Shown one piece after another: positions 1 to 64,000 of a stretch of 64,000 bases of DNA. The DNA is from Bacillus sp. EAC (lineage in GTDB: Bacteria > Bacillota > Bacilli > Bacillales > Bacillaceae_G). Each line of letters opens with the position of its first letter. The first letter of the stretch is position 1. Location: assembly GCF_002156875.1 (NCBI RefSeq), contig NZ_NCSY01000004.1:186001-250000 (forward strand), written 5' to 3'. The notes below the pieces were generated by a model. That model made no database searches, was not told where the DNA came from, and saw nothing but the letters and a program-made list of their open reading frames with translations. Both the position numbers and the translations under genes were made by a program.

Positions 1-257
1 AAGAACTAATAAAGCTCCGTAAATGTCGTTCAGATTTGATTATCTATTTAGATGCAAGTGAGGAAACACTGAGAAAAAGAATGTTAAACGATAAAAATCG
101 TTCTCGAAACTCGTTTGAGCAAAACATGAAATTGTATCAATTTGAAAGAGAATGGTTTAGTCAATTTAATACGACATTTGTAAATGTTGATAAAAGAACT
201 CCAGTTGAAATGGAAGATTGGATGATTAAATTTTTTAAAGAACATAATTTTTTATAG
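1..257 (+). CDS. P-loop nucleotide/nucleoside kinase family, C-terminal fragment (5' end outside window)
   Basis: The reading frame is open from the first bases of the window to the stop at 255-257, so only about the last 84 residues are seen. A short hydrophobic strand (DLIIYLDAS) is followed by a charged helix with TLRKRM and FEREWF. This resembles the LID and C-terminal part of small P-loop kinases such as deoxynucleoside or AAA_18-type kinases. The Walker A motif would lie upstream, so the substrate cannot be named. No terminator lies directly behind it; the next promoter-like sequence starts near 288. Confidence 0.5.
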   Translation, partial: ELIKLRKCRSDLIIYLDASEETLRKRMLNDKNRSRNSFEQNMKLYQFEREWFSQFNTTFVNVDKRTPVEMEDWMIKFFKEHNFL

Positions 258-287
258 TTTCACATTACTAAATGTTAATAAAATTCC

Positions 288-316
288 TTGACCAAAAATA
301 AACTATTTAATAAACT
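288..316 (+). promoter_or_regulatory. Probable sigma-A promoter for the leader peptide and UMP kinase-like gene
   Basis: TTGACC at 288-293 and TAAACT at 311-316 are separated by 17 bases, which fits a vegetative promoter. It would start a transcript near 322 that carries the leader peptide, the terminator and the kinase gene. Read by eye only. Confidence 0.4.
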
Positions 317-369
317 TACTTAAGGAATATTTAGACTAGTTAAAAAACAAATGAAGGAGGGAAAGTAAA

Positions 370-444
370 ATGAAAAATGTCAGATTTTCTTTTGAAAGTG
401 GTTGGTATTTTCATTTATCTTTCTCTCTATCGTATTTTTTTTAG
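370..444 (+). CDS. 24-residue leader peptide upstream of an intrinsic terminator
   Basis: ATG at 370 follows a strong ribosome site (GAAGGAGGG, 353-361). The 24-codon peptide is rich in aromatic and serine residues (7 Phe, 2 Tyr, 1 Trp, 5 Ser) and ends in Tyr-Phe-Phe. Its stop codon (442-444) lies at the foot of the terminator hairpin at 443-477, so a ribosome held at the last codons would cover the 5' arm. This is the usual geometry of translation-dependent attenuation ahead of biosynthesis or antibiotic-response genes. The peptide is probably regulatory rather than a working protein. What it senses is unknown. Confidence 0.5.
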   Translation: MKNVRFSFESGWYFHLSFSLSYFF

Positions 445-477
445 AACTAATGACTATCAGTCTTTAGTTCTTTTTTT
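443..477 (+). terminator. Intrinsic terminator/attenuator between leader peptide and kinase gene
   Basis: AGAACTAA (443-450) pairs with TTAGTTCT (464-471). An inner GACT/AGTC stem lies past one T-T mismatch, and a run of seven T follows. It sits before the kinase gene with no other gene between, so it must be read through for that gene to be expressed from the promoter at 288-316. Confidence 0.75.
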
Positions 478-511
478 ATGAATTTAATTACGAATGAGAG
501 GGGAAAATTTA

Positions 512-1249
512 GTGACAAAATATAAACGTGTACTAATTAAACTTAGTGGTGGAGCTTTAGCGGATCAAGATGGAAATAGTTTTGGTTCAGATCGATTAGA
601 ACATATTTCTAATGAAATTTTATCCTTAGTAAATTTGGGTGTAGAAGTATCTTTGGTTGTAGGTGGAGGAAACATATTTAGAGGGAGTTTAGCTGAAAGT
701 TGGGGAATTGATAGAGTAGAAGCTGATAATATTGGAACGTTAGGTACTATTATTAATAGTTTAATGTTAAGGGGAGTATTAAAAAGTAAGATAGATAAAG
801 AGGTACGGGTGATGACTTCTATTCCAGTAAATGCTGTTGCTGAACCTTATATAAGATTACGAGCTGTTCAACATCTAAATAAAGGATACATTGTGATTTT
901 TGGTGGGGGAAATGGTCAGCCTTTTGTTACGACAGATTATCCTAGTGTTCAACGAGCAATCGAAACAAATAGCGATGCAATATTAGTGGCAAAGCAGGGA
1001 GTGGACGGAGTTTTTACAAGTGATCCAAAACAAAATATTGATGCGAAAATGTATAGTAATCTAAATTACAATGACGTAGTTAAAAATAATATTAAGGTGA
1101 TGGATCAATCTGCGCTATTACTTGCTAGAGATTATAAAATGCCAGTTCACATTTTTAATTTTGATGAATCTGGAGTAATGGAAAGAATCTGTTTAGGAGA
1201 GCACATTGGGACAATTATAAATCAGGGTTTAACCATTCTTAGTAAATAA
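512..1249 (+). CDS. pyrH: UMP kinase (PyrH) paralogue, amino-acid kinase family
   Basis: Phosphorylates UMP to UDP by family assignment. The N-terminal KLSGGALA, the nucleotide loop VVGGGNIFRG, GQPFVTTD and the C-terminal VDGVFTSDP block with KVMDQSALLLARD are all PyrH-like, and 245 residues is the usual size. I start at GTG 512 because GAGAGGGG (496-503) is well placed for it; an in-frame ATG at 494 would leave that site inside the gene. Housekeeping pyrH normally sits in rpsB-tsf-pyrH-frr. This copy stands alone behind a leader peptide and terminator, so it looks like a regulated second copy. Whether another pyrH exists cannot be seen here. Confidence 0.8.
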   Translation: MTKYKRVLIKLSGGALADQDGNSFGSDRLEHISNEILSLVNLGVEVSLVVGGGNIFRGSLAESWGIDRVEADNIGTLGTIINSLMLRGVLKSKIDKEVRVMTSIPVNAVAEPYIRLRAVQHLNKGYIVIFGGGNGQPFVTTDYPSVQRAIETNSDAILVAKQGVDGVFTSDPKQNIDAKMYSNLNYNDVVKNNIKVMDQSALLLARDYKMPVHIFNFDESGVMERICLGEHIGTIINQGLTILSK

Positions 1250-1261
1250 TGTAACCTGACT

Positions 1262-1436
1262 ATTTTAGATAAATTGTAAAACAAACTGTAAATAAAAAAG
1301 ATGATTGTATCAGATATACGAGATCCTGTAGGAATAGCAGGACAGAACTAAAAAACGAGCAACCTGGAGAGGAATTCTACATTTCTCCATGTTTACTGGC
1401 AACAAAGTTTACGAAAACAGCCATTTTAAATAACGA
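1262..1436 (+). repeat. Degenerate copy of the dispersed palindromic repeat (copy 1, plus orientation)
   Basis: The stretch between the kinase gene and the next small gene (about 330 bases) has no convincing reading frame. It holds a decayed copy of the repeat family seen better at 13683, 38241 and 52187: CGAGATCCTGTAGGAATAGC near 1319-1338, then the tail ending in TTTACGAAAACAGCC near 1408-1422. Confidence 0.55.
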
Positions 1437-1582
1437 ATTAAAAATTAAATGTAGGTTATAAATTATCAAAATAAATCATTGATTTTATAAGTAAGATATA
1501 TATTAAGAATAAAAGAGTTGGTTTCAGTTTGATTTAAAGAATATACAATCGAATGTTGTTTTTCTTTGAAAGGGGCTGAAGT

Positions 1583-1777
1583 ATGAAAAGAAATAAAAAT
1601 ATGGCTCTAATCACATTATTAATTTGCTTTTTACTTATTTTTCTAATTGTCACTGCCATTCGTCACATTACAATCTACATGGTGTTTAGTTCTGGAATTA
1701 TGCCATTTATTATTATAGGAATAGTAAGTTTAGCCATTGTATTTCTATATTTAAGGGGTTTAAATCAAAGAAGATAA
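1583..1777 (+). CDS. Small two-helix membrane protein, unknown function
   Basis: I do not recognise this 64-residue protein. It has a basic start (MKRNKNM), two hydrophobic segments at about residues 7-27 and 33-57, and a basic tail (RGLNQRR), as expected for a small membrane hairpin. AAAGGGGCTG sits just upstream of the ATG and a clear terminator follows at 1794, so it appears to be a single-gene transcript. Confidence 0.6.
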   Translation: MKRNKNMALITLLICFLLIFLIVTAIRHITIYMVFSSGIMPFIIIGIVSLAIVFLYLRGLNQRR

Positions 1778-1793
1778 TACGAACAAGACTAAT

Positions 1794-1818
1794 CCACCAA
1801 CAATTTGGTGGTTTTTTT
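1794..1818 (+). terminator. Intrinsic terminator after the small membrane protein gene
   Basis: CCACCAA / TTGGTGG stem with a four-base loop, followed by seven T. Confidence 0.85.
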
Positions 1819-1942
1819 AGAGGGGTTTTGTGGATTTTAAAGAATTATTAAATGAATTATATTTTATTAAAAACAGATTTAATAGGAAATTGAAATGACT
1901 ATATAAAAGAGTTAATCTCTATTTACAATTGGAGTGGGTAAG

Positions 1943-2842
1943 ATGGTTGAACTGTCAGCAATTAGTAATAAATTAGATAAAGAGTTTAATATAAAATCAT
2001 ATGGAAGTGATTCGTCGTTTAGTCGTTTTGTTCCAAATGCATTTAATTCAATTGAATTTGATTGGAAACATAATTTCGAAAAAGAGTTTACGACATTTTT
2101 TAATGGACTAATGATTAAGGGGTCGCCTTTTGTACATAAAGTTTTTTTAGCGGTATTCCCAACAGACGAGATTTTAGAACGATTTATTAGCGAGGGCAAT
2201 GAAGGAGATCTATTGTTCATGCATCATCCAATCGTGATGGAGTGTGGAGACCCAAATGGAAACTGGGGCAGGGGATTTATCCCAATTAAAGAGAGGTATA
2301 TCCGTCGAATAAAGGAAAAGAAATTATCAGTTTATACATGTCATATCCCTATGGATTTGCATATGAAATTAGGACCTCATATCGCTATGGCAAATGAATT
2401 AAACGCCGAAATAGAAGATAAAATTGAAGAATATATATTAATTTGTCGTGTGAACAAAACGGATACGAATCGTTTTGTTTCTCAAGTCAAAGAAATATTT
2501 GATATTCCATATGTCGATTTTGAAGGTCAGAAAAGAAATGATATCGAAAAAATTGCAATAGTTGCAGGCTGCGGTGATAAAGTTGAATGGATGAAGCAAG
2601 CTCAAAAACAAGGTGCACAAGCTTATTTAACAGGTGAAATCCATTGTCATATAAATAACGAATATGGGAAACAAAGATATGCCGAAATGAAGGAGTTTGT
2701 GAAAGAAACATCCATGTCTCTCATAGGAGTTTCCCACGCGGCTTCTGAATTTATCACTCATAAAACGTTAATGAATGATTGGTTTAAACATCATTTTAAT
2801 CTAAAGACAGTGATCATTCCTCAGGAAAAATGGTGGGTTTAA
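1943..2842 (+). CDS. NIF3-family (DUF34) dinuclear metal protein
   Basis: NIF3/DUF34 proteins bind two metal ions and form hexameric rings; their physiological role is not settled (they are often misnamed GTP cyclohydrolase I type 2). Seen here: the metal-ligand pair in FMHHPI (His94/95), a second ligand block CHIPMDLH, TGEIHCH and the late GVSHAASE motif. At 299 residues it is a single-domain form without a long insert. The ATG at 1943 is chosen because GGAGTGG (1931-1937) precedes it; a GTG at 1934 overlaps that site. It lies just upstream of the cobalamin riboswitch but is not under its control. Confidence 0.8.
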   Translation: MVELSAISNKLDKEFNIKSYGSDSSFSRFVPNAFNSIEFDWKHNFEKEFTTFFNGLMIKGSPFVHKVFLAVFPTDEILERFISEGNEGDLLFMHHPIVMECGDPNGNWGRGFIPIKERYIRRIKEKKLSVYTCHIPMDLHMKLGPHIAMANELNAEIEDKIEEYILICRVNKTDTNRFVSQVKEIFDIPYVDFEGQKRNDIEKIAIVAGCGDKVEWMKQAQKQGAQAYLTGEIHCHINNEYGKQRYAEMKEFVKETSMSLIGVSHAASEFITHKTLMNDWFKHHFNLKTVIIPQEKWWV

Positions 2843-2928
2843 AGATAAAGTAATTGGTGGACAAAAAGTGAATTAGTATATATGATTAGATAGAAAATTT
2901 TAAAAATTAAATATAATAAAAATAGAGG

Positions 2929-3118
2929 TGCGAGTTTGTAAGAAAGCTTGCTTAAAAGGGAAGCCGGTTCAATTCCGGCGCGGTCCCGCCACTGTATTTG
3001 CTGAGTAAATCTTTAAATGCCACTGTCTTAATAGATGGGAAGGTTAAGAGGAACGATGACGCATAAGCCAGGATATCTGCCTTTATTGTATGCCACGATC
3101 TCTACGGACGATAGGGAG
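2929..3118 (+). promoter_or_regulatory. Cobalamin (adenosylcobalamin) riboswitch
   Basis: The core has the class hallmarks in order: GGTGCGAG near 2937, GGAAGCCGGT followed by TCCGGCGCGGTCCCGCCACTG (split across 2960-2994), a variable arm, then the B12 box AGCCAGGATATCTGCC (3066-3081). It is followed by an intrinsic terminator and the start of the large secreted protein gene. This is the usual layout for a switch that stops transcription when cobalamin is plentiful. The operon should therefore be on in B12 shortage. Confidence 0.92.
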
Positions 3119-3157
3119 CGGGTTATTCGTGTTGTCTTTTCGGTATTTATGACTTCT

Positions 3158-3202
3158 AATAGCCTTTGACCTATCTTCCAGGTCGAAGGCTATTATTTTT
3201 TT
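3158..3202 (+). terminator. Riboswitch-controlled terminator
   Basis: A 15-base arm AATAGCCTTTGACCT pairs with AGGTCGAAGGCTATT across a seven-base loop and is followed by a T tract. It ends 12 bases before the ATG of the next gene and is the expression platform of the cobalamin riboswitch. Confidence 0.92.
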
Positions 3203-3214
3203 AGGAGGAGTAAC

Positions 3215-6200
3215 ATGAAAAGTTTATTTACACGGTTTTTATCACTTATTCTAATTTTCACCTTGTTAGTACCGACTAGTAGTAACCATGTATTTGGTGA
3301 AGTAAATCAAGTATCTACAAACACAAATGTAATCAATCAAGGGGACATCGAAGCAGCAATTGGAAAATCATTTGCCAAAATGATGAGTTCAGGAACAATT
3401 TCTGGTGATTGGGTAGCATTGGCTGCAGCAAGATCAGGTATTACCGTTTCAACAGATATAAAAACTCAACGTTTAGCAACCATTGAAAACTATGTAAAAG
3501 GTAATCTGAGTGTTACGGACATTGCTAGAACAATCATTGGTATAGTATCACTTGGCGGAGATCCTACAAATATTGGCAACATTAACCTAGTTGAAAAGTT
3601 GTATCAAAGCGATTCTGTAGCGATGAACGCGAAAATATTTTCATTAATTGCTTTAGATACAAATAATTATGAAATTCCATTAAATGCGAAGACACAACGG
3701 GATGCACTAATTACTGGAATACTTAGCTTACAACATATTGATGGTGGATGGTCTCTTTCTTCAAATCTTAATAGTGCCAGTGACCCGGATATTACAGGGA
3801 TGGCAATGACAGCACTTTCTAAGTACAATAGTCAGCCACTAGTAAAAACAGCTATCGATAAGGCTGCTGATTTTTTCAGTGTAAAACAGTTGCCAACCGG
3901 AGGATTCGCTTCCTATGGAACAGAGAATTCAAACAGTGCCTCTCAAGTATTGATGGGGTTAACTTCAAACAATATTGACCCAACTAGTGCCTCATATACA
4001 AAAAACGGAAATAATGTCGTCACAACTTTACTTAGCTATCAGTTACCAGATGGCGGATTTAAATGGATGACTTCAGATACAAAAAATAATTCGTTAGCCT
4101 TAGAGCAAGCTCTTTATGCACTGGATCAGTACATATTTTACTTAAATGGAAAAGGTTCAATATATGACTTTGTCAACAGCCCAGTAATTGACCCAACACC
4201 TATTGTTGATAAAACAAATTTGCAATTAATAATTACTGAAATAGAGGCATTAACCCAAGGGAATTATACGGATTCAAGCTGGCAAACATTACAGATAAGT
4301 TTAAACAATGCAAAATTAGTATTAGCTAATACGAAAGCCACACAAAATGAAGTAGATTCAGTTTTATCAATTTTAACTACATCAAAACAAGCGTTACAAA
4401 CAAAACCAGTTGCACCACAGACGATTTCTGTCTCTTTAACTGTAAATGGACTAAGCACAGCTGCAAAGAAGGACGTAAGTATACCAAATACAAATGCAAC
4501 GATCGAAGCAGGGAAAACAGTTTCGGATGTATTTGAAAAAGTACTTACTGAGAAAGGTATTCCATTTACAAATAATGGTGGTAACTATATTTCTACTATT
4601 AATGGATTGTCCGAATTTGATGGCGGACCAAATAGCGGATGGTTATATTCCGTTAATGGAATCGATCCTAATATAGGCGTTGGGCAGTACGTATTAAATA
4701 ATGGAGACAATATTGTTATTCGATATACTGACGACTATACGAAAGAACCTTCTCAAGGTGGGGGGAACGGCGGTGGTAGTGGATCTGGAGGAAGTCCTTC
4801 ACCTATCTCGCCACAAATTGATCAAGAAATTAATAATATTGGATTACCGTACGATAATAAACAACCAATTGATAAAGTTGGGAAAACAACTGCTGTACAA
4901 AATAGTTCAGCAAAAATGAGCGTTCAACAATCGAATGAACTAAAGAAAAAGCTACAAGAAAATATTATTTCATTAAGTAAATCAATCTCTAATTCTTCTG
5001 ATACTACAGTTAAAGATAACGCAGAAGAGGTAAGTATAATAGTTCCTGCAAACTCAATTTCAAAGGATACAATAATAAATATTCAGGAATTGCAATTAAA
5101 GAGTTCAGAACAACTTTCAAGCGTATATGAATTTACACCTAACGGAACGATCTTTAATAAACCAGTCTATATTTCTATTAAAGTTCCAATTGGGGAAATA
5201 GACCTTAACAATATAGTAATCGCATGGCTTGATGAGAAAAGTAATAAGTGGATTCCTATTCCTGCATTATTAAATGCAAGTACAGGGGTGATTACTGGTA
5301 AAGTAAATCATTTTACGAAATATGCTGTCATTGATCGAAGTAAATTAAACGATCTGGACTCGCAAATAGTGTCAGTAACCAATGAAGTGAAAGAAGCTGT
5401 TAATCAAATTGTTAATAGTGGAACATTATCTGACTGGGAAGCATTTGGCTTAGCTCGTTCAGGGTATATATTACCAAACTCCTACTTATTACAAGTGGAG
5501 AAAAGTTTGAAGGATGAAAATGGAGAGTTCCGAAAAGTAACAGACTATGAAAGAATTGCTATCGCTATTAAAGCAGCAGGTGGTAATCCGATGAACATTG
5601 GAGGCTATAATTTAATTGAAAAAATTTACAATAATGAGAGAATGATAATCCAGGGAATAAATGGCCCGACTTTTGCTTTACTTGCATTAGATAGTGGCAA
5701 TTATCAAATACCTGCAAATGCAAAATGGACAAGAGAAACACTAGTTGACTGGTTATTACAGCAACAAAATGTTGATGGAGGTTTCCCTTTATCAAAAGGT
5801 GATAAGAGTAGTGTTGATATAACAGCGATGGTTCTTACGTCACTTTCTTCTTATAAGGATCAAGTAAAAGTAAAAAATGCTGTAGATCAGGCACTTGAAT
5901 GGCTATCTAAAGAGCAACTCCAAAACGGTGGATATATGCAATATGGGGAAGAAAGCAGCGAAAGTGTTTCACAAGTCATTATTGCTCTTTCATCACTTGG
6001 TATTAAATCAAATTCAATCGCATTTAAAAAAGTTAATGGTGACTTACTAACAAATTTGTTTAGCTTTAAAAATAAGGATGGCGGTTTTTCACATACACAT
6101 GGACAGTCAACAAATGAAATGGCGACTGAACAAGCATTAATGGCACTAGTTTCTATTGATCGTAATAATAATGGAAAAGAAAAAATCTACCAACTTGTTT

Positions 6201-6940
6201 CAAATTCGAAATTTATAATTGCAGAAGTCTCAAATAATTCAAACAGTGTATCAGGACAAACATATCCAGATGCGAATATCACTATAAAAAATAAATCAGG
6301 AAAAGTATTAGCTACAACTAAAGGAAATAGTAAAGGGGTATTTAATACGAAGATACCTGTACAATCTGCTGGAAATATACTGTACTTCACAATAGAAAGC
6401 TCATTAGTAGGGAATGAAGTATACACTTATAAAGTTTTAGATCGTGTTTCACCAGTAACACCCAATGTTAGTCAAGTTGATAATAATGATCGCATAATCA
6501 AAGGAACTGCTGAAAAGTATTCAACTATTTATGCATATGTTGGTTCAAAGGAAATAGGGTTCTCTAAAGCAAATTCATTAGGTCATTACACTATTTCAGT
6601 CAGTGCCCAAAAAGCGAGAGTAACAATAAAATTATACGCTACAGATGCTAGTGGAAATAAAAGTCAAACAAGAATTGTAAATGTTTTGGATAAAACGCCA
6701 CCTGTTATACCAACTGTTAGCTCAGCTACAAGTAAATCGACATTAGTGACAGGTAAAGGTGAAGTCTATTCAACTATTTATATTTTTAATGGAAATAAAT
6801 TAATCGCAAAAACATCTGTTACAAGTAAGAAAACATTCAAAGTTATCATCCCAAAACAAAAGAAAGGGTCCACTTTGAAGATTTACGCACAGGATCGTTC
6901 CAAAAATAAAACGAAAGTAATTTCCTACAAAATTAAATAG
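3215..6940 (+). CDS. Secreted multidomain protein with two alpha/alpha-toroid domains and a transcobalamin-like DUF4430 domain; probable corrinoid-binding protein
   Basis: First gene of the riboswitch operon, 1241 residues with GGAGGAG upstream. Domains in order: signal peptide (1-28); alpha/alpha-toroid repeats of the terpene-cyclase/prenyltransferase fold (about 45-310, with DGGW, GGFAS and DGGFKW turns); a FIVAR-like helical segment (332-395); a DUF4430 / transcobalamin C-terminal-like domain (403-510, GPNSGWLYSVNG); Gly-Ser linker (513-532); a ZU5-like beta domain (605-705); a second toroid (722-992); and three Ig-like Big_6-type repeats (997-1241). Animal intrinsic factor and transcobalamin combine an alpha6-alpha6 toroid with exactly this C-terminal domain. 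With the B12 riboswitch and ECF genes, I infer extracellular cobalamin or cobinamide capture. No LPXTG or SLH anchor is seen, so attachment to the cell is unclear. Binding itself is inferred. Confidence 0.8.
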   Translation: MKSLFTRFLSLILIFTLLVPTSSNHVFGEVNQVSTNTNVINQGDIEAAIGKSFAKMMSSGTISGDWVALAAARSGITVSTDIKTQRLATIENYVKGNLSVTDIARTIIGIVSLGGDPTNIGNINLVEKLYQSDSVAMNAKIFSLIALDTNNYEIPLNAKTQRDALITGILSLQHIDGGWSLSSNLNSASDPDITGMAMTALSKYNSQPLVKTAIDKAADFFSVKQLPTGGFASYGTENSNSASQVLMGLTSNNIDPTSASYTKNGNNVVTTLLSYQLPDGGFKWMTSDTKNNSLALEQALYALDQYIFYLNGKGSIYDFVNSPVIDPTPIVDKTNLQLIITEIEALTQGNYTDSSWQTLQISLNNAKLVLANTKATQNEVDSVLSILTTSKQALQTKPVAPQTISVSLTVNGLSTAAKKDVSIPNTNATIEAGKTVSDVFEKVLTEKGIPFTNNGGNYISTINGLSEFDGGPNSGWLYSVNGIDPNIGVGQYVLNNGDNIVIRYTDDYTKEPSQGGGNGGGSGSGGSPSPISPQIDQEINNIGLPYDNKQPIDKVGKTTAVQNSSAKMSVQQSNELKKKLQENIISLSKSISNSSDTTVKDNAEEVSIIVPANSISKDTIINIQELQLKSSEQLSSVYEFTPNGTIFNKPVYISIKVPIGEIDLNNIVIAWLDEKSNKWIPIPALLNASTGVITGKVNHFTKYAVIDRSKLNDLDSQIVSVTNEVKEAVNQIVNSGTLSDWEAFGLARSGYILPNSYLLQVEKSLKDENGEFRKVTDYERIAIAIKAAGGNPMNIGGYNLIEKIYNNERMIIQGINGPTFALLALDSGNYQIPANAKWTRETLVDWLLQQQNVDGGFPLSKGDKSSVDITAMVLTSLSSYKDQVKVKNAVDQALEWLSKEQLQNGGYMQYGEESSESVSQVIIALSSLGIKSNSIAFKKVNGDLLTNLFSFKNKDGGFSHTHGQSTNEMATEQALMALVSIDRNNNGKEKIYQLVSNSKFIIAEVSNNSNSVSGQTYPDANITIKNKSGKVLATTKGNSKGVFNTKIPVQSAGNILYFTIESSLVGNEVYTYKVLDRVSPVTPNVSQVDNNDRIIKGTAEKYSTIYAYVGSKEIGFSKANSLGHYTISVSAQKARVTIKLYATDASGNKSQTRIVNVLDKTPPVIPTVSSATSKSTLVTGKGEVYSTIYIFNGNKLIAKTSVTSKKTFKVIIPKQKKGSTLKIYAQDRSKNKTKVISYKIK

Positions 6941-6973
6941 CCATTTCTTGTAACAAAATGAAACGTTTACGCT

Positions 6974-7004
6974 GGAGTGAGGAGTTTAATTAACTCTTCA
7001 CTCC
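6974..7004 (+). terminator. Hairpin inside the B12 operon, possible partial terminator
   Basis: GGAGTGAGGAGTT pairs with AACTCTTCACTCC (13 bp, one G-T pair). Only TTATAATTTT follows, so termination would be weak. It may reduce transcription of the transporter genes or protect the 3' end of the first message. Confidence 0.5.
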
Positions 7005-7035
7005 TTATAATTTTGAAACAAGGAGTGTATAACTG

Positions 7036-7770
7036 ATGCTAAAGCTGATTAGAAACAGTTTACTACTATTATTAACAGTTGTAATGGTAACAGCAGTCAC
7101 TGGATGTAATGCTACGTCGAAAAAGGAAACTCTATCGACACAAGAAGCGAATGAGAAACAAGCTGTTGCCTCGACACATGTACAGGATAAAGAAAATGAA
7201 GTAATTGAACAAAAAAAGAAAGAAGCTACGAAAGAGACAAACTCAAAAATAGAATCTGAGCAAAAAGCTTCTACCGAAAATAACGTAAATGAAAAGAAAC
7301 AAAAACAAACTAAGCAGGTAAATCAAGCTTCAAACGAAAAAAAGAATACAAATAGTACATCAAGTACGAATAAGCAGCAAAAACAAATTATATCTAAAAA
7401 ACCAGTTGAAAAAGAGGAAGAGAAAAATATTATTATCTTCTCAATTATTGGAGATAAAGAGGTAGGAACAATTTTTTCTAAATCACAAGTCGAATATAAA
7501 GAAGGAGATTCAGTGTTAGATGTTTTGAAGCGTGTGACGCGTGGTCATAAAATACAAATGGAATATACCGGCTTTAAAGCTACAGCTTACGTGCAAGGAA
7601 TTGATAATTTATATGAATTTGATCGCGGTGGAAAGAGTGGGTGGATGTATCGGGTAAACGCAGTATTTCCGAATGTAAGTGCAGGAGCTTATCATTTGAA
7701 AAAAGGTGATAAAGTGGAGTGGCTCTATACATTGGATCTTGGTAAAGACTTAGGAGCAACTTATAAATGA
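7036..7770 (+). CDS. DUF4430 (transcobalamin C-terminal-like) lipoprotein, probable substrate-handling partner of the ECF transporter
   Basis: 244 residues. The signal peptide ends in a lipobox (AVTGC, Cys24), so the protein should be lipid-anchored on the outer face of the membrane. Residues 25-130 are a Lys/Glu/Gln-rich flexible stalk. Residues 133-244 form one DUF4430 domain with the same signature as the preceding protein (YEFDRGGKSGWMYRVN, then FPNVSAGAY). AAGGAG precedes the ATG, and the stop overlaps the next start by four bases (ATGA). I infer that it holds or passes corrinoid between the large secreted protein and the membrane importer; there is no direct evidence of ligand. Confidence 0.8.
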   Translation: MLKLIRNSLLLLLTVVMVTAVTGCNATSKKETLSTQEANEKQAVASTHVQDKENEVIEQKKKEATKETNSKIESEQKASTENNVNEKKQKQTKQVNQASNEKKNTNSTSSTNKQQKQIISKKPVEKEEEKNIIIFSIIGDKEVGTIFSKSQVEYKEGDSVLDVLKRVTRGHKIQMEYTGFKATAYVQGIDNLYEFDRGGKSGWMYRVNAVFPNVSAGAYHLKKGDKVEWLYTLDLGKDLGATYK

Positions 7771-8636
7771 AAAGTGGGTTTATATCTTTACATCCGTTAG
7801 TATGTTTTTTTTACTATGTTGGTGTATTCCTATTTGCAATGATTTTTTTTCATCCACTTTTTCTCTTAACAGCTATTTTATTTATGATAGGTTTAAATTT
7901 TACGCATGACGGTGGTATAAAGTTAAGAGGGTTACTACCTTATTACTTAGTAATGGGTGGATCTATAGCGATATGTAATCCATTATTTTCTCATAGAGGA
8001 CGAGTCATTTTAACGTATTTCATGGATCAGCCAATAACATTAGAAGCAGTATTTTACGGAGTTACATTGATGCTTTCGTTACTTTTAATACTTTTGACGT
8101 TTTTATCTTTTCAGCAAATTATTACTACTGATAAATTTATGTATTTATTTTCTGGAATTGCTCCAAAAACAGCTCTTATTGCGTTCATGTCGATCCGATT
8201 TGTTCCTTTATTTAGAAGAAGGTTACATCAAATTACTTTAGTCCAACAAACAAAAGGAATATCAATAAGGCACGGAAGTCTCACAAAAAGAATGAGAGAT
8301 GGAATGTTACTTTTGCGAGTGTTATTAACTTGGTCACTGGAAGAAGCATTACAAACCTCTGATTCTATGAAAGCTCGTGGCTATGGAACTACTCGTAGAT
8401 CAGTTTATGTTGTTTATCGTATGGAACGTAGAGATTGGACCCTTTTAATTATTCTATGCCTTCTAGGTCTTTCTTGTATTTTAGGACGGATTAGTGGTTA
8501 TGGAACACTTGAAATTTATCCAATGTTGGAGACCATTCGTTATTCTACTATTGAATGGATTCTATATTTTATATTTTGTTTGTATTTATTCCTTCCCATG
8601 TTTATAGAAATAAATGAAAGGTTGAAGTGGAAATGA
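7767..8636 (+). CDS. ecfT: ECF transporter transmembrane (T) component
   Basis: 289 residues with five or more hydrophobic segments (about 10-45, 50-70, 85-120, 215-240 and 260-280). A long cytoplasmic helical pair carries the two coupling motifs, QTKGIS near residue 170 and MKARGYG near residue 208; the Ala-Arg-Gly form is the signature of EcfT. It links the S component to the ATPases. Start and stop overlap both neighbours by four bases, so it is translationally coupled. As it travels with its own ATPase and S gene it is a dedicated (group I-like) system. Confidence 0.88.
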   Translation: MKSGFISLHPLVCFFYYVGVFLFAMIFFHPLFLLTAILFMIGLNFTHDGGIKLRGLLPYYLVMGGSIAICNPLFSHRGRVILTYFMDQPITLEAVFYGVTLMLSLLLILLTFLSFQQIITTDKFMYLFSGIAPKTALIAFMSIRFVPLFRRRLHQITLVQQTKGISIRHGSLTKRMRDGMLLLRVLLTWSLEEALQTSDSMKARGYGTTRRSVYVVYRMERRDWTLLIILCLLGLSCILGRISGYGTLEIYPMLETIRYSTIEWILYFIFCLYLFLPMFIEINERLKWK

Positions 8637-10291
8637 TTAAAGTAGAAGGACTTTCATTTTGGTACCCAGATGAGCATCATGCTTCATTATCAGATATTTC
8701 GTTCACAATTAACGAAGGAGAGTTCGTCGTGTTATGTGGAGCTTCAGGTTGTGGAAAAACAACACTGCTCAAGCATCTGAAGCAAGAAATTAAGCCAATT
8801 GGAAAAACAATTGGAAATATATTCGTATTTGGTGAGGGAATTGAAACAATATCAAATAAGCGGGCTGCGGAGCAAATTGGTATGGTCTTTCAAAATCCAG
8901 AAAACCAAATTGTGATGGATACGGTATGGCATGAACTTGTTTTCTCTATGGAAAATATGGGATATTCTCTAACTGTTATGCGTAAGAGACTTGCAGAAAT
9001 GGCCAATTATTTTGGATTAGAGTCATTACTTTATAAATCAGTTCATGAATTATCAGGTGGTCAAAAACAACTTTTAAATTTAGCATCTGTCTTACTATTA
9101 CAGCCAAAGTTGTTATTACTAGACGAGCCAACGTCTCAGTTAGACCCAATTGCTGCAAAGGAGTTTCTTCAAATACTACGCCAAATCAATCAAGACTTTT
9201 CAACAACGGTTATCTTAAGTGAACATAGGTTAGAGGATGTCATTCCAATGGCTGATCGAGTGTTTATGCTAGAAAAAGGCAAAATTAAATACGTTGGGTC
9301 TCCTCAATATTTCTGTAATGAAATTGGAAATGGATTAAATAAGTCAGATCTTTCTTATCTACCTGCTGTCACTAGACTTTATTTAAACGGAGAGTGTGTG
9401 AAACCTAAAGAGGGAGAGATAAAATTACCACTTACTGTGCGCGAAGGTAAGAGTTGGTTTACGAAATCTTTTGAATTAAATGATGAAGAATATCAGAATC
9501 ATAAAGTAGTAGATTCAAAGTCTAATTTAGATAGTGAAATGATTTTGGAGTGCAAAGAAGTTACTTTTTCGTATGGAAAGAATGAAGAGGATGTATTGAA
9601 AAAACTCACACTATCAATTTATAAAAATGAATTTCTTGCGATAGTAGGTGGTAATGGGGCAGGTAAAACAACGTTACTACAAGTGTTAGCTGGATTATTA
9701 TCACCACAACGAGGAAAAGTAAAAACTTCAAAATCGAAGAAAATTGGTTACTTGGCACAAAATCCGTTAATATATTTTAGCTATGATACGGTTGAAGAGG
9801 AAATTTTACTTATGGCTAATCAAGCTGGATTAATAGAGCCAGAAAAAGAGATTAAAAATCTACTTATCTTACTAGAAATTGAAGATATTATAAAAATGCA
9901 TCCCCATGATCTAAGTGGGGGGCAACAACAGAAGGTTGCATTAGCAATGGTACTTATTTCTAGGCCAGATATTTTGTTAATCGATGAACCTACAAAAGGG
10001 CTTGATCCTATTGCGAAACTACGTCTAGCTGAACTGCTTCAGGATATTCGTAACACAGGTACTACAATCGTGATGGTAACTCATGATGTCGAGTTTGCTG
10101 CACGACATACATCAAGATGTGCTTTGTTATTTGATGGGTATATTACAACTAACGATGTTCCATCTAACTTTTTCAGCGAGAATTATTTTTATACGACATC
10201 GATTAACAGGCTAGTACGAGATAGACTACCAAATGCCTTAACTGAAGAGGATGTGATAAGGAAATGGGTCGTGCGCGATTATTCCTTCTAG
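8633..10291 (+). CDS. ECF transporter ATPase, two ABC domains fused
   Basis: One 552-residue chain holds both ATPase halves. Domain 1 has Walker A GASGCGKTT (36-44), Q-loop FQNPENQ, signature LSGGQKQ and Walker B LLLLDEPTSQLDP. Domain 2 (from about residue 305) has GGNGAGKTT, signature LSGGQQQKVAL and ILLIDEPTKGLDP, followed by the switch His in VTHD. The FQNPENQ motif is typical of ECF-type ATPases. ATG 8633 overlaps the stop of the T component (ATGA) and is preferred over an in-frame GTG at 8627. The 3' end overlaps the S-component gene by 28 bases. It powers import through the adjacent T and S proteins. Confidence 0.9.
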   Translation: MIKVEGLSFWYPDEHHASLSDISFTINEGEFVVLCGASGCGKTTLLKHLKQEIKPIGKTIGNIFVFGEGIETISNKRAAEQIGMVFQNPENQIVMDTVWHELVFSMENMGYSLTVMRKRLAEMANYFGLESLLYKSVHELSGGQKQLLNLASVLLLQPKLLLLDEPTSQLDPIAAKEFLQILRQINQDFSTTVILSEHRLEDVIPMADRVFMLEKGKIKYVGSPQYFCNEIGNGLNKSDLSYLPAVTRLYLNGECVKPKEGEIKLPLTVREGKSWFTKSFELNDEEYQNHKVVDSKSNLDSEMILECKEVTFSYGKNEEDVLKKLTLSIYKNEFLAIVGGNGAGKTTLLQVLAGLLSPQRGKVKTSKSKKIGYLAQNPLIYFSYDTVEEEILLMANQAGLIEPEKEIKNLLILLEIEDIIKMHPHDLSGGQQQKVALAMVLISRPDILLIDEPTKGLDPIAKLRLAELLQDIRNTGTTIVMVTHDVEFAARHTSRCALLFDGYITTNDVPSNFFSENYFYTTSINRLVRDRLPNALTEEDVIRKWVVRDYSF

Positions 10292-10965
10292 TTATTGTCA
10301 TTTTGTTAGTAGGAGTCCTAGCATTTTCAACTGCTATTTTAGATGACCATTATATATTATTAAGCTTAACATTCCTTGTAATTGCTATGGTTCCATTTTT
10401 CCTACGATTAGAAATAAGAAATATAGAGACACGGGAGTTAGTTTTAATTGCTGTTCTTGCCGCAGTTGCTGCAATTGGAAGAGTTCCTTTTGCACCACTG
10501 CCTAGTGTCCAGCCTACTTCATTTGTTATTATTGTTTCAGCTGTTGTTTTTGGTTCAGAAACTGGTTTTTTAATTGGTGCAATTGCAGCGCTTGTATCAA
10601 ATATATTTTTGGGCCAAGGACCTTGGACTCCATGGCAAATGTTTTGTTGGGGAATGATTGGTGCAACGGCAGGATGGTTAAGAAACACATGGTGGATGAA
10701 AAAAAGACTTGGGCTTTTAAGTTTTGGATTTATATGGGGATTTTTATTTGGCTGGATTATGAATATTTGGTTTCTAATTAGTTTGCCAGATGCGTTAAGC
10801 TGGTCTTTAATTGCATTAGCCTATATAAAAAGTTTTTATTTTGATTTAGCACATGCAGTATGTAATGTATTTTTTCTCGCAGTATTTGGTGGTTCTTGGA
10901 TAAAGATCTTAAAACGGTTTGGAAAAAAATACGGTTTATTAGGTAGACAATCAATGAAGAATTAA
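10264..10965 (+). CDS. ECF transporter S component, probable cobalamin-specific (CbrT-like)
   Basis: 233 residues, mostly hydrophobic, with about six membrane segments. The block RVPFAPLPSVQPTSF near residue 80 resembles the CbrT/COG4720-type S components reported to bind cobalamin in lactobacilli. The small-residue-rich AALVSNIFLGQGPWTPWQM stretch follows. Last gene of the riboswitch operon, starting inside the ATPase gene. Specificity for cobalamin rests on family resemblance plus the riboswitch; other corrinoids are possible. Confidence 0.82.
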   Translation: MGRARLFLLVIVILLVGVLAFSTAILDDHYILLSLTFLVIAMVPFFLRLEIRNIETRELVLIAVLAAVAAIGRVPFAPLPSVQPTSFVIIVSAVVFGSETGFLIGAIAALVSNIFLGQGPWTPWQMFCWGMIGATAGWLRNTWWMKKRLGLLSFGFIWGFLFGWIMNIWFLISLPDALSWSLIALAYIKSFYFDLAHAVCNVFFLAVFGGSWIKILKRFGKKYGLLGRQSMKN

Positions 10966-10999
10966 TTGCTAATAAAGTAGTAAGCGGAAGGGATTTAGT

Positions 11000-11074
11000 A
11001 TGAGGTCATTATTTCCTCGTAGAAATGGAGACTTTCTAAATCTTTTTAAATTTGAAGGAAAATACACCAAATGA
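11000..11074 (+). CDS. Possible 24-residue peptide at the end of the B12 operon
   Basis: ATG at 11000 follows GGAAGGG by seven bases and encodes a basic/aromatic 24-residue peptide (MRSLFPRRNGDF at its start). Its stop lies inside the operon terminator. I do not recognise it; it may be a real microprotein, a decayed gene or chance. Confidence 0.25.
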   Translation: MRSLFPRRNGDFLNLFKFEGKYTK

Positions 11075-11093
11075 AAAGTTGGTGTATTTTTTT
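11061..11093 (+). terminator. Terminator of the B12 operon
   Basis: AATACACCAA pairs with TTGGTGTATT across an eight-base loop, then a T run. Confidence 0.88.
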
Positions 11094-11118
11094 GTGTTAT
11101 AAAAAGTTAAATAAACAA

Positions 11119-11174
11119 TTGACATTGATAATCATTATCATATAAAATTACTAATGAAAATGATTATCAGTATC
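11119..11174 (+). promoter_or_regulatory. Fur-box promoter of the IDEAL-flavodoxin operon
   Basis: TTGACA (11119-11124) and TATAAA (11141-11146), 16 bases apart, form the promoter. TGATAATCATTATCA (11126-11140), a perfect 7-1-7 Fur core, fills the spacer. A second, looser copy (TGAAAATGATTATCAGTATCA, 11154-11174) lies downstream, over the likely transcript start. Iron-bound Fur should repress this operon, so it is expressed under iron limitation. Confidence 0.85.
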
Positions 11175-11249
11175 AATTATTGGATTTCGATTATTACTTC
11201 TGTTTTGTTAATGAGAATAAATTAGCGAAAAGAAAAAGGAGGGACACCG

Positions 11250-11600
11250 ATGGATAAACATTTTATTATACTTGAGGCGTTTCATCAGCAGGTAACTTGT
11301 TGTTGTCCAGGACAAAAACATCAACATCTGATTGAATTCTTTGAAGGTGATATTTGGACAATGACAAATGAGCGGAAATATGTAGATTGCTTAGGGTGGC
11401 ATTATTTAATTGATAATAATAATGACTTTGAGTTTTATGTACATGTTGAGGATATTGAAGAACTATATGAAAATGGAAAACTTAGTTCTACATGGGATAT
11501 CGAACTAAAAATAAACCATTTAAATTTTAAGATAAACGAGGCACTAGAAGAGAATAATCGAGAGTCATTTCTTTCTATTGCAAATGAATTAAGAATGTAA
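11250..11600 (+). CDS. IDEAL-domain protein, first gene of Fur-regulated operon
   Basis: 116 residues preceded by AAGGAGGG. The last 40 residues match the IDEAL-domain pattern of a short helical hairpin (INEALEENNRESFLSIANEL). The N-terminal 75 residues carry a Cys-Cys-Cys cluster (VTCCCPGQ) and several His residues that could bind metal. IDEAL domains occur in small Bacillus adaptor or regulatory proteins such as ComK-type co-regulators. No function is known for this one. Iron control and flavodoxin neighbours suggest a role in iron-starvation physiology. Confidence 0.7.
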   Translation: MDKHFIILEAFHQQVTCCCPGQKHQHLIEFFEGDIWTMTNERKYVDCLGWHYLIDNNNDFEFYVHVEDIEELYENGKLSSTWDIELKINHLNFKINEALEENNRESFLSIANELRM

Positions 11601-11668
11601 AAAATAAAATGAATGATGTCAACGGACACACAATCTAAATAAATAGAACCTTTAAGGAGAGAGAACAA

Positions 11669-12124
11669 ATGGCAAAAATATTAATCGCATTTGCAAGTAT
11701 GTCGGGAAATACAGAAGATATCGCTGAACTGATTAAAACAACAATTGAATCCCCAAGTCATGAAATCGAAATGAAGGAAATTGAAAACATTAGTTCTCAA
11801 AAACTATTAGACTATGATGGCATTATTTTAGGTGCATATACATGGGGAGATGGAGAACTACCTTACGAAGTGGAAGATTTCTATGATGACATCGAAGGCT
11901 TAGATTTAGCTGGTAAGAAAGTTGCTGTATTTGGTTCAGGTGATCATGCGTATCCTAAATTTTGCGCTGCGGTTGATATATTAGAAGAAAGATTAATAGC
12001 TTGTGGAGCGAACCTAGTCGAGGAAGGACTTAAGGTTGAATTGGCTCCTGAAACAGAAGAAGACATTGAACGATGTGTTACTTTTGCATTCAACTTTTCA
12101 AATAAACTTGAGGAAACTCTATGA
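11669..12124 (+). CDS. Short-chain flavodoxin
   Basis: 151 residues, a low-potential FMN electron carrier. The phosphate-binding loop is SMSGNTED (residues 10-17), the 50s loop GAYTWGDGELP and the 90s loop GSGDHAYPKFC. All three FMN contacts are present and no long-chain insert is seen. In Bacillus subtilis the Fur-regulated ykuNOP operon encodes two flavodoxins that replace ferredoxin under iron limitation; the order here (flavodoxin, then a ykuO-position gene) resembles it. GGAGAG precedes the ATG and the stop overlaps the next start by four bases. Confidence 0.93.
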   Translation: MAKILIAFASMSGNTEDIAELIKTTIESPSHEIEMKEIENISSQKLLDYDGIILGAYTWGDGELPYEVEDFYDDIEGLDLAGKKVAVFGSGDHAYPKFCAAVDILEERLIACGANLVEEGLKVELAPETEEDIERCVTFAFNFSNKLEETL

Positions 12125-13017
12125 ATAACATGTTCAGTTCTACTGCTGTCTCAAGAACTGAAAGCGGTAGTGTCGTATTAGCTACCTCAAATAACGGACT
12201 TTTAATTGAAAAGGACGGACATTGGATTCATTCATTATCTCAATTAAACTATCATATCCGAGATCTTAAATGTGTCGGTAAAATGATTTATGGTGTTGGT
12301 GAAAATGGGGTATTTATTAAAAGTGAGAATGAGGGGAAAGATTGGTCAATAAAGCATTTCCCTACGAAAGCAAGTGTTTGGAGTTTATGTTGTAATTCAA
12401 AAGGTCTTGTAATAGCTCATGGTGAGAAAGTGATTTACATATCGACTAACTTTGGAGAAACCTGGAAAGTAATTTCTCCATTTACAGTTAATAATTCTCC
12501 TTCAATTCGTTCTTTATGTTTATTTGAAGATAAGTTATTTATCGGTACAAAGATTCATCCTGAAAATGGAGGAATCTGGATGCTCGATCTAAATACGTTT
12601 GAGTCAGTAAGAGTTAAAGTTGAGACTGAAAAAATGATATCGTCAATGTTAGTGCATGATGAACTACTTGTAGCTGTCAGTGGCTCGTGTCGTGGGAAGA
12701 ATGGAGTCTTGGAATTCATTCCATTACCCTCCATTAGAAATAAAAGCGAACATAAGTGGAACGCATGCTATAGCGCCGATGGGCAAGGAAGTTACTTAGA
12801 TATTTGCGCTCATAATGGAATCTTGTTTACATCGTCTACTCAAAATGAATCTGGATATAGTACCGTCTCGCGTGTGTATCTTGAAAAACAGCTTTTAGTA
12901 CCTTGTGATTATGTTAAAGGACATGGCTGGAGAATCTGTAATGAGAATGAAAATTACATTGTAGCCGGTCAGCATGAAACAAGAGTATATTTAAGTAACG
13001 CACAAAGAGTTTGTTAA
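12121..13017 (+). CDS. Beta-propeller (BNR/WD-like) protein of the flavodoxin operon
   Basis: 298 residues, translationally coupled to the flavodoxin (ATGA overlap). No signal peptide. Repeated strands with SENEGKDWS and STNFGETWK match the Asp-box (BNR) turns of six- or seven-bladed propellers, and about seven cysteines are scattered. It occupies the position of ykuO in ykuNOP; I cannot confirm homology by eye. Function is unknown, but co-expression with flavodoxin points to an iron-limitation role in the cytoplasm. Confidence 0.65.
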   Translation: MNNMFSSTAVSRTESGSVVLATSNNGLLIEKDGHWIHSLSQLNYHIRDLKCVGKMIYGVGENGVFIKSENEGKDWSIKHFPTKASVWSLCCNSKGLVIAHGEKVIYISTNFGETWKVISPFTVNNSPSIRSLCLFEDKLFIGTKIHPENGGIWMLDLNTFESVRVKVETEKMISSMLVHDELLVAVSGSCRGKNGVLEFIPLPSIRNKSEHKWNACYSADGQGSYLDICAHNGILFTSSTQNESGYSTVSRVYLEKQLLVPCDYVKGHGWRICNENENYIVAGQHETRVYLSNAQRVC

Positions 13018-13034
13018 TTAGTTAAAAAAATAAG

Positions 13035-13078
13035 AAAAAGGAAGTGAAACTCAAAGTATATGAGATCATTTCCTTTTT
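13035..13078 (+). terminator. Terminator of the Fur-regulated operon, probably bidirectional
   Basis: AAAAAGGAAGTGA pairs with TCATTTCCTTTTT around an 18-base loop. It has a T run on both strands and lies between convergent genes. Confidence 0.75.
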
Positions 13079-13122
13079 AATTCTGCTTGTCTAAAAACAA
13101 GTCCTTTTTAATCCCAGGAAAA

Positions 13123-13557
13123 TTATTTAACTAATGCACCGCGCAATTGAGTTACTCCAAACTCCAAATAACATTTTAAGCAGCTTAGCATAAATACCCA
13201 GCCTTCTTTATTATCGATTATATGATGTACGTAATTAGAATCATTTTCATTAAAACCTTCTTCAACCACTTCAATTATAGTAGTTGAATGATCTAATTCA
13301 TTTAGCGTGATTGTAACGATATGAGCATCCTCAGAATCTCCCCAAGAGAACACTATTTTCTCGTTTTCTTGGATTTCGATTATTTTAATAGCGCCTTCAG
13401 CGTTGTATAAATCATACTTTAAAGTGATAACTTTTCCTTCAACCCATCTTTCAGAGCTAGATGAAAACCAAAAGTTTCGTATTTTAGAAGGATCAACAAA
13501 TGCTTCAAATATCTCTTTTGCTGGCTTAAGTATTTTAAATTTCGTCTGGTTATTCAT
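13123..13557 (-). CDS. SRPBCC / AHSA1-type START-like domain protein
   Basis: 144 residues covering a single Bet v1-like fold. Family marks are the opening KPAKEIFEAFVDPSKIRNFWF, the strand EGKVITLKYD, IVFSW and the closing amphipathic helix GWVFMLSCLKCYLEF. Such proteins bind hydrophobic ligands or act with Hsp90-like partners; no ligand can be predicted. It is transcribed alone, facing the Fur-regulated operon. A second member of the family lies at 37397. Confidence 0.82.
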   Translation of the reverse strand: MNNQTKFKILKPAKEIFEAFVDPSKIRNFWFSSSSERWVEGKVITLKYDLYNAEGAIKIIEIQENEKIVFSWGDSEDAHIVTITLNELDHSTTIIEVVEEGFNENDSNYVHHIIDNKEGWVFMLSCLKCYLEFGVTQLRGALVK

Positions 13558-13682
13558 TGATAAAACAACTCGCTTCCTATGTAGTGAATAAATTCAATAT
13601 TGTCCGAATAAGTTTATTTTATACTTTTTATTACTGAATGTGTATTATGTATCGGAATTTTCAGGTAATTATTTAGACTAAA

Positions 13683-13900
13683 TAAAGAAGCCTGTTTTCG
13701 TAAAGGTATTGTTTGATTTCCGATCCAGGATGCTCGCTTTCCGCGGGGCGGGCGATGAGCCTCCTCGTCGCTGTGCTCCTGCGGGGTCTCATCTGTCTCG
13801 CTACTCCCGCAGGAGTCTCGCACCTTTCCGCTCCAATCAAAATGTTTATTAACCTTCTTCTTTATGTAAACCAGTAAAAACACAACAATCTTTTAGAAAA
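13683..13900 (-). repeat. Dispersed palindromic repeat, well-preserved copy 2 (minus orientation)
   Basis: GC-rich island between the SRPBCC gene and the catalase terminator. Read on the minus strand it runs CTAAAAGATTGTTG..., GGAGCGGAAAGGTGCGAGAC, then CTCCTGCGGG and CCCCGCAGGAG, which pair as a hairpin, then GCGGAAAGCGAGCATCCTGG and a tail ending TTTACGAAAACAGGC. The open frame across it is only a translation of the repeat and is not a gene. Copies or fragments lie near 1262, 16310, 19415, 29030, 35632, 38241, 43183 and 52187. Confidence 0.85.
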
Positions 13901-13905
13901 AGCAA

Positions 13906-13941
13906 TAAAAAAAGATGTTGGTTCAACTATACCAACATCTT
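13906..13941 (-). terminator. Terminator of the catalase gene
   Basis: On the minus strand AAGATGTTGGT pairs with ACCAACATCTT and is followed by a run of seven T. Confidence 0.88.
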
Positions 13942-13948
13942 ACATGTT

Positions 13949-15520
13949 TTAGTAACGATCGGAAGAATGTCCCATCTCTTTTGATTTATCAACAGCAACA
14001 TCAGCTGTTTCATTACTGGTATGTTCAGTTCTTTCTCTTTTTGCAACCTCTAAGCCTTCTCGTACTCTTTTACCATAATCAGAGTCTGCTTCTGTAAAGT
14101 AGCCTATCATTGTTTCTTGAATATGCGGTTTACAGATTTTTAAAGCGTCAACTAAGTTTGAAACTAGTTCATTTTTTTCGATTTCATCAAAAGCTCTATA
14201 AGTATTTCCAACTTGAGAAAAGTCATTTGGACGATCAATCTTTTGACGTACAAGTTTTGCATTATAATTTGGTTCGTGTTCTTTTCCATTGTTTGGTGCT
14301 TCTTTTAATCCACCTAAAGAGGACGGCTCATAATTAACATGCGGATTTTGTCCAGGAGCCATATCAACTTTATATTCCATTTGTCCATCTCGTTGGTTAG
14401 TTGCTACATGAGTTTTAGGTGAATTTACTGGAAGTTGTAAATAATTGGTCCCTACTCGGTAACGTTGTGTATCAGAATAAGAGAAAGTTCGTCCTTGAAG
14501 TAACTTGTCATCAGAAAAATCAAGACCATCAACAAGTACTCCAGTTCCAAAAGCTACTTGTTCGACTTCGGCAAAATAATTTTCTGGATTTTTATTTAAA
14601 ACCATTTTTCCTACTTTTAAAAATGGAAACTTTTCCGGATCCCAAAGTTTTGTTGGGTCAAGTGGATCAAAGTCGAGCTCGGGATGCTCTTCATCGCTCA
14701 TAATTTGAACGCAGAGTTCCCATTCTGGATACTTTCCTTGTTCAATTGCTTCGTATAAATCTTGTGTAGCATGATTATGATTAGTCGATTGAATTTCATT
14801 TGCTTCATGCTGTAATAGATTTTTTATTCCTTGATTCAGAGGCTCCCAATGGTATTTAACGAGTACTGCTTCACCATCTTTATTGACCCATTTATAAGTA
14901 TTTACACCAGAACCTTGCATTTGTCTGTAATTTGCTGGGATGCCCCAAGGCGAAAATAAAAAAGTTACCATGTGAGTGGATTCTGGTGTTAAGTGTAGAA
15001 AGTCAAACATTCTCTCAGGGTCAGGTAGATTTGTAACAGGATCGGGTTTAAATGAGTGCACCATATCCGGAAACTTCAACGGATCACGAATAAAGAAGAT
15101 TTTTAAATTGTTTCCAACTAAATCCCAATTTCCGTCTTCAGTGTAAAATTTAACTGCAAAACCACGGGGGTCACGTAAAGTTTCAGGTGAATGCCCACCG
15201 CCTACTACAGTGGAGAATCGAACGAAAACGGGTGTGCTTTTTCCTGCTTCTTGAAATAACTTCGCTCGAGTATACTTGGAAATTTGTTCTTCTCCGACCT
15301 TCCCATAGGCCTCAAAATACCCATGTGCCCCAGCTCCACGAGCATGTACAACTCTTTCGGGAATACGCTCACGATCAAAATGAGAAATTTTTTCTAAGAA
15401 ATCATAGTTTTCTAAAGTTGTAGGTCCTCTATTTCCGACAGTTCGTACATTTTGATTGTCAGTAACAGGATGCCCTTGACGGTTGGTTAATATTTCTTCA
15501 TTGCTTGGCTGATTATCCAT
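13949..15520 (-). CDS. Monofunctional haem catalase
   Basis: Splits hydrogen peroxide to water and oxygen. The catalytic His59 lies in [12 protein letters not shown], the catalytic Asn in DLVGNN, and the proximal haem ligand Tyr348 in [14 protein letters not shown]. At 523 residues it is a small-subunit (clade 3-like) catalase without the C-terminal flavodoxin-like domain of large catalases. Start at 15520 is chosen because GGGGGT precedes that ATG at good spacing; an upstream ATG (15547) has no ribosome site. A clear PerR box was not seen upstream. Single-gene unit with its own terminator. Confidence 0.95.
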
Positions 15521-15697
15521 TATGTACCCCCAATAAAACAAATTCAAAAGTTAGATTGTCCATCCAATTCAATCTTTATACAAATTTTCCCAATAGGAAA
15601 CTTGCATATTAACTGATAAATAGCTGAGTTTTTATCATAAGAAGATAGGTACATTAATATAACTATTAAATATTTAGCTTTTTGGGAGGTATTTCAA

Positions 15698-16237
15698 ATG
15701 ATCATTAGGGAAGCGAATAGTAATGATATTGACGGAATTGCAAAAGTTCATGTGGATAGTTGGCGAACGACATATAAAAACATAGTTGCTGATGATTTTT
15801 TAAATAATCTTTCATATGAAAATAGGAGAAAGCTATGGTCTAATCAATTCTCTAATTCTAAAAATTATATTTTTGTAGCAGTTAATGAGCAAGAAGAAAT
15901 AGTTGGGTTTATTTGTGGCCAAAAAGAGCAATCGGGAAAATATCCAGGTTACGAAGGGGACGTAACTTCGATCTATCTAGATGAAAAATATCAAGCAAAT
16001 GGTTTAGGCAGAAAGTTGTTAAAAGAATTGTTCATTAAATTCGACTCTGTAAATATTAACTCTGTTATTGTTTGGGTCTTAGAAAATAATCAATCTCGTG
16101 TATTCTATGAAAAAATGGGTGCAAAGTTAGTTGTAAACAATGAAAGCATTAAAATAGGCAAGGAGTATTTAAAGTTAATTGGTTATGGGTGGGAGAATAT
16201 AAAAAATATCTTAAAAATGGAGGCAGTAGACATATAG
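15698..16237 (+). CDS. GNAT-family N-acetyltransferase
   Basis: 179 residues with the GNAT core: an N-terminal IREANSNDIDGIAKVHVDSW, motif A with the acetyl-CoA loop QANGLGRKLLKEL (residues about 98-110), and motif B VLENNQSRVFYEKMGAK. GGGAGGT precedes the ATG. Its length and the DSWR-type opening resemble the general small-molecule or toxin acetyltransferases of bacilli. The acceptor cannot be predicted. Terminator directly downstream. Confidence 0.85.
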   Translation: MIIREANSNDIDGIAKVHVDSWRTTYKNIVADDFLNNLSYENRRKLWSNQFSNSKNYIFVAVNEQEEIVGFICGQKEQSGKYPGYEGDVTSIYLDEKYQANGLGRKLLKELFIKFDSVNINSVIVWVLENNQSRVFYEKMGAKLVVNNESIKIGKEYLKLIGYGWENIKNILKMEAVDI

Positions 16238-16249
16238 AAAAAGATTAAG

Positions 16250-16274
16250 CAGACATAAAAAGTGTCTGTTTTTT
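16250..16274 (+). terminator. Terminator after the acetyltransferase gene
   Basis: CAGACA / TGTCTG stem with seven-base loop, then six T. Confidence 0.8.
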
Positions 16275-16309
16275 GTTGTATAAGTCCAATTTAAAAAGCT
16301 CTTTGATTC

Positions 16310-16480
16310 TATATAGGTTTGTTAAATCAAACTGTTGATCTAGAAGGGGATTTGAGCGGAGGTGCGAGACTCGGGTGGGACCCCGCAGGTGCATTTACGC
16401 TGACCGCACCACGGAAAGCGAGACTGCTGGAGTGAAAATCTACAATATTTCATATTCAATAGCAAAAAAGATTACGAAAA
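16310..16480 (+). repeat. Dispersed palindromic repeat, partly decayed copy 3 (plus orientation)
   Basis: Contains GAGCGGAGGTGCGAGACTCG, GGGACCCCGCAGGTGCA, CACGGAAAGCGAGACTGCTG and the tail GATTACGAAAACTG, matching copy 2 in reverse. It lacks the inserted module found at 29030, 38241 and 52187. The 350-base gap between genes holds nothing else that I can support. Confidence 0.75.
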
Positions 16481-16589
16481 CTGTTTTGAAAAATTAATAC
16501 GAAAGTTTACAACTTTGAAACATTTAATGAGCTATTTCGAAACATTATTACCTTATTATTGAGCTATCAAAAGAAAGGAGCTAAATGAA

Positions 16590-17111
16590 ATGAAAAATAA
16601 ATTTTTAAAAATATTATTATCTACAGTCGCTTTATCAGGGACTTTAATGTTTTCGAATGGGGCAGTGAATCCCCAAAAAGTTCAAGCTGCAGTCATCAAT
16701 GCACCATTAACTGTTTATGAAGTAACAGCGAACTCTTTAAATGTACGTTCTGCCCCAAACACAAATTCAAAAGTTGTAGATAGATTAAGAAAGAAAGATC
16801 AGATTGAAATAATTAAATTTTATAATGCAAACTGGGGAGTTATTAAAACAACTACTACAAAAAGTGGAATCGCCTATGTAAATACAAATTATTTAACAAA
16901 ACTGCCCTCCACAATTACAACAAAAGCAAATTTGAATTTACGTAGTGGTGCCAGTACAAAATACAAAGTACTAACAGTTATTCCAAAAGGAGCTAAAGTA
17001 AGTTTTCTAGGTTATCATAAAGGTAGCACTCAAATGGACTTTAAATGGGCGATAATTTCTTACAAAGGTATAAAGGGTTACGCTAGTACTACTTATTTAA
17101 ATATGAAGTAA
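16590..17111 (+). CDS. Secreted protein with two bacterial SH3 domains
   Basis: 173 residues. A signal peptide (basic MKNKFLK, hydrophobic core, likely cleavage after VQA near residue 34) is followed by two SH3b repeats at about 42-105 (SLNVRSAPNTNSKVV) and 108-172 (NLNLRSGASTKYKVL). No enzyme domain is present, so it is probably a cell-wall-binding or inhibitory accessory protein. GAAAGGAGC precedes the ATG and a strong terminator follows, so it is expressed alone. Confidence 0.85.
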   Translation: MKNKFLKILLSTVALSGTLMFSNGAVNPQKVQAAVINAPLTVYEVTANSLNVRSAPNTNSKVVDRLRKKDQIEIIKFYNANWGVIKTTTTKSGIAYVNTNYLTKLPSTITTKANLNLRSGASTKYKVLTVIPKGAKVSFLGYHKGSTQMDFKWAIISYKGIKGYASTTYLNMK

Positions 17112-17118
17112 AAGAAGA

Positions 17119-17149
17119 AGAAAGTGAGATTGTTCTCACTTTCTTTTTG
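17119..17149 (+). terminator. Terminator between convergent SH3b and cupin genes
   Basis: AGAAAGTGAGA / TCTCACTTTCT with a four-base loop and T run. Confidence 0.88.
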
Positions 17150-17153
17150 GTGT

Positions 17154-17681
17154 CTAAATTTGTTCAGGAAGTTTTTGATAAGTAAGCTTTTTAATAATTT
17201 CTTCATGATCGGGATATGTGGATAAGAGTTCGTCCTGTGTAAATAATTCAAAGTCTTCAAATTCAAAACCTGGTGAAACCATGCATCCTACTAATGAAAA
17301 TGTGTCTTTTTCCATAACAGATGAACCAAAAATTGAATTTTTTGGAACTAAAAACTGAGGGACTTCTCCATTTTCTAAATCTAATCCTAGCTTCACTTCA
17401 TTATAGAACCCTTCTTCATCAATTACATGAATCGTTAATGAGCTTCCAGCATGGAAATACCATAATTCATCTGATTTTAATCGATGAAAATGTGAAACAT
17501 CATGAGATTCTAAAAGAAAATAAATACTTGTATAAAGTAAACGTTGGCCATTAAATTGAACTGATAATTCGTTATCTGTGATTTTTTCATTTGATTGATA
17601 TGTAGCTTTAAAATATCCACCTTCTGGATGAGCTTCTAGTTCAAGTTTTGATATCCAATATTCCGGATTATTGTTTTTCAT
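17154..17681 (-). CDS. Cupin_5 (DUF985) family protein
   Basis: 175 residues with the DUF985 signature LEAHPEGGYFKATYQS near residue 15. Cupin motifs follow: HFHRLKSDELWYFHAGSSL (metal or ligand site) and the late VSPGFEFEDFELF. The family folds as a single cupin barrel; YML079w of yeast is a structural example, but its function is not established. GAAAGGAAA precedes the ATG. Monocistronic and convergent with the SH3b gene. Confidence 0.88.
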   Translation of the reverse strand: MKNNNPEYWISKLELEAHPEGGYFKATYQSNEKITDNELSVQFNGQRLLYTSIYFLLESHDVSHFHRLKSDELWYFHAGSSLTIHVIDEEGFYNEVKLGLDLENGEVPQFLVPKNSIFGSSVMEKDTFSLVGCMVSPGFEFEDFELFTQDELLSTYPDHEEIIKKLTYQKLPEQI

Positions 17682-17894
17682 GTAATTAATTTCCTTTCAT
17701 CATAAATATTTAGCGGACTTCCTTCATAATAATACTTTAAACTATTATTTAATAACTAGTTTTGTCATCATATATTAAATTATGATTTCAAAAAATATAG
17801 GAAGAAAAGTTTAAAAAATTTTCCCAATATACAATTGATAGTTAATAGATTAAATTTAAAGTATCGAATATAAAACGATGGAGTGTAAAGTTTG

Positions 17895-18350
17895 ATGTTT
17901 AAAAATACAGTATTATTTCTACTAACTATTGCTACAATTTACCTAATCATTAATGTAACCATTTTGTCAAAAGAAGAGAAACCAAAAGTTAGATTTGAAT
18001 TAGTTGATAAGAAGATCCCTTATAAAATAGTAAACTTTTCATGGGGAAAAGGATTTGAAAAAGATAGATTAACAAACGAAAAAACCTATGCGACTGTTAA
18101 GAAAGAGACGGGGATTCTTGCTACAAAGGGAGAATATGTACAAATCCATTTCTCTAAAAAACCAGAAAATGTAGAGATACTTGAACATACAAAAAATAAG
18201 AAGAATTATATTTATGACCACTACACGAAGAGAAATGACGGATATATTTTTAAAATTGGCTCACAAAAAGGTGAAAAAATATTTGAAGTTAAAGGCATTT
18301 GGAAAGGTAATAATTATTTTACTTATCTATTTAAATTAAAGATTTTATAA
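17895..18350 (+). CDS. Membrane-anchored protein of unknown function
   Basis: I do not recognise this 151-residue protein. One N-terminal membrane helix (about 3-23) is followed by a lysine-rich extracytoplasmic domain. The start is either TTG 17892 or ATG 17895; GGAG at 17880 lies 8 or 11 bases away. The next gene begins 13 bases after the stop, so the two are probably one transcript. Confidence 0.6.
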   Translation: MFKNTVLFLLTIATIYLIINVTILSKEEKPKVRFELVDKKIPYKIVNFSWGKGFEKDRLTNEKTYATVKKETGILATKGEYVQIHFSKKPENVEILEHTKNKKNYIYDHYTKRNDGYIFKIGSQKGEKIFEVKGIWKGNNYFTYLFKLKIL

Positions 18351-18363
18351 AGGGGGAATTCAA

Positions 18364-18882
18364 TTGAACCAGGAACCGTTATATTTTACTGATAACTTTT
18401 TTTCAACCGGTAAAACAGACATATATAATGAGCAAAAGGAGAAAATTGGAGAATTAGATTTAATTAGTATGTTTTCATCTGGGGTAGATGTATTAGATCA
18501 AGAAGGTAACATCAGAATTAGTGGAAGATTTCCTTTTTTAAGTTCGAAATGGAAAATTTATGATCACCAGGCACAAGAAATAGGTTCATTAAAAAGCAAA
18601 TTTGCATTCTTCGCTGAAAAGTATGAGTATGAAGCCTATGGAAGGGATATCTTTTTCATTAAGTCAGAAGCCTTTTCTAAACTATACGAAATCTATAAAG
18701 AGGAAACAAATTTGGTTGGTAAATTTGAAAGAGTTAGTGGTTTCTTTTCATCTCCTGCCTTTAAATTAACTAGCTACACTGATCAAATGTCATCTCAAGA
18801 GTTAATTGCGATTGTAATGGGAGTTAATGCAATCCAGAAGCGCCGAAGAAGCAATGGTGCAAGTGCTGGGGCTACAACATAA
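18364..18882 (+). CDS. Tubby C-terminal / LURP-one-like domain protein
   Basis: 172 residues with alternating strands typical of the LOR/tubby-like barrel: an N-terminal LYFTDNFFSTGKTDIYN, the repeated SKWKIYD and IGSLKSKF strands, and a closing hydrophobic helix ELIAIVMGVNAIQKRRR. Bacterial members are cytoplasmic with unknown role. It starts at TTG 18364, supported by AGGGGG at 18351-18356; no ATG fits. Probably co-transcribed with the preceding membrane protein gene. Confidence 0.6.
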   Translation: MNQEPLYFTDNFFSTGKTDIYNEQKEKIGELDLISMFSSGVDVLDQEGNIRISGRFPFLSSKWKIYDHQAQEIGSLKSKFAFFAEKYEYEAYGRDIFFIKSEAFSKLYEIYKEETNLVGKFERVSGFFSSPAFKLTSYTDQMSSQELIAIVMGVNAIQKRRRSNGASAGATT

Positions 18883-18935
18883 TTTACAACATAAGTGGTA
18901 AAAATTAAGACCATATTTATATGGAGGAAAACGTG

Positions 18936-19406
18936 ATGAATGAGGTACATTTACAAATTTTCAAGTCGGAATATTTAGAATCTCTAAGTCAGTTTCATTT
19001 ACCGCATGAACAAGAAAAGTTTACGGCAATGCCATCAGAAATGTTAGAAGTATCAAATAAAAGACATCCGATCGTCATTTTAAATAAATTAGAGCCAGTA
19101 GGATTTTTTGTCCTTCATTCTAGTGAAAGAGTTAAAGAATATACTGACAATCCAAAAGCGATGTTGTTAACAGCTTTTTCAATAAACTTTAAACATCAAG
19201 GGAAAGGATATGCGAAAAATGGTTTAAATCAAATCGACTCTTTTGTGAAAAAGCTTTTTCCATGGTCTAATGAAATTATTTTGGCAGTAAATTATAAAAA
19301 CATTAGTGCTCAAAAACTATATAAAAAAGTTGGTTTTAAAGATACTGGCAACAGAAAAATCGGTAAACTTGGTGAACAGTATATATTTAGCTACAAAATT
19401 ACATAA
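18936..19406 (+). CDS. GNAT-family acetyltransferase, paralogue 1
   Basis: 156 residues with start at ATG 18936, well placed after GGAGG (18923-18927). The GNAT core is intact: acetyl-CoA loop HQGKGYAKNGL and motif B NYKNISAQKLYKKVGF. It is closely related in sequence to the protein at 22226 (shared IYxxP/GFFVL and LYKKxGF landmarks), so the two are paralogues about 3 kb apart. Substrate unknown. Confidence 0.82.
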   Translation: MNEVHLQIFKSEYLESLSQFHLPHEQEKFTAMPSEMLEVSNKRHPIVILNKLEPVGFFVLHSSERVKEYTDNPKAMLLTAFSINFKHQGKGYAKNGLNQIDSFVKKLFPWSNEIILAVNYKNISAQKLYKKVGFKDTGNRKIGKLGEQYIFSYKIT

Positions 19407-19414
19407 ATATGAGG

Positions 19415-19500
19415 TGGCCCATTAACAGTGCCAAGGAAAGCGAGCATCCTTGAGTAGAAAATCTACAAATCTCCAAGTGGTATAACAACATGTTAAAATC
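19415..19500 (+). repeat. Fragment of the dispersed palindromic repeat (copy 4, plus orientation)
   Basis: CCAAGGAAAGCGAGCATCCT followed by GAGTAGAAAATCTAC is the right-hand part of the repeat. The left half is missing. Confidence 0.6.
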
Positions 19501-19587
19501 CATATGAAAAGTTCAGTTCATCCAATCAATCATTTATTCTCAATCAGTCTGAATCTCATATTTTTGGGACTATGTCTACACTCTGAA

Positions 19588-19617
19588 ATGCTCTTAGGAT
19601 AAGAGCATATTTTTTTT
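19588..19617 (+). terminator. Intrinsic terminator upstream of the sigma factor gene
   Basis: ATGCTCTTA / TAAGAGCAT with a three-base loop, then a T run. Confidence 0.8.
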
Positions 19618-19681
19618 ATTTTATTTAATAAAGTAAAGCCAAATTTCAATTGAATACGTCTAATTAGTAAGAGGCTTGGAG

Positions 19682-20215
19682 GTGAAGAGCATTATTCACT
19701 TAGTGAAAGAAGCACAAAAAGGAAATGACACGGCATTTTTAAAGTTATTTCAAGAATTCGAAGAAGATATATATCGAACAGCTTTTATTTATGTGAAAAA
19801 TCAAGAAGATGCATTAGATATAGTTCAGGAGACAGCATATCGTTCATTTAAATCAATTAAAAACCTCAAAGAACCTAAATATTTGAAAACATGGATTATA
19901 AAGATTGCTATTAGTTGTTCAATTGATCTACTACGTAAAAAGAAAAATGTAATTGAATTAAAACCAGAAATTGAAAAATTTGTATCCAATGATGTAGAAA
20001 GGGATATACCACTCTCTATCACACTGGAGGATTTAATTGATTTATTAAATGAGAATGAAAAGAAGGTAATCATTTTAAGGTACTATTTTGATTTTACAAT
20101 TAAAGAAGTTGCCGAAACATTGAAAATACCATTAGGGACAGCTAAAACAATTTTATATAGAGGATTAAGTAAACTTCGAAAAAACTTAATTGGAGATGAA
20201 CTATATGAGCGATAA
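19682..20215 (+). CDS. ECF-type RNA polymerase sigma factor
   Basis: 177 residues: region 2 (FEEDIYRTAFIYVKNQEDALDIVQE) and region 4 (LNENEKKVIILRYYFDFTIKEVAETL, then GTAKTILYRGLSKLRK) with a short linker, as in SigV/SigX-like factors. There is no ATG near the start. GTG 19682 has GAGG seven bases upstream and gives a family-like N terminus (MKSIIHLVKEAQ); TTG 19676 is the other option. The gene overlaps the anti-sigma gene by 11 bases, so the two are translationally coupled. Confidence 0.88.
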   Translation: MKSIIHLVKEAQKGNDTAFLKLFQEFEEDIYRTAFIYVKNQEDALDIVQETAYRSFKSIKNLKEPKYLKTWIIKIAISCSIDLLRKKKNVIELKPEIEKFVSNDVERDIPLSITLEDLIDLLNENEKKVIILRYYFDFTIKEVAETLKIPLGTAKTILYRGLSKLRKNLIGDELYER

Positions 20216-21158
20216 AATAAAAGAAGAAATAAATCGGATTCAAATTCCGAGTGACATTCATGAAAGAGCATTAAAAGGTGTTAAGAAAGCAAAATTAGAT
20301 ATGAGCAGCAGACGAAAAGAAAGGCTGTTTACAATCGTTCCGATTGCTATCAGCATGATGATCGTAACATTTGGTGGATACAGTTATATAAGTAATCAAT
20401 CTAATAACCAGCATAGTTCGTTAGTGTTGAATACTCCACTAATCAATAAAGCTCTAAAAATTCCACCAGCTTTAAGTAAAAATGATAATGGTCAAAAAAA
20501 GATGATTGGCTTGATTGTATATAAAGGTAAGATTTATACACAATCAGCTACAAAAGTTGATAGCATACATGCAAAGAAATTGGTAGGGGAAAAGCTTGGA
20601 AGTACAAAATTTGGAATTGATGAATGGAGTAGTCAGGACGATTACACTGATGAATTTGCTTCAACTATAGGAGAAGCGAATGTTTATTCAGTTAATGGCT
20701 ACGATCAAAATTTTAGAATTATGACCTACATTGAAAGTGAAGGAGCGATAATTGCTGAGTTCTTTGATTGCTTAAATGGCATAACAGTTCAAAATGGTGA
20801 AGATGTTTTTGGAAAGCTACATCTTACTGGGAATATAGTGAATGTTGAATATAGAAATTATAATGACTGGAATAATAGTGTTGAAAATTATCACCCTATA
20901 AATGACATGAAAATCATTAATGCAGTTGTCAATTCAATGAATAAATCGAAACCATATACTCAAGAAAGTATTGAAAATGAAATTGGGGATTTTAGTAATG
21001 AAGCACAATTTAAAGAACTATTCTTTCATCTGACTGATGGGTCAATCGTTACCATGAGCGTAATAAAAGATGGATATATTAGTTATGGTAGTTCAGGAGT
21101 TTATTTTAAAATGGAAAAAGAAGTCTTTGGTAAATTCTGGCAACTACTAGATATGTAA
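20205..21158 (+). CDS. Membrane anti-sigma factor
   Basis: 317 residues: a cytoplasmic helical N terminus (1-40), one membrane helix (41-63, TIVPIAISMMIVTFGG) and a large extracytoplasmic domain. This is the usual plan of an anti-sigma factor encoded directly after its ECF sigma gene. GGAG at 20192 supports ATG 20205. The outer domain has no cysteine-rich zinc motif, so release is probably by proteolysis or a conformational signal. The inducing signal is unknown. Confidence 0.75.
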   Translation: MSDKIKEEINRIQIPSDIHERALKGVKKAKLDMSSRRKERLFTIVPIAISMMIVTFGGYSYISNQSNNQHSSLVLNTPLINKALKIPPALSKNDNGQKKMIGLIVYKGKIYTQSATKVDSIHAKKLVGEKLGSTKFGIDEWSSQDDYTDEFASTIGEANVYSVNGYDQNFRIMTYIESEGAIIAEFFDCLNGITVQNGEDVFGKLHLTGNIVNVEYRNYNDWNNSVENYHPINDMKIINAVVNSMNKSKPYTQESIENEIGDFSNEAQFKELFFHLTDGSIVTMSVIKDGYISYGSSGVYFKMEKEVFGKFWQLLDM

Positions 21159-21180
21159 GTTAGATGATACATTATAGAAG

Positions 21181-21209
21181 CATTACTTCATATTGAAGTA
21201 ATGTTTTTA
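21181..21209 (+). terminator. Terminator of the sigma/anti-sigma operon
   Basis: CATTACTTCA / TGAAGTAATG with a three-base loop, then five T and an AT-rich tail. Confidence 0.88.
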
Positions 21210-21433
21210 TATTTTATAAGTTGTTTTAATTGATGTTTTTAGTTATAATTTCGTGAAAAATATAGTAAATGAGGTATAATGATAGGTAGAGAATGTATGG
21301 TAAAACTTCAACCTTTTTAATTCATAATCAAGTTAAATTGAATAGTATGAAGTGCTATTTAACAAACGTTGAAGAACAAACTAATACAAATTAAATTTAT
21401 TTTAGATTCAATGTTGAAAGAGAGTGGAACAAG

Positions 21434-22153
21434 ATGGGTCGTAAATGGAATAATATTAAAGAAAAGAAAGCTTCAAAGGATGCTAATACTAGTCGTGTTT
21501 ATGCAAAGTTTGGACGCGAAATATATGTAGCAGCAAAACAAGGTGAGCCGGATCCGGAATCAAACCAAGCATTAAAAGTCGTACTTGAACGTGCAAAAAC
21601 ATATAGTGTACCAAAACACATTGTTGATCGTGCGATTGAAAAAGCAAAAGGTGGTTCTGAAGAAAGTTTCGATGAATTACGTTATGAAGGTTTTGGACCA
21701 AATGGTTCTATGGTAATTGTTGATGCACTTACTAATAACGTTAACCGTACAGCAGCTGAAGTACGCGCAGCTTTTAGTAAGAATGGTGGGAATTTAGGAG
21801 TAACTGGATCTGTATCATATATGTTTGATGCAACTGCCGTAATCGGACTTGAAGGTAAAACTGCAGATGAAGTACTTGAAATTCTAATGGAGGCAGACGT
21901 TGATGTTCGTGATATTTTAGAGGAAGAAGATGCAGTTATTGTTTACGCTGAACAAGACCAATTCTACGCATTGCAAGAGGCATTTAAAAATGTAGGAATT
22001 ACAGAATTTACAGTAGCAGAGTTAACAATGCTTGCTCAAAATGATGTTGAATTGCCAGAAGATGCTCAAGAAAAATTCGAGAAAATGTTAGATGTTCTAG
22101 AGGATTTAGAAGACGTTCAACGCGTTTACCATAATGTAGACTTAGGTGAATAA
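21434..22153 (+). CDS. yeeI: YebC/PmpR-family protein YeeI
   Basis: 239 residues, opening [20 protein letters not shown] and matching Bacillus subtilis YeeI along its length. Domain landmarks are [25 protein letters not shown]-like [25 protein letters not shown] and [13 protein letters not shown]. YebC proteins were first called transcription regulators; members including the bacillar YebC2 type have more recently been linked to relief of ribosome stalling at proline stretches. Cytoplasmic, single gene with its own terminator. It shows no clear link to the sigma factor operon upstream. Confidence 0.95.
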
Positions 22154-22161
22154 ATAGAAAG

Positions 22162-22193
22162 AAGCTCCTTGTTTTATAACAATGAGCTTTTTT
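22162..22193 (+). terminator. Terminator after yeeI
   Basis: AAGCTC...GAGCTT outer stem and TTGTT/AACAA inner stem, then six T. Confidence 0.82.
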
Positions 22194-22225
22194 CATTTAT
22201 CTATTAAAAATTGAAAGGAGTATGT

Positions 22226-22720
22226 ATGCAACAACTTAATCCTTCTTCATCAATTAAGTTAAGAGTATTTGATAATAGCTATCTTACTGCACTTGAACAG
22301 TATGTTTTACCAATTGAACAAGCTATCTATACAACCTTACCAATAAATGCAATGAAGCAATGTGAATTAGTTAAAGGAGCAATACCAATCATTATTGTTA
22401 ATGAGGATGAATTAGTTGGTTTTTTTGTACTTGATCATAATCAATCCGCTAATTTGTACACAAATAATAAAGATGCTGTGATTTTTAAATCCTTTTCGAT
22501 TGATCAACGCCATCAGAGATTAAAGTATGCTAAATCGTCATTAAGGCTACTCACTAGTTTGACGAAAAAACTTTTACCAACTAAAAATGAAATATTATTA
22601 ACTGTACATCATACGAATATTCCTGCGATAAGTTTATATAAAAAATGTGGTTTTGTTGATAAAGAAATAAGATATGCAGGCGAGTATGGAGAGGAATTGG
22701 TTTTACATAAAGAAGTATAA
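22226..22720 (+). CDS. GNAT-family acetyltransferase, paralogue 2 with degenerate acetyl-CoA loop
   Basis: 164 residues from ATG 22226, supported by AAAGGAG (22214-22220). Clearly related to the protein at 18936 across the whole length. The usual Q/R-x-x-G-x-G/A acetyl-CoA loop, intact there as HQGKGYA, reads HQRLKYA here and has lost both glycines. Motif B (HTNIPAISLYKKCGF) remains. It may bind acetyl-CoA poorly or have changed role. Confidence 0.75.
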   Translation: MQQLNPSSSIKLRVFDNSYLTALEQYVLPIEQAIYTTLPINAMKQCELVKGAIPIIIVNEDELVGFFVLDHNQSANLYTNNKDAVIFKSFSIDQRHQRLKYAKSSLRLLTSLTKKLLPTKNEILLTVHHTNIPAISLYKKCGFVDKEIRYAGEYGEELVLHKEV

Positions 22721-22829
22721 GTAATCAAAAATTTAAAAAATGGCTATTCCAAATTTATCTAAATTTTCTTATAATTAACTTGGTAATTACTATTTACATC
22801 CGATTCATCTCATGAAGGAGGAGAAAGTA

Positions 22830-23300
22830 ATGGAAGAGTTAATTGAAAAACCTGTCTTCACACATAAACAATTTGCTGTATCATGCTTTAATAAAGTATG
22901 GGATTTACTAGATTCTGAAAATAGAACTGAAAGTGAGTCAGAGGAAATGGTCCACTTATGTCATAGTTCATTTTGGCATTGGACAAAAGTAGAGGATCAT
23001 ACGCCTAAAAATCTATCAATTGGATATTGGCAATTATCTCGAGTTTATGCAGTAATTAATCAAGGCGATTCAGCATTATTATATGCTAAGAAATGTATGG
23101 AAATCAGTCACGCATCCGAGATTGAACCATTTTACGTAGCATATGCTTATGAAGCTGCAGCAAGGGAATATCTCGTATTAAATCAACATAATGAAAGCTT
23201 TGAAGCAAAGAGTAAGTCATTAGAATATGCTTCACAAGTTATAGACGAAGAAAGTAAAGGTTGGCTAATAAAAGATTTGAACTCAATTAATCCATTATAA
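22830..23300 (+). CDS. Conserved helical (TPR-like) protein, unknown function
   Basis: 156 residues. GGAGGAG at 22816-22822 supports ATG 22830. The sequence is all helix-forming, with TPR-like A/Y/L spacing in YWQLSRVYAVINQGDSALLY and EAAAREYLVLNQ. Tryptophan-rich N-terminal part (FWHWTKVED). No signal peptide or membrane segment. I cannot name it. Own terminator, so probably monocistronic. Confidence 0.65.
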   Translation: MEELIEKPVFTHKQFAVSCFNKVWDLLDSENRTESESEEMVHLCHSSFWHWTKVEDHTPKNLSIGYWQLSRVYAVINQGDSALLYAKKCMEISHASEIEPFYVAYAYEAAAREYLVLNQHNESFEAKSKSLEYASQVIDEESKGWLIKDLNSINPL

Positions 23301-23307
23301 AAATAGT

Positions 23308-23340
23308 AAAAGTATTACTTTACTAAGTAATACTTTTTTT
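23308..23340 (+). terminator. Terminator after the TPR-like gene
   Basis: AAAAGTATTACTT / AAGTAATACTTTT with a four-base loop, then T run. It may also serve the convergent gene. Confidence 0.88.
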
Positions 23341-23351
23341 AATACTATTAT

Positions 23352-23858
23352 TTAACTATATGTATCTACTTTTAAATTATAAATCTTCTTAATTAACCAC
23401 GAATGATCTTCCTTAACTAAATCAATAAGCACTTTACATTTGTTTAATCCATTGTTATATATCCCTTCCGGATTAAACGACTCAGGAAATGTAATATCAT
23501 ACTTTACTTGTATAGTCGTAGTGAAATCATCTTTTTTTAAATGAATGGCCGATAAATTGTCACCTGCAAATTTCGCGTCAATTATGATGGACATTATTTT
23601 GGTAAAATATAAGGATCGGATATTCATTTTTAAATTTTGAGTAACAACTGAATTGTATTTTTCAATATCATGCCTCTTTAAAGCAATAATATAGCCTCTA
23701 ACAGTGTTTTGGACATTTTGTTCTTCATGTAGCTCAATTGCTAGTTCGTTGTCCACTGCCTTTTGTTTTTCTTTTTCAATATACAATTTAAATGATAAAA
23801 TAAAAATGATTATTATTCCGAAAATTGCAACAAATAGTTTGTGAGATTTTTTAACCAT
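23352..23858 (-). CDS. Membrane-anchored protein with NTF2/DUF4829-like domain, unknown function
   Basis: 168 residues starting at 23858, because GAAGGAGA lies just upstream of that ATG; a longer reading to 23954 lacks a ribosome site. One N-terminal membrane helix (about 7-27) precedes a domain with RGYIIALKRHDIEKYNSVV, VKYDITFP and SWLIKKIYNL. This pattern recalls secreted NTF2-like or DUF4829 domains, but I cannot confirm it. Confidence 0.6.
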   Translation of the reverse strand: MVKKSHKLFVAIFGIIIIFILSFKLYIEKEKQKAVDNELAIELHEEQNVQNTVRGYIIALKRHDIEKYNSVVTQNLKMNIRSLYFTKIMSIIIDAKFAGDNLSAIHLKKDDFTTTIQVKYDITFPESFNPEGIYNNGLNKCKVLIDLVKEDHSWLIKKIYNLKVDTYS

Positions 23859-24311
23859 AGGAATCTCCTTCAAGTTTTTATTCGAAACATTACTAAAATT
23901 AAAAGTAAAAAAGGTAAATCTTATTTTGGGAGATGACTTGAAAGAATAGATCAATAGAAGATAAACTGTCCATAAAAAAATTGCAAGATGCAGTTCAATA
24001 CATCTTGCGTTAAATATGTTATTAAATGGGGGTGCATTTAAAGAATACTAACTAAGAACGAGTCGTTAGTATTTTTATTTGCGTGTACCTAATCATATCA
24101 CTCACCATTAAGTTTGTGTATTGGGAAAATATTTGAATATAATTAGTTTTTAGAAATATTAAAAAAGTATATTAATATGATTAAAAATCTTATAAAATTT
24201 AGTTATAACAGTGTTTAGTAAAATATTAATATAGGAAAATGAAGTCGTATTCTAAAAAAAAAAGATGTATTTAATATATATGAATTTGCGATTTGAACAG
24301 GAGATTTAATT
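23859..24311. other. Intergenic region with two opposed hairpins, no gene
   Basis: GCAAGATG / CATCTTGC (23983-23990 with 24001-24008) has a T run only on the minus strand. AATACTAAC / GTTAGTATT (24044-24052 with 24065-24073) has a T tract on the plus strand. Neither lies behind a recognised gene in its own direction, so a short RNA is possible. The rest (24080-24300) is AT-rich and should contain the promoter of the regulator gene. Confidence 0.4.
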
Positions 24312-25565
24312 ATGAATTATGGAAAAATGATCTATCATCATCGAAAAAAATTAGGATGGACACAAGAAACATTATGCGAAGGAATTTGTTCAGTTTCCCA
24401 TCTTAGTAAAATAGAAAACGGTACAAAAGAAGCTGGTATAGAAACGATTGAGTTACTTTTGAAAAAAATGAAAGTAGAAATTGAAGATAATGAAATAAAA
24501 CTAGAAGATGTAATGAATCAACTTAAAAAACTATGGAACGCAATCGAACGGACAGATCATGAATTAAGTCAATTAATCTTTGAGAATCTGGTAACGAAAG
24601 AAGAAAGTGTTCGTTATACTAATATATCAAATGAATTTCTAATAACCATTTGGCGTTATTATATTTTTATTGAAGATATTAAAATGGCAAAGAAAAAATG
24701 GAAACAACTTGATCAAAACAGGAAGAAATTTTCCCAATATGAATTAACAAAGTTTTTGTTTACACTCTCTTTATACTACTTAAAAGAAAAGAAATACTCA
24801 GACTCATTATTGGTAATGGATGAGGCACAAGAACTAGCACCTAATATTGAAATAGAGCTTCAGGAATATTGTTTTTATAGGGCACTGGTTTATCACATTT
24901 TGAACCAAACTTCGTTATCAATGTATTTCTGTAACAAAGCGATCCCCATTTTTGTACAAAATAATAACATTAAACGGATACTAGATTCGAAAATGTTGCT
25001 ATCTCTACAATTAATAAAAAGTAGTTTATTACAAAAAGCCGAGGCTTTATTGGAAGAAGTAATTGATTCATCATTAATTTTAAGTGATCGGACCATTCAT
25101 ATTAATGCATTACACAATTTAGGATTTCTATACTATCATTCGAACCAAAATAAAAAAGCAATTGAGTTTTATAAAAGCTATCTTTCAAACATCCAAGAGA
25201 ATACAGAAGAGTACTATACTGTCATCTCAAATATAGCCAATAACATGATGATTTTAAATGAAAACGAATCTGCTATTGAACTACTTGGGCAAAATTTAGA
25301 GAAAATGAAAAACCAGAATAGTTCAATATATATTAGGATGAAAGTATTATTTTATGAAGCGAATAAGGAAGAAGCACAGTTAGTCGAATATTTAAGAGAA
25401 GTGGCATTACCAATTTGGATTAAGCTTAATGATAGTGATAAATTATTACGATATTATGGAATGATTAGCGATTATTATGAAAAAAACAAATCTATGGAAG
25501 AACAAAATAACTTGTTAAAGGAATATAATTTGATCTTATTAAATGTGATAGAAAGTAGGAGATAG
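24312..25565 (+). CDS. RRNPP-type peptide-responsive regulator (HTH plus TPR), NprR-like size
   Basis: 417 residues. Residues 3-60 are an XRE helix-turn-helix (IYHHRKKLGWTQETLCEG, then SHLSKIENG). The remainder is a TPR solenoid (for example ALHNLGFLYYHSNQNKKAIEFYKSYL). This is the plan of RRNPP receptors such as NprR, PlcR and AimR, which change DNA binding when a re-imported signal peptide enters the TPR groove. The length is close to NprR. The next gene, three bases downstream, encodes a small secreted peptide, the expected pheromone precursor. Targets unknown. Confidence 0.85.
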   Translation: MNYGKMIYHHRKKLGWTQETLCEGICSVSHLSKIENGTKEAGIETIELLLKKMKVEIEDNEIKLEDVMNQLKKLWNAIERTDHELSQLIFENLVTKEESVRYTNISNEFLITIWRYYIFIEDIKMAKKKWKQLDQNRKKFSQYELTKFLFTLSLYYLKEKKYSDSLLVMDEAQELAPNIEIELQEYCFYRALVYHILNQTSLSMYFCNKAIPIFVQNNNIKRILDSKMLLSLQLIKSSLLQKAEALLEEVIDSSLILSDRTIHINALHNLGFLYYHSNQNKKAIEFYKSYLSNIQENTEEYYTVISNIANNMMILNENESAIELLGQNLEKMKNQNSSIYIRMKVLFYEANKEEAQLVEYLREVALPIWIKLNDSDKLLRYYGMISDYYEKNKSMEEQNNLLKEYNLILLNVIESRR

Positions 25566-25568
25566 GCA

Positions 25569-25724
25569 ATGAAGCATTTAAAAAAATTAATATTTATAGC
25601 TAGTTTAATTTTATTTGTGACTATTAATGCTGAATATCATCCTATTAATAAACAAGATAACAAAGTAGCAACCGACGAACCAATTAATCCGAAAGTAATT
25701 AAAAGACCAAAATTTTTCATCTAA
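25569..25724 (+). CDS. 51-residue secreted propeptide, probable signal peptide for the adjacent RRNPP receptor
   Basis: ATG 25569 lies three bases after the receptor stop, with AGGAGATAGG overlapping the end of that gene. The peptide has a basic start (MKHLKK), a hydrophobic export helix (LIFIASLILFVTI) and a polar 30-residue tail ending PKVIKRPKFFI. This is the layout of Phr, PapR, NprX and AimP precursors. The mature signal is likely a short piece of the tail, perhaps at the C terminus. The assignment rests on architecture and position; the exact signal is not predictable. Confidence 0.75.
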   Translation: MKHLKKLIFIASLILFVTINAEYHPINKQDNKVATDEPINPKVIKRPKFFI

Positions 25725-25737
25725 CTAAGATATCGAT

Positions 25738-25770
25738 AAAAAGTATCGTACACTGTGTGATACTTTTTTA
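25738..25770 (+). terminator. Terminator of the receptor/propeptide pair
   Basis: AAAAAGTATC / GATACTTTTT around an 11-base loop, then T run. The next ribosome site follows directly. Confidence 0.82.
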
Positions 25771-25783
25771 TTTGGAGGTTTAT

Positions 25784-26350
25784 ATGACATTTGAACAATG
25801 TATGAAGGTAAACGAATTGATGACGGGGTTCAATAAGCAATGGTTTATCGCAGGTGGATGGGCAATTGATTTATTTATAGGAAGTCAATCAAGGCAACAT
25901 AAAGATATAGAAATTGCAATTGCACGTAAGGATCAAATAGATTTGAAGAATTATCTAATTGATTGGGAATTTAATAAGGTTACTAAAGGTGTAGTTTCTT
26001 TATGGGAAGATGAATATTTGGAGTTGCCAATTCATGAAATTCATGGAAGTAATATTGCATTAAATGTAAGCCTTGAAGTCTTATTAAATGAAATTGAAGA
26101 TAATAAATGGAAGTTTAGGAGAGATAAATCAATTTTTTGTGAACTAGAATCACTCTGGAGTTACTCTAAACAAGGAATTCCTTTTCTAAATCCAGAAATA
26201 GTTCTCTTATATAAAGTTAGTAATACGAGGGACAAAGATCACCAAGATTTTATGAATGTAAGAAAATATCTGGATGATTCAAAGAAATTATGGCTTCGAG
26301 AGGCAATTTCACACCATCAACCTAAACATTTGTGGTTGCAATATTTATAA
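25784..26350 (+). CDS. Nucleotidyltransferase-fold protein, aminoglycoside adenylyltransferase-like
   Basis: 188 residues from ATG 25784 behind GGAGG (25774-25778). The motif FIAGGWAIDLFIG followed by QHKDIEIAI gives the nucleotidyltransferase G-G...D-x-E site, with the paired acidic residues in KDIEIAI. The late block LNPEIVLLYKVSNTRDKDHQDF is shared with lincosamide and aminoglycoside nucleotidyltransferases and with chromosomal relatives of unknown substrate. Drug resistance cannot be assumed. Monocistronic. Confidence 0.78.
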   Translation: MTFEQCMKVNELMTGFNKQWFIAGGWAIDLFIGSQSRQHKDIEIAIARKDQIDLKNYLIDWEFNKVTKGVVSLWEDEYLELPIHEIHGSNIALNVSLEVLLNEIEDNKWKFRRDKSIFCELESLWSYSKQGIPFLNPEIVLLYKVSNTRDKDHQDFMNVRKYLDDSKKLWLREAISHHQPKHLWLQYL

Positions 26351-26400
26351 TTTAGTTTTTTGAATGAAAGTAAAATTAAAAATCTGATTGGAGTGTAATG

Positions 26401-26713
26401 ATGAACTTAAATAAAGTATTTTGAAGATTTTTCAATCATAGAATCAGAGGGAAGCACTTCAGAGAGTTCCGTTCCAGGAGCATTTTTTAGAAAGGGGCCA
26501 CTATGTGTGATTCTTTTTTGGTACCTATTTATCTGTTCATTATTATTAATAATCTTTTATTTTGTAAGTAAAAAAATTTCAGAGCACTTTGACCGTTACT
26601 TGATAATCGTAATTTTATTTGGATTAATTATAAATATATCAAATAAATTACTAATCCTCTTATTAATCTTATATATCATCTTCATCTTAATGAAAATAAA
26701 AAAATTCGAATAA
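26401..26713 (+). pseudogene. Small membrane protein gene broken by a one-base frameshift
   Basis: GGAG (26390-26393) and ATG 26401 open a frame MNLNKVF that stops at 26421-26423. If one T of the TTTT run at 26419-26422 is dropped, the frame continues as EDFSIIESEGSTS... through GAFFRKGPLC and two hydrophobic segments to the stop at 26711-26713, about 103 residues. The good ribosome site and the continuous downstream frame suggest a recent inactivation, a sequencing error or slippage in the T tract. Product family not recognised. Confidence 0.55.
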
Positions 26714-26993
26714 GTTTCACTAGGAAACCTGGTTTAAGAATCAAAAGTACCTTTTTTTATTAGACAGAATCATGACTTTGATGCGGAAATAAAGGGAAAT
26801 CAAACAAAAACCTGGAAAGTAATAATAAAGTTTCGAAAAGGATAAATCCAAATTGTACTTTCTGGAATCAAAAAAACATCTTGATCTTTTTTCATACTTA
26901 GGTCTGATGTGAAATGATACTGAGGGATGTTATCCATTTTTTGTATTAGCCATAAAATGAGATTGTTAGAATCTTATTTTGGAGGCTATATAA

Positions 26994-27713
26994 ATGAAAA
27001 AGCCATTTTTTATCGCTTTAATAATCTGTACGTCATTATTCCTTACAACTGGTTGTAATATAATTGATAATGGTAATGTGAAAGAAGAATCAATTTCTGT
27101 TAAAAAAGATAAAGCAAAAGAGCTTGATGTGGATCTGAACTTAGGTGTTGGAGAAATGACAGTTAAGCAAGGGACAAATGAGTGGGTAAAAGGTAATATT
27201 AGCTATAATAATAAAAACTTAAAGCCAAAAGTTTCATATGATTTAAAGGGTACAACTGGGAAAGTACAAATCAATCAGACTAAAAAGCATTTTTCAAATG
27301 TAAAAATAGGTAAAAAAATAAATAAATGGGATTTAGAGCTATCAAACAAAGTTCCAATCAATCTCGATGTAAATACAGGTGCTTCTAAAACGAATCTGGA
27401 TTTACAAGGTTTAAATCTAAAAAAAATAGATATTGAAACAGGTGTAGGAGAACTTAATGTAAATTTAGGCGGAGATTGGAAACATAATTTAGAAGCTAAT
27501 ATTGAAACTGGGGTAGGGAAAACTACTATTACAGTCCCATCCGATATAGGCGTCAAAATTGTTTCAAGTAAAGGAATTGGAAAGTCTAATGTGATCGACT
27601 TGATCTCAAAGGGAAATGGCGTATTTGTAAACGAAGCATATAAGGATGCTACAGTAATTATGACAGTTAATATGGATATGGGGATAGGCGAAGTTACATT
27701 TAATTTAGAATGA
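26994..27713 (+). CDS. Lipoprotein with toast-rack (LiaF/DUF2154-like) beta-solenoid domain
   Basis: 239 residues. The signal peptide ends in a lipobox (LTTGC, Cys21), so the protein is anchored to the outer face of the membrane. Repeated LGVGEMTV, TGASKTNLDL, TGVGELNVNL, TGVGKTTITV and MGIGEVTFNL strands form the toast-rack pattern of YvlB/LiaF-type domains. These domains occur in envelope-stress proteins; no specific role can be given. GGAGG precedes the ATG. Confidence 0.8.
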   Translation: MKKPFFIALIICTSLFLTTGCNIIDNGNVKEESISVKKDKAKELDVDLNLGVGEMTVKQGTNEWVKGNISYNNKNLKPKVSYDLKGTTGKVQINQTKKHFSNVKIGKKINKWDLELSNKVPINLDVNTGASKTNLDLQGLNLKKIDIETGVGELNVNLGGDWKHNLEANIETGVGKTTITVPSDIGVKIVSSKGIGKSNVIDLISKGNGVFVNEAYKDATVIMTVNMDMGIGEVTFNLE

Positions 27714-27726
27714 TTTAATGTTTAGC

Positions 27727-27755
27727 AGTGGACTGTTTCAGATGGACAGTCCACT
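27727..27755 (+). terminator. Hairpin terminator after the toast-rack lipoprotein
   Basis: AGTGGACTGT / ACAGTCCACT around a nine-base loop, with a short weak T tract. Confidence 0.65.
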
Positions 27756-27788
27756 ATTTCATAATAGATCTTTTTTAGGAGGGATATC

Positions 27789-28634
27789 ATGTTGAAGGAA
27801 GCGATCAGTTCAGTAGTTGAATGTATGGCATCAAATATGGATATGTATGAAATCCAAAGAATTCAAACAGAACATCGATTTAAATTAGCTGAGTTTTGGA
27901 ATATTAAAGAAGGTAGCAAGGTTTTAGAAATTGGTTGTGGTCAAGGAGATACTACTGCAGTTTTAGCCTATTTAGTAGGACAAAATGGGTTTGTTCAAGG
28001 AATTGATATTGGTTCACCTACATATGGCAGCCCGATTTCTATTGGAGATTCAGCGAAGTATTTAATGAATTCAAGTATAGGGAAGCAAATAAAAATAGAT
28101 TTTGAGATTGATATACTCTCTCATGAGGTGGACTTTGCTGAACATGAATTTGACTACATTGTATTGTCCCATTGTTCATGGTACTTAAAATCAATTGAAG
28201 AATTCACTGCGGTGTTGCGTAAGGTAAAGAAATGGGGAAAAAAACTATGCTTCGCAGAATGGGACACTAGAATTACGAAGCTTGAGCAATATCCCCATTT
28301 ATTGTCTATTCTAATACAAGCACAATACGAGTCACTTAAACAAGAAAGTGAATCAAATATACGTACCTTATTAACACCTAATGATATTGTGTCAATTACT
28401 GATAAATCTGGATGGATGATTAGTCGTGAAACAGTAATCTTTTCCCCTGAATTACAGGATGGTAATTGGGAAGTAAATAAAACATTAGACGATTTTGAAA
28501 TTGAACTACAAGAGATTAATCAAATTCCAGCTAAATTAAATGGACTAATACATTCAGAAATTAAGATGCTAGAAGAGTTTATTAAATTGAATGAAATTAA
28601 GCCTTTGTCTGTCTTTGCATTTGTTGGAGAATGA
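27789..28634 (+). CDS. Class I SAM-dependent methyltransferase
   Basis: 281 residues. Motif I is VLEIGCGQGDTTAVLA (about residues 46-61), followed by acidic GIDIGSP (motif II) and FDYIVLSHCSWYL (motif IV); the Rossmann core ends near residue 170. The C-terminal 110 residues are helical and may cap the substrate site. AGGAGGG precedes the ATG. The substrate is unknown and no pathway genes are adjacent. Confidence 0.82.
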   Translation: MLKEAISSVVECMASNMDMYEIQRIQTEHRFKLAEFWNIKEGSKVLEIGCGQGDTTAVLAYLVGQNGFVQGIDIGSPTYGSPISIGDSAKYLMNSSIGKQIKIDFEIDILSHEVDFAEHEFDYIVLSHCSWYLKSIEEFTAVLRKVKKWGKKLCFAEWDTRITKLEQYPHLLSILIQAQYESLKQESESNIRTLLTPNDIVSITDKSGWMISRETVIFSPELQDGNWEVNKTLDDFEIELQEINQIPAKLNGLIHSEIKMLEEFIKLNEIKPLSVFAFVGE

Positions 28635-28732
28635 TTTGTTTATATAAAGATGAATAAAATTTAAGCAACTAAAAAGTAATTATAAAATAGTAACGGATTT
28701 TCTTTGCTGGGAGAAAACAATAAAAAAACATT

Positions 28733-28772
28733 AAAATGGCAACGAATTAACATGTTAATTTGTTGCCATTTT
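28733..28772. terminator. Long palindrome, probable bidirectional terminator
   Basis: AAAATGGCAACGAATTAA pairs with TTAATTTGTTGCCATTTT (18-base arms) around CATG. Confidence 0.7.
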
Positions 28773-28774
28773 AT

Positions 28775-29029
28775 ATTGATTTTTTAATATATCGCGTAAA
28801 CAGCGGTATAATTAACAGAATTTTATCAAAGTGCAATATTCATTGTTGTTGCTGCTAGTATGCAATTTCAAAGTATTAAAAATTATTGAATAAGTTGATG
28901 TAGTGATTTTAGTAGGGGTGGATCTAATATTTTAGTTACATTTGTACTGTTATTGAAAATATGTTCATTAATTTAACATTCCTAGTCGCTATACTTTATA
29001 TGATTTTTGGTTTTAAAAGTTTCTTACTA
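28775..29029. other. Gene-free stretch, possible decayed membrane gene
   Basis: No frame has a ribosome site. Short hydrophobic pieces (for example INLTFLVAILYMIFGF, near 28968-29017) suggest the remains of a membrane protein gene, but no family can be named. Confidence 0.25.
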
Positions 29030-29265
29030 AGCACACTAATAATAAAGAGTGCTATTGGAACGGATATGCGAGACTCCTGTGGGAGTAGCGGATGAGACCC
29101 CGCAAGGCGTCAAAAGGTAGGCATGCTAATACTACGACGTCCTGTCGGAACGCATGCATGACCCACATCGTGTGGGCTCAAGGCTTATCGCTCGCCCCAC
29201 GGAAAGCGAGAATCCTGGAGTGGAAATCGAGAAAATTCCATTTTAAATAGAGTCAAATTTTACTT
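29030..29265 (+). repeat. Dispersed palindromic repeat with inserted module (copy 5, plus orientation)
   Basis: GCGAGACTCCTGTGGGAGTA and GATGAGACCCCGC match the core. Between core halves lies an extra module: GGCATGCTAATACTACGACG, GTCGGAACGCATGC and CCCACATCGTGTGGG, each part of nested inverted repeats. The copy closes with CACGGAAAGCGAGAATCCTG. The same module occurs at 38241 and 52187. Confidence 0.82.
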
Positions 29266-29531
29266 TTTTTCTTTACTAATGATATGAAAATGGTCTCAGA
29301 TAATAGCTTATTGGAGTAAAAAAGTTGATTATACGAACAGACAGTCAAAAAAACGAATGAGATGTTTCTAAGTTGTAAATTTTTTCATAAAACAGAAAAA
29401 AATTTCAAAAATGAGTAGAAAGCAATCTATAATTTTTATAAGGGTAAACTAAGTAATAAAAACCATAACACGAAATATAAAAATCAATGAAGCTATTCGA
29501 TAAAATTATTTAAAGAATTCAGGTGAAATGA

Positions 29532-30221
29532 ATGCAAGAAAAAATACTAATAGTAGACGATGAAAAGAGTATTGTTGATCCATTGACCTATGCATTTCGT
29601 AGAGAGGGATTTCAAGTAGAAAATGCCTTTAATGGAAAAGAGGCATTAGAAAAAATATCCGTCTTTAAACCGGATATTATGATATCGGATATTATGATGC
29701 CTGTTATGAATGGACTGGACTTATGTAGACAAATAGATGATAAAGACGGAATGGGAATCATTTTACTTACTGCTAAGGACGATATTATAGATCGTGTATT
29801 AGGACTAGAGTTTGGAGCAGATGACTATCTAACAAAACCATTTGATATTAGAGAATTGTTAGCTAGAACAAGGTCACTATTACGGAGGCTGAAAAAACCT
29901 TCCATTGCTGAAGAAAAGAAAGTGATTTCATTTAATGATTTAGAGGTCATTCTTCACCAAAGGAAAGTAATGAAAAGTGGAAAGACAATTGATTTAACAC
30001 CTAAAGAATATGATTTATTAGTACTTCTAATTTCAAATAAAGAAAGAATTTTTCGTCGCGATGAACTTCTAGATTTGGTATGGGGGATCGAATACATTGG
30101 AGGAACGCGAACTGTTGATATTCATATCCAACGCTTACGTAAAAAATTAGGATCACCTCATCAGCATATCATTCAGACAGTTTTTGGAATCGGATATAAA
30201 ATGTCAGGTGACGTTAAATGA
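29532..30221 (+). CDS. OmpR-family response regulator
   Basis: 229 residues. The receiver domain holds the acidic pair near residue 9-10 (DDEKS), phospho-acceptor Asp53 (DIMISDIMMP) and the Lys in YLTKPF. The winged-helix DNA-binding domain covers about 130-228 (LTPKEYDLLVLL, then RTVDIHIQRLRKKLG). AGGTGA precedes the ATG, and its stop overlaps the kinase start by four bases. It probably controls the downstream lipoprotein and CapA genes, among others. Confidence 0.93.
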   Translation: MQEKILIVDDEKSIVDPLTYAFRREGFQVENAFNGKEALEKISVFKPDIMISDIMMPVMNGLDLCRQIDDKDGMGIILLTAKDDIIDRVLGLEFGADDYLTKPFDIRELLARTRSLLRRLKKPSIAEEKKVISFNDLEVILHQRKVMKSGKTIDLTPKEYDLLVLLISNKERIFRRDELLDLVWGIEYIGGTRTVDIHIQRLRKKLGSPHQHIIQTVFGIGYKMSGDVK

Positions 30222-31675
30222 AACTAAGTATTAAAGTGAAATCTAGCTTGTTTTTGGCGGTATTATTAATCGGTACCGTATTTGTATTAAGTTTATTAGT
30301 CCTTCAGGGGATTAAACAAAATCAACAAAAACAAACGGAAAATCTACTTTCACAACAAAGTAAGTTAGCGAATGTATATGTAAAGCAAGTTTATTTAAGT
30401 CAAACAGATGAAGACCAAAGTTTGTTTTTTAAACAATATGGAAAAGAGATAGCAAGACAAATCGGAATTATAAGTAGCTTGCACGTTACAATCTTTAATA
30501 TGTCGGGAAAAGTAGTTGGAGACTCCTTACCATTAGAGACATCTAGTGATAATCAAGATACATTAAAATATGCTTTAAAAGGGAAAGTTGCCTATCAGGA
30601 ACAAGATGATACACTTTCTTATTTTGCACCAATCTACAGTACAAATAATCAAATCGGTGTTGTTCAGTTTGACTACTCTTTATATGAGAATAAAAAATTT
30701 TACGATGCGACAATTAAACTTTTTATAAAAATTGGTTGTAGTATTATTGCGATCAGTTTTATTATAGGGTACTTTTTCTTCAATTCACTTGTATCAAGTA
30801 TATTAAAGCTGAGAAGGGTGACTGAAGAAATAAAATTAGGTAACTATCCTACACAGTCGGTTATTAATCGAAAAGATGAGTTAGGTTATTTAAGCCAGGC
30901 CATTTTTTATATGAGTAATGAAATTCAGAAGAATATTAAAGGTATGCAGCAAGAACAAGATAATCTTCAATTAGCAGTTGAAAAGTTAAAGATACTTGAA
31001 AAACAGCAAAAGCAATTTATAGGATCAATTACGCATGAATTTAAAACACCTTTAACTGTTATACGGGCTTATATTGATTTAATAGAAATGTATTCAGATG
31101 ATCCTAAGTTATTAGAAGAGGCGATGGGAAATATCAGTAAGGAATCTATGCGCTTGTATGAAATGGTTGAAAAAATATTAAAATTAGCTGAACTAGAAAA
31201 GTATGACTTTGAACTTTATAAAGAAAAAGTTGATGTAAAAGAACAATTGGACGATTTATGTTCTCGAATGAATGGGAAAGCAACTAAATTTGGTTTAACT
31301 CTGCATACTGAACTTGAACATGCCAATATTTTAATTGATAAAGAAAGTCTCACTTTAATCTTTATGAACTTATTAGATAACGCAATTAAATATAATAAAT
31401 CAAATGGGAATATAAACGTATCAAACAAAATAATCGATTCTCGAGTGAGTATTAGCATTAAAGATTCGGGGATTGGAATTCCAGCAGATGTTTTTGATAA
31501 AATCTTCGAACCATTTTTCACTGTAAATAAAGATCGCTCTCGTCAATCAGGTGGATCAGGATTAGGACTTGCCCTGACAAAGGACTTAATTGAAAAGCAG
31601 AATGGAACAATAATTGTTGAATCTAAAGAAGGAATTGGTACAGAATTTATCATTACATTTCCGATAATGAGGTAA
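30218..31675 (+). CDS. Sensor histidine kinase partner
   Basis: 485 residues: membrane helix 1 (about 8-30), an extracytoplasmic sensor region (31-167), membrane helix 2 (168-190), HAMP (190-245), dimerisation/phosphoacceptor helix with His273 (SITHEFKTPLTV), then the ATPase domain with N box NLLDNAIKYN, G1 DSGIGIP and G2 GGSGLGLAL. All catalytic boxes are present. Translationally coupled to the response regulator. The sensed signal is unknown. Confidence 0.93.
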   Translation: MKLSIKVKSSLFLAVLLIGTVFVLSLLVLQGIKQNQQKQTENLLSQQSKLANVYVKQVYLSQTDEDQSLFFKQYGKEIARQIGIISSLHVTIFNMSGKVVGDSLPLETSSDNQDTLKYALKGKVAYQEQDDTLSYFAPIYSTNNQIGVVQFDYSLYENKKFYDATIKLFIKIGCSIIAISFIIGYFFFNSLVSSILKLRRVTEEIKLGNYPTQSVINRKDELGYLSQAIFYMSNEIQKNIKGMQQEQDNLQLAVEKLKILEKQQKQFIGSITHEFKTPLTVIRAYIDLIEMYSDDPKLLEEAMGNISKESMRLYEMVEKILKLAELEKYDFELYKEKVDVKEQLDDLCSRMNGKATKFGLTLHTELEHANILIDKESLTLIFMNLLDNAIKYNKSNGNINVSNKIIDSRVSISIKDSGIGIPADVFDKIFEPFFTVNKDRSRQSGGSGLGLALTKDLIEKQNGTIIVESKEGIGTEFIITFPIMR

Positions 31676-31759
31676 AAGTTTACATCTTAGAAACAACTAA
31701 TGACTAAAATTGAAACAAACTAAACATATCATGTAAATAGTAGGAAATAGGAGAGTGAT

Positions 31760-32809
31760 ATGGTGATTACGAAGAAACTAATTAGCTGTATTTTGCTAAG
31801 TACTGCTGTTGTTTTTGTATTAACTGGATGTGATTTGTATTACTTAAATGAGAATGTGGTTATCGAAAAAAAACATAAAAAGATTACTGTACTAACTAAA
31901 AATGAAGAAGTTGTTACAAACGATCTAGCTTTAGAGAAAATTAATCGTTATGAAGATATTAGAGGTACAGATTGGTTAGACGATAAGACAATTTTAATTG
32001 AACAAAAAAATACAAATGAACCTAAAACAGCTATGACAGATGATGGTAAATTCGTTTATCATATTAATTTATTCAATTTTGATTTATCAACTCAAACTTC
32101 GAAAGTCTTATCTGGAGAGGAGATTGGACAAATTGGTGCAATTGTCTCACCAGATAAGAAGCATATATTTTATAAACAATCGGTTGATGGAAATACAGGT
32201 ACAGGATATATTATTGATCGAAATGGAAAGAACAAAGTAAAAGTTTCAGACGTAGAGAATATTTTTGCTTTCTCAACAGAGGGTAGATGGGTTAATAATC
32301 AAGAGGTTATCTATCCAACATTAGATCAACAAATGTACACTGCCAACTTAAATGGAAAGATAACCAAAATCGATCCAAATTCGGATATTGTTTATACACT
32401 CAAAAAGAAATTAGGTAACAACAAAGTAGAATGGGTTATTCCATCTCCTAATCAAAGAAAATTTGCTATAGTAAGGAAGATTTCTCAAACAAAGAGAGAA
32501 TTATTTATTACAGGTCCTACTGGAAAAAAAACGGTCACATTGGCTAATGGAACGCAAATTTTTGGTTCGAGCTGGTCTCCTGATTCGAAGACTGTTGCAT
32601 TTTCTGTTATTTCAGAAGATAAAGGAGAACGAGGGTTATTTGTAGTTGATGTAAATACTAGAAAGATTACCCAATTATCTACTGATTTAGATGAAATATC
32701 TGGACCAATTACATGGAATCCATCTGGCAATAAATTATTAGTTTCTACAGTGATTGTTAAAAACAATAAAAATGAATTTGTAACATATGTTTTAACTTTA
32801 AAACATTAA
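31760..32809 (+). CDS. Lipoprotein with TolB-like beta-propeller
   Basis: 349 residues. The lipobox is VLTGC (Cys at about 25). Repeats such as IVSPDKKHIFYK, PSPNQRKFAIV, SWSPDSKTVAFSV and TWNPSGNKLLVS are TolB/WD40-like blades facing outside the cell. GGAG precedes the ATG 85 bases after the kinase, and the CapA-type gene follows after 63 bases, so the four genes may be one operon. Its function is not known. Confidence 0.78.
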   Translation: MVITKKLISCILLSTAVVFVLTGCDLYYLNENVVIEKKHKKITVLTKNEEVVTNDLALEKINRYEDIRGTDWLDDKTILIEQKNTNEPKTAMTDDGKFVYHINLFNFDLSTQTSKVLSGEEIGQIGAIVSPDKKHIFYKQSVDGNTGTGYIIDRNGKNKVKVSDVENIFAFSTEGRWVNNQEVIYPTLDQQMYTANLNGKITKIDPNSDIVYTLKKKLGNNKVEWVIPSPNQRKFAIVRKISQTKRELFITGPTGKKTVTLANGTQIFGSSWSPDSKTVAFSVISEDKGERGLFVVDVNTRKITQLSTDLDEISGPITWNPSGNKLLVSTVIVKNNKNEFVTYVLTLKH

Positions 32810-32872
32810 GTCCTGACTATGTTATTATAAAAATATATCTCTATTAATTTAGATTATAAGGAGAAACTACTC

Positions 32873-34090
32873 ATGAAGAGTCGAGAAAATAATTATCGGA
32901 AAATTAATAGATATAAAAAGTTCCTGATTGGAGTGCTAATAATTGCACTTTTCGGTTGTATATCGATGGTTAGTTATTTTGTTTATTCAACAATCAATCA
33001 AGAAGGACATTTTACAAAAAACAAAGAACAAAATAAAAATCAAATTGTGCAAAAACCAATCGGAAAACCAGAAAAAAATCCGGTTGAAAAGCCAATTCAA
33101 AAACCTCCTATTAAAAATCCAAATGGTATTAAACCACCAGTAAAACAAGAGTTACTTAAGACGATTAAAATTAGCGCTGCTGGGGATTTCACACTAGGCA
33201 GTGATGAAAGCTTTTATTACAAGGGATCATTTACAGAGGCAGCTGATAAAAATGGACTAGGATATTTCGTGAAGGGCTTAAATAATATTTTTAAGAAAGA
33301 TGATTTATCGACAGTAAACTTAGAAACGACATTAACTAACGCAACGAAAAAAGCTTTGAAAAAATTTCGTTTTAAAGGTGATCCTTCCTATGCCAAAATC
33401 TTAACGTATGGTGGGATAGAAGCTGTTAACCTTGCGAACAACCATAGTCATGATTATTATCAAAAAGGCTTTAATGATACGATTAATTCGTTGAATAAAC
33501 AAAAAATAGGACATTTTGGGTATAACGATAAATATATTACAACTGTAAAAGGGATTAAAATAGGTGCTCTAGGTTATGAAGGGTGGAATGATTCTCCAGA
33601 GCTTAGATTAAAAATTAATAGTGATATTCAACAACTAAGAAAAGCTGGTGTCAAAATTATCATGATTAATTTTCATTGGGGAATCGAGCGGGATTATGTA
33701 CCTAATTCTACGCAGAAAAATTTGGCCCACTATTCAATTGATCATGGCGCGGATTTAATTATTGGTCATCATCCACATGTAGTACAAGGTATTGAAGAAT
33801 ATAAAGGGAAATTTATTGTATATAGCTTAGGTAATTTTATGTTTGGTGGAAATAAAAATCCGAGTGATAAGGATACATTTGTTTTTCAACAAACATTTCA
33901 TCTGAAAAATGGAATACTAACAAATCAAAAAGACATCAAAGTAGTACCATTTTCAATTTCTTCCGTTTCATATCGTAATAACTATCAGCCTTTATTCCTA
34001 AAAGGTTCTGAAGCTATTAGAGTAAAGAAAAAAGTTGTTGAGGTATCAAATAAAATCACCGGCTCTAATTGGACTAAATACGAAAAATAA
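32873..34090 (+). CDS. CapA/PgsA-type metallophosphatase-fold protein
   Basis: 405 residues: one membrane anchor (about 16-38), a Lys/Pro-rich extracellular stalk (46-98), then a CapA-like calcineurin-fold domain. Landmarks are AAGDFTLGSDES, TVNLETTLT, NLANNHSHDY, FHWGIERDY, IIGHHPHVVQG and YSLGNFMFGG. Such proteins take part in poly-gamma-glutamate or other envelope polymer synthesis, but no capB/capC homologues are seen here. It probably acts outside the membrane in the two-component locus. AAGGAG precedes the ATG; the terminator follows. Confidence 0.88.
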   Translation: MKSRENNYRKINRYKKFLIGVLIIALFGCISMVSYFVYSTINQEGHFTKNKEQNKNQIVQKPIGKPEKNPVEKPIQKPPIKNPNGIKPPVKQELLKTIKISAAGDFTLGSDESFYYKGSFTEAADKNGLGYFVKGLNNIFKKDDLSTVNLETTLTNATKKALKKFRFKGDPSYAKILTYGGIEAVNLANNHSHDYYQKGFNDTINSLNKQKIGHFGYNDKYITTVKGIKIGALGYEGWNDSPELRLKINSDIQQLRKAGVKIIMINFHWGIERDYVPNSTQKNLAHYSIDHGADLIIGHHPHVVQGIEEYKGKFIVYSLGNFMFGGNKNPSDKDTFVFQQTFHLKNGILTNQKDIKVVPFSISSVSYRNNYQPLFLKGSEAIRVKKKVVEVSNKITGSNWTKYEK

Positions 34091-34099
34091 TAAACATAG

Positions 34100-34130
34100 A
34101 AGAACTCTTTTTTGAAGGAGTTCTTTTTTG
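34100..34130 (+). terminator. Terminator of the two-component/CapA locus
   Basis: AAGAACTC / GAGTTCTT around a loop, then six T. Confidence 0.85.
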
Positions 34131-34220
34131 TTTGTACACCATCTGTCCACTAATCGAATATATTGAAAAGGGAAAATACTTATATAGGTCTTTTTATATT
34201 TGGTTTAAGGGGATGTATGA

Positions 34221-35003
34221 ATGTCAATTAATAAAATAAAAGTGACTAAAAATGACACGAAATTTGATGTCATCTCAAATCCGAGTACACAATGGATCTG
34301 GAATGAAATCCTTCAAAATAGATGGGAAGAACAAACCTTTAAAATATTTGATCGATTTTTAAAACCAGAAAAATCATATTTTGATATAGGTGCTTGGATT
34401 GGACCAACTGTTTTATATGGTGCGAATCGAGCAAAGCGAGTTTATGGGGTTGAACCTGACCCAATTGCATATCATGAGCTACTAACAAATGTGATCATGA
34501 ATCCAGAAATTGCTTCAAAGGTTATTTGTATTAATGCAGCTGTAGCGGAAAAAACTGAGGATAAAAAATTATATATGCGTCACCATTTCGGAGATTCAAC
34601 CTCTAGTATGATTCCAACAATCTCCTCAGAGAATTATTGTAAGATTAGAGCGGTAACGATTAATGACTTAATAAAACAGCATAATATTGAGGATATCAAT
34701 TTTATAAAAATGGATATTGAAGGTGGAGAATACTCCTTAATCCCCTTTATACAGTCTTATTTAGAAGAAAATCATCCTACATTATACTTGTCTATTCACC
34801 CAGGATTTTTAAGTCAACATTACAGTCTAACGTTAACTGAAAATGAAGTTGCCGAAAAATTAAAAAATCAAACAGAAAATATGCTTAATCATTTAAGTAT
34901 TTATAAAAATATATACGATATTCATGGTAATCAAGTTAAGAAAGAGGATGTATTTCAAATAAATAATACTGGAGAGTTTGTATTTACAAATGAAACTTGG
35001 TAA
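34221..35003 (+). CDS. FkbM-family methyltransferase
   Basis: 260 residues with the FkbM pattern: FDIGAWIGPTVLYGANRA (SAM loop), VYGVEPDP, then the diagnostic FIKMDIEGGEYSLIPF. FkbM enzymes methylate hydroxyls of sugars, lipids or natural products. Neighbours give no pathway. AAGGGG precedes the ATG; monocistronic with its own hairpin. Confidence 0.85.
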   Translation: MSINKIKVTKNDTKFDVISNPSTQWIWNEILQNRWEEQTFKIFDRFLKPEKSYFDIGAWIGPTVLYGANRAKRVYGVEPDPIAYHELLTNVIMNPEIASKVICINAAVAEKTEDKKLYMRHHFGDSTSSMIPTISSENYCKIRAVTINDLIKQHNIEDINFIKMDIEGGEYSLIPFIQSYLEENHPTLYLSIHPGFLSQHYSLTLTENEVAEKLKNQTENMLNHLSIYKNIYDIHGNQVKKEDVFQINNTGEFVFTNETW

Positions 35004-35020
35004 TAAATTTTAAAATAGGT

Positions 35021-35050
35021 ATTACTTCTCATTTGAAGTAATGCTTTTAT
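35021..35050 (+). terminator. Terminator after the FkbM gene
   Basis: ATTACTTC / GAAGTAAT with a six-base loop, then GCTTTTATTTT. Confidence 0.75.
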
Positions 35051-35138
35051 TTTAGGAAGGAATTTCCTCTTTATTAGAGAATTATTGGAATAACCATAAA
35101 GTAAGATAATGACCAAATAAAATATAGGAGGAATAAGA

Positions 35139-35426
35139 ATGGACTTGAAATTTATTGCTTTCCTTAGTTTTATTTTCGTATCGTTGATTTTATCAGTTTG
35201 GTTAGAAATTAAAATGCAAAAAAATACGAAAAATATTTTGGCAACGATGTCAATCGCATTTAATATCAATCTTCTAGTCTTGGGAAGTGCAAGCGTATGG
35301 TGGCTATTTTATGCGGGTGATGGTTTTAGTTTATTTTCTGGTGTTCATTTTTTAATAGTAGCTTTCTGTTGTATTTTTTTAGTTAATATTTTAGTTATGC
35401 TAGTGTTAAGGTATCGAACAGCTTAA
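35139..35426 (+). CDS. Three-helix membrane protein, unknown function
   Basis: 95 residues with hydrophobic segments at about 5-22, 36-58 and 68-90. No motif that I recognise. GGAGGAAT lies upstream of the ATG. A hairpin terminator lies about 150 bases downstream. Confidence 0.6.
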   Translation: MDLKFIAFLSFIFVSLILSVWLEIKMQKNTKNILATMSIAFNINLLVLGSASVWWLFYAGDGFSLFSGVHFLIVAFCCIFLVNILVMLVLRYRTA

Positions 35427-35579
35427 ATAAGCTGCGTTTCATTAGATTTATAAACAGGTCATTAAGCGAAAAAAAATAGCATGTTAAATTAATTAAATTG
35501 TTCCATAAATGAATTATCGGATTCTAGTAAGTTCAGTTGTATACTATTAGGTGGAGTTGTACTTCTATTGAAATAAAAA

Positions 35580-35618
35580 GCATTACTCCAGTTTCAAGGA
35601 GTAATGCCTTTTATTTTT
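35580..35618 (+). terminator. Terminator, probably of the three-helix membrane protein gene
   Basis: GCATTACTCC / GGAGTAATGC around an eight-base loop, followed by CTTTTATTTTT. Confidence 0.82.
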
Positions 35619-35631
35619 GCTAAACGAAAAA

Positions 35632-35695
35632 GCTAAATCATGGAGTGGAAATCAACAAAGATATTCGTTAAATATCAATAAATTTTACTAAAACA
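35632..35695 (+). repeat. Right-end fragment of the dispersed repeat (copy 6)
   Basis: ATGGAGTGGAAATCAACAAA and the AATAAATTTTACTAAAAC tail resemble the right end of copies 5 and 7. The core is absent. Nothing else is seen between 35427 and 35733 apart from the terminator. Confidence 0.45.
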
Positions 35696-35733
35696 ATTTA
35701 AGAAAAGAAAGCTCTATAAATGGGGGAAGTTAT

Positions 35734-36165
35734 ATGTTTATTGTAAATGTGGAGGCAGCAATTTTTAAAGAAGATAGATGGTTAATTATTGAAAGAAGTA
35801 TAAAAGAGGAGCATGCAGGCGGACTGCTTTCCTTAGTTGGAGGAAAAGTCGAAATAGAAGGTAATTCAGCAGATATATTAGAGCGGACAGTAAAACGAGA
35901 GATTTATGAAGAAGTTGGAATAAACATAAAAGACAAGCTAGAATACATACATAGTACTACCTTTGTTACTGACCTAAATGAGCATGTGGTAGATATTGTT
36001 TTTCTTTGTGAATACGATTCAGGAGAGGCATATACCAAAAGTCCAGACGAAGTTGAAAATGTTTACTGGATGAATTCAAATGAGATTATGAGTCATTTAA
36101 AATCGCCAATTTATTTAAAGGAGAGCATTCGTAGAGCGGAAATTACATTAAAGAAGTACAAGTAA
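35734..36165 (+). CDS. Nudix hydrolase with an expanded Nudix box
   Basis: 143 residues; hydrolyses a nucleoside diphosphate linked to another group, substrate unknown. The Nudix box reads VGGKVEIEGNSAD then ILERTVKREIYEEVGI. The REIYEEVGI half is perfect. The stretch between the glycine and the acidic residue is about four residues longer than the usual five, and that acidic residue is Asp. GGGGGAAG precedes the ATG. The histidine phosphatase gene starts 29 bases downstream, so they are probably co-transcribed. Confidence 0.83.
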   Translation: MFIVNVEAAIFKEDRWLIIERSIKEEHAGGLLSLVGGKVEIEGNSADILERTVKREIYEEVGINIKDKLEYIHSTTFVTDLNEHVVDIVFLCEYDSGEAYTKSPDEVENVYWMNSNEIMSHLKSPIYLKESIRRAEITLKKYK

Positions 36166-36194
36166 TGTAGTATCTCTTAGGAAAAGGTGAGTAA

Positions 36195-36743
36195 ATGGAA
36201 AAGAAAATATATATAGTACGTCATTGTGCAGCAGAAGGACAACCATCTGAAGCTAGACTTACTAGTTTAGGAATAAAGCAATCTATAAAACTTAGTGAGT
36301 TTTTTGATGATAAATCGATTAATCGTATTATCTCTAGTCCTTTTTTAAGGGCGATTAAGACAATTGAACCAATCAGCCAAAGAAAAAATTTAAGCATAGA
36401 AATCGATAATCGATTATCTGAAAGAATTTTAAGTATGCAGGATTATCCAGATTGGCTTGAAAAACTTGAAAAAACCTTTGACGACTTAGATGTGAAATAT
36501 GAAGGCGGAGAGTCAAGTATTGAAGCTATGAACCGAATTGTTCAACTTATTGAAGAGGTAGTAAGTAGTGAGTATCTAAATACAATTATTGTAACTCATG
36601 GGAACCTAATGTCATTACTGTTAAAGCACTTTGATCATCAATTCGGTTTCAAAAATTGGAAAAATCTTAGTAACCCTGATGTTTATCTGATTAGGATGAA
36701 AGGACCTCAAACGTCAGTAGAACGTATTTGGAAAACATCTTGA
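36195..36743 (+). CDS. Histidine phosphatase (phosphoglycerate mutase-like) family protein
   Basis: 182 residues. The phosphohistidine motif is VRHCAAEGQ near residue 7-15 (RHC in place of the common RHG). The conserved ISSPFLRAIKTIEP and late IIVTHGNLMSLL supply the second Arg and second His. Small phosphatase of unknown substrate, cytoplasmic. The preceding Nudix gene suggests work on nucleotides, but this is inference. Confidence 0.87.
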   Translation: MEKKIYIVRHCAAEGQPSEARLTSLGIKQSIKLSEFFDDKSINRIISSPFLRAIKTIEPISQRKNLSIEIDNRLSERILSMQDYPDWLEKLEKTFDDLDVKYEGGESSIEAMNRIVQLIEEVVSSEYLNTIIVTHGNLMSLLLKHFDHQFGFKNWKNLSNPDVYLIRMKGPQTSVERIWKTS

Positions 36744-36849
36744 ATAATGCAATTTATCATATTACTAACTAATCTATATGCAGGAGAAAATGCCTGAAAA
36801 TAGAAATATTGATAATAAGATTGATGACTCAATAAAGGAAGGTGAAAAT

Positions 36850-37230
36850 ATGAAAGGTTATATTCAACATCAAGTACCGATTTTACCAGTTAAGGATGTA
36901 ATAGAAACGCTGGATTTTTTTAAAGAAAAGCTTGGGTTTGTTATTGCATGGTCATGGGAAGATAGCTACGCTTCAGTTTATAATGCTGATATCGAATTAC
37001 ATTTTGAAAAGTCAGAAACAATTACGCCTCAATTGATTTATTTTTATGTGAAAAATGCAGATGAAGTTTATAATTTTTATTTAAATCAAGACGTGAAAAT
37101 CATTTCGGAAATTGAGTCCAAACCATGGGGTATGCGCGAATTTACATTTAGTGATCAAAATGGACATTTATTTAAAATCGGTCATGAAGAAAAAGAGACT
37201 AAAGAAATTAGTAATTTTACTCAATATTAA
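36850..37230 (+). CDS. VOC (glyoxalase/bleomycin-resistance) family protein
   Basis: 126 residues with the VOC fold: ILPVKDVIETLDFFKEKLGF, then SYASVYNADIELHFEKSE, and a late KPWGMREFTFSDQNGHLFKIG. AAGGAAGGTG (36835-36844) supports ATG 36850; an upstream in-frame ATG (36778) would add 24 residues and has no ribosome site. The family includes metal-dependent lyases and drug-binding resistance proteins; which applies is unknown. Confidence 0.82.
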   Translation: MKGYIQHQVPILPVKDVIETLDFFKEKLGFVIAWSWEDSYASVYNADIELHFEKSETITPQLIYFYVKNADEVYNFYLNQDVKIISEIESKPWGMREFTFSDQNGHLFKIGHEEKETKEISNFTQY

Positions 37231-37242
37231 AAAATACAAATG

Positions 37243-37271
37243 ACGATACGGACCTGGCGTATCGTTTTTTT
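37243..37271 (+). terminator. Terminator after the VOC gene
   Basis: ACGATACG / CGTATCGT with a seven-base loop, then T run. Confidence 0.88.
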
Positions 37272-37315
37272 ATATATTTTAATAAATTGGTAAAAATAGG
37301 AGAGGGAAATATCCG

Positions 37316-37366
37316 TTGACATGAAACCAAAAGGTTTTATATACTTTTATATATAACCAAAAGGTT
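37316..37366 (+). promoter_or_regulatory. Promoter with duplicated ArsR-type operator
   Basis: TTGACA (37316-37321) and a TATATA-like -10 (37338-37343) overlap the first of two identical palindromes AACCAAAAGGTT, at 37325-37336 and 37355-37366. The two are 30 bases centre to centre, about three helical turns. They sit directly upstream of the SRPBCC/ArsR gene pair, so repression by that ArsR protein is likely. Confidence 0.65.
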
Positions 37367-37396
37367 TTATATTTTAAATGAAAGTAGGATTTAATA

Positions 37397-37822
37397 ATGG
37401 GAGTTCAAAATCAAGTTGAAGATATTAAACAAACTGTTGTTTACAATGCACCAATCAAAAAAGTATGGGAAGTAGTATCAACATCTGAAGGAATAGGTTC
37501 ATGGTTCATGCCAAATGATTTTCAGCCAGTAGTTGGTCATGAATTTCATTTGCAAACACCATTTGGACCATCTCCATGTAAAGTATTAGAAGTTGATGAA
37601 CCGAATCGTATTTCTTTCACTTGGGACCTTGATGGATGGGTTGTATCTTTTAATTTAAAAGAGTTAGGTGATAAAACTGAATTTACGTTAATTCATGGCG
37701 GGTGGAAATCAGCTGAAGAAATTCTTCCGAAAGCACACCAACCAAGTGGTGTTGTCCGTGAGAAAATGAACGGAGGCTGGGTTGGTATTGTCGGAAAACT
37801 TAAACAGGTTGTTGAAAACTAG
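37397..37822 (+). CDS. SRPBCC / AHSA1-family protein, partner of ArsR regulator
   Basis: 141 residues of the Bet v1-like fold: [31 protein letters not shown], then a closing helix [22 protein letters not shown]1-like proteins coupled to an ArsR gene are common in bacilli; their ligands are mostly unknown. The stop overlaps the ArsR start by one base. Confidence 0.87.
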
Positions 37823-38193
37823 TGTCTAGTGTTGCCCAAAAATATGATGTTTTCCAAGCTATAGCAGATCCCACACGGAGGGAAGTGCTTAAGCTACTTG
37901 CCGAGAAGGAATTGCCAATTTCAGAAATAACAAGTAATTTTCCAATGAGTCGTACTGCAATTGCAAAGCATCTCCATATTCTTTCAGAAGCTGAACTAGT
38001 AAGTGGAAGGAAAGTAGGAAGAGAGAAACGATACAGGCTTAAACCTGAAGCTTTTTTAGAATTTAAACATTGGTTAGCATATTATGAACAATTTTGGACA
38101 AATAAATTATCGATACTTCAACATCTTGTTGAAAATAATGAGGATAATGGTATTGCGATTGTAAATCTAAAAGAAGATAAAGAAGAAAACTAA
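37822..38193 (+). CDS. ArsR-family winged-helix repressor
   Basis: 123 residues starting at GTG 37822, coupled to the preceding gene. The helix-turn-helix lies in ADPTRREVLKLLAEKELPISEI and MSRTAIAKHLHILSEAELVSG, with the wing RKVGREKRYRL. No Cys-rich metal site (such as ELCVCDL) is present, so it is not a classical metal sensor. It probably autoregulates through the duplicated palindrome upstream. Confidence 0.9.
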   Translation: MSSVAQKYDVFQAIADPTRREVLKLLAEKELPISEITSNFPMSRTAIAKHLHILSEAELVSGRKVGREKRYRLKPEAFLEFKHWLAYYEQFWTNKLSILQHLVENNEDNGIAIVNLKEDKEEN

Positions 38194-38207
38194 TTGTATC
38201 ATCACCA

Positions 38208-38240
38208 AACGAACCGAGTATTAGGTTCGTTTATTTTTTT
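38208..38240 (+). terminator. Terminator of the AHSA1/ArsR operon
   Basis: AAACGAACC / GGTTCGTTT with an eight-base loop, then T run. Confidence 0.87.
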
Positions 38241-38515
38241 GTTTTTTCTAAAAGATTGCTGTTTTTAAAGCAAACTGAAAATAAAGTGGATGATTGGCGC
38301 GGATATGAGAGACTCTTGTGGGAGTAGCCAGACAGTTGAGACCTTAGCAGTGGTGAAAAAGGTGTAGGCATGCTAATACCACGACGTCCTGTCGTAACGC
38401 ATGCAAGATCCACATCGTGTGGGCCAAGGAGGCTCATCACACGCGAGCATCTTGAAGTGGAAATATACAATTCTGCATGTTTAATAGCAACAAATTTTAC
38501 GAATGAAGCCATCTT
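38241..38515 (+). repeat. Dispersed palindromic repeat, long form with inserted module (copy 7, plus orientation)
   Basis: Starts with TTTTCTAAAAGATTGCTG and ends with TTTTACGAATGAAGCC. The core GAGACTCTTGTGGGAGTAGC is followed by the inserted module (GTAGGCATGCTAATACCACG, CCTGTCGTAACGCATGC, CCACATCGTGTGGG) and GCGAGCATCTTGAAGTGG. The open frame on the minus strand is only repeat translation. Confidence 0.85.
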
Positions 38516-38621
38516 TTTTCATTTCTAATAGACAATTCGAATTATATCTATATAATAAACTAATGTGGAAAATACTATCTTTTAATGATAAATAGATGTT
38601 TCATCTTAGAGGGGTTTAGAA

Positions 38622-39782
38622 ATGCATAAAGGAATTTATATTTTAGCAATTGCAACTTTTGTTGCAGGTACAGTTGAATTTATTATTACGGGATTACTTT
38701 CAATGATTGCAGGAGATTTACATGTTTCTGTTGGTGCGGTTGGTCAACTAGTATCCATTTTTTCTGTCGTATTTGCTTTTGGGGCACCAGTTTTTATTGC
38801 AATTACTTCAAAAATGGAACGCAAGAAATTATTGTTAGTAGCCTTGACAATATTCTTTTTCGGAAATTTACTTTCTATAATCAGTCCAAACTTCATTGTA
38901 TTATTAATAGCTAGAATCATTCTAGCAGCAAGTTGTTCAATTGTCATAGTGGTTTCAATTACTACTGCTGCTAATATTGTTTCAAGTGAAATAAGAGGTA
39001 GAGCAATTGGCGTCATCTTTATGGGGATTAGTTCTTCACTTGTTTTTGGTGTTCCACTTGGAACAATTGTAGGTGAAAAGTTCGGATGGAGAATGACATT
39101 TGCATTAGTAGGTTTACTAAGCTTAATTTCAATGATAGGAATTTATAAATTTCTACCAAAAGTTATGCCACAACCTACAATACCTTTAATTAAGCAAATA
39201 GCTACTTTAAAAAATAAGAATATTTTATCAATCCAACTGATTTCATTTTTACAGTTAACTGGACATTTTACAATCTACACTTATTTCACTCCATATCTTC
39301 ATAGCACTATGGGATTATCTACTAAAATGATTAGTATTGTTCTATTAGTCTTTGGTGTGGCTGGGATTTTTGGTGGATGGTTTGGTGGGTGGTCTACAGA
39401 TAAATTCGGCGGAAATAAGACGATCGTTTTCAACTTGGGATTACTAGCATTTTCGATTTTATTGTTAACATTTGCTCCAAAATCAATGATTAGTTTATTT
39501 ATTATTGTTATTCTTTGGGGTGGACTTTCATGGTCGATTAGTCCGGCTGTACAAGACAGTCTTGCTAAAGTTTCAAAAGAGTCCGCAGATATTCAAGTAG
39601 GATTAAACAACTCGTTCTCCCATACTGGAATCGCATTAGGTTCAAGTCTAGGTGGAATTTTAATCAGTCAATATTCGGTAAGTATGAATGCATTAGTTGG
39701 TGCGATTATCGTAATACTTGCACTATTTTCTGCAATGTATTCATTTGTTTTAAATAACAAAGTTTCAGTAAAAACAAATTAA
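38622..39782 (+). CDS. MFS transporter, DHA1 (AraJ/YdhP-like) drug or sugar exporter
   Basis: 386 residues with 12 predicted membrane helices. The N-terminal block GIYILAIATFVAGTVEFIITGLL with the motif D2-like FGAPVFIAITSKMERKKLLL, and the later VGLNNSFSHTGIALGSSLGG, are typical of the AraJ/YdhP branch of proton-driven exporters. GAGGGG precedes the ATG. The substrate cannot be predicted. Monocistronic, between repeat copy 7 and a terminator. Confidence 0.87.
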   Translation: MHKGIYILAIATFVAGTVEFIITGLLSMIAGDLHVSVGAVGQLVSIFSVVFAFGAPVFIAITSKMERKKLLLVALTIFFFGNLLSIISPNFIVLLIARIILAASCSIVIVVSITTAANIVSSEIRGRAIGVIFMGISSSLVFGVPLGTIVGEKFGWRMTFALVGLLSLISMIGIYKFLPKVMPQPTIPLIKQIATLKNKNILSIQLISFLQLTGHFTIYTYFTPYLHSTMGLSTKMISIVLLVFGVAGIFGGWFGGWSTDKFGGNKTIVFNLGLLAFSILLLTFAPKSMISLFIIVILWGGLSWSISPAVQDSLAKVSKESADIQVGLNNSFSHTGIALGSSLGGILISQYSVSMNALVGAIIVILALFSAMYSFVLNNKVSVKTN

Positions 39783-39805
39783 TAAATGATATACCAGCGT
39801 ATAAA

Positions 39806-39834
39806 GCGGTGCAATATTGCATCGCCTTTTTTTT
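39806..39834 (+). terminator. Terminator after the MFS gene
   Basis: GCGGTGCAAT / ATTGCATCGC inverted repeat (one G-T pair), then eight T. Confidence 0.88.
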
Positions 39835-39937
39835 ATGTAAATATATAATTTAAGTAGTAAAAATTAACTAAATTATTTAGTGGAAAATGCCGATATGAAA
39901 CTATAAAATAACTTGCGTTAAAGAGGGGAATTATTCA

Positions 39938-41638
39938 ATGAAATGGACAATTGGTAAGAAATTAATTAGTACATCTGCATTAATCATGTTAATCATTTTA
40001 ACATTGAGTGCTTTTTCAATCAAAAATACCAATACATTAAATAGTAATACTAAAAAATTAAGTGAGAATGTGCTACCAAAGGCATCACTTATCGGTGATA
40101 TTAATTATTTAACTGAGCATGTTATGACATTGACACAAAATCATTTACTCTCAACAGACAAGTTATATAAAGCTGAGTATGAAAAAAAATTAAATGATAC
40201 AACGGGACAATTAGACAATACTTTTAAACAGTATGGTCAATTAATAAAAAATGAAGATGAAAAAAAATACTTTAACGAGTTAAAAGACCGATGGACCATT
40301 TTTCTTCATAAAAAGGATACAATTCTAAGTGAAAGTAATAGTAATAATATAGAGTCAGCGACTCAAACTTTTTATGATGGAATTATTCTCTTTGATAAAA
40401 TGCAAAGTGATCTAGATACATTAACTAAAATAAATAACAACGAATCAAAAGCAATTACAAATAAAAATGATACAGACTCAAAAGCAGTCCAAAATATTAC
40501 ACTAATCATAGTGATTGTTTCTACGATTTTAACGTTAGTGATTGTAAGTTTATTAATTCGGGGCATCAAAAAACCATTAACTTTACTAAATCACCAAGTT
40601 AAAGAAGTAGCAGCGGGTAATCTTGCTGTGGAAGAAATAAAAATCAAAAACAAAGACGAGATTGGTGAGTTAGCAGATAACATTAATTTGATGACTACTA
40701 ATTTAAAAAACTTAATTGAAAACGTTATATATAATTCACAATTAGTGGCAGCAACTTCTGAAGAGTTATCTGCTAGTGCTGAGGAAACTAGTCGTGCTTC
40801 TGAACAAATTACTAGTTCGATTGTTAACATTGCTGAAGGTGCAGAGAAGCAAGAGAAAAATAGTCAAGAAGCATATGCAGTTATAAAAGAAATTTCAACT
40901 GGAATGGAACAAGCTGCTTCTTCAATCCAAACAGTAGCAGAAAATTCGTTATCAACTACTGAAAAAGCTATCTTAGGTAATAAAGTTTTAGATCAAACAG
41001 TTGATCAAATGAATTTAATTCATCATACTGTCCATCAGACATCTGAAATTGTCAATTCACTTGGTGAGAAATCAGATGAAATTGGAAAAATCGTTTCAAT
41101 TATTACTGAGATCTCGGAGCAAACAAATTTACTAGCTTTAAATGCAGCAATTGAGGCAGCTAGAGCAGGAGAACAAGGTAAGGGATTTGCGGTAGTAGCT
41201 GATGAAGTAAAAAAACTGGCAGCGCAATCTAGAAGAGCAGCACAACAAATTGCTCAATTAGTCGATTTTATTCAAGGTGAAGTGAAAAATGTCATTCTAT
41301 CGATGGAAGAAGGTTCAACTGAAATTAAAGATGGCATAAAGTTAGTATCTAAATCAGGTGATAATTTTAAAGAAATAGTTAAAATGATTGAGGAAGTATC
41401 ATCTCAGACACAAGAAGTTTCAGCTATTTTTGAAGAAATAAACGCGAGCTCACATAGCATAATTGAAATTGTGGAAATGACATCAACTATTTCAGCAGAA
41501 GCATCAGGACAATCTCAAAGTGTTGCAGTTGCTGCAGAGCAACAAAGTTCTTCAATGGAAGAGATGGCTGCTTCGGCAGACATTCTAAGTAAAATGGCCG
41601 AAGAATTACAAGATTCAATAAAAGGATTTAAAATCTAA
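39938..41638 (+). CDS. Methyl-accepting chemotaxis protein with helical-bundle sensor
   Basis: 566 residues: membrane helix 1 (about 10-28), an extracytoplasmic four-helix-bundle-like domain (30-183), membrane helix 2 (184-207), HAMP (208-262) and a long signalling coiled coil. The CheA/CheW hairpin is [19 protein letters not shown], followed by [19 protein letters not shown] precedes the ATG. The ligand is unknown. A second receptor with a different sensor lies at 43859 on the opposite strand. Confidence 0.92.
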
Positions 41639-41643
41639 ACACT

Positions 41644-41688
41644 AAAGGGACTTCTCAAAGCCTAATCAGGTTCTTGAGAATCCTTTTT
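41644..41688 (+). terminator. Terminator after the chemotaxis receptor gene
   Basis: AAAGG..TTCTCAA pairs with TTGAGAA.CCTTT, then T run. Confidence 0.78.
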
Positions 41689-41792
41689 TATTTTGCAAAC
41701 GAAAAAAAATAGATTATTTGTATAATATTGGACATTCTAAAAAGGATGATTTATGCAATACTTTCTAACTAACGACATAGGGGGTGTGTGTC

Positions 41793-41930
41793 ATGGAAAA
41801 CAAACCTATTCATTTTGATGGTAGTTTCGTTAACGATGAGAATAACAAAGATCTTGTTGTTGCAGACAGTTTTGAGATTTCAGATGAAGCGAGAAAAAAT
41901 ATTAGTGGTAATCCTTATATTTTTGATTAA
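41793..41930 (+). CDS. 45-residue acidic peptide, unknown function
   Basis: ATG 41793 follows GGGGGTG (41780-41786). The product is soluble and acidic, starts MENKPIHFDGSF and ends ISGNPYIFD, with no cysteine, signal peptide or membrane segment. Its own terminator lies 18 bases downstream, so it looks like a real single-gene unit. I do not recognise the family; a small regulatory protein or a modified-peptide precursor are both possible. Confidence 0.6.
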   Translation: MENKPIHFDGSFVNDENNKDLVVADSFEISDEARKNISGNPYIFD

Positions 41931-41948
41931 AGATGCATGGAGTGTTAG

Positions 41949-41978
41949 CGGTTCTCAATTTGAGAATCGTTTTTTTTA
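41949..41978 (+). terminator. Terminator after the 45-residue peptide gene
   Basis: CGGTTCTCA / TGAGAATCG with a three-base loop, then eight or more T. Confidence 0.87.
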
Positions 41979-42068
41979 TTCATAGTGAATCAATTTTGAG
42001 TTATAAAATAATTAATGTTAAAATTCACATTTTGAAATATGATTAGTATTAAAAGAGGGGGAGATAAA

Positions 42069-42395
42069 ATGAGTGAAATTGCAATTACACCAAAGCCACC
42101 ATATTATGCTGTAATCTTCGTTTCGAAAAGAACGAATGGAGATAACGGATACAGTAAAATGTCTGAAAAAATGGTTGAATTAGCATCGAATCAAAAAGGA
42201 TTTTTAGGTGTGGAAAGTGCCAGAGATACTGGAATAGGAATCACTGTTTCCTATTGGGATTCTCTAGAGGCGATAAAAACTTGGAAAGAACATGCAACCC
42301 ATAAAATTGCACAAGAACGTGGAAAGAGTGAATGGTATGAGTCCTTTGCTTTAAGGGTTTGCAAAGTCGAAAGAGATTCATTTTTTGAAATGTAG
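42069..42395 (+). CDS. Antibiotic biosynthesis monooxygenase (ABM) family protein, YqjZ-like
   Basis: 108 residues from ATG 42069, behind AGAGGGGGAG. The ABM ferredoxin-like fold shows in AVIFVSKRT, MVELASNQKGFLGVESARD, VSYWDSLEAIKTWKEHATH and AQERGKSEWYESFALRVCKVE. Such small dimeric proteins include haem-degrading and quinone-forming oxygenases; most bacillar ones have no proven reaction. The following gene remnant resembles YqjY, which pairs with YqjZ in Bacillus subtilis. Confidence 0.85.
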   Translation: MSEIAITPKPPYYAVIFVSKRTNGDNGYSKMSEKMVELASNQKGFLGVESARDTGIGITVSYWDSLEAIKTWKEHATHKIAQERGKSEWYESFALRVCKVERDSFFEM

Positions 42396-42430
42396 TATTG
42401 CTTAAATTTTTACATAGTTTGGGGGCTCAT

Positions 42431-42598
42431 ATGAAGATACGATTAATAAATGGGGCAGATTTTTACAACATCTCACCTTTAATCAATGAATGGTGGGGTG
42501 GTAGGCAAATGATTGATATGTTGCCTAAGTTATTTTTTGATCACTTTAAAAATACAAGTTTTATAGCAGAAGCTAATGGAGAAAAATATATAAACTAA
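42431..42598 (+). pseudogene. Truncated GNAT acetyltransferase (YqjY-like N terminus only)
   Basis: ATG 42431 follows GGGGGC. The 55 residues run MKIRLINGADFYNISPLINE through WWGGRQMIDMLPKLFF to AEANGEKYIN and then stop. This is the N-terminal third of a GNAT protein of about 160 residues: the acetyl-CoA loop and motif B are absent, and no continuation is found in the 180 bases downstream. A deletion that removed the C-terminal part is likely. Confidence 0.7.
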
Positions 42599-42775
42599 TC
42601 CATTAGAATTATGAAAAAATAATGTGCACGTGTAAAAGAGTGTAAATAGTTTTAGAAAATTAAATTTCTAATATATTTTTTATAATGAAAGTAGGATTAT
42701 TGTTAGGTAAATTAAATAATGTAATTTCTTAAACCGATATATTAGGTAAGTTTAACTTAAAGGAGAGAAAGAATT

Positions 42776-43141
42776 TTGATCCTACAAGAATTAATTACCA
42801 ATATTAATAAAAGTGTAGATAGTTTAGAGTTTTCTGTCGCAAGAAAATATATCGAAGAGAACATGGAAATTTTAAAGGAAAACAAAACTCTACTTAACAG
42901 TAATGCAAGAGAATTATTAACTTTTATTTCCGATCGAAATAAGGAAGGAATTGAAAAGTTAACGAGAAGAGAAATGATTATCATTCAAGCAATCAATACA
43001 AATGCTACTCAATTTGATTTAAGGGAAATAAAAAAACTGATTAAAGATAACTCTATGTTATTAGTAAGAAAAGATGTATTAGATTTTTTAAACTCAGATG
43101 CTAAAGTAATTTTAGAAGGTATGAAAGCCATTAATCAATAA
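42776..43141 (+). CDS. Conserved helical protein of bacilli, unknown function
   Basis: 121 residues, starting at TTG 42776 because AAGGAGAG (42761-42768) is correctly spaced for it and no ATG is near. The sequence is helical and charged (SVARKYIEENMEILKENKTLL, then NARELLTFISDRN and REIKKLIKDNSMLL). Similar proteins seem familiar from other bacilli, but I cannot name a function. No signal peptide. Confidence 0.65.
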   Translation: MILQELITNINKSVDSLEFSVARKYIEENMEILKENKTLLNSNARELLTFISDRNKEGIEKLTRREMIIIQAINTNATQFDLREIKKLIKDNSMLLVRKDVLDFLNSDAKVILEGMKAINQ

Positions 43142-43182
43142 TAGTAATCAAAGTAAAATACCAACTAAATGTTGGTCTTTTT

Positions 43183-43345
43183 TTTCTGTTTTTGTAAATT
43201 TTATTTGGGGATTCATTTGTAGATTTCCACGCTAAAATGATTTCTACTATAGCTTATAAGGAGTCGCGGCCTTCTACTCCAATCAACCTCTAAACCAACA
43301 GTTAGCTCGTACATTCCCTTCTATAAAAACCCAAAAACAACAAAT
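43183..43345 (-). repeat. Strongly decayed copy of the dispersed repeat (copy 8, minus orientation)
   Basis: CTGTTTTTGTAAATTTTAT, GTAGATTTCCACGC, CTACTCCAATCAACC and AAAACAACAAATTC keep the order of a minus-strand copy, but the GC-rich core is eroded. No gene is seen between 43142 and 43502. Confidence 0.45.
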
Positions 43346-43452
43346 TCATATAAATCAGCCATTTTTTGATCAATAGTTAATGTGAAAAATTAAAATTAAT
43401 GGAATAAATTTGAATGAAAATGATAGTTATTATCAATACTATAAATAGGAAA

Positions 43453-43476
43453 GGGTAACCATCGGCCCGGTTACCC
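43453..43476. terminator. Hairpin downstream of the DUF1540 gene
   Basis: GGGTAACC / GGTTACCC with an eight-base loop and short T runs on both strands, lying between convergent genes. Confidence 0.65.
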
Positions 43477-43502
43477 CTTTACGAAATTAAATTAAATTAA
43501 AA

Positions 43503-43658
43503 TTACATTCCTGGATCAAATGTTTTACAATCTGTTTCCTCAGTTTGCGATGCTTGTTTCCCTTTATGACTCACAACATAAATAGAATCTGCACTGCATT
43601 TGTTTCCAGAAGCCCAAAATTTACAATTATTTACTTCACAAAGTACATCTTTTGCCAT
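43503..43658 (-). CDS. DUF1540 small cysteine-containing protein
   Basis: 51 residues, ATG at 43658 behind AGGAGG. Four cysteines fall in the DUF1540 order: VLCEVNNCKFW, NKCSADSI and a late TDCKTFDPG. Such proteins are common in spore formers; a metal-binding or structural role is plausible and no function is proven. Confidence 0.85.
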   Translation of the reverse strand: MAKDVLCEVNNCKFWASGNKCSADSIYVVSHKGKQASQTEETDCKTFDPGM

Positions 43659-43820
43659 AATAAGACACCTCCTTTATTGTTATCATTAACATTAAATAAA
43701 GGATTGATACTTATTATTTTTTGAGTTGTTTGAGTATATTTTTTAACCTTAAGAAGTAATAGATGCAAGTAGAGTATTTTGATTAAGTTTGGAAATTTTA
43801 TTTAATTAATAAGAAAATAA

Positions 43821-43852
43821 AAACCATATCGAAAAATGATTCGATATGGTTT
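43821..43852 (-). terminator. Terminator of the minus-strand chemotaxis receptor gene
   Basis: AAACCATATCGA / TCGATATGGTTT with an eight-base loop. T tracts lie on both strands. Confidence 0.85.
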
Positions 43853-43858
43853 TTAGAA

Positions 43859-45826
43859 TTATTCTTCAGTTTTAAATGCTTCGATTTCTTCTTTAAGTTC
43901 CATTGCTAATTGTGCTAGTTCACATACAGCAATACTCGTTTGTTCGGTCATTAATAGTTGCTCTTTTGTATCAGTTACTGTTGACTTTGTTGAATTGTAT
44001 GAGCTAGTTGCAATATTTGAGATTTCATTGAATGAAGCAGAAATTTCTTCAGTTGAAGCAGAGATTTCCTCTGAAGTTGCTGATACTTCCTGAATTTGTT
44101 TATTTACTTCAGTAATAGAATCTAAAATTTTCGTAAAGCTCTCACCAGTTTGAGTAATTGCTTCAAGTCCTTTTACAGTTTGTTTCTCTTCTAAATCCAT
44201 CGCTTGAATTAGAGTGGAAGTCTCACCTTGGATAGTAGATAAGATTTCAGAAATTTCGCTTGTTGATTTTTTAGAAGCTTCAGCTAATTTTCTTATTTCT
44301 TGTGCCACGACTGAGAAGCCTTTACCATATTCTCCAGCTCTTGCAGCTTCGATTGATGCATTTAAAGCTAATAAGTTGGTCTGTTCAGAAATGCCTTTAA
44401 TTACTTCAATAATAACATTGATTTCAGAAGATTTTTTTCCAAGTTGATGCACTAATATCGAATTATTTTTAACAGTATCGTGAATATTTTTCATCTCACT
44501 AATACCTTGCTGAATATATATGTTCCCTTCATCTACATTCGTAGTTGCCACTAATGATGACTCACTAGCTTCTGAAAGCTTTTCAGCAACATATTGAACA
44601 CCAGAAGCAATTTCCTCAGTAGCGATTGAAGATTCATTTGTACTTGTCATTTGAATTTCAGCACCAGCTGCCATTTCTTCCATTGATTGATTCACATTTG
44701 ATGTTATATCACTTACTTGAGTAATTGTTATTGCTAATTTTTCTGAAGCATCTGCAAGTTTATTTGATGTAAGATTTAATTTAGAAATTAATTGAATTAA
44801 CGAATCAATCATTAGATTAAATGCTTTACCTAATATGCCAAATTCATCGTTTGATCTTACTGGAACTTTTACTGTTAAATCCCCGTTACTTACTTTCTCT
44901 GTAACATTAATTAATTCATTAATTGGTTTCATAATCATACGAATAATATAGAATGAAATGATTGCTCCAATTAATAAGAAAACAAGAACTATAATTCCTG
45001 TCGTAATCAGTATTGGCATTGCCTCATCCATAAATTCTTTTTGATCAATCGTACCTAATATTTTCCAACCAGTTAGATTGTTTGTAAGGTATACCATTTG
45101 TTTAGAGTCGCCTTTATATGTATAGCTAAACTCACCTTTAGGATTTTTTGCAATTTTAGCAGTGATATCCTTAGGTAAAGAATCACCTGGTTTAATAGTT
45201 GGGTGAATAACTGCTTTGTTATTAGTATCAAGCATAGCAGGGTATCCAGTTTTGCCTATTTTTACATTAAGCACTAATTTTTTTAATTCGTCTAAAGTTA
45301 TATCAAAAGCAACGACTCCACTACCATCTGGTAATGACTTTGCAATACTTACAATTAATGAATTAGACGCCGCATCTACATAGGGACTAGTAATGATTAT
45401 GTTCCCATTACTTTCTTTAGCCTCTTTGTACCAATCTCTTGTTCGTGGATCATATCCTGCTGGTAGTTCAACCTTTGGATAAATATAGATCTTTCCGTCC
45501 TCAGTTCCAACATAGGAAGTACCTACTTCATTATGAGTTTCAACGACGTTTTGAAATTGATTTAATAAAGTTGGAAGATTCTTTTCCTCATAACTAGTTT
45601 TGTTAATGGACTTAGATAAAAGTTCTATTAGTTTGTATTGACTTGAAATTGTGCTATTAATATTGTCGTTTATTAATGAAACATTTTCTGTTGCACTGCT
45701 AACAATATTCTGTTTAACTTTGTTTTTAGCACTAATAAAAGAAGAAATGCCGATTACTGAGCTAGGTAATACAATTAGAACAGCTAAAAATACTAATAAC
45801 TTTGTACGGATCTTGATATTCATCAT
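43859..45826 (-). CDS. Methyl-accepting chemotaxis protein with dCache sensor
   Basis: 655 residues: membrane helix 1 (about 9-30), an extracytoplasmic dCache domain (33-270, with [25 protein letters not shown] and ISPYVDA-like [14 protein letters not shown]), membrane helix 2 (272-300), HAMP (300-355) and a signalling domain with [19 protein letters not shown]. The dCache motif YDPRxRxWY is typical of amino-acid or small-metabolite receptors, but the ligand is not known. AAAGGAA precedes the start. Confidence 0.93.
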
Positions 45827-46111
45827 AATTTTCGTTCCTTTTCTCCGAAGTAAAATATATTGCTGTGTAATTTATTTCGGATTAATTGTTATATTTTATA
45901 TAGACTTACAGTTATTTCCTAAAAATAACAATCAAAGGAAGTCAGCATCTTTAGTATGTAATTTTGTTATTTCTATTGGTTAAGATAAACTTATTTATTC
46001 TGAAATTGATTTATTTAAAAGAACAATTTCTTTTTATATAGATGTCTAGACATTTTATTTCAAGGTACAATTCTCTATAATATGTAAATTTAAAGTATAT
46101 CAGGGATAAGT

Positions 46112-46222
46112 ATGTTTTCAGGTGTAATTGAAGGAGAAGAACTGTACAAGATATTGTTCTTTTGGATGTATGATGTCTTATTAGGAGTATTTCTTTTGAA
46201 CACTATTTTCAAATTTCGTTAA
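46112..46222 (+). CDS. Possible 36-residue hydrophobic peptide
   Basis: ATG 46112 opens 36 codons with one hydrophobic segment (LFFWMYDVLLGVFLLN) behind a weak AGGGA site. TATAAT at 46076-46081 could be its -10. Its 3' end overlaps the end of the minus-strand gene at 46181 by about 40 bases. A perfect palindrome ATGTCTAGACAT lies at 46042-46053. Weak candidate; the rest of 45827-46180 is AT-rich and holds the promoter region of the receptor gene. Confidence 0.25.
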   Translation: MFSGVIEGEELYKILFFWMYDVLLGVFLLNTIFKFR

Positions 46223-46384
46223 TGTAATTTGATAAATTAGCTCTAATTTTTTTATTAAACTGTAGAAATCAGTATCTAAAGTGTCTAAGTTTGAAAGTAT
46301 TTTAATAATGCTTTCTTTTTCTTTTTCTAGAGAAGAATAATTCATACTGTGAAGTAAATTTACATAATTTTTATTTACCGTCAT
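46181..46384 (-). CDS. Small coiled-coil protein, unknown
   Basis: 67 residues if started at ATG 46384; GGAGG lies about 12 bases upstream, which is long. The sequence is helical and Lys/Glu/Leu-rich (SLEKEKESIIKILSNLDTL, then FYSLIKKLELIYQ). The size and helical-hairpin form recall Spo0E-like peptides, but the SQELD-type signature is absent. Real gene status is uncertain. Confidence 0.4.
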   Translation of the reverse strand: MTVNKNYVNLLHSMNYSSLEKEKESIIKILSNLDTLDTDFYSLIKKLELIYQITLTKFENSVQKKYS

Positions 46385-46420
46385 ATTTTTTTCCGTTCCT
46401 CCATCGCTATTTAATAACAC

Positions 46421-47012
46421 AATTTCATATAATACACACTAAATTGGAAAAAATCTTTAAAAAAATAAAAGTTCTATAATTAAAATTTTTCTGTGAATTC
46501 TAGAGAAAAATATACGAATAATATCTATTACTCACTGGAATTTTAAGTGCAATACTGCAAAATTTGAAAATATTATCTTCAATATAGTACATTACAGTTT
46601 TGGACTAGTGTGTAATTATTCATTTTAGAAAAGTGGGAAACGTGTATTGGTAAGATTGTTTGCGTTTTCATTTAATATCCTTAATTTATTGAAAAAATTA
46701 CAATGCAGAAATAATCATATTGTTAATATAATATTATGTTTATTCGGAGTTAGTTACTATTTAAAAAGGTTAGTGGATAAATAATAATTGTAAAATATCT
46801 TTTTTGTGAAAAAAATAAGTCAAAGAAATAGTGGGATTTTTTTATTTTTAATATATAGACCCCTTCGTAATGGGGTTCTAATCAATCATTTAATGACTTT
46901 TCAATTAGTAAGTCGAAAAAAGGGTAAGCAAATTTTCTTGAAAGTTTGCTTACCCTTTTATTGGAATGATAAAAATTATGAATAATAATATTGGCTGGTA
47001 AGTACAATCATA
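46421..47012. other. Gene-free AT-rich stretch with two hairpins
   Basis: No supported reading frame in about 590 bases. GACCCC / GGGGTTC forms a small hairpin at 46858-46877. AAAGGGTAAGCAAA / TTTGCTTACCCTTT (46918-46959) is a terminator for the minus-strand gene at 47013. The remainder is AT-rich. Confidence 0.5.
46918..46959 (-). terminator. Terminator of the YkuS-family gene
   Basis: A stem of about 15 bp (AAAGGGTAAGCAAA with TTTGCTTACCCTTT) around a 12-base loop, followed on the minus strand by six T. Confidence 0.85.
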
Positions 47013-47255
47013 TTATTGAAATCTACTTTCAACTTGTTGACATACTTCTTCAGCAGATAATCCACTCGCTTCAATTACAGATCCTTGTGTTGCTACATTT
47101 TGTATTCCCATTACGTCTGAATCAAGTCCTGTCACAACGCAGCAATCACAGCCATTTGCATCAGATTCCTGCTTTAATTCAATCACATCATGCCCTTTTT
47201 CACGTAAAACTTGTTGAACATTTGTTAATGATTGTTCTACTCCAATTTTCGCCAT
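47013..47255 (-). CDS. UPF0180 / YkuS-family protein
   Basis: 80 residues from 47255, with GAGGAGGTG upstream. Family marks are [31 protein letters not shown] and [12 protein letters not shown]. Small cytoplasmic protein of spore-forming bacilli; function unknown. Monocistronic with a strong terminator. Confidence 0.9.
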
Positions 47256-47358
47256 AAATAACACCTCCTCAGAAATATAAGATTTGCTATTTTAAGGAAA
47301 AATATTCTTTGTATAAAGAAGATTAAGATCTGAAAAATTAATATTGGAGGTGTTTGAA

Positions 47359-47487
47359 ATGGGAAAAACAAAAAAAGATCCATCTAGAGTTGGTTTGGGA
47401 TCTTCACATGTTCAAGGGCAAGGCACGACTACTAACGAATCAGGTATTGAAATGCCATCTTCTAGAAAAAAACAAAAAAGAGATTAG
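47359..47487 (+). CDS. YuzL-like small basic protein
   Basis: 42 residues behind GGAGGTG (47346-47352). Begins MGKTKKDPSRVGLGSS, continues VQGQGTTTNESG and ends SRKKQKRD. Composition and order resemble the YuzL family of small bacillar proteins, and it is also like minor acid-soluble spore proteins. Family call is from memory and not certain. Confidence 0.6.
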   Translation: MGKTKKDPSRVGLGSSHVQGQGTTTNESGIEMPSSRKKQKRD

Positions 47488-47635
47488 CAAAAATTTTTAA
47501 GTTTTAAATAGTAGACTCTATTAATGTAGATTATTGTTGATATTTAAATAAAGCATCCTAATGTTTTTATAGTCAGTTTGACGTAAAAAAAATCAACAAC
47601 AATCATTTTAGAAGAGCCAAGTAGTAAAGAAATTG

Positions 47636-47660
47636 ACCACCTAGAAATAGGTGGTTTAAT
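47636..47660 (+). terminator. Hairpin downstream of the YuzL-like gene
   Basis: ACCACCTA / TAGGTGGT around GAAA, followed by TTAATAATTTT. Confidence 0.65.
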
Positions 47661-47796
47661 AATTTTATGAAGACATGTAAAGGATTCGTAACCACATATA
47701 TAGAATAAAGTCATTTAGAATTCAATATGATAATGACTGTTTTGAAAGTACAACATAAAAATCTATCTAAACCATAATAGAAAGTAGTTGAGAAAA

Positions 47797-48726
47797 ATGA
47801 ATCATATAGTTAATGGTGATGTGGTTGGTCAAAAAATTAAAGATTTAGATGGCGATATTATTGTTTGGAGAGAAATGTATGATTTTGGACCGTTTAATCT
47901 AGTTTGGTCATTGGAAGAGACCTACAAAAATAGAGCCATATTTTTTGAAGAAAAGTTAGAAATACCATCTGAATTTTTTATAAAAAATTGCCATGATCAG
48001 TATAATTTATTAAATGAGTTATCTAGATTAGAAGAAATTGTATTGTGGTTTGAACATGATCGTTATGATCAAATGATGTTAATTTATTTATTAACTGAAC
48101 TATCTACTTTAGGATTCAAAAAAATCTCGATGGTATCGATAAATAAGTATCCAGGAATTGAACCGTTTCATGGATTAGGGCAACTGTCTTCTGATCAATT
48201 GATTGAGCTTCTAAAGTATAAGAAAGAAATTACAAATGAACAGATTCAAGAAGCTAAATCGGCCTGGAAAGCTTATCAATCAAATGAACTAGATGAAATT
48301 AATCATTTTATAGTAAATACAAAACAATATTTACCCTTTTTAAGACAGTCATTTATTACGCACAAGCAATACATACCTACAATAGAAAATGGATTAAATG
48401 AAGTAGAAAAGTTATCATTAACATTTGTTGATGAGGGGATAAATTCGTTTGCAGAGCTTTTTAATAAAGTCACTAAACTTAGAGTAAATGATGGATTAAG
48501 TGATTTATATTTTTCAGCAATTTTGAGTGAATTAACTGTGGGAACAAACCCGTTATTGAAAGTTGATAGTCCATTACCAAATTATCTTAATCCTATGCCA
48601 AAAGCAAAATTAGAATTAACGAAAAGTGGCAAAGAAGTGTTAAAAGGTAGATTGAATCGAATAGACTTACTTGGAATTGATTGGTGGCTTGGTGGGATTC
48701 ATCTAAAAAAAGAAGTTATTAATTAA
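47797..48726 (+). CDS. DUF1835 (plus DUF3658-like) protein
   Basis: 309 residues. The N-terminal domain has HIVNGDVVGQKI, then IIVWREMYDFGPF and the block EEIVLWFEHDRYDQMMLIYLL, which are DUF1835 marks. The C-terminal part (about 210-305) ends in a winged-helix-like LELTKSGKEVLKG and WWLGGIHL, as in DUF3658. ATG 47797 has only a weak ribosome site. Cytoplasmic; function unknown. Confidence 0.82.
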   Translation: MNHIVNGDVVGQKIKDLDGDIIVWREMYDFGPFNLVWSLEETYKNRAIFFEEKLEIPSEFFIKNCHDQYNLLNELSRLEEIVLWFEHDRYDQMMLIYLLTELSTLGFKKISMVSINKYPGIEPFHGLGQLSSDQLIELLKYKKEITNEQIQEAKSAWKAYQSNELDEINHFIVNTKQYLPFLRQSFITHKQYIPTIENGLNEVEKLSLTFVDEGINSFAELFNKVTKLRVNDGLSDLYFSAILSELTVGTNPLLKVDSPLPNYLNPMPKAKLELTKSGKEVLKGRLNRIDLLGIDWWLGGIHLKKEVIN

Positions 48727-48762
48727 TAGTCAAAATACAATTACATACAAAATGAAAAAATA

Positions 48763-48791
48763 AACCATCTGAATTCAGATGGTACTATTTT
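48763..48791 (+). terminator. Terminator after the DUF1835 gene
   Basis: ACCATCTGAA / TTCAGATGGT perfect inverted repeat, then ACTATTTTTG. Confidence 0.75.
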
Positions 48792-48821
48792 TGTTTACAT
48801 AAAGAAAAGGAACGTGAAAAA

Positions 48822-49289
48822 ATGGATGTAATGTTTAAAACTGAAGAAGCAATATTTAATTTAAGAGTTGCAGGAATTTGGATTGAAGACGGCTATGTAC
48901 TAATCCATCGAGCGATAAATGATAAAGTTTGGTCATTACCTGGTGGAAGAGTTGAGTTGACAGAAGAATCTCATGAGAGCTTAAAAAGAGAATTTATAGA
49001 AGAGTTAGGAATTGAAATTAAGATTGATAGAATGTTATGGTCTGTCGAAAATTTCTTTGAATTTAATGACTCTTTTATACATGAAGTTGGCTTTTATTAT
49101 CTCGTAACTTCGAATAAAAGGCCATCAGTAAGTATGAATAAACCATTTCATGGACTAGAAGGAGAAAGGTTGATTTATCAATGGGTACCAATTAAGAGTT
49201 TGAAAGAGGTAGAATTGTACCCTGTATTTTTACGTGCAAAAATAAATGATATTTCAGATCAAATAGAACATATAGTTGTGAAACAATAA
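48822..49289 (+). CDS. Nudix hydrolase
   Basis: 155 residues with a textbook Nudix box: GGRVELTEESHESLKREFIE then ELGI. Central strand WIEDGYVLIHRAINDKVWSLP leads into it. Substrate unknown. AAAGGAA precedes the ATG. The exporter gene follows closely, so co-transcription is possible. Confidence 0.9.
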   Translation: MDVMFKTEEAIFNLRVAGIWIEDGYVLIHRAINDKVWSLPGGRVELTEESHESLKREFIEELGIEIKIDRMLWSVENFFEFNDSFIHEVGFYYLVTSNKRPSVSMNKPFHGLEGERLIYQWVPIKSLKEVELYPVFLRAKINDISDQIEHIVVKQ

Positions 49290-49329
49290 GTAAGACCTTT
49301 GGACCTGCGTTATGAATGAGGTGGGATAT

Positions 49330-50304
49330 TTGCGTCCAATATTATTAGGGATTTTTGCAGCATTATTTTTTTCGATTACGTTTATTTTAAACCGATCAAT
49401 GGAGTTATCCGGTGGTAGTTGGATTTGGAGTGCTTCATTACGTTATTTTTTTATGTTACCGTTTTTATTTATTATTGTATTGCTACGAAAAAACTTAGAC
49501 GACTTATTTAAGATAATGAAAAAACAATTAGGTAGTTGGTTACTATGGTCCTCAATAGGGTTTGGTCTTTTTTATGCACCAATTTGTATTGCAGCAGCAT
49601 ACTCTCCTGGTTGGCTTATAGCTAGTTCATGGCAAGTAACAATCATCTCAGGCTCACTACTAGCTCCGTTATTTTTTGTGACCAGAGAAAGTTCAAAAGG
49701 ACCTGAAAAGGTAAGAGGGGAAATTCCTTTTAATGGTTTGAAAATGTCTTTATTCATTTTAGTTGGAATCATATTAATGCAAATTGAAATAGCGAGTAAA
49801 TTATCAATTTCGAATGTTTTACTTGGTATCATTCCAGTATTCATTGCTTCTTTTGCCTATCCATTAGGAAATCGTAAAATGATGGAAATTTGTGCAGGTA
49901 AACTAGATGTATATCAACGAGTTTTAGGAATGACAATTGCAAGTTTACCATTTTGGCTTATTTTGGCAATTTACGGTGTTTTTACAGATGGACTACCTAG
50001 TAAAGAGCAAACTTTTCAATCGTTAATTGTAGCAATTTCATCTGGTGTAATTGCGACCGTTTTATTTTTCCAGGCAACAGATCTAGTTAGAGGTGATATG
50101 CAAAAACTTGGGGCGGTTGAAGCGACACAATCGATGGAAGTATTATTTACAGTAGCTGGTGAATGTGTATTACTTTCTTCACCTATTCCTTCATTTATCT
50201 CTTGGATGGGCATGTTCATAATAATGCTAGGAATGATATTACACAGCATTATTTCTCAAAGAGATAAAATGTCACAACAAAATAAAAAGACTTTAAGTTT
50301 ATGA
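49330..50304 (+). CDS. EamA/DMT-type efflux transporter, ten membrane helices
   Basis: 324 residues with about ten hydrophobic helices and two EamA-like halves (AALFFSITFILNRSM at the start; RVLGMTIASLPFWLILAIYG in the second half). It resembles the multidrug-resistance efflux (DMT) proteins of bacilli. TTG 49330 is favoured because GAGGTGGG (49318-49325) lies directly upstream; ATG 49312 is in frame but has no ribosome site. Substrate unknown. Confidence 0.8.
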   Translation: MRPILLGIFAALFFSITFILNRSMELSGGSWIWSASLRYFFMLPFLFIIVLLRKNLDDLFKIMKKQLGSWLLWSSIGFGLFYAPICIAAAYSPGWLIASSWQVTIISGSLLAPLFFVTRESSKGPEKVRGEIPFNGLKMSLFILVGIILMQIEIASKLSISNVLLGIIPVFIASFAYPLGNRKMMEICAGKLDVYQRVLGMTIASLPFWLILAIYGVFTDGLPSKEQTFQSLIVAISSGVIATVLFFQATDLVRGDMQKLGAVEATQSMEVLFTVAGECVLLSSPIPSFISWMGMFIIMLGMILHSIISQRDKMSQQNKKTLSL

Positions 50305-50379
50305 AATTAGTTTTCTTAGCTGACACAGTAACTTAAGAAATTAAATTAAGGATAATACTTCTGACCAAGTCTCCAAAAT

Positions 50380-51381
50380 ATGATTTTTCAGACTGCTGAG
50401 ATATCTATAAACTATATGAATCAGATTGAAGGTGAAATATTGGAGTTTAAATATGAAGAAATTAGTAACAAAGTGATAATGCTCGACGTGGCAAACAGAG
50501 TTTCAATTATGCCACCAGATGATTTTAGTTTTAATGAGTGTTTAGTATTTTTAGCGAGATCTCCTAATGAAATATTGCATACAGTTCGAGATGGTTCACT
50601 GTATAAGTTAATTAAAATAGATGAAAAGTTAATTGTAATAAAAGTATTTCAGGAGAATGAAGTGATTGTTATTGAGTTTTCAAATCAATCTCTTGATAGA
50701 AGTACAAAGTTAGCAGCCTCGTATTATGTATGGGATTTATTTGATTTAGGAAGAGATTTGAAAGATTTTTATAAGATTGGATTAAAGGATAAAGTTTTAA
50801 ATCAAGTAATCACTAATCATTTTGGTCTTCGAATCATTGGTATTCCAGATTTGTTTGAAGCATTATCCTGGGCAATTATGGGACAGCAAATCAACCTGAC
50901 TTTTGCCTTTACATTAAAAAGAAAGTTTGTTGAAAAGTATGGAGAAAGTTTTAGTTGGGATAACGAAGTATATTGGTTATTTCCTGTTCCTGAAGTAATC
51001 GCGAAACTAGAGGTTTCTGAATTAATGAGTCTTCAATTTACAAAAAGGAAAGCTGAATACGTAATTGGAATCGCAAAATTAATGTCAGATGGAATATTAT
51101 CAAGAGAACAACTCTTAGACCTTCCGAGCTATGAAGAGAAATTGAAAACTTTAGTTAATATTCGTGGTGTAGGTAATTGGACAGCTGACTATGCTTTGAT
51201 GAAATGCTTAATGGAACCATCAGCTTTTCCTATTGCAGATGTTGGATTACATAATGCATTAAAAACTCAGCTCAAATTAGAGAAAAAACCTTCGATTGAT
51301 GAAATTAAACAATTAGCGAAGAACTGGAAAGGTTGGGAAGGTTACGTTACGTTCTATTTATGGAGATCACTCTATATGTAA
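50380..51381 (+). CDS. DNA-3-methyladenine glycosylase II (AlkA-type)
   Basis: 333 residues; removes alkylated bases in base-excision repair. The helix-hairpin-helix is LVNIRGVGNWTADYALM, and the catalytic Asp287 follows in FPIADVGLHNAL. The N-terminal 120 residues form the AlkA-type beta domain, and FEALSWAIMGQQINLTFAF begins the helical core. ATG 50380 lacks a clear ribosome site, so a later start is possible. No Ada/AdaA partner is adjacent. Confidence 0.9.
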   Translation: MIFQTAEISINYMNQIEGEILEFKYEEISNKVIMLDVANRVSIMPPDDFSFNECLVFLARSPNEILHTVRDGSLYKLIKIDEKLIVIKVFQENEVIVIEFSNQSLDRSTKLAASYYVWDLFDLGRDLKDFYKIGLKDKVLNQVITNHFGLRIIGIPDLFEALSWAIMGQQINLTFAFTLKRKFVEKYGESFSWDNEVYWLFPVPEVIAKLEVSELMSLQFTKRKAEYVIGIAKLMSDGILSREQLLDLPSYEEKLKTLVNIRGVGNWTADYALMKCLMEPSAFPIADVGLHNALKTQLKLEKKPSIDEIKQLAKNWKGWEGYVTFYLWRSLYM

Positions 51382-51529
51382 ATTAAAATATTAATTCTCT
51401 AAAAGTTATTTTTGTAATCTTTAATTATTGAAAAAATGGCCATTAAAATTGTAAATTCTTCTCATATTTAAATACATAATTGAGTTTTGCTGTTAAAATA
51501 TATGTATTAAGTATAGATGGGGGAACATC

Positions 51530-52162
51530 ATGAAGAAGTTAATTCTCGTAACTTTAATGGCTTTAATTGGTATAACTGGTTATTTCCAATTCACAAAACC
51601 GGTGCAAGCAAAAGCTGGCACAAAATTTACTGTAAAACTAGCAAAATGTATTGATGGGGACACAGCAAAATTTACGAAAGTTGGTACAACAAGATTTCTA
51701 TATATTGATACTCCTGAAAGTACGATTACGGTTGAACCATATGGTAAAGAAGCTTCTGCTTATACATGTAACTTATTAAATAAAGCAAAGACAATACAAC
51801 TCCAATACGATGGTCCAAAGAAAGACAAATATAATCGAACTCTTGCATGGATTTGGATTGATGGTAGATTAATTCAAAAAGATATTATAAAAAAAGGTTA
51901 TGTTGAAAAATTTTATGATTACGGCACATATTCATATGAAACAGAATTAAGAAACCTACAAGCAACAGCTCAAAAACAAAAGGTAGGTTTGTGGAGTAAG
52001 AGTAAACCAGTGGCAACTAAACCTAATACAAATAATAAAACACAGAATTTCGCAAACTGTACGGAATTAAGAAAAGTTTATCCTAACGGAGTTCCGAAAG
52101 GTCATAAAGCTTACCAAGCAAAAATGGATCGTGATAAGGACAACTATGCATGTGAACGTTAA
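51530..52162 (+). CDS. Secreted thermonuclease (SNase) with Excalibur domain
   Basis: 210 residues. A signal peptide (about 1-28, ending VQAKA) precedes a staphylococcal-nuclease domain (32-157). Its conserved marks are KCIDGDTAKF, LYIDTPES, GKEAS and DKYNRTLAW; the Asp, Glu and Arg positions of the calcium-dependent active site appear to be present. A C-terminal Excalibur motif (172-210) ends DRDKDNYACE, a calcium-binding-like loop. Degrades nucleic acid outside the cell. GGGGGAAC precedes the ATG. Confidence 0.92.
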   Translation: MKKLILVTLMALIGITGYFQFTKPVQAKAGTKFTVKLAKCIDGDTAKFTKVGTTRFLYIDTPESTITVEPYGKEASAYTCNLLNKAKTIQLQYDGPKKDKYNRTLAWIWIDGRLIQKDIIKKGYVEKFYDYGTYSYETELRNLQATAQKQKVGLWSKSKPVATKPNTNNKTQNFANCTELRKVYPNGVPKGHKAYQAKMDRDKDNYACER

Positions 52163-52163
52163 A

Positions 52164-52189
52164 AACACCTAATGAAGGTGTTTTTTTTT
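52164..52189 (+). terminator. Terminator after the nuclease gene
   Basis: AACACCT / AGGTGTT with a five-base loop, then a T run of eight or more. Confidence 0.88.
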
Positions 52190-52478
52190 GCTGTTTTCGT
52201 AAACATTGTTACTATTAAAAAGCATTTTCTTGATTTCTACTCCAGGATGCTCGCTTTCCGTGCGGCGTGCAATAGCCAACTGGGCCAACGCGATGTGGGT
52301 CATGCATGCGTTACGACAGGAAGTCTTGATATTTGCATGCCTACCTTTTTAATCCTTGTGTGGTATCACCTGTCCCGCTACTCCCACAGGAGTCTCGCAC
52401 CTTCCGTACCAATCATTTCTTTAATTATAGTTTTTTTAAAAAATCCTATTAAAAACAACAATCTTTTAGAAAAGACCT
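52187..52478 (-). repeat. Dispersed palindromic repeat, long form with inserted module (copy 9, minus orientation)
   Basis: Begins with GCTGTTTTCGTAAACATTG and ends with AAAACAACAATCTTTTAG. Contains CCAGGATGCTCGCTTTCCG, the inserted module in reverse (GGGTCATGCATGCGTTACGA, then ATTTGCATGCCTACC) and CTACTCCCACAGGAGTCTCG. The open frame over it on the plus strand is repeat translation only. The rest of 52479-52655 is AT-rich without a gene. Confidence 0.85.
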
Positions 52479-52655
52479 TTTTTTAATAATTAATTTCCTC
52501 TTCGAATCCCTGAAAATAATAATGTGAAAGTTCTTCGAAAAACAGTCTTAATTTAAAAGTTTCAATTTATAAGTTGGTAAATTCAAATATAGTTGTTTAT
52601 TAGTCTGATAAAATAGATAAAATAATGGTAATGGGAATAATGATTGGAGAGATGA

Positions 52656-53015
52656 ATGATGAAAATAACAGGATTTGGTGGAATCTTTTGGAGAACTAAA
52701 AATATTAATGATTTAAAAAAATGGTATAAAGAAACATTACATATTTCAATGGAAGAGTGGAATGGCACAATCATAAAACCCGAACCCGATAATGAAACCA
52801 TCTTTTCATTATTTAAAGAGGAAAGTGATTATTTTCCTAAAGAACAGTCTGTCATGCTAAATTTCCAAGTAGATAATGCAAAAGAATGGATAGAACATTT
52901 CAAAAAAATTGGTGTATCCCTTCTGAAAGAGCCAGAAATAAGCGAGTACGGTACTTTTGTATGGATAGCCGATCCTGATGGCAGATGGATTGAGATTTGG
53001 GAAAAACAAGATTAA
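52656..53015 (+). CDS. VOC-family protein
   Basis: 119 residues with the VOC pattern: ITGFGGIFWRTKNINDLKKW, then MLNFQVDNAKEWIEHFKKIG and the closing FVWIADPDGRWIEIWEK, whose Glu is a common metal ligand. GGAGAG precedes the double ATG at 52656/52659. The cupin gene follows 30 bases downstream and is probably co-transcribed. Substrate unknown. Confidence 0.85.
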   Translation: MMKITGFGGIFWRTKNINDLKKWYKETLHISMEEWNGTIIKPEPDNETIFSLFKEESDYFPKEQSVMLNFQVDNAKEWIEHFKKIGVSLLKEPEISEYGTFVWIADPDGRWIEIWEKQD

Positions 53016-53044
53016 ATTAACAGAGAAATAATAGGGGGATTCTG

Positions 53045-53383
53045 ATGAAAGTTAGTAAACAGAATGCTGAGCATTATATTTGGGGAGAAATGTGTGATGG
53101 GTGGCATTTGGTCAAAAATAATGAATTAAGTGTTATTCATGAGCAAATGCCTCCAAATACAGCTGAAGTTAGGCATTATCATTGTAAAGCACAACAATTT
53201 TTCTTTGTATTAAAAGGAAATGCTACAATTGTGGTGAATGGAGAAATCGTCGAATTAATAGAAAATGAAGGGATTGAAATTCCTGCTAACACTCCTCATC
53301 AAATGTATAATAAATCAAGCGGAAATATTGAATTTTTAGTTATCTCACAGCCAAATAGTAAAGGTGATCGTGTAGTGGAGTAA
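53045..53383 (+). CDS. Single-domain cupin protein
   Basis: 112 residues. Cupin motif 1 is EVRHYHCKAQQFFFVLKGNA (two His and Gln in place of the usual Glu at one position), and motif 2 is GIEIPANTPHQMYNKS (His). The metal site is therefore likely intact. A small beta-barrel enzyme or binding protein of unknown substrate. AATAGGGGG precedes the ATG. Confidence 0.87.
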   Translation: MKVSKQNAEHYIWGEMCDGWHLVKNNELSVIHEQMPPNTAEVRHYHCKAQQFFFVLKGNATIVVNGEIVELIENEGIEIPANTPHQMYNKSSGNIEFLVISQPNSKGDRVVE

Positions 53384-53583
53384 TGGAATACAATATTTTG
53401 ATTAAATAATATGAAACTAGTAATGTTCAGATAAAGGAGTTTTGATTTATTAATAGAATAATATAATTGCTAAGATAGGACTTTTTCGTTTACAGTGGAA
53501 AGGTAGCAGATTTTAGTGGATGTCATCAATATTGTTTAACTGAGCCTGAAAATAAATAGAAAAAGTAAAAAGAGGAAGAGTTT

Positions 53584-54003
53584 ATGATTACATATATTAG
53601 ACGATTATTTAGTAAGGAAACGACAAATCAACCTTCATTACCAGTCAAAGAACCTCGTGCTCTTTCTAAACAAGAAATCGAATTCATTATTAATGAGCTA
53701 ACAAAGAGACAGTTGAAATGTTTAAACGAGGGGGAAAATGGAAGAATCAGTAAAAATGATGGAGATGTGGAATTTAATAAACTAATTACAAACAGATTAA
53801 TTAATAATTTAACATATAAAATTCCATTTCTAGAAATCGAGTTGGTTTATTTAAATAGTGTGTTAAGAGGGAAGAAAAAAAAGCCAATTCATTATAAATT
53901 ATTTCACGAAGTTAAAGATTCCGATTCAACGGTAATAACTGATTTGGTCATTAATCAAGGTTATTCATTTGTCCCTACAGTGGGTTATTTAAAAATTGGG
54001 TAA
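53584..54003 (+). CDS. Hypothetical protein, unknown function
   Basis: 139 residues with no recognised motif, basic N terminus (MITYIRRLFSK), no clear signal peptide or membrane segment. Alternating charged helices and strands (IEFIINELTKRQLKCLNE, then IPFLEIELVYLNSVL). AGAGGAAG precedes the ATG and a terminator follows. The 200 bases upstream hold an open piece (near 53480-53560) without a start, possibly a gene remnant. Confidence 0.6.
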   Translation: MITYIRRLFSKETTNQPSLPVKEPRALSKQEIEFIINELTKRQLKCLNEGENGRISKNDGDVEFNKLITNRLINNLTYKIPFLEIELVYLNSVLRGKKKKPIHYKLFHEVKDSDSTVITDLVINQGYSFVPTVGYLKIG

Positions 54004-54022
54004 AATCTCATAGTGAAAAATA

Positions 54023-54052
54023 AAAGCCTGCTATGCTAAACAGGCTTTTTCG
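54023..54052. terminator. Terminator between convergent genes
   Basis: AAAGCCTG / CAGGCTTT around a ten-base loop with T tracts on both strands. Confidence 0.85.
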
Positions 54053-54070
54053 TTTATGTCCAATTTAATG

Positions 54071-55570
54071 TTATTCGCTTATATTTTCATTGCTTGTTAT
54101 TGGTAAATCATTAACCTCGTACGCTACTCTAATACCAGACTCAATCGCCCCTTGAATCCAACCTGGGGCTGTGGAAGTATGATCTCCTGCAAAATGAACA
54201 TGTCCTTCAGGTGTAGCTATATGAGGAGAGATTTCAGTTTGTTGGTCAGGTTTGAAGATAGCGAATGCACCGCCAGAAAAGGGATTTTTAGCCCAGCTAA
54301 ATGTGGTTCCGGTTAAAAACTCATCATATATTTCTTTCCCATAAATATAAGCTAAATCTTCCAATGCGTTTTCTATTTGTTCTTTTTCAGTTAAACTATC
54401 CCAAAGTGTTGCATTATCTTCCCACGTATAACTTGCTAAAATCACGCCAGGACCACTAGTACCAACCGACTGGCTAGGGAAATAAGAATATCTTACTGGT
54501 AAATCGGAAATCATTTTACCTCCAACAAAGCCTTCTTTTTCCCAAAATCTAGTTTTAAATTGTAATCCAATTTTAGTTGAGGCAACATAATGTAATTGTC
54601 TAATTGCTTTATATTTTTCATAAGAAAATAAATCATGAGGGGTTACTTTTATAAAATTCAATAGTGAGAATGGTACGGTGATGATTGCTAAATCTCCAGT
54701 AAAAGCGTATGGTTGTGAGGTTTTCGTATCAATTGTATGAATTGTTACTTGTGAATCATTTTGTTCAATCTGTCTCATCTTTTGATTAAAGTAGATATTT
54801 TCATGCAATTGTGGAAGAAAAGAGTAAGGTAGTTGGTCATTGCCTCCTTTTATTTCATAAAACTTTAGACCAGGAGTAAATAAGATCATTACTTCTCTAA
54901 GTAAGGCTGTGAAAGAAAGCTCAGGAAATCCCTCGAGTCCAAGAATTACTTTAATCATATCAATTGCGCCTATTGATAATCTTCTACCATATGGATTGTA
55001 CTTTAAGTAATATTCCATTGAGTATCGATCGAGCAATTTAATAACGATTTCCCAATTTTTTTTAGGATTTTGTTTAATAAAATCGGAAACTGGCTGAATT
55101 GCGTATTCTACTAATTCTTCTGCAGTCTTTCCTTTTTCAGATGGTGCTGTAGGAAAGTTAAGAATATCTGGATTCTTTTCATAAATCGATTGGATTGTCC
55201 GAACAGCATTGACGTAAATAATATCATTTGGCGTGCTATTAATAAACTCTTCAATGGGAAGGTTAAATTTACGTATATATTCTAATACGAGTAAATGAAT
55301 AGAAGGGATTCGCATCGCACCATTTTCCATATATTGCCCTGCAAAAAATGAAGTTCTATTCGTAAAGATTCGTCCGCCAACTCGATTATTTCCTTCGATT
55401 ATTGTGACTTGATGCCCCGCTTCTTTTAATAGAGAAGCCGCTACTAAGCCAGATATACCAGCTCCCACAATGAGAATATTTTTAGGTTCTAAGGTTTTTG
55501 GTAGTCCTGTACGAATCGTTTGAAGCATTTGTTCCTCTGTTAAAGGACTCTCCATACTAACTGATGGCAT
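54071..55570 (-). CDS. Flavin monoamine oxidase family protein (FAD-dependent amine/amino-acid oxidase)
   Basis: 499 residues. The FAD-binding Rossmann motif is ILIVGAGISGLVAASLLKEA (about 34-53) with IIEGNNRVGGRI after it. The C-terminal FAD block is HFAGDHTSTAPGWIQGAIES. FAD is thus bound at both ends, as in L-amino-acid and monoamine oxidases. It oxidises an amine with production of hydrogen peroxide; the substrate is not predictable. No signal peptide. GGGGAG precedes the ATG. Confidence 0.9.
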   Translation of the reverse strand: MPSVSMESPLTEEQMLQTIRTGLPKTLEPKNILIVGAGISGLVAASLLKEAGHQVTIIEGNNRVGGRIFTNRTSFFAGQYMENGAMRIPSIHLLVLEYIRKFNLPIEEFINSTPNDIIYVNAVRTIQSIYEKNPDILNFPTAPSEKGKTAEELVEYAIQPVSDFIKQNPKKNWEIVIKLLDRYSMEYYLKYNPYGRRLSIGAIDMIKVILGLEGFPELSFTALLREVMILFTPGLKFYEIKGGNDQLPYSFLPQLHENIYFNQKMRQIEQNDSQVTIHTIDTKTSQPYAFTGDLAIITVPFSLLNFIKVTPHDLFSYEKYKAIRQLHYVASTKIGLQFKTRFWEKEGFVGGKMISDLPVRYSYFPSQSVGTSGPGVILASYTWEDNATLWDSLTEKEQIENALEDLAYIYGKEIYDEFLTGTTFSWAKNPFSGGAFAIFKPDQQTEISPHIATPEGHVHFAGDHTSTAPGWIQGAIESGIRVAYEVNDLPITSNENISE

Positions 55571-55695
55571 ATGTTCGCTCCCCTACCATTTATTTAATAA
55601 GATTAGATTTATAGAATCTTATTCAAAAGTAGGGGCATATAGAAGGTTGTTTTTAAAGATAAAGTGAAAATTTACTTGTGAAAAGAAAATAAAAA

Positions 55696-55715
55696 GAGCT
55701 TGAAAAATCAAGCTC
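55696..55715 (-). terminator. Terminator of the lmo0937-type gene
   Basis: GAGCTTGA / TCAAGCTC stem with a four-base loop; T-rich on the minus strand after it. Confidence 0.8.
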
Positions 55716-55736
55716 AGTGGATAAAAATTTGGGTAT

Positions 55737-55877
55737 CTATCTTTTGCGTCTAAATAAACCAACAATGAAGACAATGATTGCGACGATTAATAAAATATGT
55801 ATTAAACCGCCTGCAATGTGGAAAGTAAAATAGCCTAAAACCCACAATATTAACAGAATAAAAAATAAAATCCACAT
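55737..55877 (-). CDS. lmo0937-family small membrane protein
   Basis: 46 residues, ATG at 55877 behind AAAGGAAT. Two membrane helices (MWILFFILLILWVLGYF and HILLIVAIIVFIVGLF) and a basic tail RRKR, as in the widespread lmo0937 family. Function unknown; members often respond to envelope or general stress. Confidence 0.85.
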   Translation of the reverse strand: MWILFFILLILWVLGYFTFHIAGGLIHILLIVAIIVFIVGLFRRKR

Positions 55878-55964
55878 AGGTTTTCATTCCTTTCTTTTTT
55901 TACTGTATTATTACGATGTCCAATTTTTCTTTTCATATCCAAAGTTATAAAAAGCAAAAAAAAA

Positions 55965-55988
55965 GAAGCTTTCACACATCAAAGCTTC
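55965..55988. terminator. Terminator of the NAD salvage operon
   Basis: GAAGCTTT / AAAGCTTC with an eight-base loop. Long A/T runs lie on both sides, so it works in either direction. Confidence 0.85.
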
Positions 55989-56002
55989 GTTTTTTTATTT
56001 TT

Positions 56003-56824
56003 TTAAAATTCATCAAAAACAGTATAAGGCATCTGTCTTTTATGTCTAGATTTATTAAACCAAGATTCTATTTTTGCTTGTGAATCAGCACTTATTTCTT
56101 TGCCTTCTAAGTAGTCATCAATATCATCATATGTAACACCTAATGCTACTTCATCTGCTAATTGAGGTCGATCCTCTTCAAGATCGGCTGTAGGTACTTT
56201 TTCATATAATTTTGGTGGACAGTTCAAATCTTGTAAAAGCATTTTTCCTTGTCGTTTGTTTAGGCGGAAAATGGGACAAAGGTCAGCTCCACCGTCTCCA
56301 TATTTTGTATAAAATCCGGTTATCGCTTCTGCAGAATGATCAGTCCCTAAAACTACACAACCATTCATTGCTGCGATGCTATATTGAGCTTTCATTCTTT
56401 CACGAGCTTTTTCATTTCCTTTTGCAAAGTCAGTTAACTGAATACCAATATTTTTTAATGTTTCTACACTAGCATCAACTGCTGCTTTAATATTAACTGT
56501 ATATAATTTTGTTGGTTGAATAAACTCAAGCGCAAGTTGGCAATCTTCTTCATCCATTTGAACGCCATATGGAAGTCTAATAGCAATAAATATATATTTT
56601 TTTTCAGATTGTTCTTCATTTAATTCGTTTACTGCTAATTGAGCAAGCTTACCTGTTAATGTAGAATCTTGGCCACCAGAAATCCCTAATACAAAGCCAT
56701 TTAAAAAAGGATGTTTTAAAAGATAGTTTTTTAGAAAATCGATACTTCTTCTTATTTCTTCTTTTGGATTAATGACAGGATTTACTTTCATTTCTTCAAT
56801 AATTTCTTTTTGTAATTTGTTCAA
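56003..56824 (-). CDS. nadE: Ammonia-dependent NAD synthetase
   Basis: 273 residues; converts deamido-NAD to NAD with ATP and ammonia. The ATP pyrophosphatase P-loop is SGGQDST (49-55); [20 protein letters not shown] is the deamido-NAD site; [12 protein letters not shown] and the C-terminal [13 protein letters not shown] match the bacillar enzyme. No glutaminase domain is present, so free ammonia is used. It overlaps nadD by four bases, last gene of the pncB-nadD-nadE operon. Confidence 0.96.
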
Positions 56825-57450
56825 TCTTCATTCTCCTTTTGATACAAATTATATTTCTTTATATATGCATAACATTCTTCAGGTAATAAATATCTTGGCT
56901 CTCCACCTTTAGCAAATTCTTCTCGTATATAAGTAGAGCTAATCTCCATTGCTAATCCTTTATCAATTAGATGAAATCTAGAGCCATTATCATTATTTCG
57001 AAGAAGAGGGGAACGAGAAATTGTTTTTAACATATCAATTCCGTCACGAGCCATAACAATAAATTTATTTTCTGAAACTAGCTGATCCCCATATTTCCAC
57101 TTTCCTTCAGCAATATCTTCTAAAAGGTCAGCACCCATTATGAAGTAAACTTCATCTTCACTATACTTCGCTTTAAAATGATTCATCGTATAATAAGTAA
57201 AAACTTCCCAAGCTTCTTTACTCATTTCATAATCATCTGCTATAAATTTTGAATTATTTTTTATAGCTAGATTCAACATATTCCAGCGATGATCATCCGT
57301 ATTATGTAATTGTTTGTCTCTTCTTTTTGACGAACATGGTAAGAAAATAACCTTATCTAATTGACATCGATGTGCAATAGTACTAGCAGTCCATAGATGA
57401 ACATTTGTGATTGGATCAAAAGAACTGCCGTAAATTCCGATTTTAGCCAT
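56821..57450 (-). CDS. nadD: Nicotinate mononucleotide adenylyltransferase, divergent form
   Basis: 209 residues; makes deamido-NAD from nicotinate mononucleotide and ATP. The Rossmann start is GIYGSSFDP and the late ISSTYIRE matches the ISSTxIR nucleotide motif. The usual (H/T)xGH block after FDP is ITNVHL here, keeping the second His but lacking the Gly. It lies between nadE and pncB with overlaps of four and eight bases. The chromosome probably has a canonical nadD as well, so this may be a salvage-dedicated isoenzyme. Confidence 0.85.
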
Positions 57451-58912
57451 TATTCATTTCCTCTGTTTTCTTCCTAGCTTCCGCTATTTTTTCCATTTTG
57501 TTATCCCAACACTTTTGACTTAAATCCACTGGATATTCTTCAGGGTTTAACGCACGCTTGTATTCTTCCCATAATAAATTTAAATTTTCTTCAGCAAAAG
57601 CTTGAATGTCATTAATTCCTGGTAATTTATAAACAAGCTCGCCATTTAGGAAGATTTGATGGTGTAGTTCTCTTGCTTCAAAATTTGTAACAAATTTACT
57701 AATATAAGGATGAATTGGATGGAATAGTTTAATTTTTTCTTCAGATTCAGGATCTTCCTCTTCCAATGCAATATAGTCAGCTTCTGCATGATGATTAACA
57801 GTATTAATGATACGATAAATTCTTTTTAGACCAGGAGTTGTTACTTTTTCTGGATTTTGTGAAATTTTAATCGTATCAACCATTTGACCATTTTCATCTT
57901 CAATACTAACTAATTTATAAACAGCTCCTAAAGCAGGTTGATCATAGGCTGTAATCAGTTTAGTACCAATACCCCAAGAATCAATCTTTGCTCCTTGTGA
58001 TTTTAAATTTAAAATCGTATATTCGTCTAAGTCGTTAGAAGCAACAATTTTTGTATTTACAAAACCAGCATCATCTAACATTTTCCTAGCTGCTTTAGAC
58101 AAATAAGCTAAATCTCCACTATCTAATCTTATCGCGGCAAAGTTGATTTTATCTCCTAATTCCTTAGCTACCTTAATAGCATTTGGAACGCCGCTTTTAA
58201 GCGTATCGTATGTATCAACTAAAAATGTACAATTGGTATGACGATCTGCGTATTTTTTAAATGCGATGTATTCATCTCGATAAGTTTGTACAAGAGCATG
58301 TGCATGTGTACCTGAAACAGGAATATTAAACAACTTGCCTGCGCGCACATTACTCGTCGCATGAAACCCGCCAATAAAAGCAGCCCTAGCTCCCCAAATA
58401 GCAGCATCAAACTCTTGAGCACGTCGAGTACCAAATTCCATAAGTGTGTCATTACCAACTATATGTTTAATTCGTGAAGCTTTTGTAGCAATCAGTGTTT
58501 GGTAATTTATTATGTTTAATAAAGCAGTTTCAATTAGTTGAGCCTCCAGTAATGGTGCTTCAATTCTTAAAATCGGTTCATTTCCGAAAACTAATTCACC
58601 TTCTTGAAGCGCTCTGACTGAACCTGTAAATCGGACTGTAGCTAAATATTGAATATATTCTTTGTTATACCCAAGTTCATTTTGAAGATATTCTAAATCA
58701 GTGTTGCTAAACTTGAAATTTTGCAGATAACTGATTAATTTTTCTAAGCCTGCGAATATCGCGTATCCATTTCCAAAAGGTAGCTTTCTGAAATATAGTT
58801 CAAATACAGCCATTTTATTATGTATATTGTCTCCCCAATAAGTCTCTGCCATATTGATTTGATATAAATCAGTGTGAAGTGCATAGCTATCATCATGATA
58901 ATTAAAATTCAT
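57443..58912 (-). CDS. pncB: Nicotinate phosphoribosyltransferase
   Basis: 489 residues; joins nicotinate to PRPP to form nicotinate mononucleotide, the entry step of niacin salvage. Marks: TDLYQINMAETYW at the start, EFGTRRAQ, GTHAHALVQ (phosphorylated-His region) and AIRLDSGDLAYLSK. The second ATG (58912) is preferred because AAGGGCGG is at the right distance. First gene of the operon that continues with nadD and nadE. Confidence 0.95.
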   Translation of the reverse strand: MNFNYHDDSYALHTDLYQINMAETYWGDNIHNKMAVFELYFRKLPFGNGYAIFAGLEKLISYLQNFKFSNTDLEYLQNELGYNKEYIQYLATVRFTGSVRALQEGELVFGNEPILRIEAPLLEAQLIETALLNIINYQTLIATKASRIKHIVGNDTLMEFGTRRAQEFDAAIWGARAAFIGGFHATSNVRAGKLFNIPVSGTHAHALVQTYRDEYIAFKKYADRHTNCTFLVDTYDTLKSGVPNAIKVAKELGDKINFAAIRLDSGDLAYLSKAARKMLDDAGFVNTKIVASNDLDEYTILNLKSQGAKIDSWGIGTKLITAYDQPALGAVYKLVSIEDENGQMVDTIKISQNPEKVTTPGLKRIYRIINTVNHHAEADYIALEEEDPESEEKIKLFHPIHPYISKFVTNFEARELHHQIFLNGELVYKLPGINDIQAFAEENLNLLWEEYKRALNPEEYPVDLSQKCWDNKMEKIAEARKKTEEMNNG

Positions 58913-58918
58913 TCGCAT

Positions 58919-59393
58919 TTCCGCCCTTAATAGATTTTTGAAATGAGTAAATATCAGTCAATTTCCTATTTTTAAATTGGATTTATAACTAATACAATAC
59001 TTTTAGTATGAGCATCGAATAAGAATAGTAACATGTAAACATGTACATACATCATTTAAATTAATTATGGCTTTTTTATCCATTTAATAATCTCTTCATT
59101 ATTTTTGAATTGTAAGATTATTAAATGATTTGTAGAAAGTTTCACAAGACGGTATAGACTAATTACTATAAATTAAAAGGAGAACAATAATTTCAATTTT
59201 CACTTCAATCTTATTATAAGTCAAACCATATGAAAACCTAAATATGGAAATTTATTTTAAGTAATAATCTAATTTTCATTATCAATCTCAACAAAATAAT
59301 GAGTTTTAAAAGGATTCATTGATCATATGACGAAATCATTAAAATAATTAACTAGTATTTATTTTGTAAATAATTAGTATTTGAGGTGAAAGA
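58919..59393. other. Gene-free divergent promoter region with ACATGT repeats
   Basis: No reading frame is supported in about 475 bases between pncB and the acetyltransferase. ACATGTAAACATGTACAT at 59031-59048 has two ACATGT half-palindromes in tandem, a candidate operator for the NAD salvage operon, but it is over 100 bases from pncB. The rest is AT-rich. Confidence 0.35.
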
Positions 59394-59846
59394 ATGAAGA
59401 TTTATCAAGCAACAAATAGCGATCTTAATGGAATTACAAGTTTATTTAATGAGTATCGAATGTTTTATAAACAAGAGGAAAATTTAGAGGGAGCTCGCGA
59501 TTTTATTTATGAAAGATTTCAACAAAGTGATTCGGTTATTTTTACAGTTGTAGAAGATGGCGAATATTTAGGATTCACACAACTGTATCCTTCATTTTCT
59601 TCCGTATCAATGAAAAGGCTCTGGATATTAAATGATTTATTTGTAGTCGAATCAGCGAGAAAAAAAGGTGTCGCGCAGATGTTATTAGATGCTGCGAAAA
59701 ATTTCGCAATCGAAACTAATGCAAAATCCATAGAACTACAAACAGCCTTTGATAATAAGCAGGCTCAACGATTATATGAAAAAAATAGTTATAAAGTTGA
59801 GACGACATTCTATACATATTCACTAAGTTTAGAAAATAAAAAATAG
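59394..59846 (+). CDS. GNAT-family N-acetyltransferase
   Basis: 150 residues. Acetyl-CoA loop ARKKGVAQMLLDAA follows LNDLFVVES, and motif B is FDNKQAQRLYEKNSYK. Upstream strand YLGFTQLYPSFSS. GAGGTGAAAG precedes the ATG. Acceptor unknown. Monocistronic; convergent with another acetyltransferase gene, with a shared terminator. Confidence 0.87.
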   Translation: MKIYQATNSDLNGITSLFNEYRMFYKQEENLEGARDFIYERFQQSDSVIFTVVEDGEYLGFTQLYPSFSSVSMKRLWILNDLFVVESARKKGVAQMLLDAAKNFAIETNAKSIELQTAFDNKQAQRLYEKNSYKVETTFYTYSLSLENKK

Positions 59847-59949
59847 ACCTTTTTGTGGAAGGGCTTCTATTAATTGGTCTTTATTTAATGAAGGAACAAT
59901 CCTAATCTAATACCAGACGTAGAACAATTACTTAGTTCGTTTCACACTG

Positions 59950-59977
59950 AAGCCACCTAGGAATAGGTGGCTTTTTT
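59950..59977. terminator. Terminator between convergent acetyltransferase genes
   Basis: AAGCCACCTA / TAGGTGGCTT with a four-base loop, then T run on the plus strand. Confidence 0.87.
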
Positions 59978-59978
59978 A

Positions 59979-60467
59979 TTAGGAAGTTTGATTGATTTCC
60001 ATAGTATCAAACACTTGAATTGTACGTTGATTTTCATCAATGCTTTCTTCAAATTTACCATTTGTATAGTTTGAAATGACGCTTCTCCAGAATGCTTTGG
60101 CAGGTAAGTTTTTTTCTATTTGTGAAATTCGCCATTTGCCTGGAAACATGTTGAATAGATTTTGTGCTACTTCTTTTCCATAACCATGTCCTTTATATTT
60201 TTGGATAATGAAAAATTCTTCAATTACATTCGGTGAATTTTCTGCTGAACTTGCTACTAGAGCAAATCCTATATATTCTTCATGAAGTTTAACAAAATAA
60301 GCGTGATAGTTTGGATCATCCCAATACCTTTCCAAATTAAAATTTTTATAGGATCCGTTCATTTCTAACTTAAGTGGAATGTATTTATTAAATTCATAAA
60401 TATAAAATTGCATTAAATTGTGTAAAACTGCTTCTTCATCTTTTTTTACACGTATAAGACTAATCAA
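59979..60467 (-). CDS. GNAT-family N-acetyltransferase
   Basis: 162 residues from TTG 60467, for which GAGGTGG is well placed; a GTG at 60479 would lie within the ribosome site. Acetyl-CoA loop KYKGHGYGKEVAQNLF, preceded by IEEFFIIQ. The C-terminal part ends with a short acidic stretch. Substrate unknown. Confidence 0.82.
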   Translation of the reverse strand: MISLIRVKKDEEAVLHNLMQFYIYEFNKYIPLKLEMNGSYKNFNLERYWDDPNYHAYFVKLHEEYIGFALVASSAENSPNVIEEFFIIQKYKGHGYGKEVAQNLFNMFPGKWRISQIEKNLPAKAFWRSVISNYTNGKFEESIDENQRTIQVFDTMEINQTS

Positions 60468-60633
60468 TATAAACACCACCTCAATTTAGCTTTGTTAAGT
60501 AATACTTATTTATATAATAGAAAAATCCTTCTTATTAATTTTTTTTAGGAAATACAAAAGGGAAAAATATGTAAATGGTGAATAAGTAAAAGTGGTAAAA
60601 AGAGGATTAAATATTTCAGGACTATTTTATTTT

Positions 60634-60874
60634 AAGAGAATCGATACTGTATTTCTATACGCATCTGATTTTGAGAAAGCAGTAAAATGGTATTGCACGG
60701 TATTTTTGTTTCTGTTAAATGGAATGATTCAACAAATGGATACACTGCATTAAATAGTATGGAACATTAAAATGGTTTGAATTTGAAGATTTAGATAGTA
60801 ATCGTTTAGGGGTATGTTCACCCCAAAATGAGTTTTATTATAAAGTACTAGAAAGAAGGTTCGGATATGAATAA
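60634..60874 (+). pseudogene. Decayed VOC-family gene
   Basis: Three frames in succession carry pieces of one VOC protein: KRIDTVFLYASDFEKAVKWY, then VSVKWNDSTNGYTALNS, then WFEFEDLDSNRLGVCSPQNE. At least two frameshifts or deletions separate them, and no ribosome site is seen. The last piece overlaps the start of the next gene, whose AAGG site lies inside it. Confidence 0.72.
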
Positions 60875-61391
60875 AAAAATTCTTACTGCAATAATAATTG
60901 GCATAACAGCCATTGTAATATCGTCTGGGTATATTATTAAAAACTTTAATACAAAAGAAGAAGCAGTACAATTTATGATTCATAAGGATTTACCGGATCT
61001 AAAAAAAGATAACTATCAATTAGTGAATATACCTGGAAGTCGATACGTTCTTTGTATTACAGATATTCCTCATAGTATTTATATTTATAAAACTGCATCA
61101 ATTTTTAATGTGAATTTTGCGTCGATGTCAGGAGCTGAACACTTGTACGCAGGCGATGGGAAGACAATGCATTATTTAAATGAAAAATTGATTTATGGTT
61201 TTGACAAAGATAGACCAGTTAGAAAAGAGATTTTTATAGACAATAAAAAAATGAAAACAGTAGAATTAAATCAGTATTTCTCAAAAAGTAAATACAAGAT
61301 GAATTATAAAAATTTAGTATTCTATTACCCAGAGAAGCCGATAGAAACATCAAAAAATAATTTAGGATTTACAGAAATCCAATATCATTAA
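60867..61391 (+). CDS. Membrane-anchored protein, unknown function
   Basis: 174 residues with one N-terminal membrane helix (about 5-25, ILTAIIIGITAIVISSGYII) and an extracytoplasmic domain with no motif that I recognise (YVLCITDIPHSIYIYKTA, then HYLNEKLIYGFDKDRP). A signal-anchor rather than a cleaved peptide is likely. It begins within the tail of the VOC pseudogene. Confidence 0.6.
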   Translation: MNKKILTAIIIGITAIVISSGYIIKNFNTKEEAVQFMIHKDLPDLKKDNYQLVNIPGSRYVLCITDIPHSIYIYKTASIFNVNFASMSGAEHLYAGDGKTMHYLNEKLIYGFDKDRPVRKEIFIDNKKMKTVELNQYFSKSKYKMNYKNLVFYYPEKPIETSKNNLGFTEIQYH

Positions 61392-61464
61392 CTACTGAAC
61401 TTACAGCAATGCTAAATATGGTATTGCTATTTTTTTGAAAATTTGAGTGATAGGAGTAAACGAA

Positions 61465-62220
61465 ATGTTTGATCAATCTAATTATGAATGTCGTGTTGAA
61501 TGGGGAAAACGTGGAGCAAGGGAAGCAGCTGACCGAGGAGATATAACGATTATCGTAGATGTTCTTAGTTTTTCTTCCACAGTCGTATCGGCCGTAAATC
61601 AAGGTGCAATTATTTATCCTTATCCTCCAAATTTAGATGGGAAAAGTTATGCTGAGAAGATTGGTGGAGAGTATATATTAGGAAGAAATGAAGCGGCAAT
61701 TCTTGGAAAAGCAACTCTTTCACCAGTCTCATTTAATAAAGATCACGCGAATAACAAATATGTTTTATGTTCACTTAATGGCGCATTTTGCTGTTGGATT
61801 GCTGCAAAAGTGCCTGCATTATTAATTGGTTCTATATTAAATGCATCATCTGTTGCAGCATTTGCAAATCAGTTAAAAAAACAAATAAAAGCAAACGTAA
61901 CGATAATACCTTGTGGTGAAGTTTGGAATGAAGTGCAAGAAAATGAAGATGCGTTACGTCCATCAATTGAAGATTATTTAGGTGCTGGAGCAATATTAGC
62001 CGAATTGGAAGGGACAAAATCGCCAGAAGCGGAAGTTTGTATAGGTGCGTATCTGCACTCTAAAGAAAGAATTAATGAATTAATATGGGAATGTGGAAGT
62101 GGAAAAGAATTAAGAATAAAGGGCTTTGAACAAGATGTACTACATTGTAGTCGATTAAATAGCTACAATGTAGTCCCTAAATTGGAAAATAATTGTTTTA
62201 TTGATGCGCTAAACCATTAA
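61465..62220 (+). CDS. 2-phosphosulfolactate phosphatase (ComB) family protein
   Basis: 251 residues; GGAG supports ATG 61465. Family marks are the acidic DVLSFSSTVVSAV, CSLNGAF, LLIGSILNASSVA, IIPCGEVW and RPSIEDYLGAGAIL. ComB acts in sulfolactate and coenzyme M metabolism in archaea and some bacteria, but many bacterial members are uncharacterised. No sulfolactate genes are seen nearby, so the substrate here is uncertain. Confidence 0.82.
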   Translation: MFDQSNYECRVEWGKRGAREAADRGDITIIVDVLSFSSTVVSAVNQGAIIYPYPPNLDGKSYAEKIGGEYILGRNEAAILGKATLSPVSFNKDHANNKYVLCSLNGAFCCWIAAKVPALLIGSILNASSVAAFANQLKKQIKANVTIIPCGEVWNEVQENEDALRPSIEDYLGAGAILAELEGTKSPEAEVCIGAYLHSKERINELIWECGSGKELRIKGFEQDVLHCSRLNSYNVVPKLENNCFIDALNH

Positions 62221-62249
62221 AAAGGATGAAGTATAAGTTCATCCTTTTT
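62219..62249. terminator. Bidirectional terminator
   Basis: AAAAAGGATGAA / TTCATCCTTTTT with a seven-base loop, shared by the convergent ComB-like and propeller genes. Confidence 0.88.
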
Positions 62250-63507
62250 AATGGTTGTATATCGAGTATAAACCAACATTTTTTAGTAAGATTTTGGGCT
62301 TACTTCCATCTAAGTTAGCTACCCATAGATTCCCAACAATACCAAATTCACTTTTTCGTAACCATGTTATTTTATTCGAAGAAGAAGCATAAATTGGGTC
62401 ATAATCACCTGCCCCGCTAGGAGGGTTTGTAATTTTTTTTTGTTTATGATTATGAAGGTCGATCACATATAAAGCAGGCTTAGGTCGTTTCTTTTCATCA
62501 TTCGACCACTCACTTTCTTTCACTCTTGATACAACAATCGATGAATCATTACACCAGGAAAATGCTAATTCTGCAAAGCTAGGCGGAGTTAGATTTGCCG
62601 AAGTAAAGGCTGGCATTTCTGTAATTTTCATTTTTTTATTTTTATAACCGAATACTAATCTGCCACCACCAGCGATATATCCTAATATATTTTTAGTTTG
62701 AGCCCATTTGGGATCATCTAAATGTAGAATAATTTCATCTTGAACTTCAAAAACTTTTCCATTAGAAGATATGATACATAACATATCACTGTCCATCGAC
62801 CAAGAAGCTGTAGGATTAACAATGAATGAAATCCATTTTTGACTTGGAGAGAATTGAAAGGAACGTGCATTAATTGCTGGAATCGTTGTATTTCCCTTCG
62901 TTAAACTCTTAGGAATGACAAAGAATTGTTTAACATGGTTAGTTAAACTAGCAAGATTTTTAAAATCTTTGGGCAACGAAATTTTATATAGGATAGGGTT
63001 TGTCCAGCCATTTGGAGTTAAGGAAGCGGCTGAAGAAGCAATAAAACCTTTTCCGTTTGGAAGCCAATTATAATCATCAACACCTAAAGCAATATTATAA
63101 AAGTTCGTGAAATCAGAAATATTTAGTACACCGTAATCCTGAAAAGCAACAATATTCTTTGTAGGAGACCATTTAGGGTTCTGCCCATCACTGAATATTT
63201 TTTCTTCATTCTTAGTTTTCATATTATATACCCATATCTCAGAACGAGACGGATACGAGGCAGAAGGACCAGTTGGTATTTCTTTTTGATACAGAAGATA
63301 ATTTCCATCATAAGACCACTCTGGAGTATATTGATAGACCCCCGGTACTTTTGTAATTTTTTCTTCTTTGTTACTGATTTTTACCCAAACAAAACCATCT
63401 CGAACAAATGCAATTTTTAATGGTTTATCAGTAGTTTCTGCCTTTGCAAAATTAGTGGCAGTTAAATTAAAGACTATTAACATAAAGATAAGAATTTTTC
63501 GTTTCAA
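62248..63507 (-). CDS. Secreted TolB-like beta-propeller protein
   Basis: 419 residues. A signal peptide (about 1-24, ending FAKA) leads to repeated blades with VPGVYQYTPEWSYDGNYLLY, NPKWSPTKNIVAF, DYNWLPNGKGFIAS and FQFSPSQKWISF, the TolB/WD40-like (DPD) pattern. No lipobox Cys at the cleavage site, so it is probably released or wall-associated. Function unknown. No partner genes are adjacent. Confidence 0.8.
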   Translation of the reverse strand: MKRKILIFMLIVFNLTATNFAKAETTDKPLKIAFVRDGFVWVKISNKEEKITKVPGVYQYTPEWSYDGNYLLYQKEIPTGPSASYPSRSEIWVYNMKTKNEEKIFSDGQNPKWSPTKNIVAFQDYGVLNISDFTNFYNIALGVDDYNWLPNGKGFIASSAASLTPNGWTNPILYKISLPKDFKNLASLTNHVKQFFVIPKSLTKGNTTIPAINARSFQFSPSQKWISFIVNPTASWSMDSDMLCIISSNGKVFEVQDEIILHLDDPKWAQTKNILGYIAGGGRLVFGYKNKKMKITEMPAFTSANLTPPSFAELAFSWCNDSSIVVSRVKESEWSNDEKKRPKPALYVIDLHNHKQKKITNPPSGAGDYDPIYASSSNKITWLRKSEFGIVGNLWVANLDGSKPKILLKNVGLYSIYNH

Positions 63508-63830
63508 TCAATCACCTCGAGATCCAAATTAGGTTTATTATTCTCAAGGAAATCAATAAATATCAATATAGTTATTCTCGCAAAAGAGTAACAATTGCTT
63601 TATAGAAATAAGCATTGTATTTTTCAACAGGATAAATAAAAAAGTAAACGAATAGTATTATTAAATGGAAAAAAAATGAAATGGCTTAAAAGATTTCAAT
63701 TGAAAACGACCCTCAAACACTTTTCTAACTCTAGATGAAATTCCTAAAACATTAGAAAGCCATTTAAAAGAAAATGGAAGCTAAACATGTTACTTGATAA
63801 TTGATTTGATTCAAATTAGGAGGTTATCGA
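63508..63830. other. Gene-free stretch with a possible gene remnant
   Basis: Contains the promoter region of the minus-strand propeller gene. Near 63726-63783 an open piece LDEIPKTLESHLKENGS ends in a stop but has no start, perhaps the tail of a lost gene. Confidence 0.3.
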
Positions 63831-63953
63831 ATGTGGTGGTGGATCCTTATATTGGGTTTATTTTATTTACCAATGTTTTATAAATTAAATAAGAGAATTA
63901 GTTTATTAGAAGATGAGATAAGAGAATTAAAAGGTATAAAAAGAATTTATTAA
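63831..63953 (+). CDS. 40-residue membrane peptide
   Basis: ATG 63831 behind TTAGGAGG (63816-63823). One membrane helix (MWWWILILGLFYLPMFY) and a charged coiled-coil-like tail (ISLLEDEIRELKG). This resembles the small anchored coiled-coil peptides found in bacilli. Not identified. Confidence 0.55.
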   Translation: MWWWILILGLFYLPMFYKLNKRISLLEDEIRELKGIKRIY

Positions 63954-63997
63954 AAGTAATGTACTTCTAGAATTTATAAAAAAGGTGAGCCCCAACC

Positions 63998-64000
63998 ATG
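63998..64000 (+). CDS. Start codon of a gene running off the window
   Basis: AAAGGTGAG (63981-63989) is followed eight bases later by ATG at the last three bases of the window. Nothing can be said of the product. Confidence 0.4.

Follow-up and report, generated by a model that had tools for sequence, protein, structure and literature searches.

The question raised by this locus is whether bacterial proteins resembling the vitamin B12 carriers of animals, encoded behind a cobalamin riboswitch and beside an ECF transporter, could capture corrinoids at the cell surface and hand them to an importer. The window, the whole 64,000-nucleotide stretch of the Bacillus sp. EAC genome that was analyzed, contained an operon of five genes, all on the forward strand, in the order toroid protein, DUF4430 lipoprotein, EcfT, EcfA-EcfA' and S component. 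A homologue search of related genomes showed that the five genes were kept in 44 of 44 intact operons, EAC counted. A 45th instance (genome G216) was split across contigs and stands outside the 44, and the related-genome counts are phylogenetically non-independent. A sequence-only reading of this DNA had described the genes as mostly overlapping, which was correct for genes 2 to 5, whereas genes 1 and 2 are separated by a 95-nt gap. This gap holds a hairpin (6,974–7,004, forward strand) that is possibly an attenuator or a processing site. The flanking NIF3, IDEAL, flavodoxin and pyrH genes and the gene at 12,121–13,017 were considered as operon members and rejected, as none of them was matched at 1e-5 in the stretches retrieved from relatives.

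The operon is preceded by a cobalamin riboswitch aptamer at 2,909–3,098 on the forward strand, which matched the RF00174 model over its full length (cmscan, model positions 1–189 of 189, E = 4.2e-29) and scored 118.5 bits, well above the gathering threshold of 31.5. The riboswitch and terminator claimed by the sequence-only reading were thus both recovered, but the aptamer begins 20 nt upstream of the start at 2,929 proposed there. The terminator hairpin of the expression platform (3,157–3,195, forward strand) consists of 16 pairs followed by TTTTTTT, and stops just 5' of the ribosome-binding site; the leader at 3,099–3,214 had a folding energy of −40.6 kcal/mol (z = −4.05). A riboswitch lies upstream of 43 of the 44 operons, the exception being L084 in genome G093. 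Terminator-like sites between riboswitch and start were present in 37 of 42 riboswitch-bearing relatives, whereas dinucleotide shuffling left 3.4 on average. A preliminary terminator scan of the stretches upstream of toroid genes (190 nt upstream plus 60 nt of frame each, one stretch belonging to an internal gene of L017) gave 38 of 44, compared to 2 of 44 letter-shuffled stretches. Riboswitches of this family let transcription pass the terminator when cellular cobalamin is low. Given this and the leader anatomy, the EAC riboswitch would permit readthrough of its own terminator under low cobalamin.

The first gene (3,215–6,940, forward strand) is an open reading frame for a secreted, multidomain surface protein of 1241 aa, and a toroid protein is encoded in every conserved operon. 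The alpha-toroid and DUF4430 domains expected of it were confirmed by Pfam, the former as a Prenyltrans toroid. All of its domains are given here on the forward strand. Toroid 1 (aa 42–325; 3,338–4,189) scored 322 bits with the toroid HMM (L005, same start codon) and is followed by a FIVAR domain (aa 332–394; 4,208–4,396; Pfam 9.2e-5), whose 23.4 bits lie under the cut-off of 29.2, and then by the DUF4430, or transcobalamin C-terminal-like, domain (aa 423–508; 4,481–4,738; Pfam 2.3e-16; 89 bits with our own HMM). Further along are a weak ZU5-like stretch (aa 602–655; 5,018–5,179), which at E = 0.017 and 15.8 bits missed its cut-off of 21, an HFT tripeptide (aa 699–701; 5,309–5,317; L005, same start codon), toroid 2 (aa 719–1000; 5,369–6,214; 391 bits) and C-terminal Ig-like Big_6 repeats in three Pfam stretches (6,251–6,937). 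No LPXTG was seen by eye in the C-terminal region. The presence of two toroids, the ZU5-like stretch and the Ig repeats had been overlooked in the sequence-only reading. The toroids shared 38% identity in an alignment, and toroid 2 outscored toroid 1 against the toroids of most relatives.

The second gene (7,036–7,770, forward strand) encodes the DUF4430 lipoprotein that had been proposed, with the domain at aa 157–232 (Pfam 5.8e-18) and a lipobox-like VTGC ending at Cys24. A simple lipobox pattern rejected 14 of 64 DUF4430 proteins, among which L063 and L068 appeared lipoprotein-like by eye. Eight of 49 toroid proteins had no DUF4430 domain, as judged by an HMM derived from this very family, yet a separate DUF4430 protein was encoded in the operon. 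The placement of toroid and DUF4430 on separate chains suggests a split binder of the intrinsic factor kind. A scan of genome contigs with the lipoprotein as query yielded three loci. Two were DUF4430 genes of Epulopiscium and the third was a weak match, and the query set recognized no ECF gene beside any of them. Three scans of viral contigs for homologues found no relative.

The remaining genes encode the transporter, for which the T, fused ATPase and CbrT-like S assignments were confirmed. The EcfT protein (7,767–8,636, forward strand), a conserved transmembrane component of the CbiQ type, had no Pfam match of its own at E 0.1, and was assigned through homologues, three of which were tested and matched CbiQ (PF02361; best 3.1e-14). 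The fused EcfA-EcfA' protein (8,627–10,291, forward strand) has two ABC domains, each an ABC_tran stretch, and scored above the cut-off of two NCBIfam ECF ATPase models. The T component and both ATPase domains of a CbrT-type ECF transporter are therefore encoded, the former via homologues. The S component (10,264–10,965, forward strand) matched Lactobacillus delbrueckii CbrT (6fnp_A) with E = 2.4e-13, and in a PDB search with the family profile CbrT was the sole significant match (E = 2.5e-24; next, 0.029), which makes it the closest among S components of known ligand. CbrT reportedly received its name in a 2009 paper. In the available passages of the work on this transporter, CbrT carries both cobalamin and cobinamide (PMC5997447); together with the family profile and the riboswitch, this supports the corrinoid substrate put forward from the sequence. 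The reconstituted ECF-CbrT complex moved cobalamin in liposomes, apparently without surface partners, which would make such partners dispensable for transport as such (PMC5997447).

The EAC S component also matched two Pfam ECF S families, ECF-ribofla_trS (PF07155; 48.6 bits, cut-off 26.7) and a general ECF family (44.2 bits). CbrT itself scored 23.3 bits with the riboflavin-named model. L101, a CbrT-like S of the short form that is encoded next to DUF4430 and is 43% identical to CbrT, scored 35.9 bits, above the cut-off, which counts against a riboflavin reading of that match. Riboflavin and folate were considered as substrates and rejected on the basis of the PDB profile, the cobalamin riboswitch and the NCBIfam models, as the EAC protein fell below the cut-offs of both the riboflavin equivalog (RibU; 32.2 vs. 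99 bits) and the folate model (21.1 vs. 60).

The B12 context of the genome was also investigated. CbiC, the one B12-synthesis marker gene searched, was absent from EAC. It was present in 5 of 44 operon genomes, compared to 7 of 14 searched family genomes lacking the operon; the comparison favours scavenging, and the five operon genomes with CbiC count against it. B12-binding domains scored above the cut-off at five places in the EAC genome and below it at one. The other two B12 riboswitches of EAC precede metE and a set of btuF-C-D-like genes with a cobalamin adenosyltransferase. This riboswitch-linked BtuFCD-like set (L012), for which Pfam gave only a generic periplasmic binding protein, had also been overlooked. 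BtuFCD resembles the EAC operon as riboswitch-controlled B12 uptake, with an unrelated importer architecture. A DUF4349-like lipoprotein under the third B12 riboswitch was rejected as its target, being on the wrong strand; metE is the correctly oriented gene.

The core idea of corrinoid scavenging is not new. In the available passages of Burroughs et al. (2007), bacterial toroid+SLBB proteins occur with a second SLBB protein and CbiO/CbiQ neighbours and are proposed to scavenge B12 (PMC1796856). The EAC operon has this same gene set: a secreted toroid+SLBB protein, a second SLBB protein, a CbiO-like ATPase and a CbiQ-like protein. Fusions to FIVAR and Ig domains are likewise shared, and B12 synthesis enzymes are usually lacking in the 2007 hosts, as the single marker CbiC is in EAC (PMC1796856). 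The two toroids of the EAC protein are a difference from the operons in those passages, which name neither the S component, the riboswitch, toroid-free DUF4430-S units nor toroid and SLBB on separate chains (PMC1796856). An experimental test of the 2007 prediction was not found in the literature searched.

Other known systems resemble the operon in part. ECF-CbrT of L. delbrueckii (PDB 6FNP) is alike in its homologous S, its T and its two ATPase domains, but was studied, in the passages available, as a purified complex in liposomes, whereas the EAC module is operon-encoded, its ATPases are fused and two surface proteins accompany it (PMC5997447). CbrTUV on the L. plantarum plasmid pMF1298-5 shares the T-A-S order, and its S component is 41% identical (PMC6722938). 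The available passages on this plasmid name CbrV, CbrU, CbrT and salvage genes, and not surface proteins (PMC6722938). A DUF4430 gene and a toroid-like protein lie downstream of CbrTUV, in a surface gene order unlike that of EAC. BtuH of Bacteroides is similarly a surface B12-binding protein serving a transport system, though of a different protein family, and in the accessible part of that paper one Firmicutes btuH homologue lies near a predicted ECF-like gene (PMC8941943).

The likeness to animal intrinsic factor and transcobalamin drawn in the sequence-only reading held for DUF4430 at the family level, as the C-terminal domain of human transcobalamin (TC2) scored 25.0 bits with the same model (cut-off 23.8), but was weak for the toroid. 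Cobalamin_bind (PF01122) matched neither the whole EAC protein (E 0.1) nor toroid 2, and was matched by only 4 of 52 toroids scanned (best E = 3.8e-4). Direct comparison with transcobalamin gave weak E values of 0.0067 for DUF4430 and 0.033 for the toroid, and DUF4430 and toroid profiles searched against the PDB at E 1 did not find transcobalamin or intrinsic factor. The animal carriers have a toroid followed by DUF4430, as do EAC toroid 1, L084 and L085, whereas in most relatives DUF4430 precedes the toroid, and most of the toroids scanned did not match the animal toroid family.

DUF4430 and S co-occurred nearly without exception. In an order sample of 299 genomes, 114 had S and 114 had DUF4430, and the two occurred together in 113. 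In a phylum sample of 199 genomes, DUF4430 was present in 58 of the 60 with S at ≥100 bits, a threshold that kept 60 of 75 genomes with E ≤ 0.001; the 15 with weaker S were left out, and G320 and G498 among them have DUF4430. In at least 51 of the 58, both genes lay within 10 kb on one contig. A chosen set of 20 short-S loci, with S matches in frames of ~165–205 aa and DUF4430 in frames of ~125–250 aa, carried a cobalamin-type riboswitch in 18 and no toroid gene within 5–6 kb in 17; three short-S operons (L101, L109 and L110) had a toroid beside DUF4430. In some, a cobalamin adenosyltransferase gene was near S (L104 by Pfam; L106, L107 and L112 by the sequence start only). This pairing of DUF4430 with CbrT-type S, also as a riboswitch-DUF4430-S unit with no nearby toroid gene, is apparently new, as is, apparently, a carrier that seems from its sequences to be divided between two proteins in some operons; neither was found in print in the open-access literature searched.

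We consider it very probable that the EAC operon serves corrinoid scavenging, with surface capture by the toroid/DUF4430 proteins, handover to S and ECF import. The secreted protein and the membrane-anchored lipoprotein would catch cobalamin or cobinamide at the surface, where toroid and beta-grasp domain would probably close over the ligand, by analogy with intrinsic factor and transcobalamin. In the arrangement we prefer, the closing partner would be the same-chain DUF4430 for toroid 1 and could be the lipoprotein's DUF4430 for toroid 2. From the lipoprotein the ligand may then pass to the CbrT-type S subunit. By homology to ECF-CbrT, ATP-dependent import would be powered by the T-A-A' module.

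The most serious alternative, which we regard as unlikely, keeps corrinoid import but makes the toroid protein a cell-wall scaffold or adhesin that positions the lipoprotein, with only DUF4430 and S touching the ligand. It is consistent with the FIVAR domain and Ig repeats, LPXTG in some relatives, the 17 short-S loci lacking a nearby toroid gene, single chains carrying up to ten DUF4430 copies, and toroids that match mainly cyclase, prenyltransferase and TED folds rather than Cobalamin_bind. Retention of the toroid in all 44 five-gene operons and beside DUF4430 in the three short-S operons argues for a closer role, and in the 2007 passages toroid plus beta-grasp forms the B12 sandwich of transcobalamin (PMC1796856).

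Import of a precursor or fragment (cobinamide, alpha-ribazole or cobalt) instead of intact cobalamin is improbable. The match of S to CbrT and the adenosyltransferase and B12-binding domains of the EAC genome argue against it, and cobalt alone would be no help to a genome lacking CbiC, even though CbrT also carries cobinamide (PMC5997447) and the first association of CbiQ/CbiO-like subunits was with cobalt (PMC1796856; available passages of both). Still less credible, and in our view very improbable, is that DUF4430 binds another ligand or peptidoglycan for anchoring only, or that S carries another vitamin such as riboflavin. The 'unknown function' label of DUF4430, the polysaccharide binding predicted for some SLBB domains in the 2007 passages (PMC1796856) and the riboflavin-named Pfam match would fit; the near-perfect DUF4430/S co-occurrence in both samples, the riboswitch in all but one operon and the low RibU score would not.

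To our knowledge, ECF importers are generally assumed to operate with no binding protein. Under the scavenging reading, we tentatively propose, with somewhat more doubt than belief, that CbrT-type ECF importers of Bacillota have a near-obligate, extracellular and membrane-anchored DUF4430 beta-grasp partner, and that some family members supply the toroid half in trans, whereby a toroid on the cell wall and a beta-grasp domain at the membrane would clasp B12 as a split intrinsic factor, perhaps the ancestral two-piece form of the animal carriers. If true, this would explain how Gram-positive bacteria capture scarce B12 at the cell surface, would give DUF4430 a function and ECF importers a capture partner, and would make the 2007 prediction directly testable with small proteins. 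It would also provide living bacterial relatives for probing the origin of animal intrinsic factor.

The riboswitch, terminator and mostly overlapping genes described in the sequence-only reading were all confirmed. A cobalamin riboswitch (2909–3098, 118.5 bits) is followed by a terminator hairpin (3157–3195) that ends in T7 and adjoins the ribosome-binding site, and the leader fold had a z-score of −4.05. All five genes (3215–10965) run in the same direction, with overlaps of a few bases in genes 2–5. Between genes 1 and 2 (6974–7004) lies a hairpin of 13 pairs and a weak T tail; it may allow different dosing of the surface protein and the transporter. The first gene encodes a secreted protein of 1241 aa with an alpha-toroid (aa 42–325), a FIVAR match under its cut-off, a DUF4430 domain (aa 423–508), a weak ZU5-like stretch, a second toroid (aa 719–1000) and, after it, Big_6 repeats. 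The second product, a lipoprotein, has a DUF4430 domain and the lipobox-like sequence VTGC; the other three genes code for EcfT, for a double ATPase fused in one chain and for the S component. In the window protein an HF[ST] tripeptide (5309–5317, aa 699–701) stands shortly N-terminal of the last toroid, as it does in the six relatives that match the ZU5-like stretch (loci L049, L050, L051, L053, L060 and L064). HFS is a self-cleavage site in animal ZU5 proteins, and by this analogy cleavage might separate DUF4430 from the second toroid. Single surface-protein chains of relatives carry ten (L064:5594–11785) or six (L049:5612–10717) DUF4430 copies, as if capture sites had been multiplied. Three Bacillaceae-1 RNA elements (RF01690) also lie in the window, at 29110–29176, 38357–38423 and 52285–52351.

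Long S proteins (at least 150 bits) were found in 42 of 299 genomes of the order, at 43 places, and a family search added two further genomes, for 45 operon instances in all. One (genome G216) was split over contigs; the other 44, the window counted, all contained the toroid protein, DUF4430 protein, T, A-A′ and S in the same order. A cobalamin riboswitch lay upstream of 43 of these 44 operons, weak and partial in G054 (38.6 bits); none was found upstream in G093 (locus L084), where a more permissive search was also negative. Terminator-like sites between riboswitch and gene start were present in 37 of the 42 riboswitch-bearing relatives; dinucleotide-shuffled sequences gave 3.4 on average. 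Tandem cobalamin riboswitches, three before the L018 operon (G004:C1:2849107-2850139) and two before the L086 operon (G240:C21:661-1224), may give a sharper B12 response. Five neighbouring genes tested were not found in the related stretches. Two operon relatives reside on mobilizable lactobacillus plasmids, pMF1298-5 (L088) and p1_CACC879 (L087); a protein of L088 annotated as 'fucose-binding lectin II' has a toroid match.

DUF4430 and S genes, searched for independently, occurred together. Among the 299 order genomes, S was present in 114, DUF4430 in 114 and both in 113 (Fisher p 2e-81, a statistic that ignores kinship); the exceptions were G157, with a weak S match and no DUF4430, and G070, with DUF4430 and no S. 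A phylum sample of 199 genomes contained S (at least 100 bits) in 60, DUF4430 in 62 and both in 58, and in at least 51 of these 58 the two were within 10 kb on one contig. G390 and G477 had S without DUF4430, while G320, G439, G493 and G498 had DUF4430 without an S of at least 100 bits. Shorter S proteins, found in 73 genomes, adjoin a DUF4430 protein and are closer to CbrT, the S component of Lactobacillus delbrueckii, with up to 43% identity. In at least 54 such pairs a riboswitch preceded the DUF4430 match by 257–650 nt and the DUF4430-to-S spacing was −23 to 27 nt, a count of those with all three among the matches listed and not a rate. Of 71 genomes searched for cobalamin riboswitches at any place, 64 had one. 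Twenty chosen short-S loci that were fetched are more informative: 18 of them had a cobalamin-type riboswitch at gathering score (14 RF00174, 4 RF01482). L112 had a subthreshold AdoCbl-II match, and no cobalamin riboswitch was found at L102, whose DUF4430 gene is on another contig. A toroid gene was present in three of the 20 (L101, L109 and L110), with no T or A genes found within the fetched stretches.

The gene content of the strain's own genome agrees with cobalamin as the substrate. It contains three cobalamin riboswitches: that of the operon, one (L012) before btuF-btuC-btuD-like genes and a cobalamin adenosyltransferase, where btuC and btuD were named by sequence start and position, and one (L013; G000:C11:501984-502190) before metE, the B12-free methionine synthase. 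Five B12-binding domain matches were above cut-off and one was weak; by size and sequence start, several of these proteins resemble MetH, mutases and a radical-SAM protein. CbiC was not found in this genome, and it occurred in 5 of 44 genomes with the operon versus 7 of 14 in the family without it.

The proposed likeness of the toroid/DUF4430 pair to animal cobalamin carriers stood for DUF4430 (PF14478), a family common to both, since human transcobalamin matches it at 25.0 bits (cut-off 23.8). For the toroid it was weak: 4 of 52 toroids scanned matched Cobalamin_bind (best E 3.8e-4). Most bacterial toroids matched prenyltransferase and cyclase models, direct comparisons with transcobalamin were weak, and PDB searches with DUF4430 and toroid profiles did not return the animal carriers; by sequence, the toroid can be related to them only loosely. 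The transcobalamin motif VDTAAM contains Asp176, three residues past His173, both with a role in cobalamin binding. In the bacterial toroids an Asp within DITAM is invariant, which was not counted as a sign of kinship because cyclases carry a similar motif. Capture of corrinoids at the surface followed by ECF import, as the sequence-only reading had it, is sound and is not new, since the available text of Burroughs et al. 2007 (PMC1796856) predicted such proteins to be B12 scavengers. That text also predicts cooperation of the toroid with SLBB (a beta-grasp domain), second SLBB proteins with possible complex formation, CbiO and CbiQ genes as neighbours, and an origin of the animal gene in low-GC Gram-positives. 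No later experimental test of the prediction was found in the literature searched.

Binding of corrinoid by the surface proteins is likely, and participation of the toroid is somewhat less so, though still probable; the toroid could instead be a scaffold and not one half of the binder. With HMMER filters off, DUF4430 was not found in 8 of 49 toroid proteins of the fetched loci, and in all eight cases the operon contained a separate DUF4430 protein. This protein failed the lipobox pattern in seven of the eight, and by eye it begins with a hydrophobic stretch. L017 is the exception of the eight, and its other toroid protein has DUF4430. Three of the eight toroid-only proteins have LPXTG near the end. 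According to the part of a review available (PMC6257451), the separated fragments of animal intrinsic factor, IF30 (toroid) and IF20 (C-terminal), together still bind cobalamin tightly, and by analogy a two-piece binder would therefore be chemically reasonable. For part of the family we tentatively suggest that the binder is split, at somewhat less than even chances.

Riboflavin was considered as the substrate, as the window S (10264–10965) scored 48.6 bits in the riboflavin-named Pfam family ECF-ribofla_trS (PF07155; cut-off 26.7), slightly more than in the general ECF family (44.2). It missed the cut-off of the NCBIfam riboflavin equivalog (32.2 vs. 99). The short S of L101 (L101:3290-3877) was also over the Pfam cut-off, at 35.9 bits, and CbrT itself was under it, at 23.3 bits. 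With a profile from 44 S proteins, the PDB gave a single significant match, L. delbrueckii CbrT (6fnp_A, E 2.5e-24; second-best match at E 0.029), and reconstituted CbrT imports cobalamin and cobinamide, as stated in the portion of the source available (PMC5997447). Since both the riboswitch and the neighbourhood as a whole indicate cobalamin, we consider the Pfam label too broad for the window S. B12-controlled import of corrinoids is the reading we hold with high confidence. Annotation by the PF07155 name alone may mislabel B12 importers, since this family takes CbrT-type S components such as those of the window and L101 above its cut-off.
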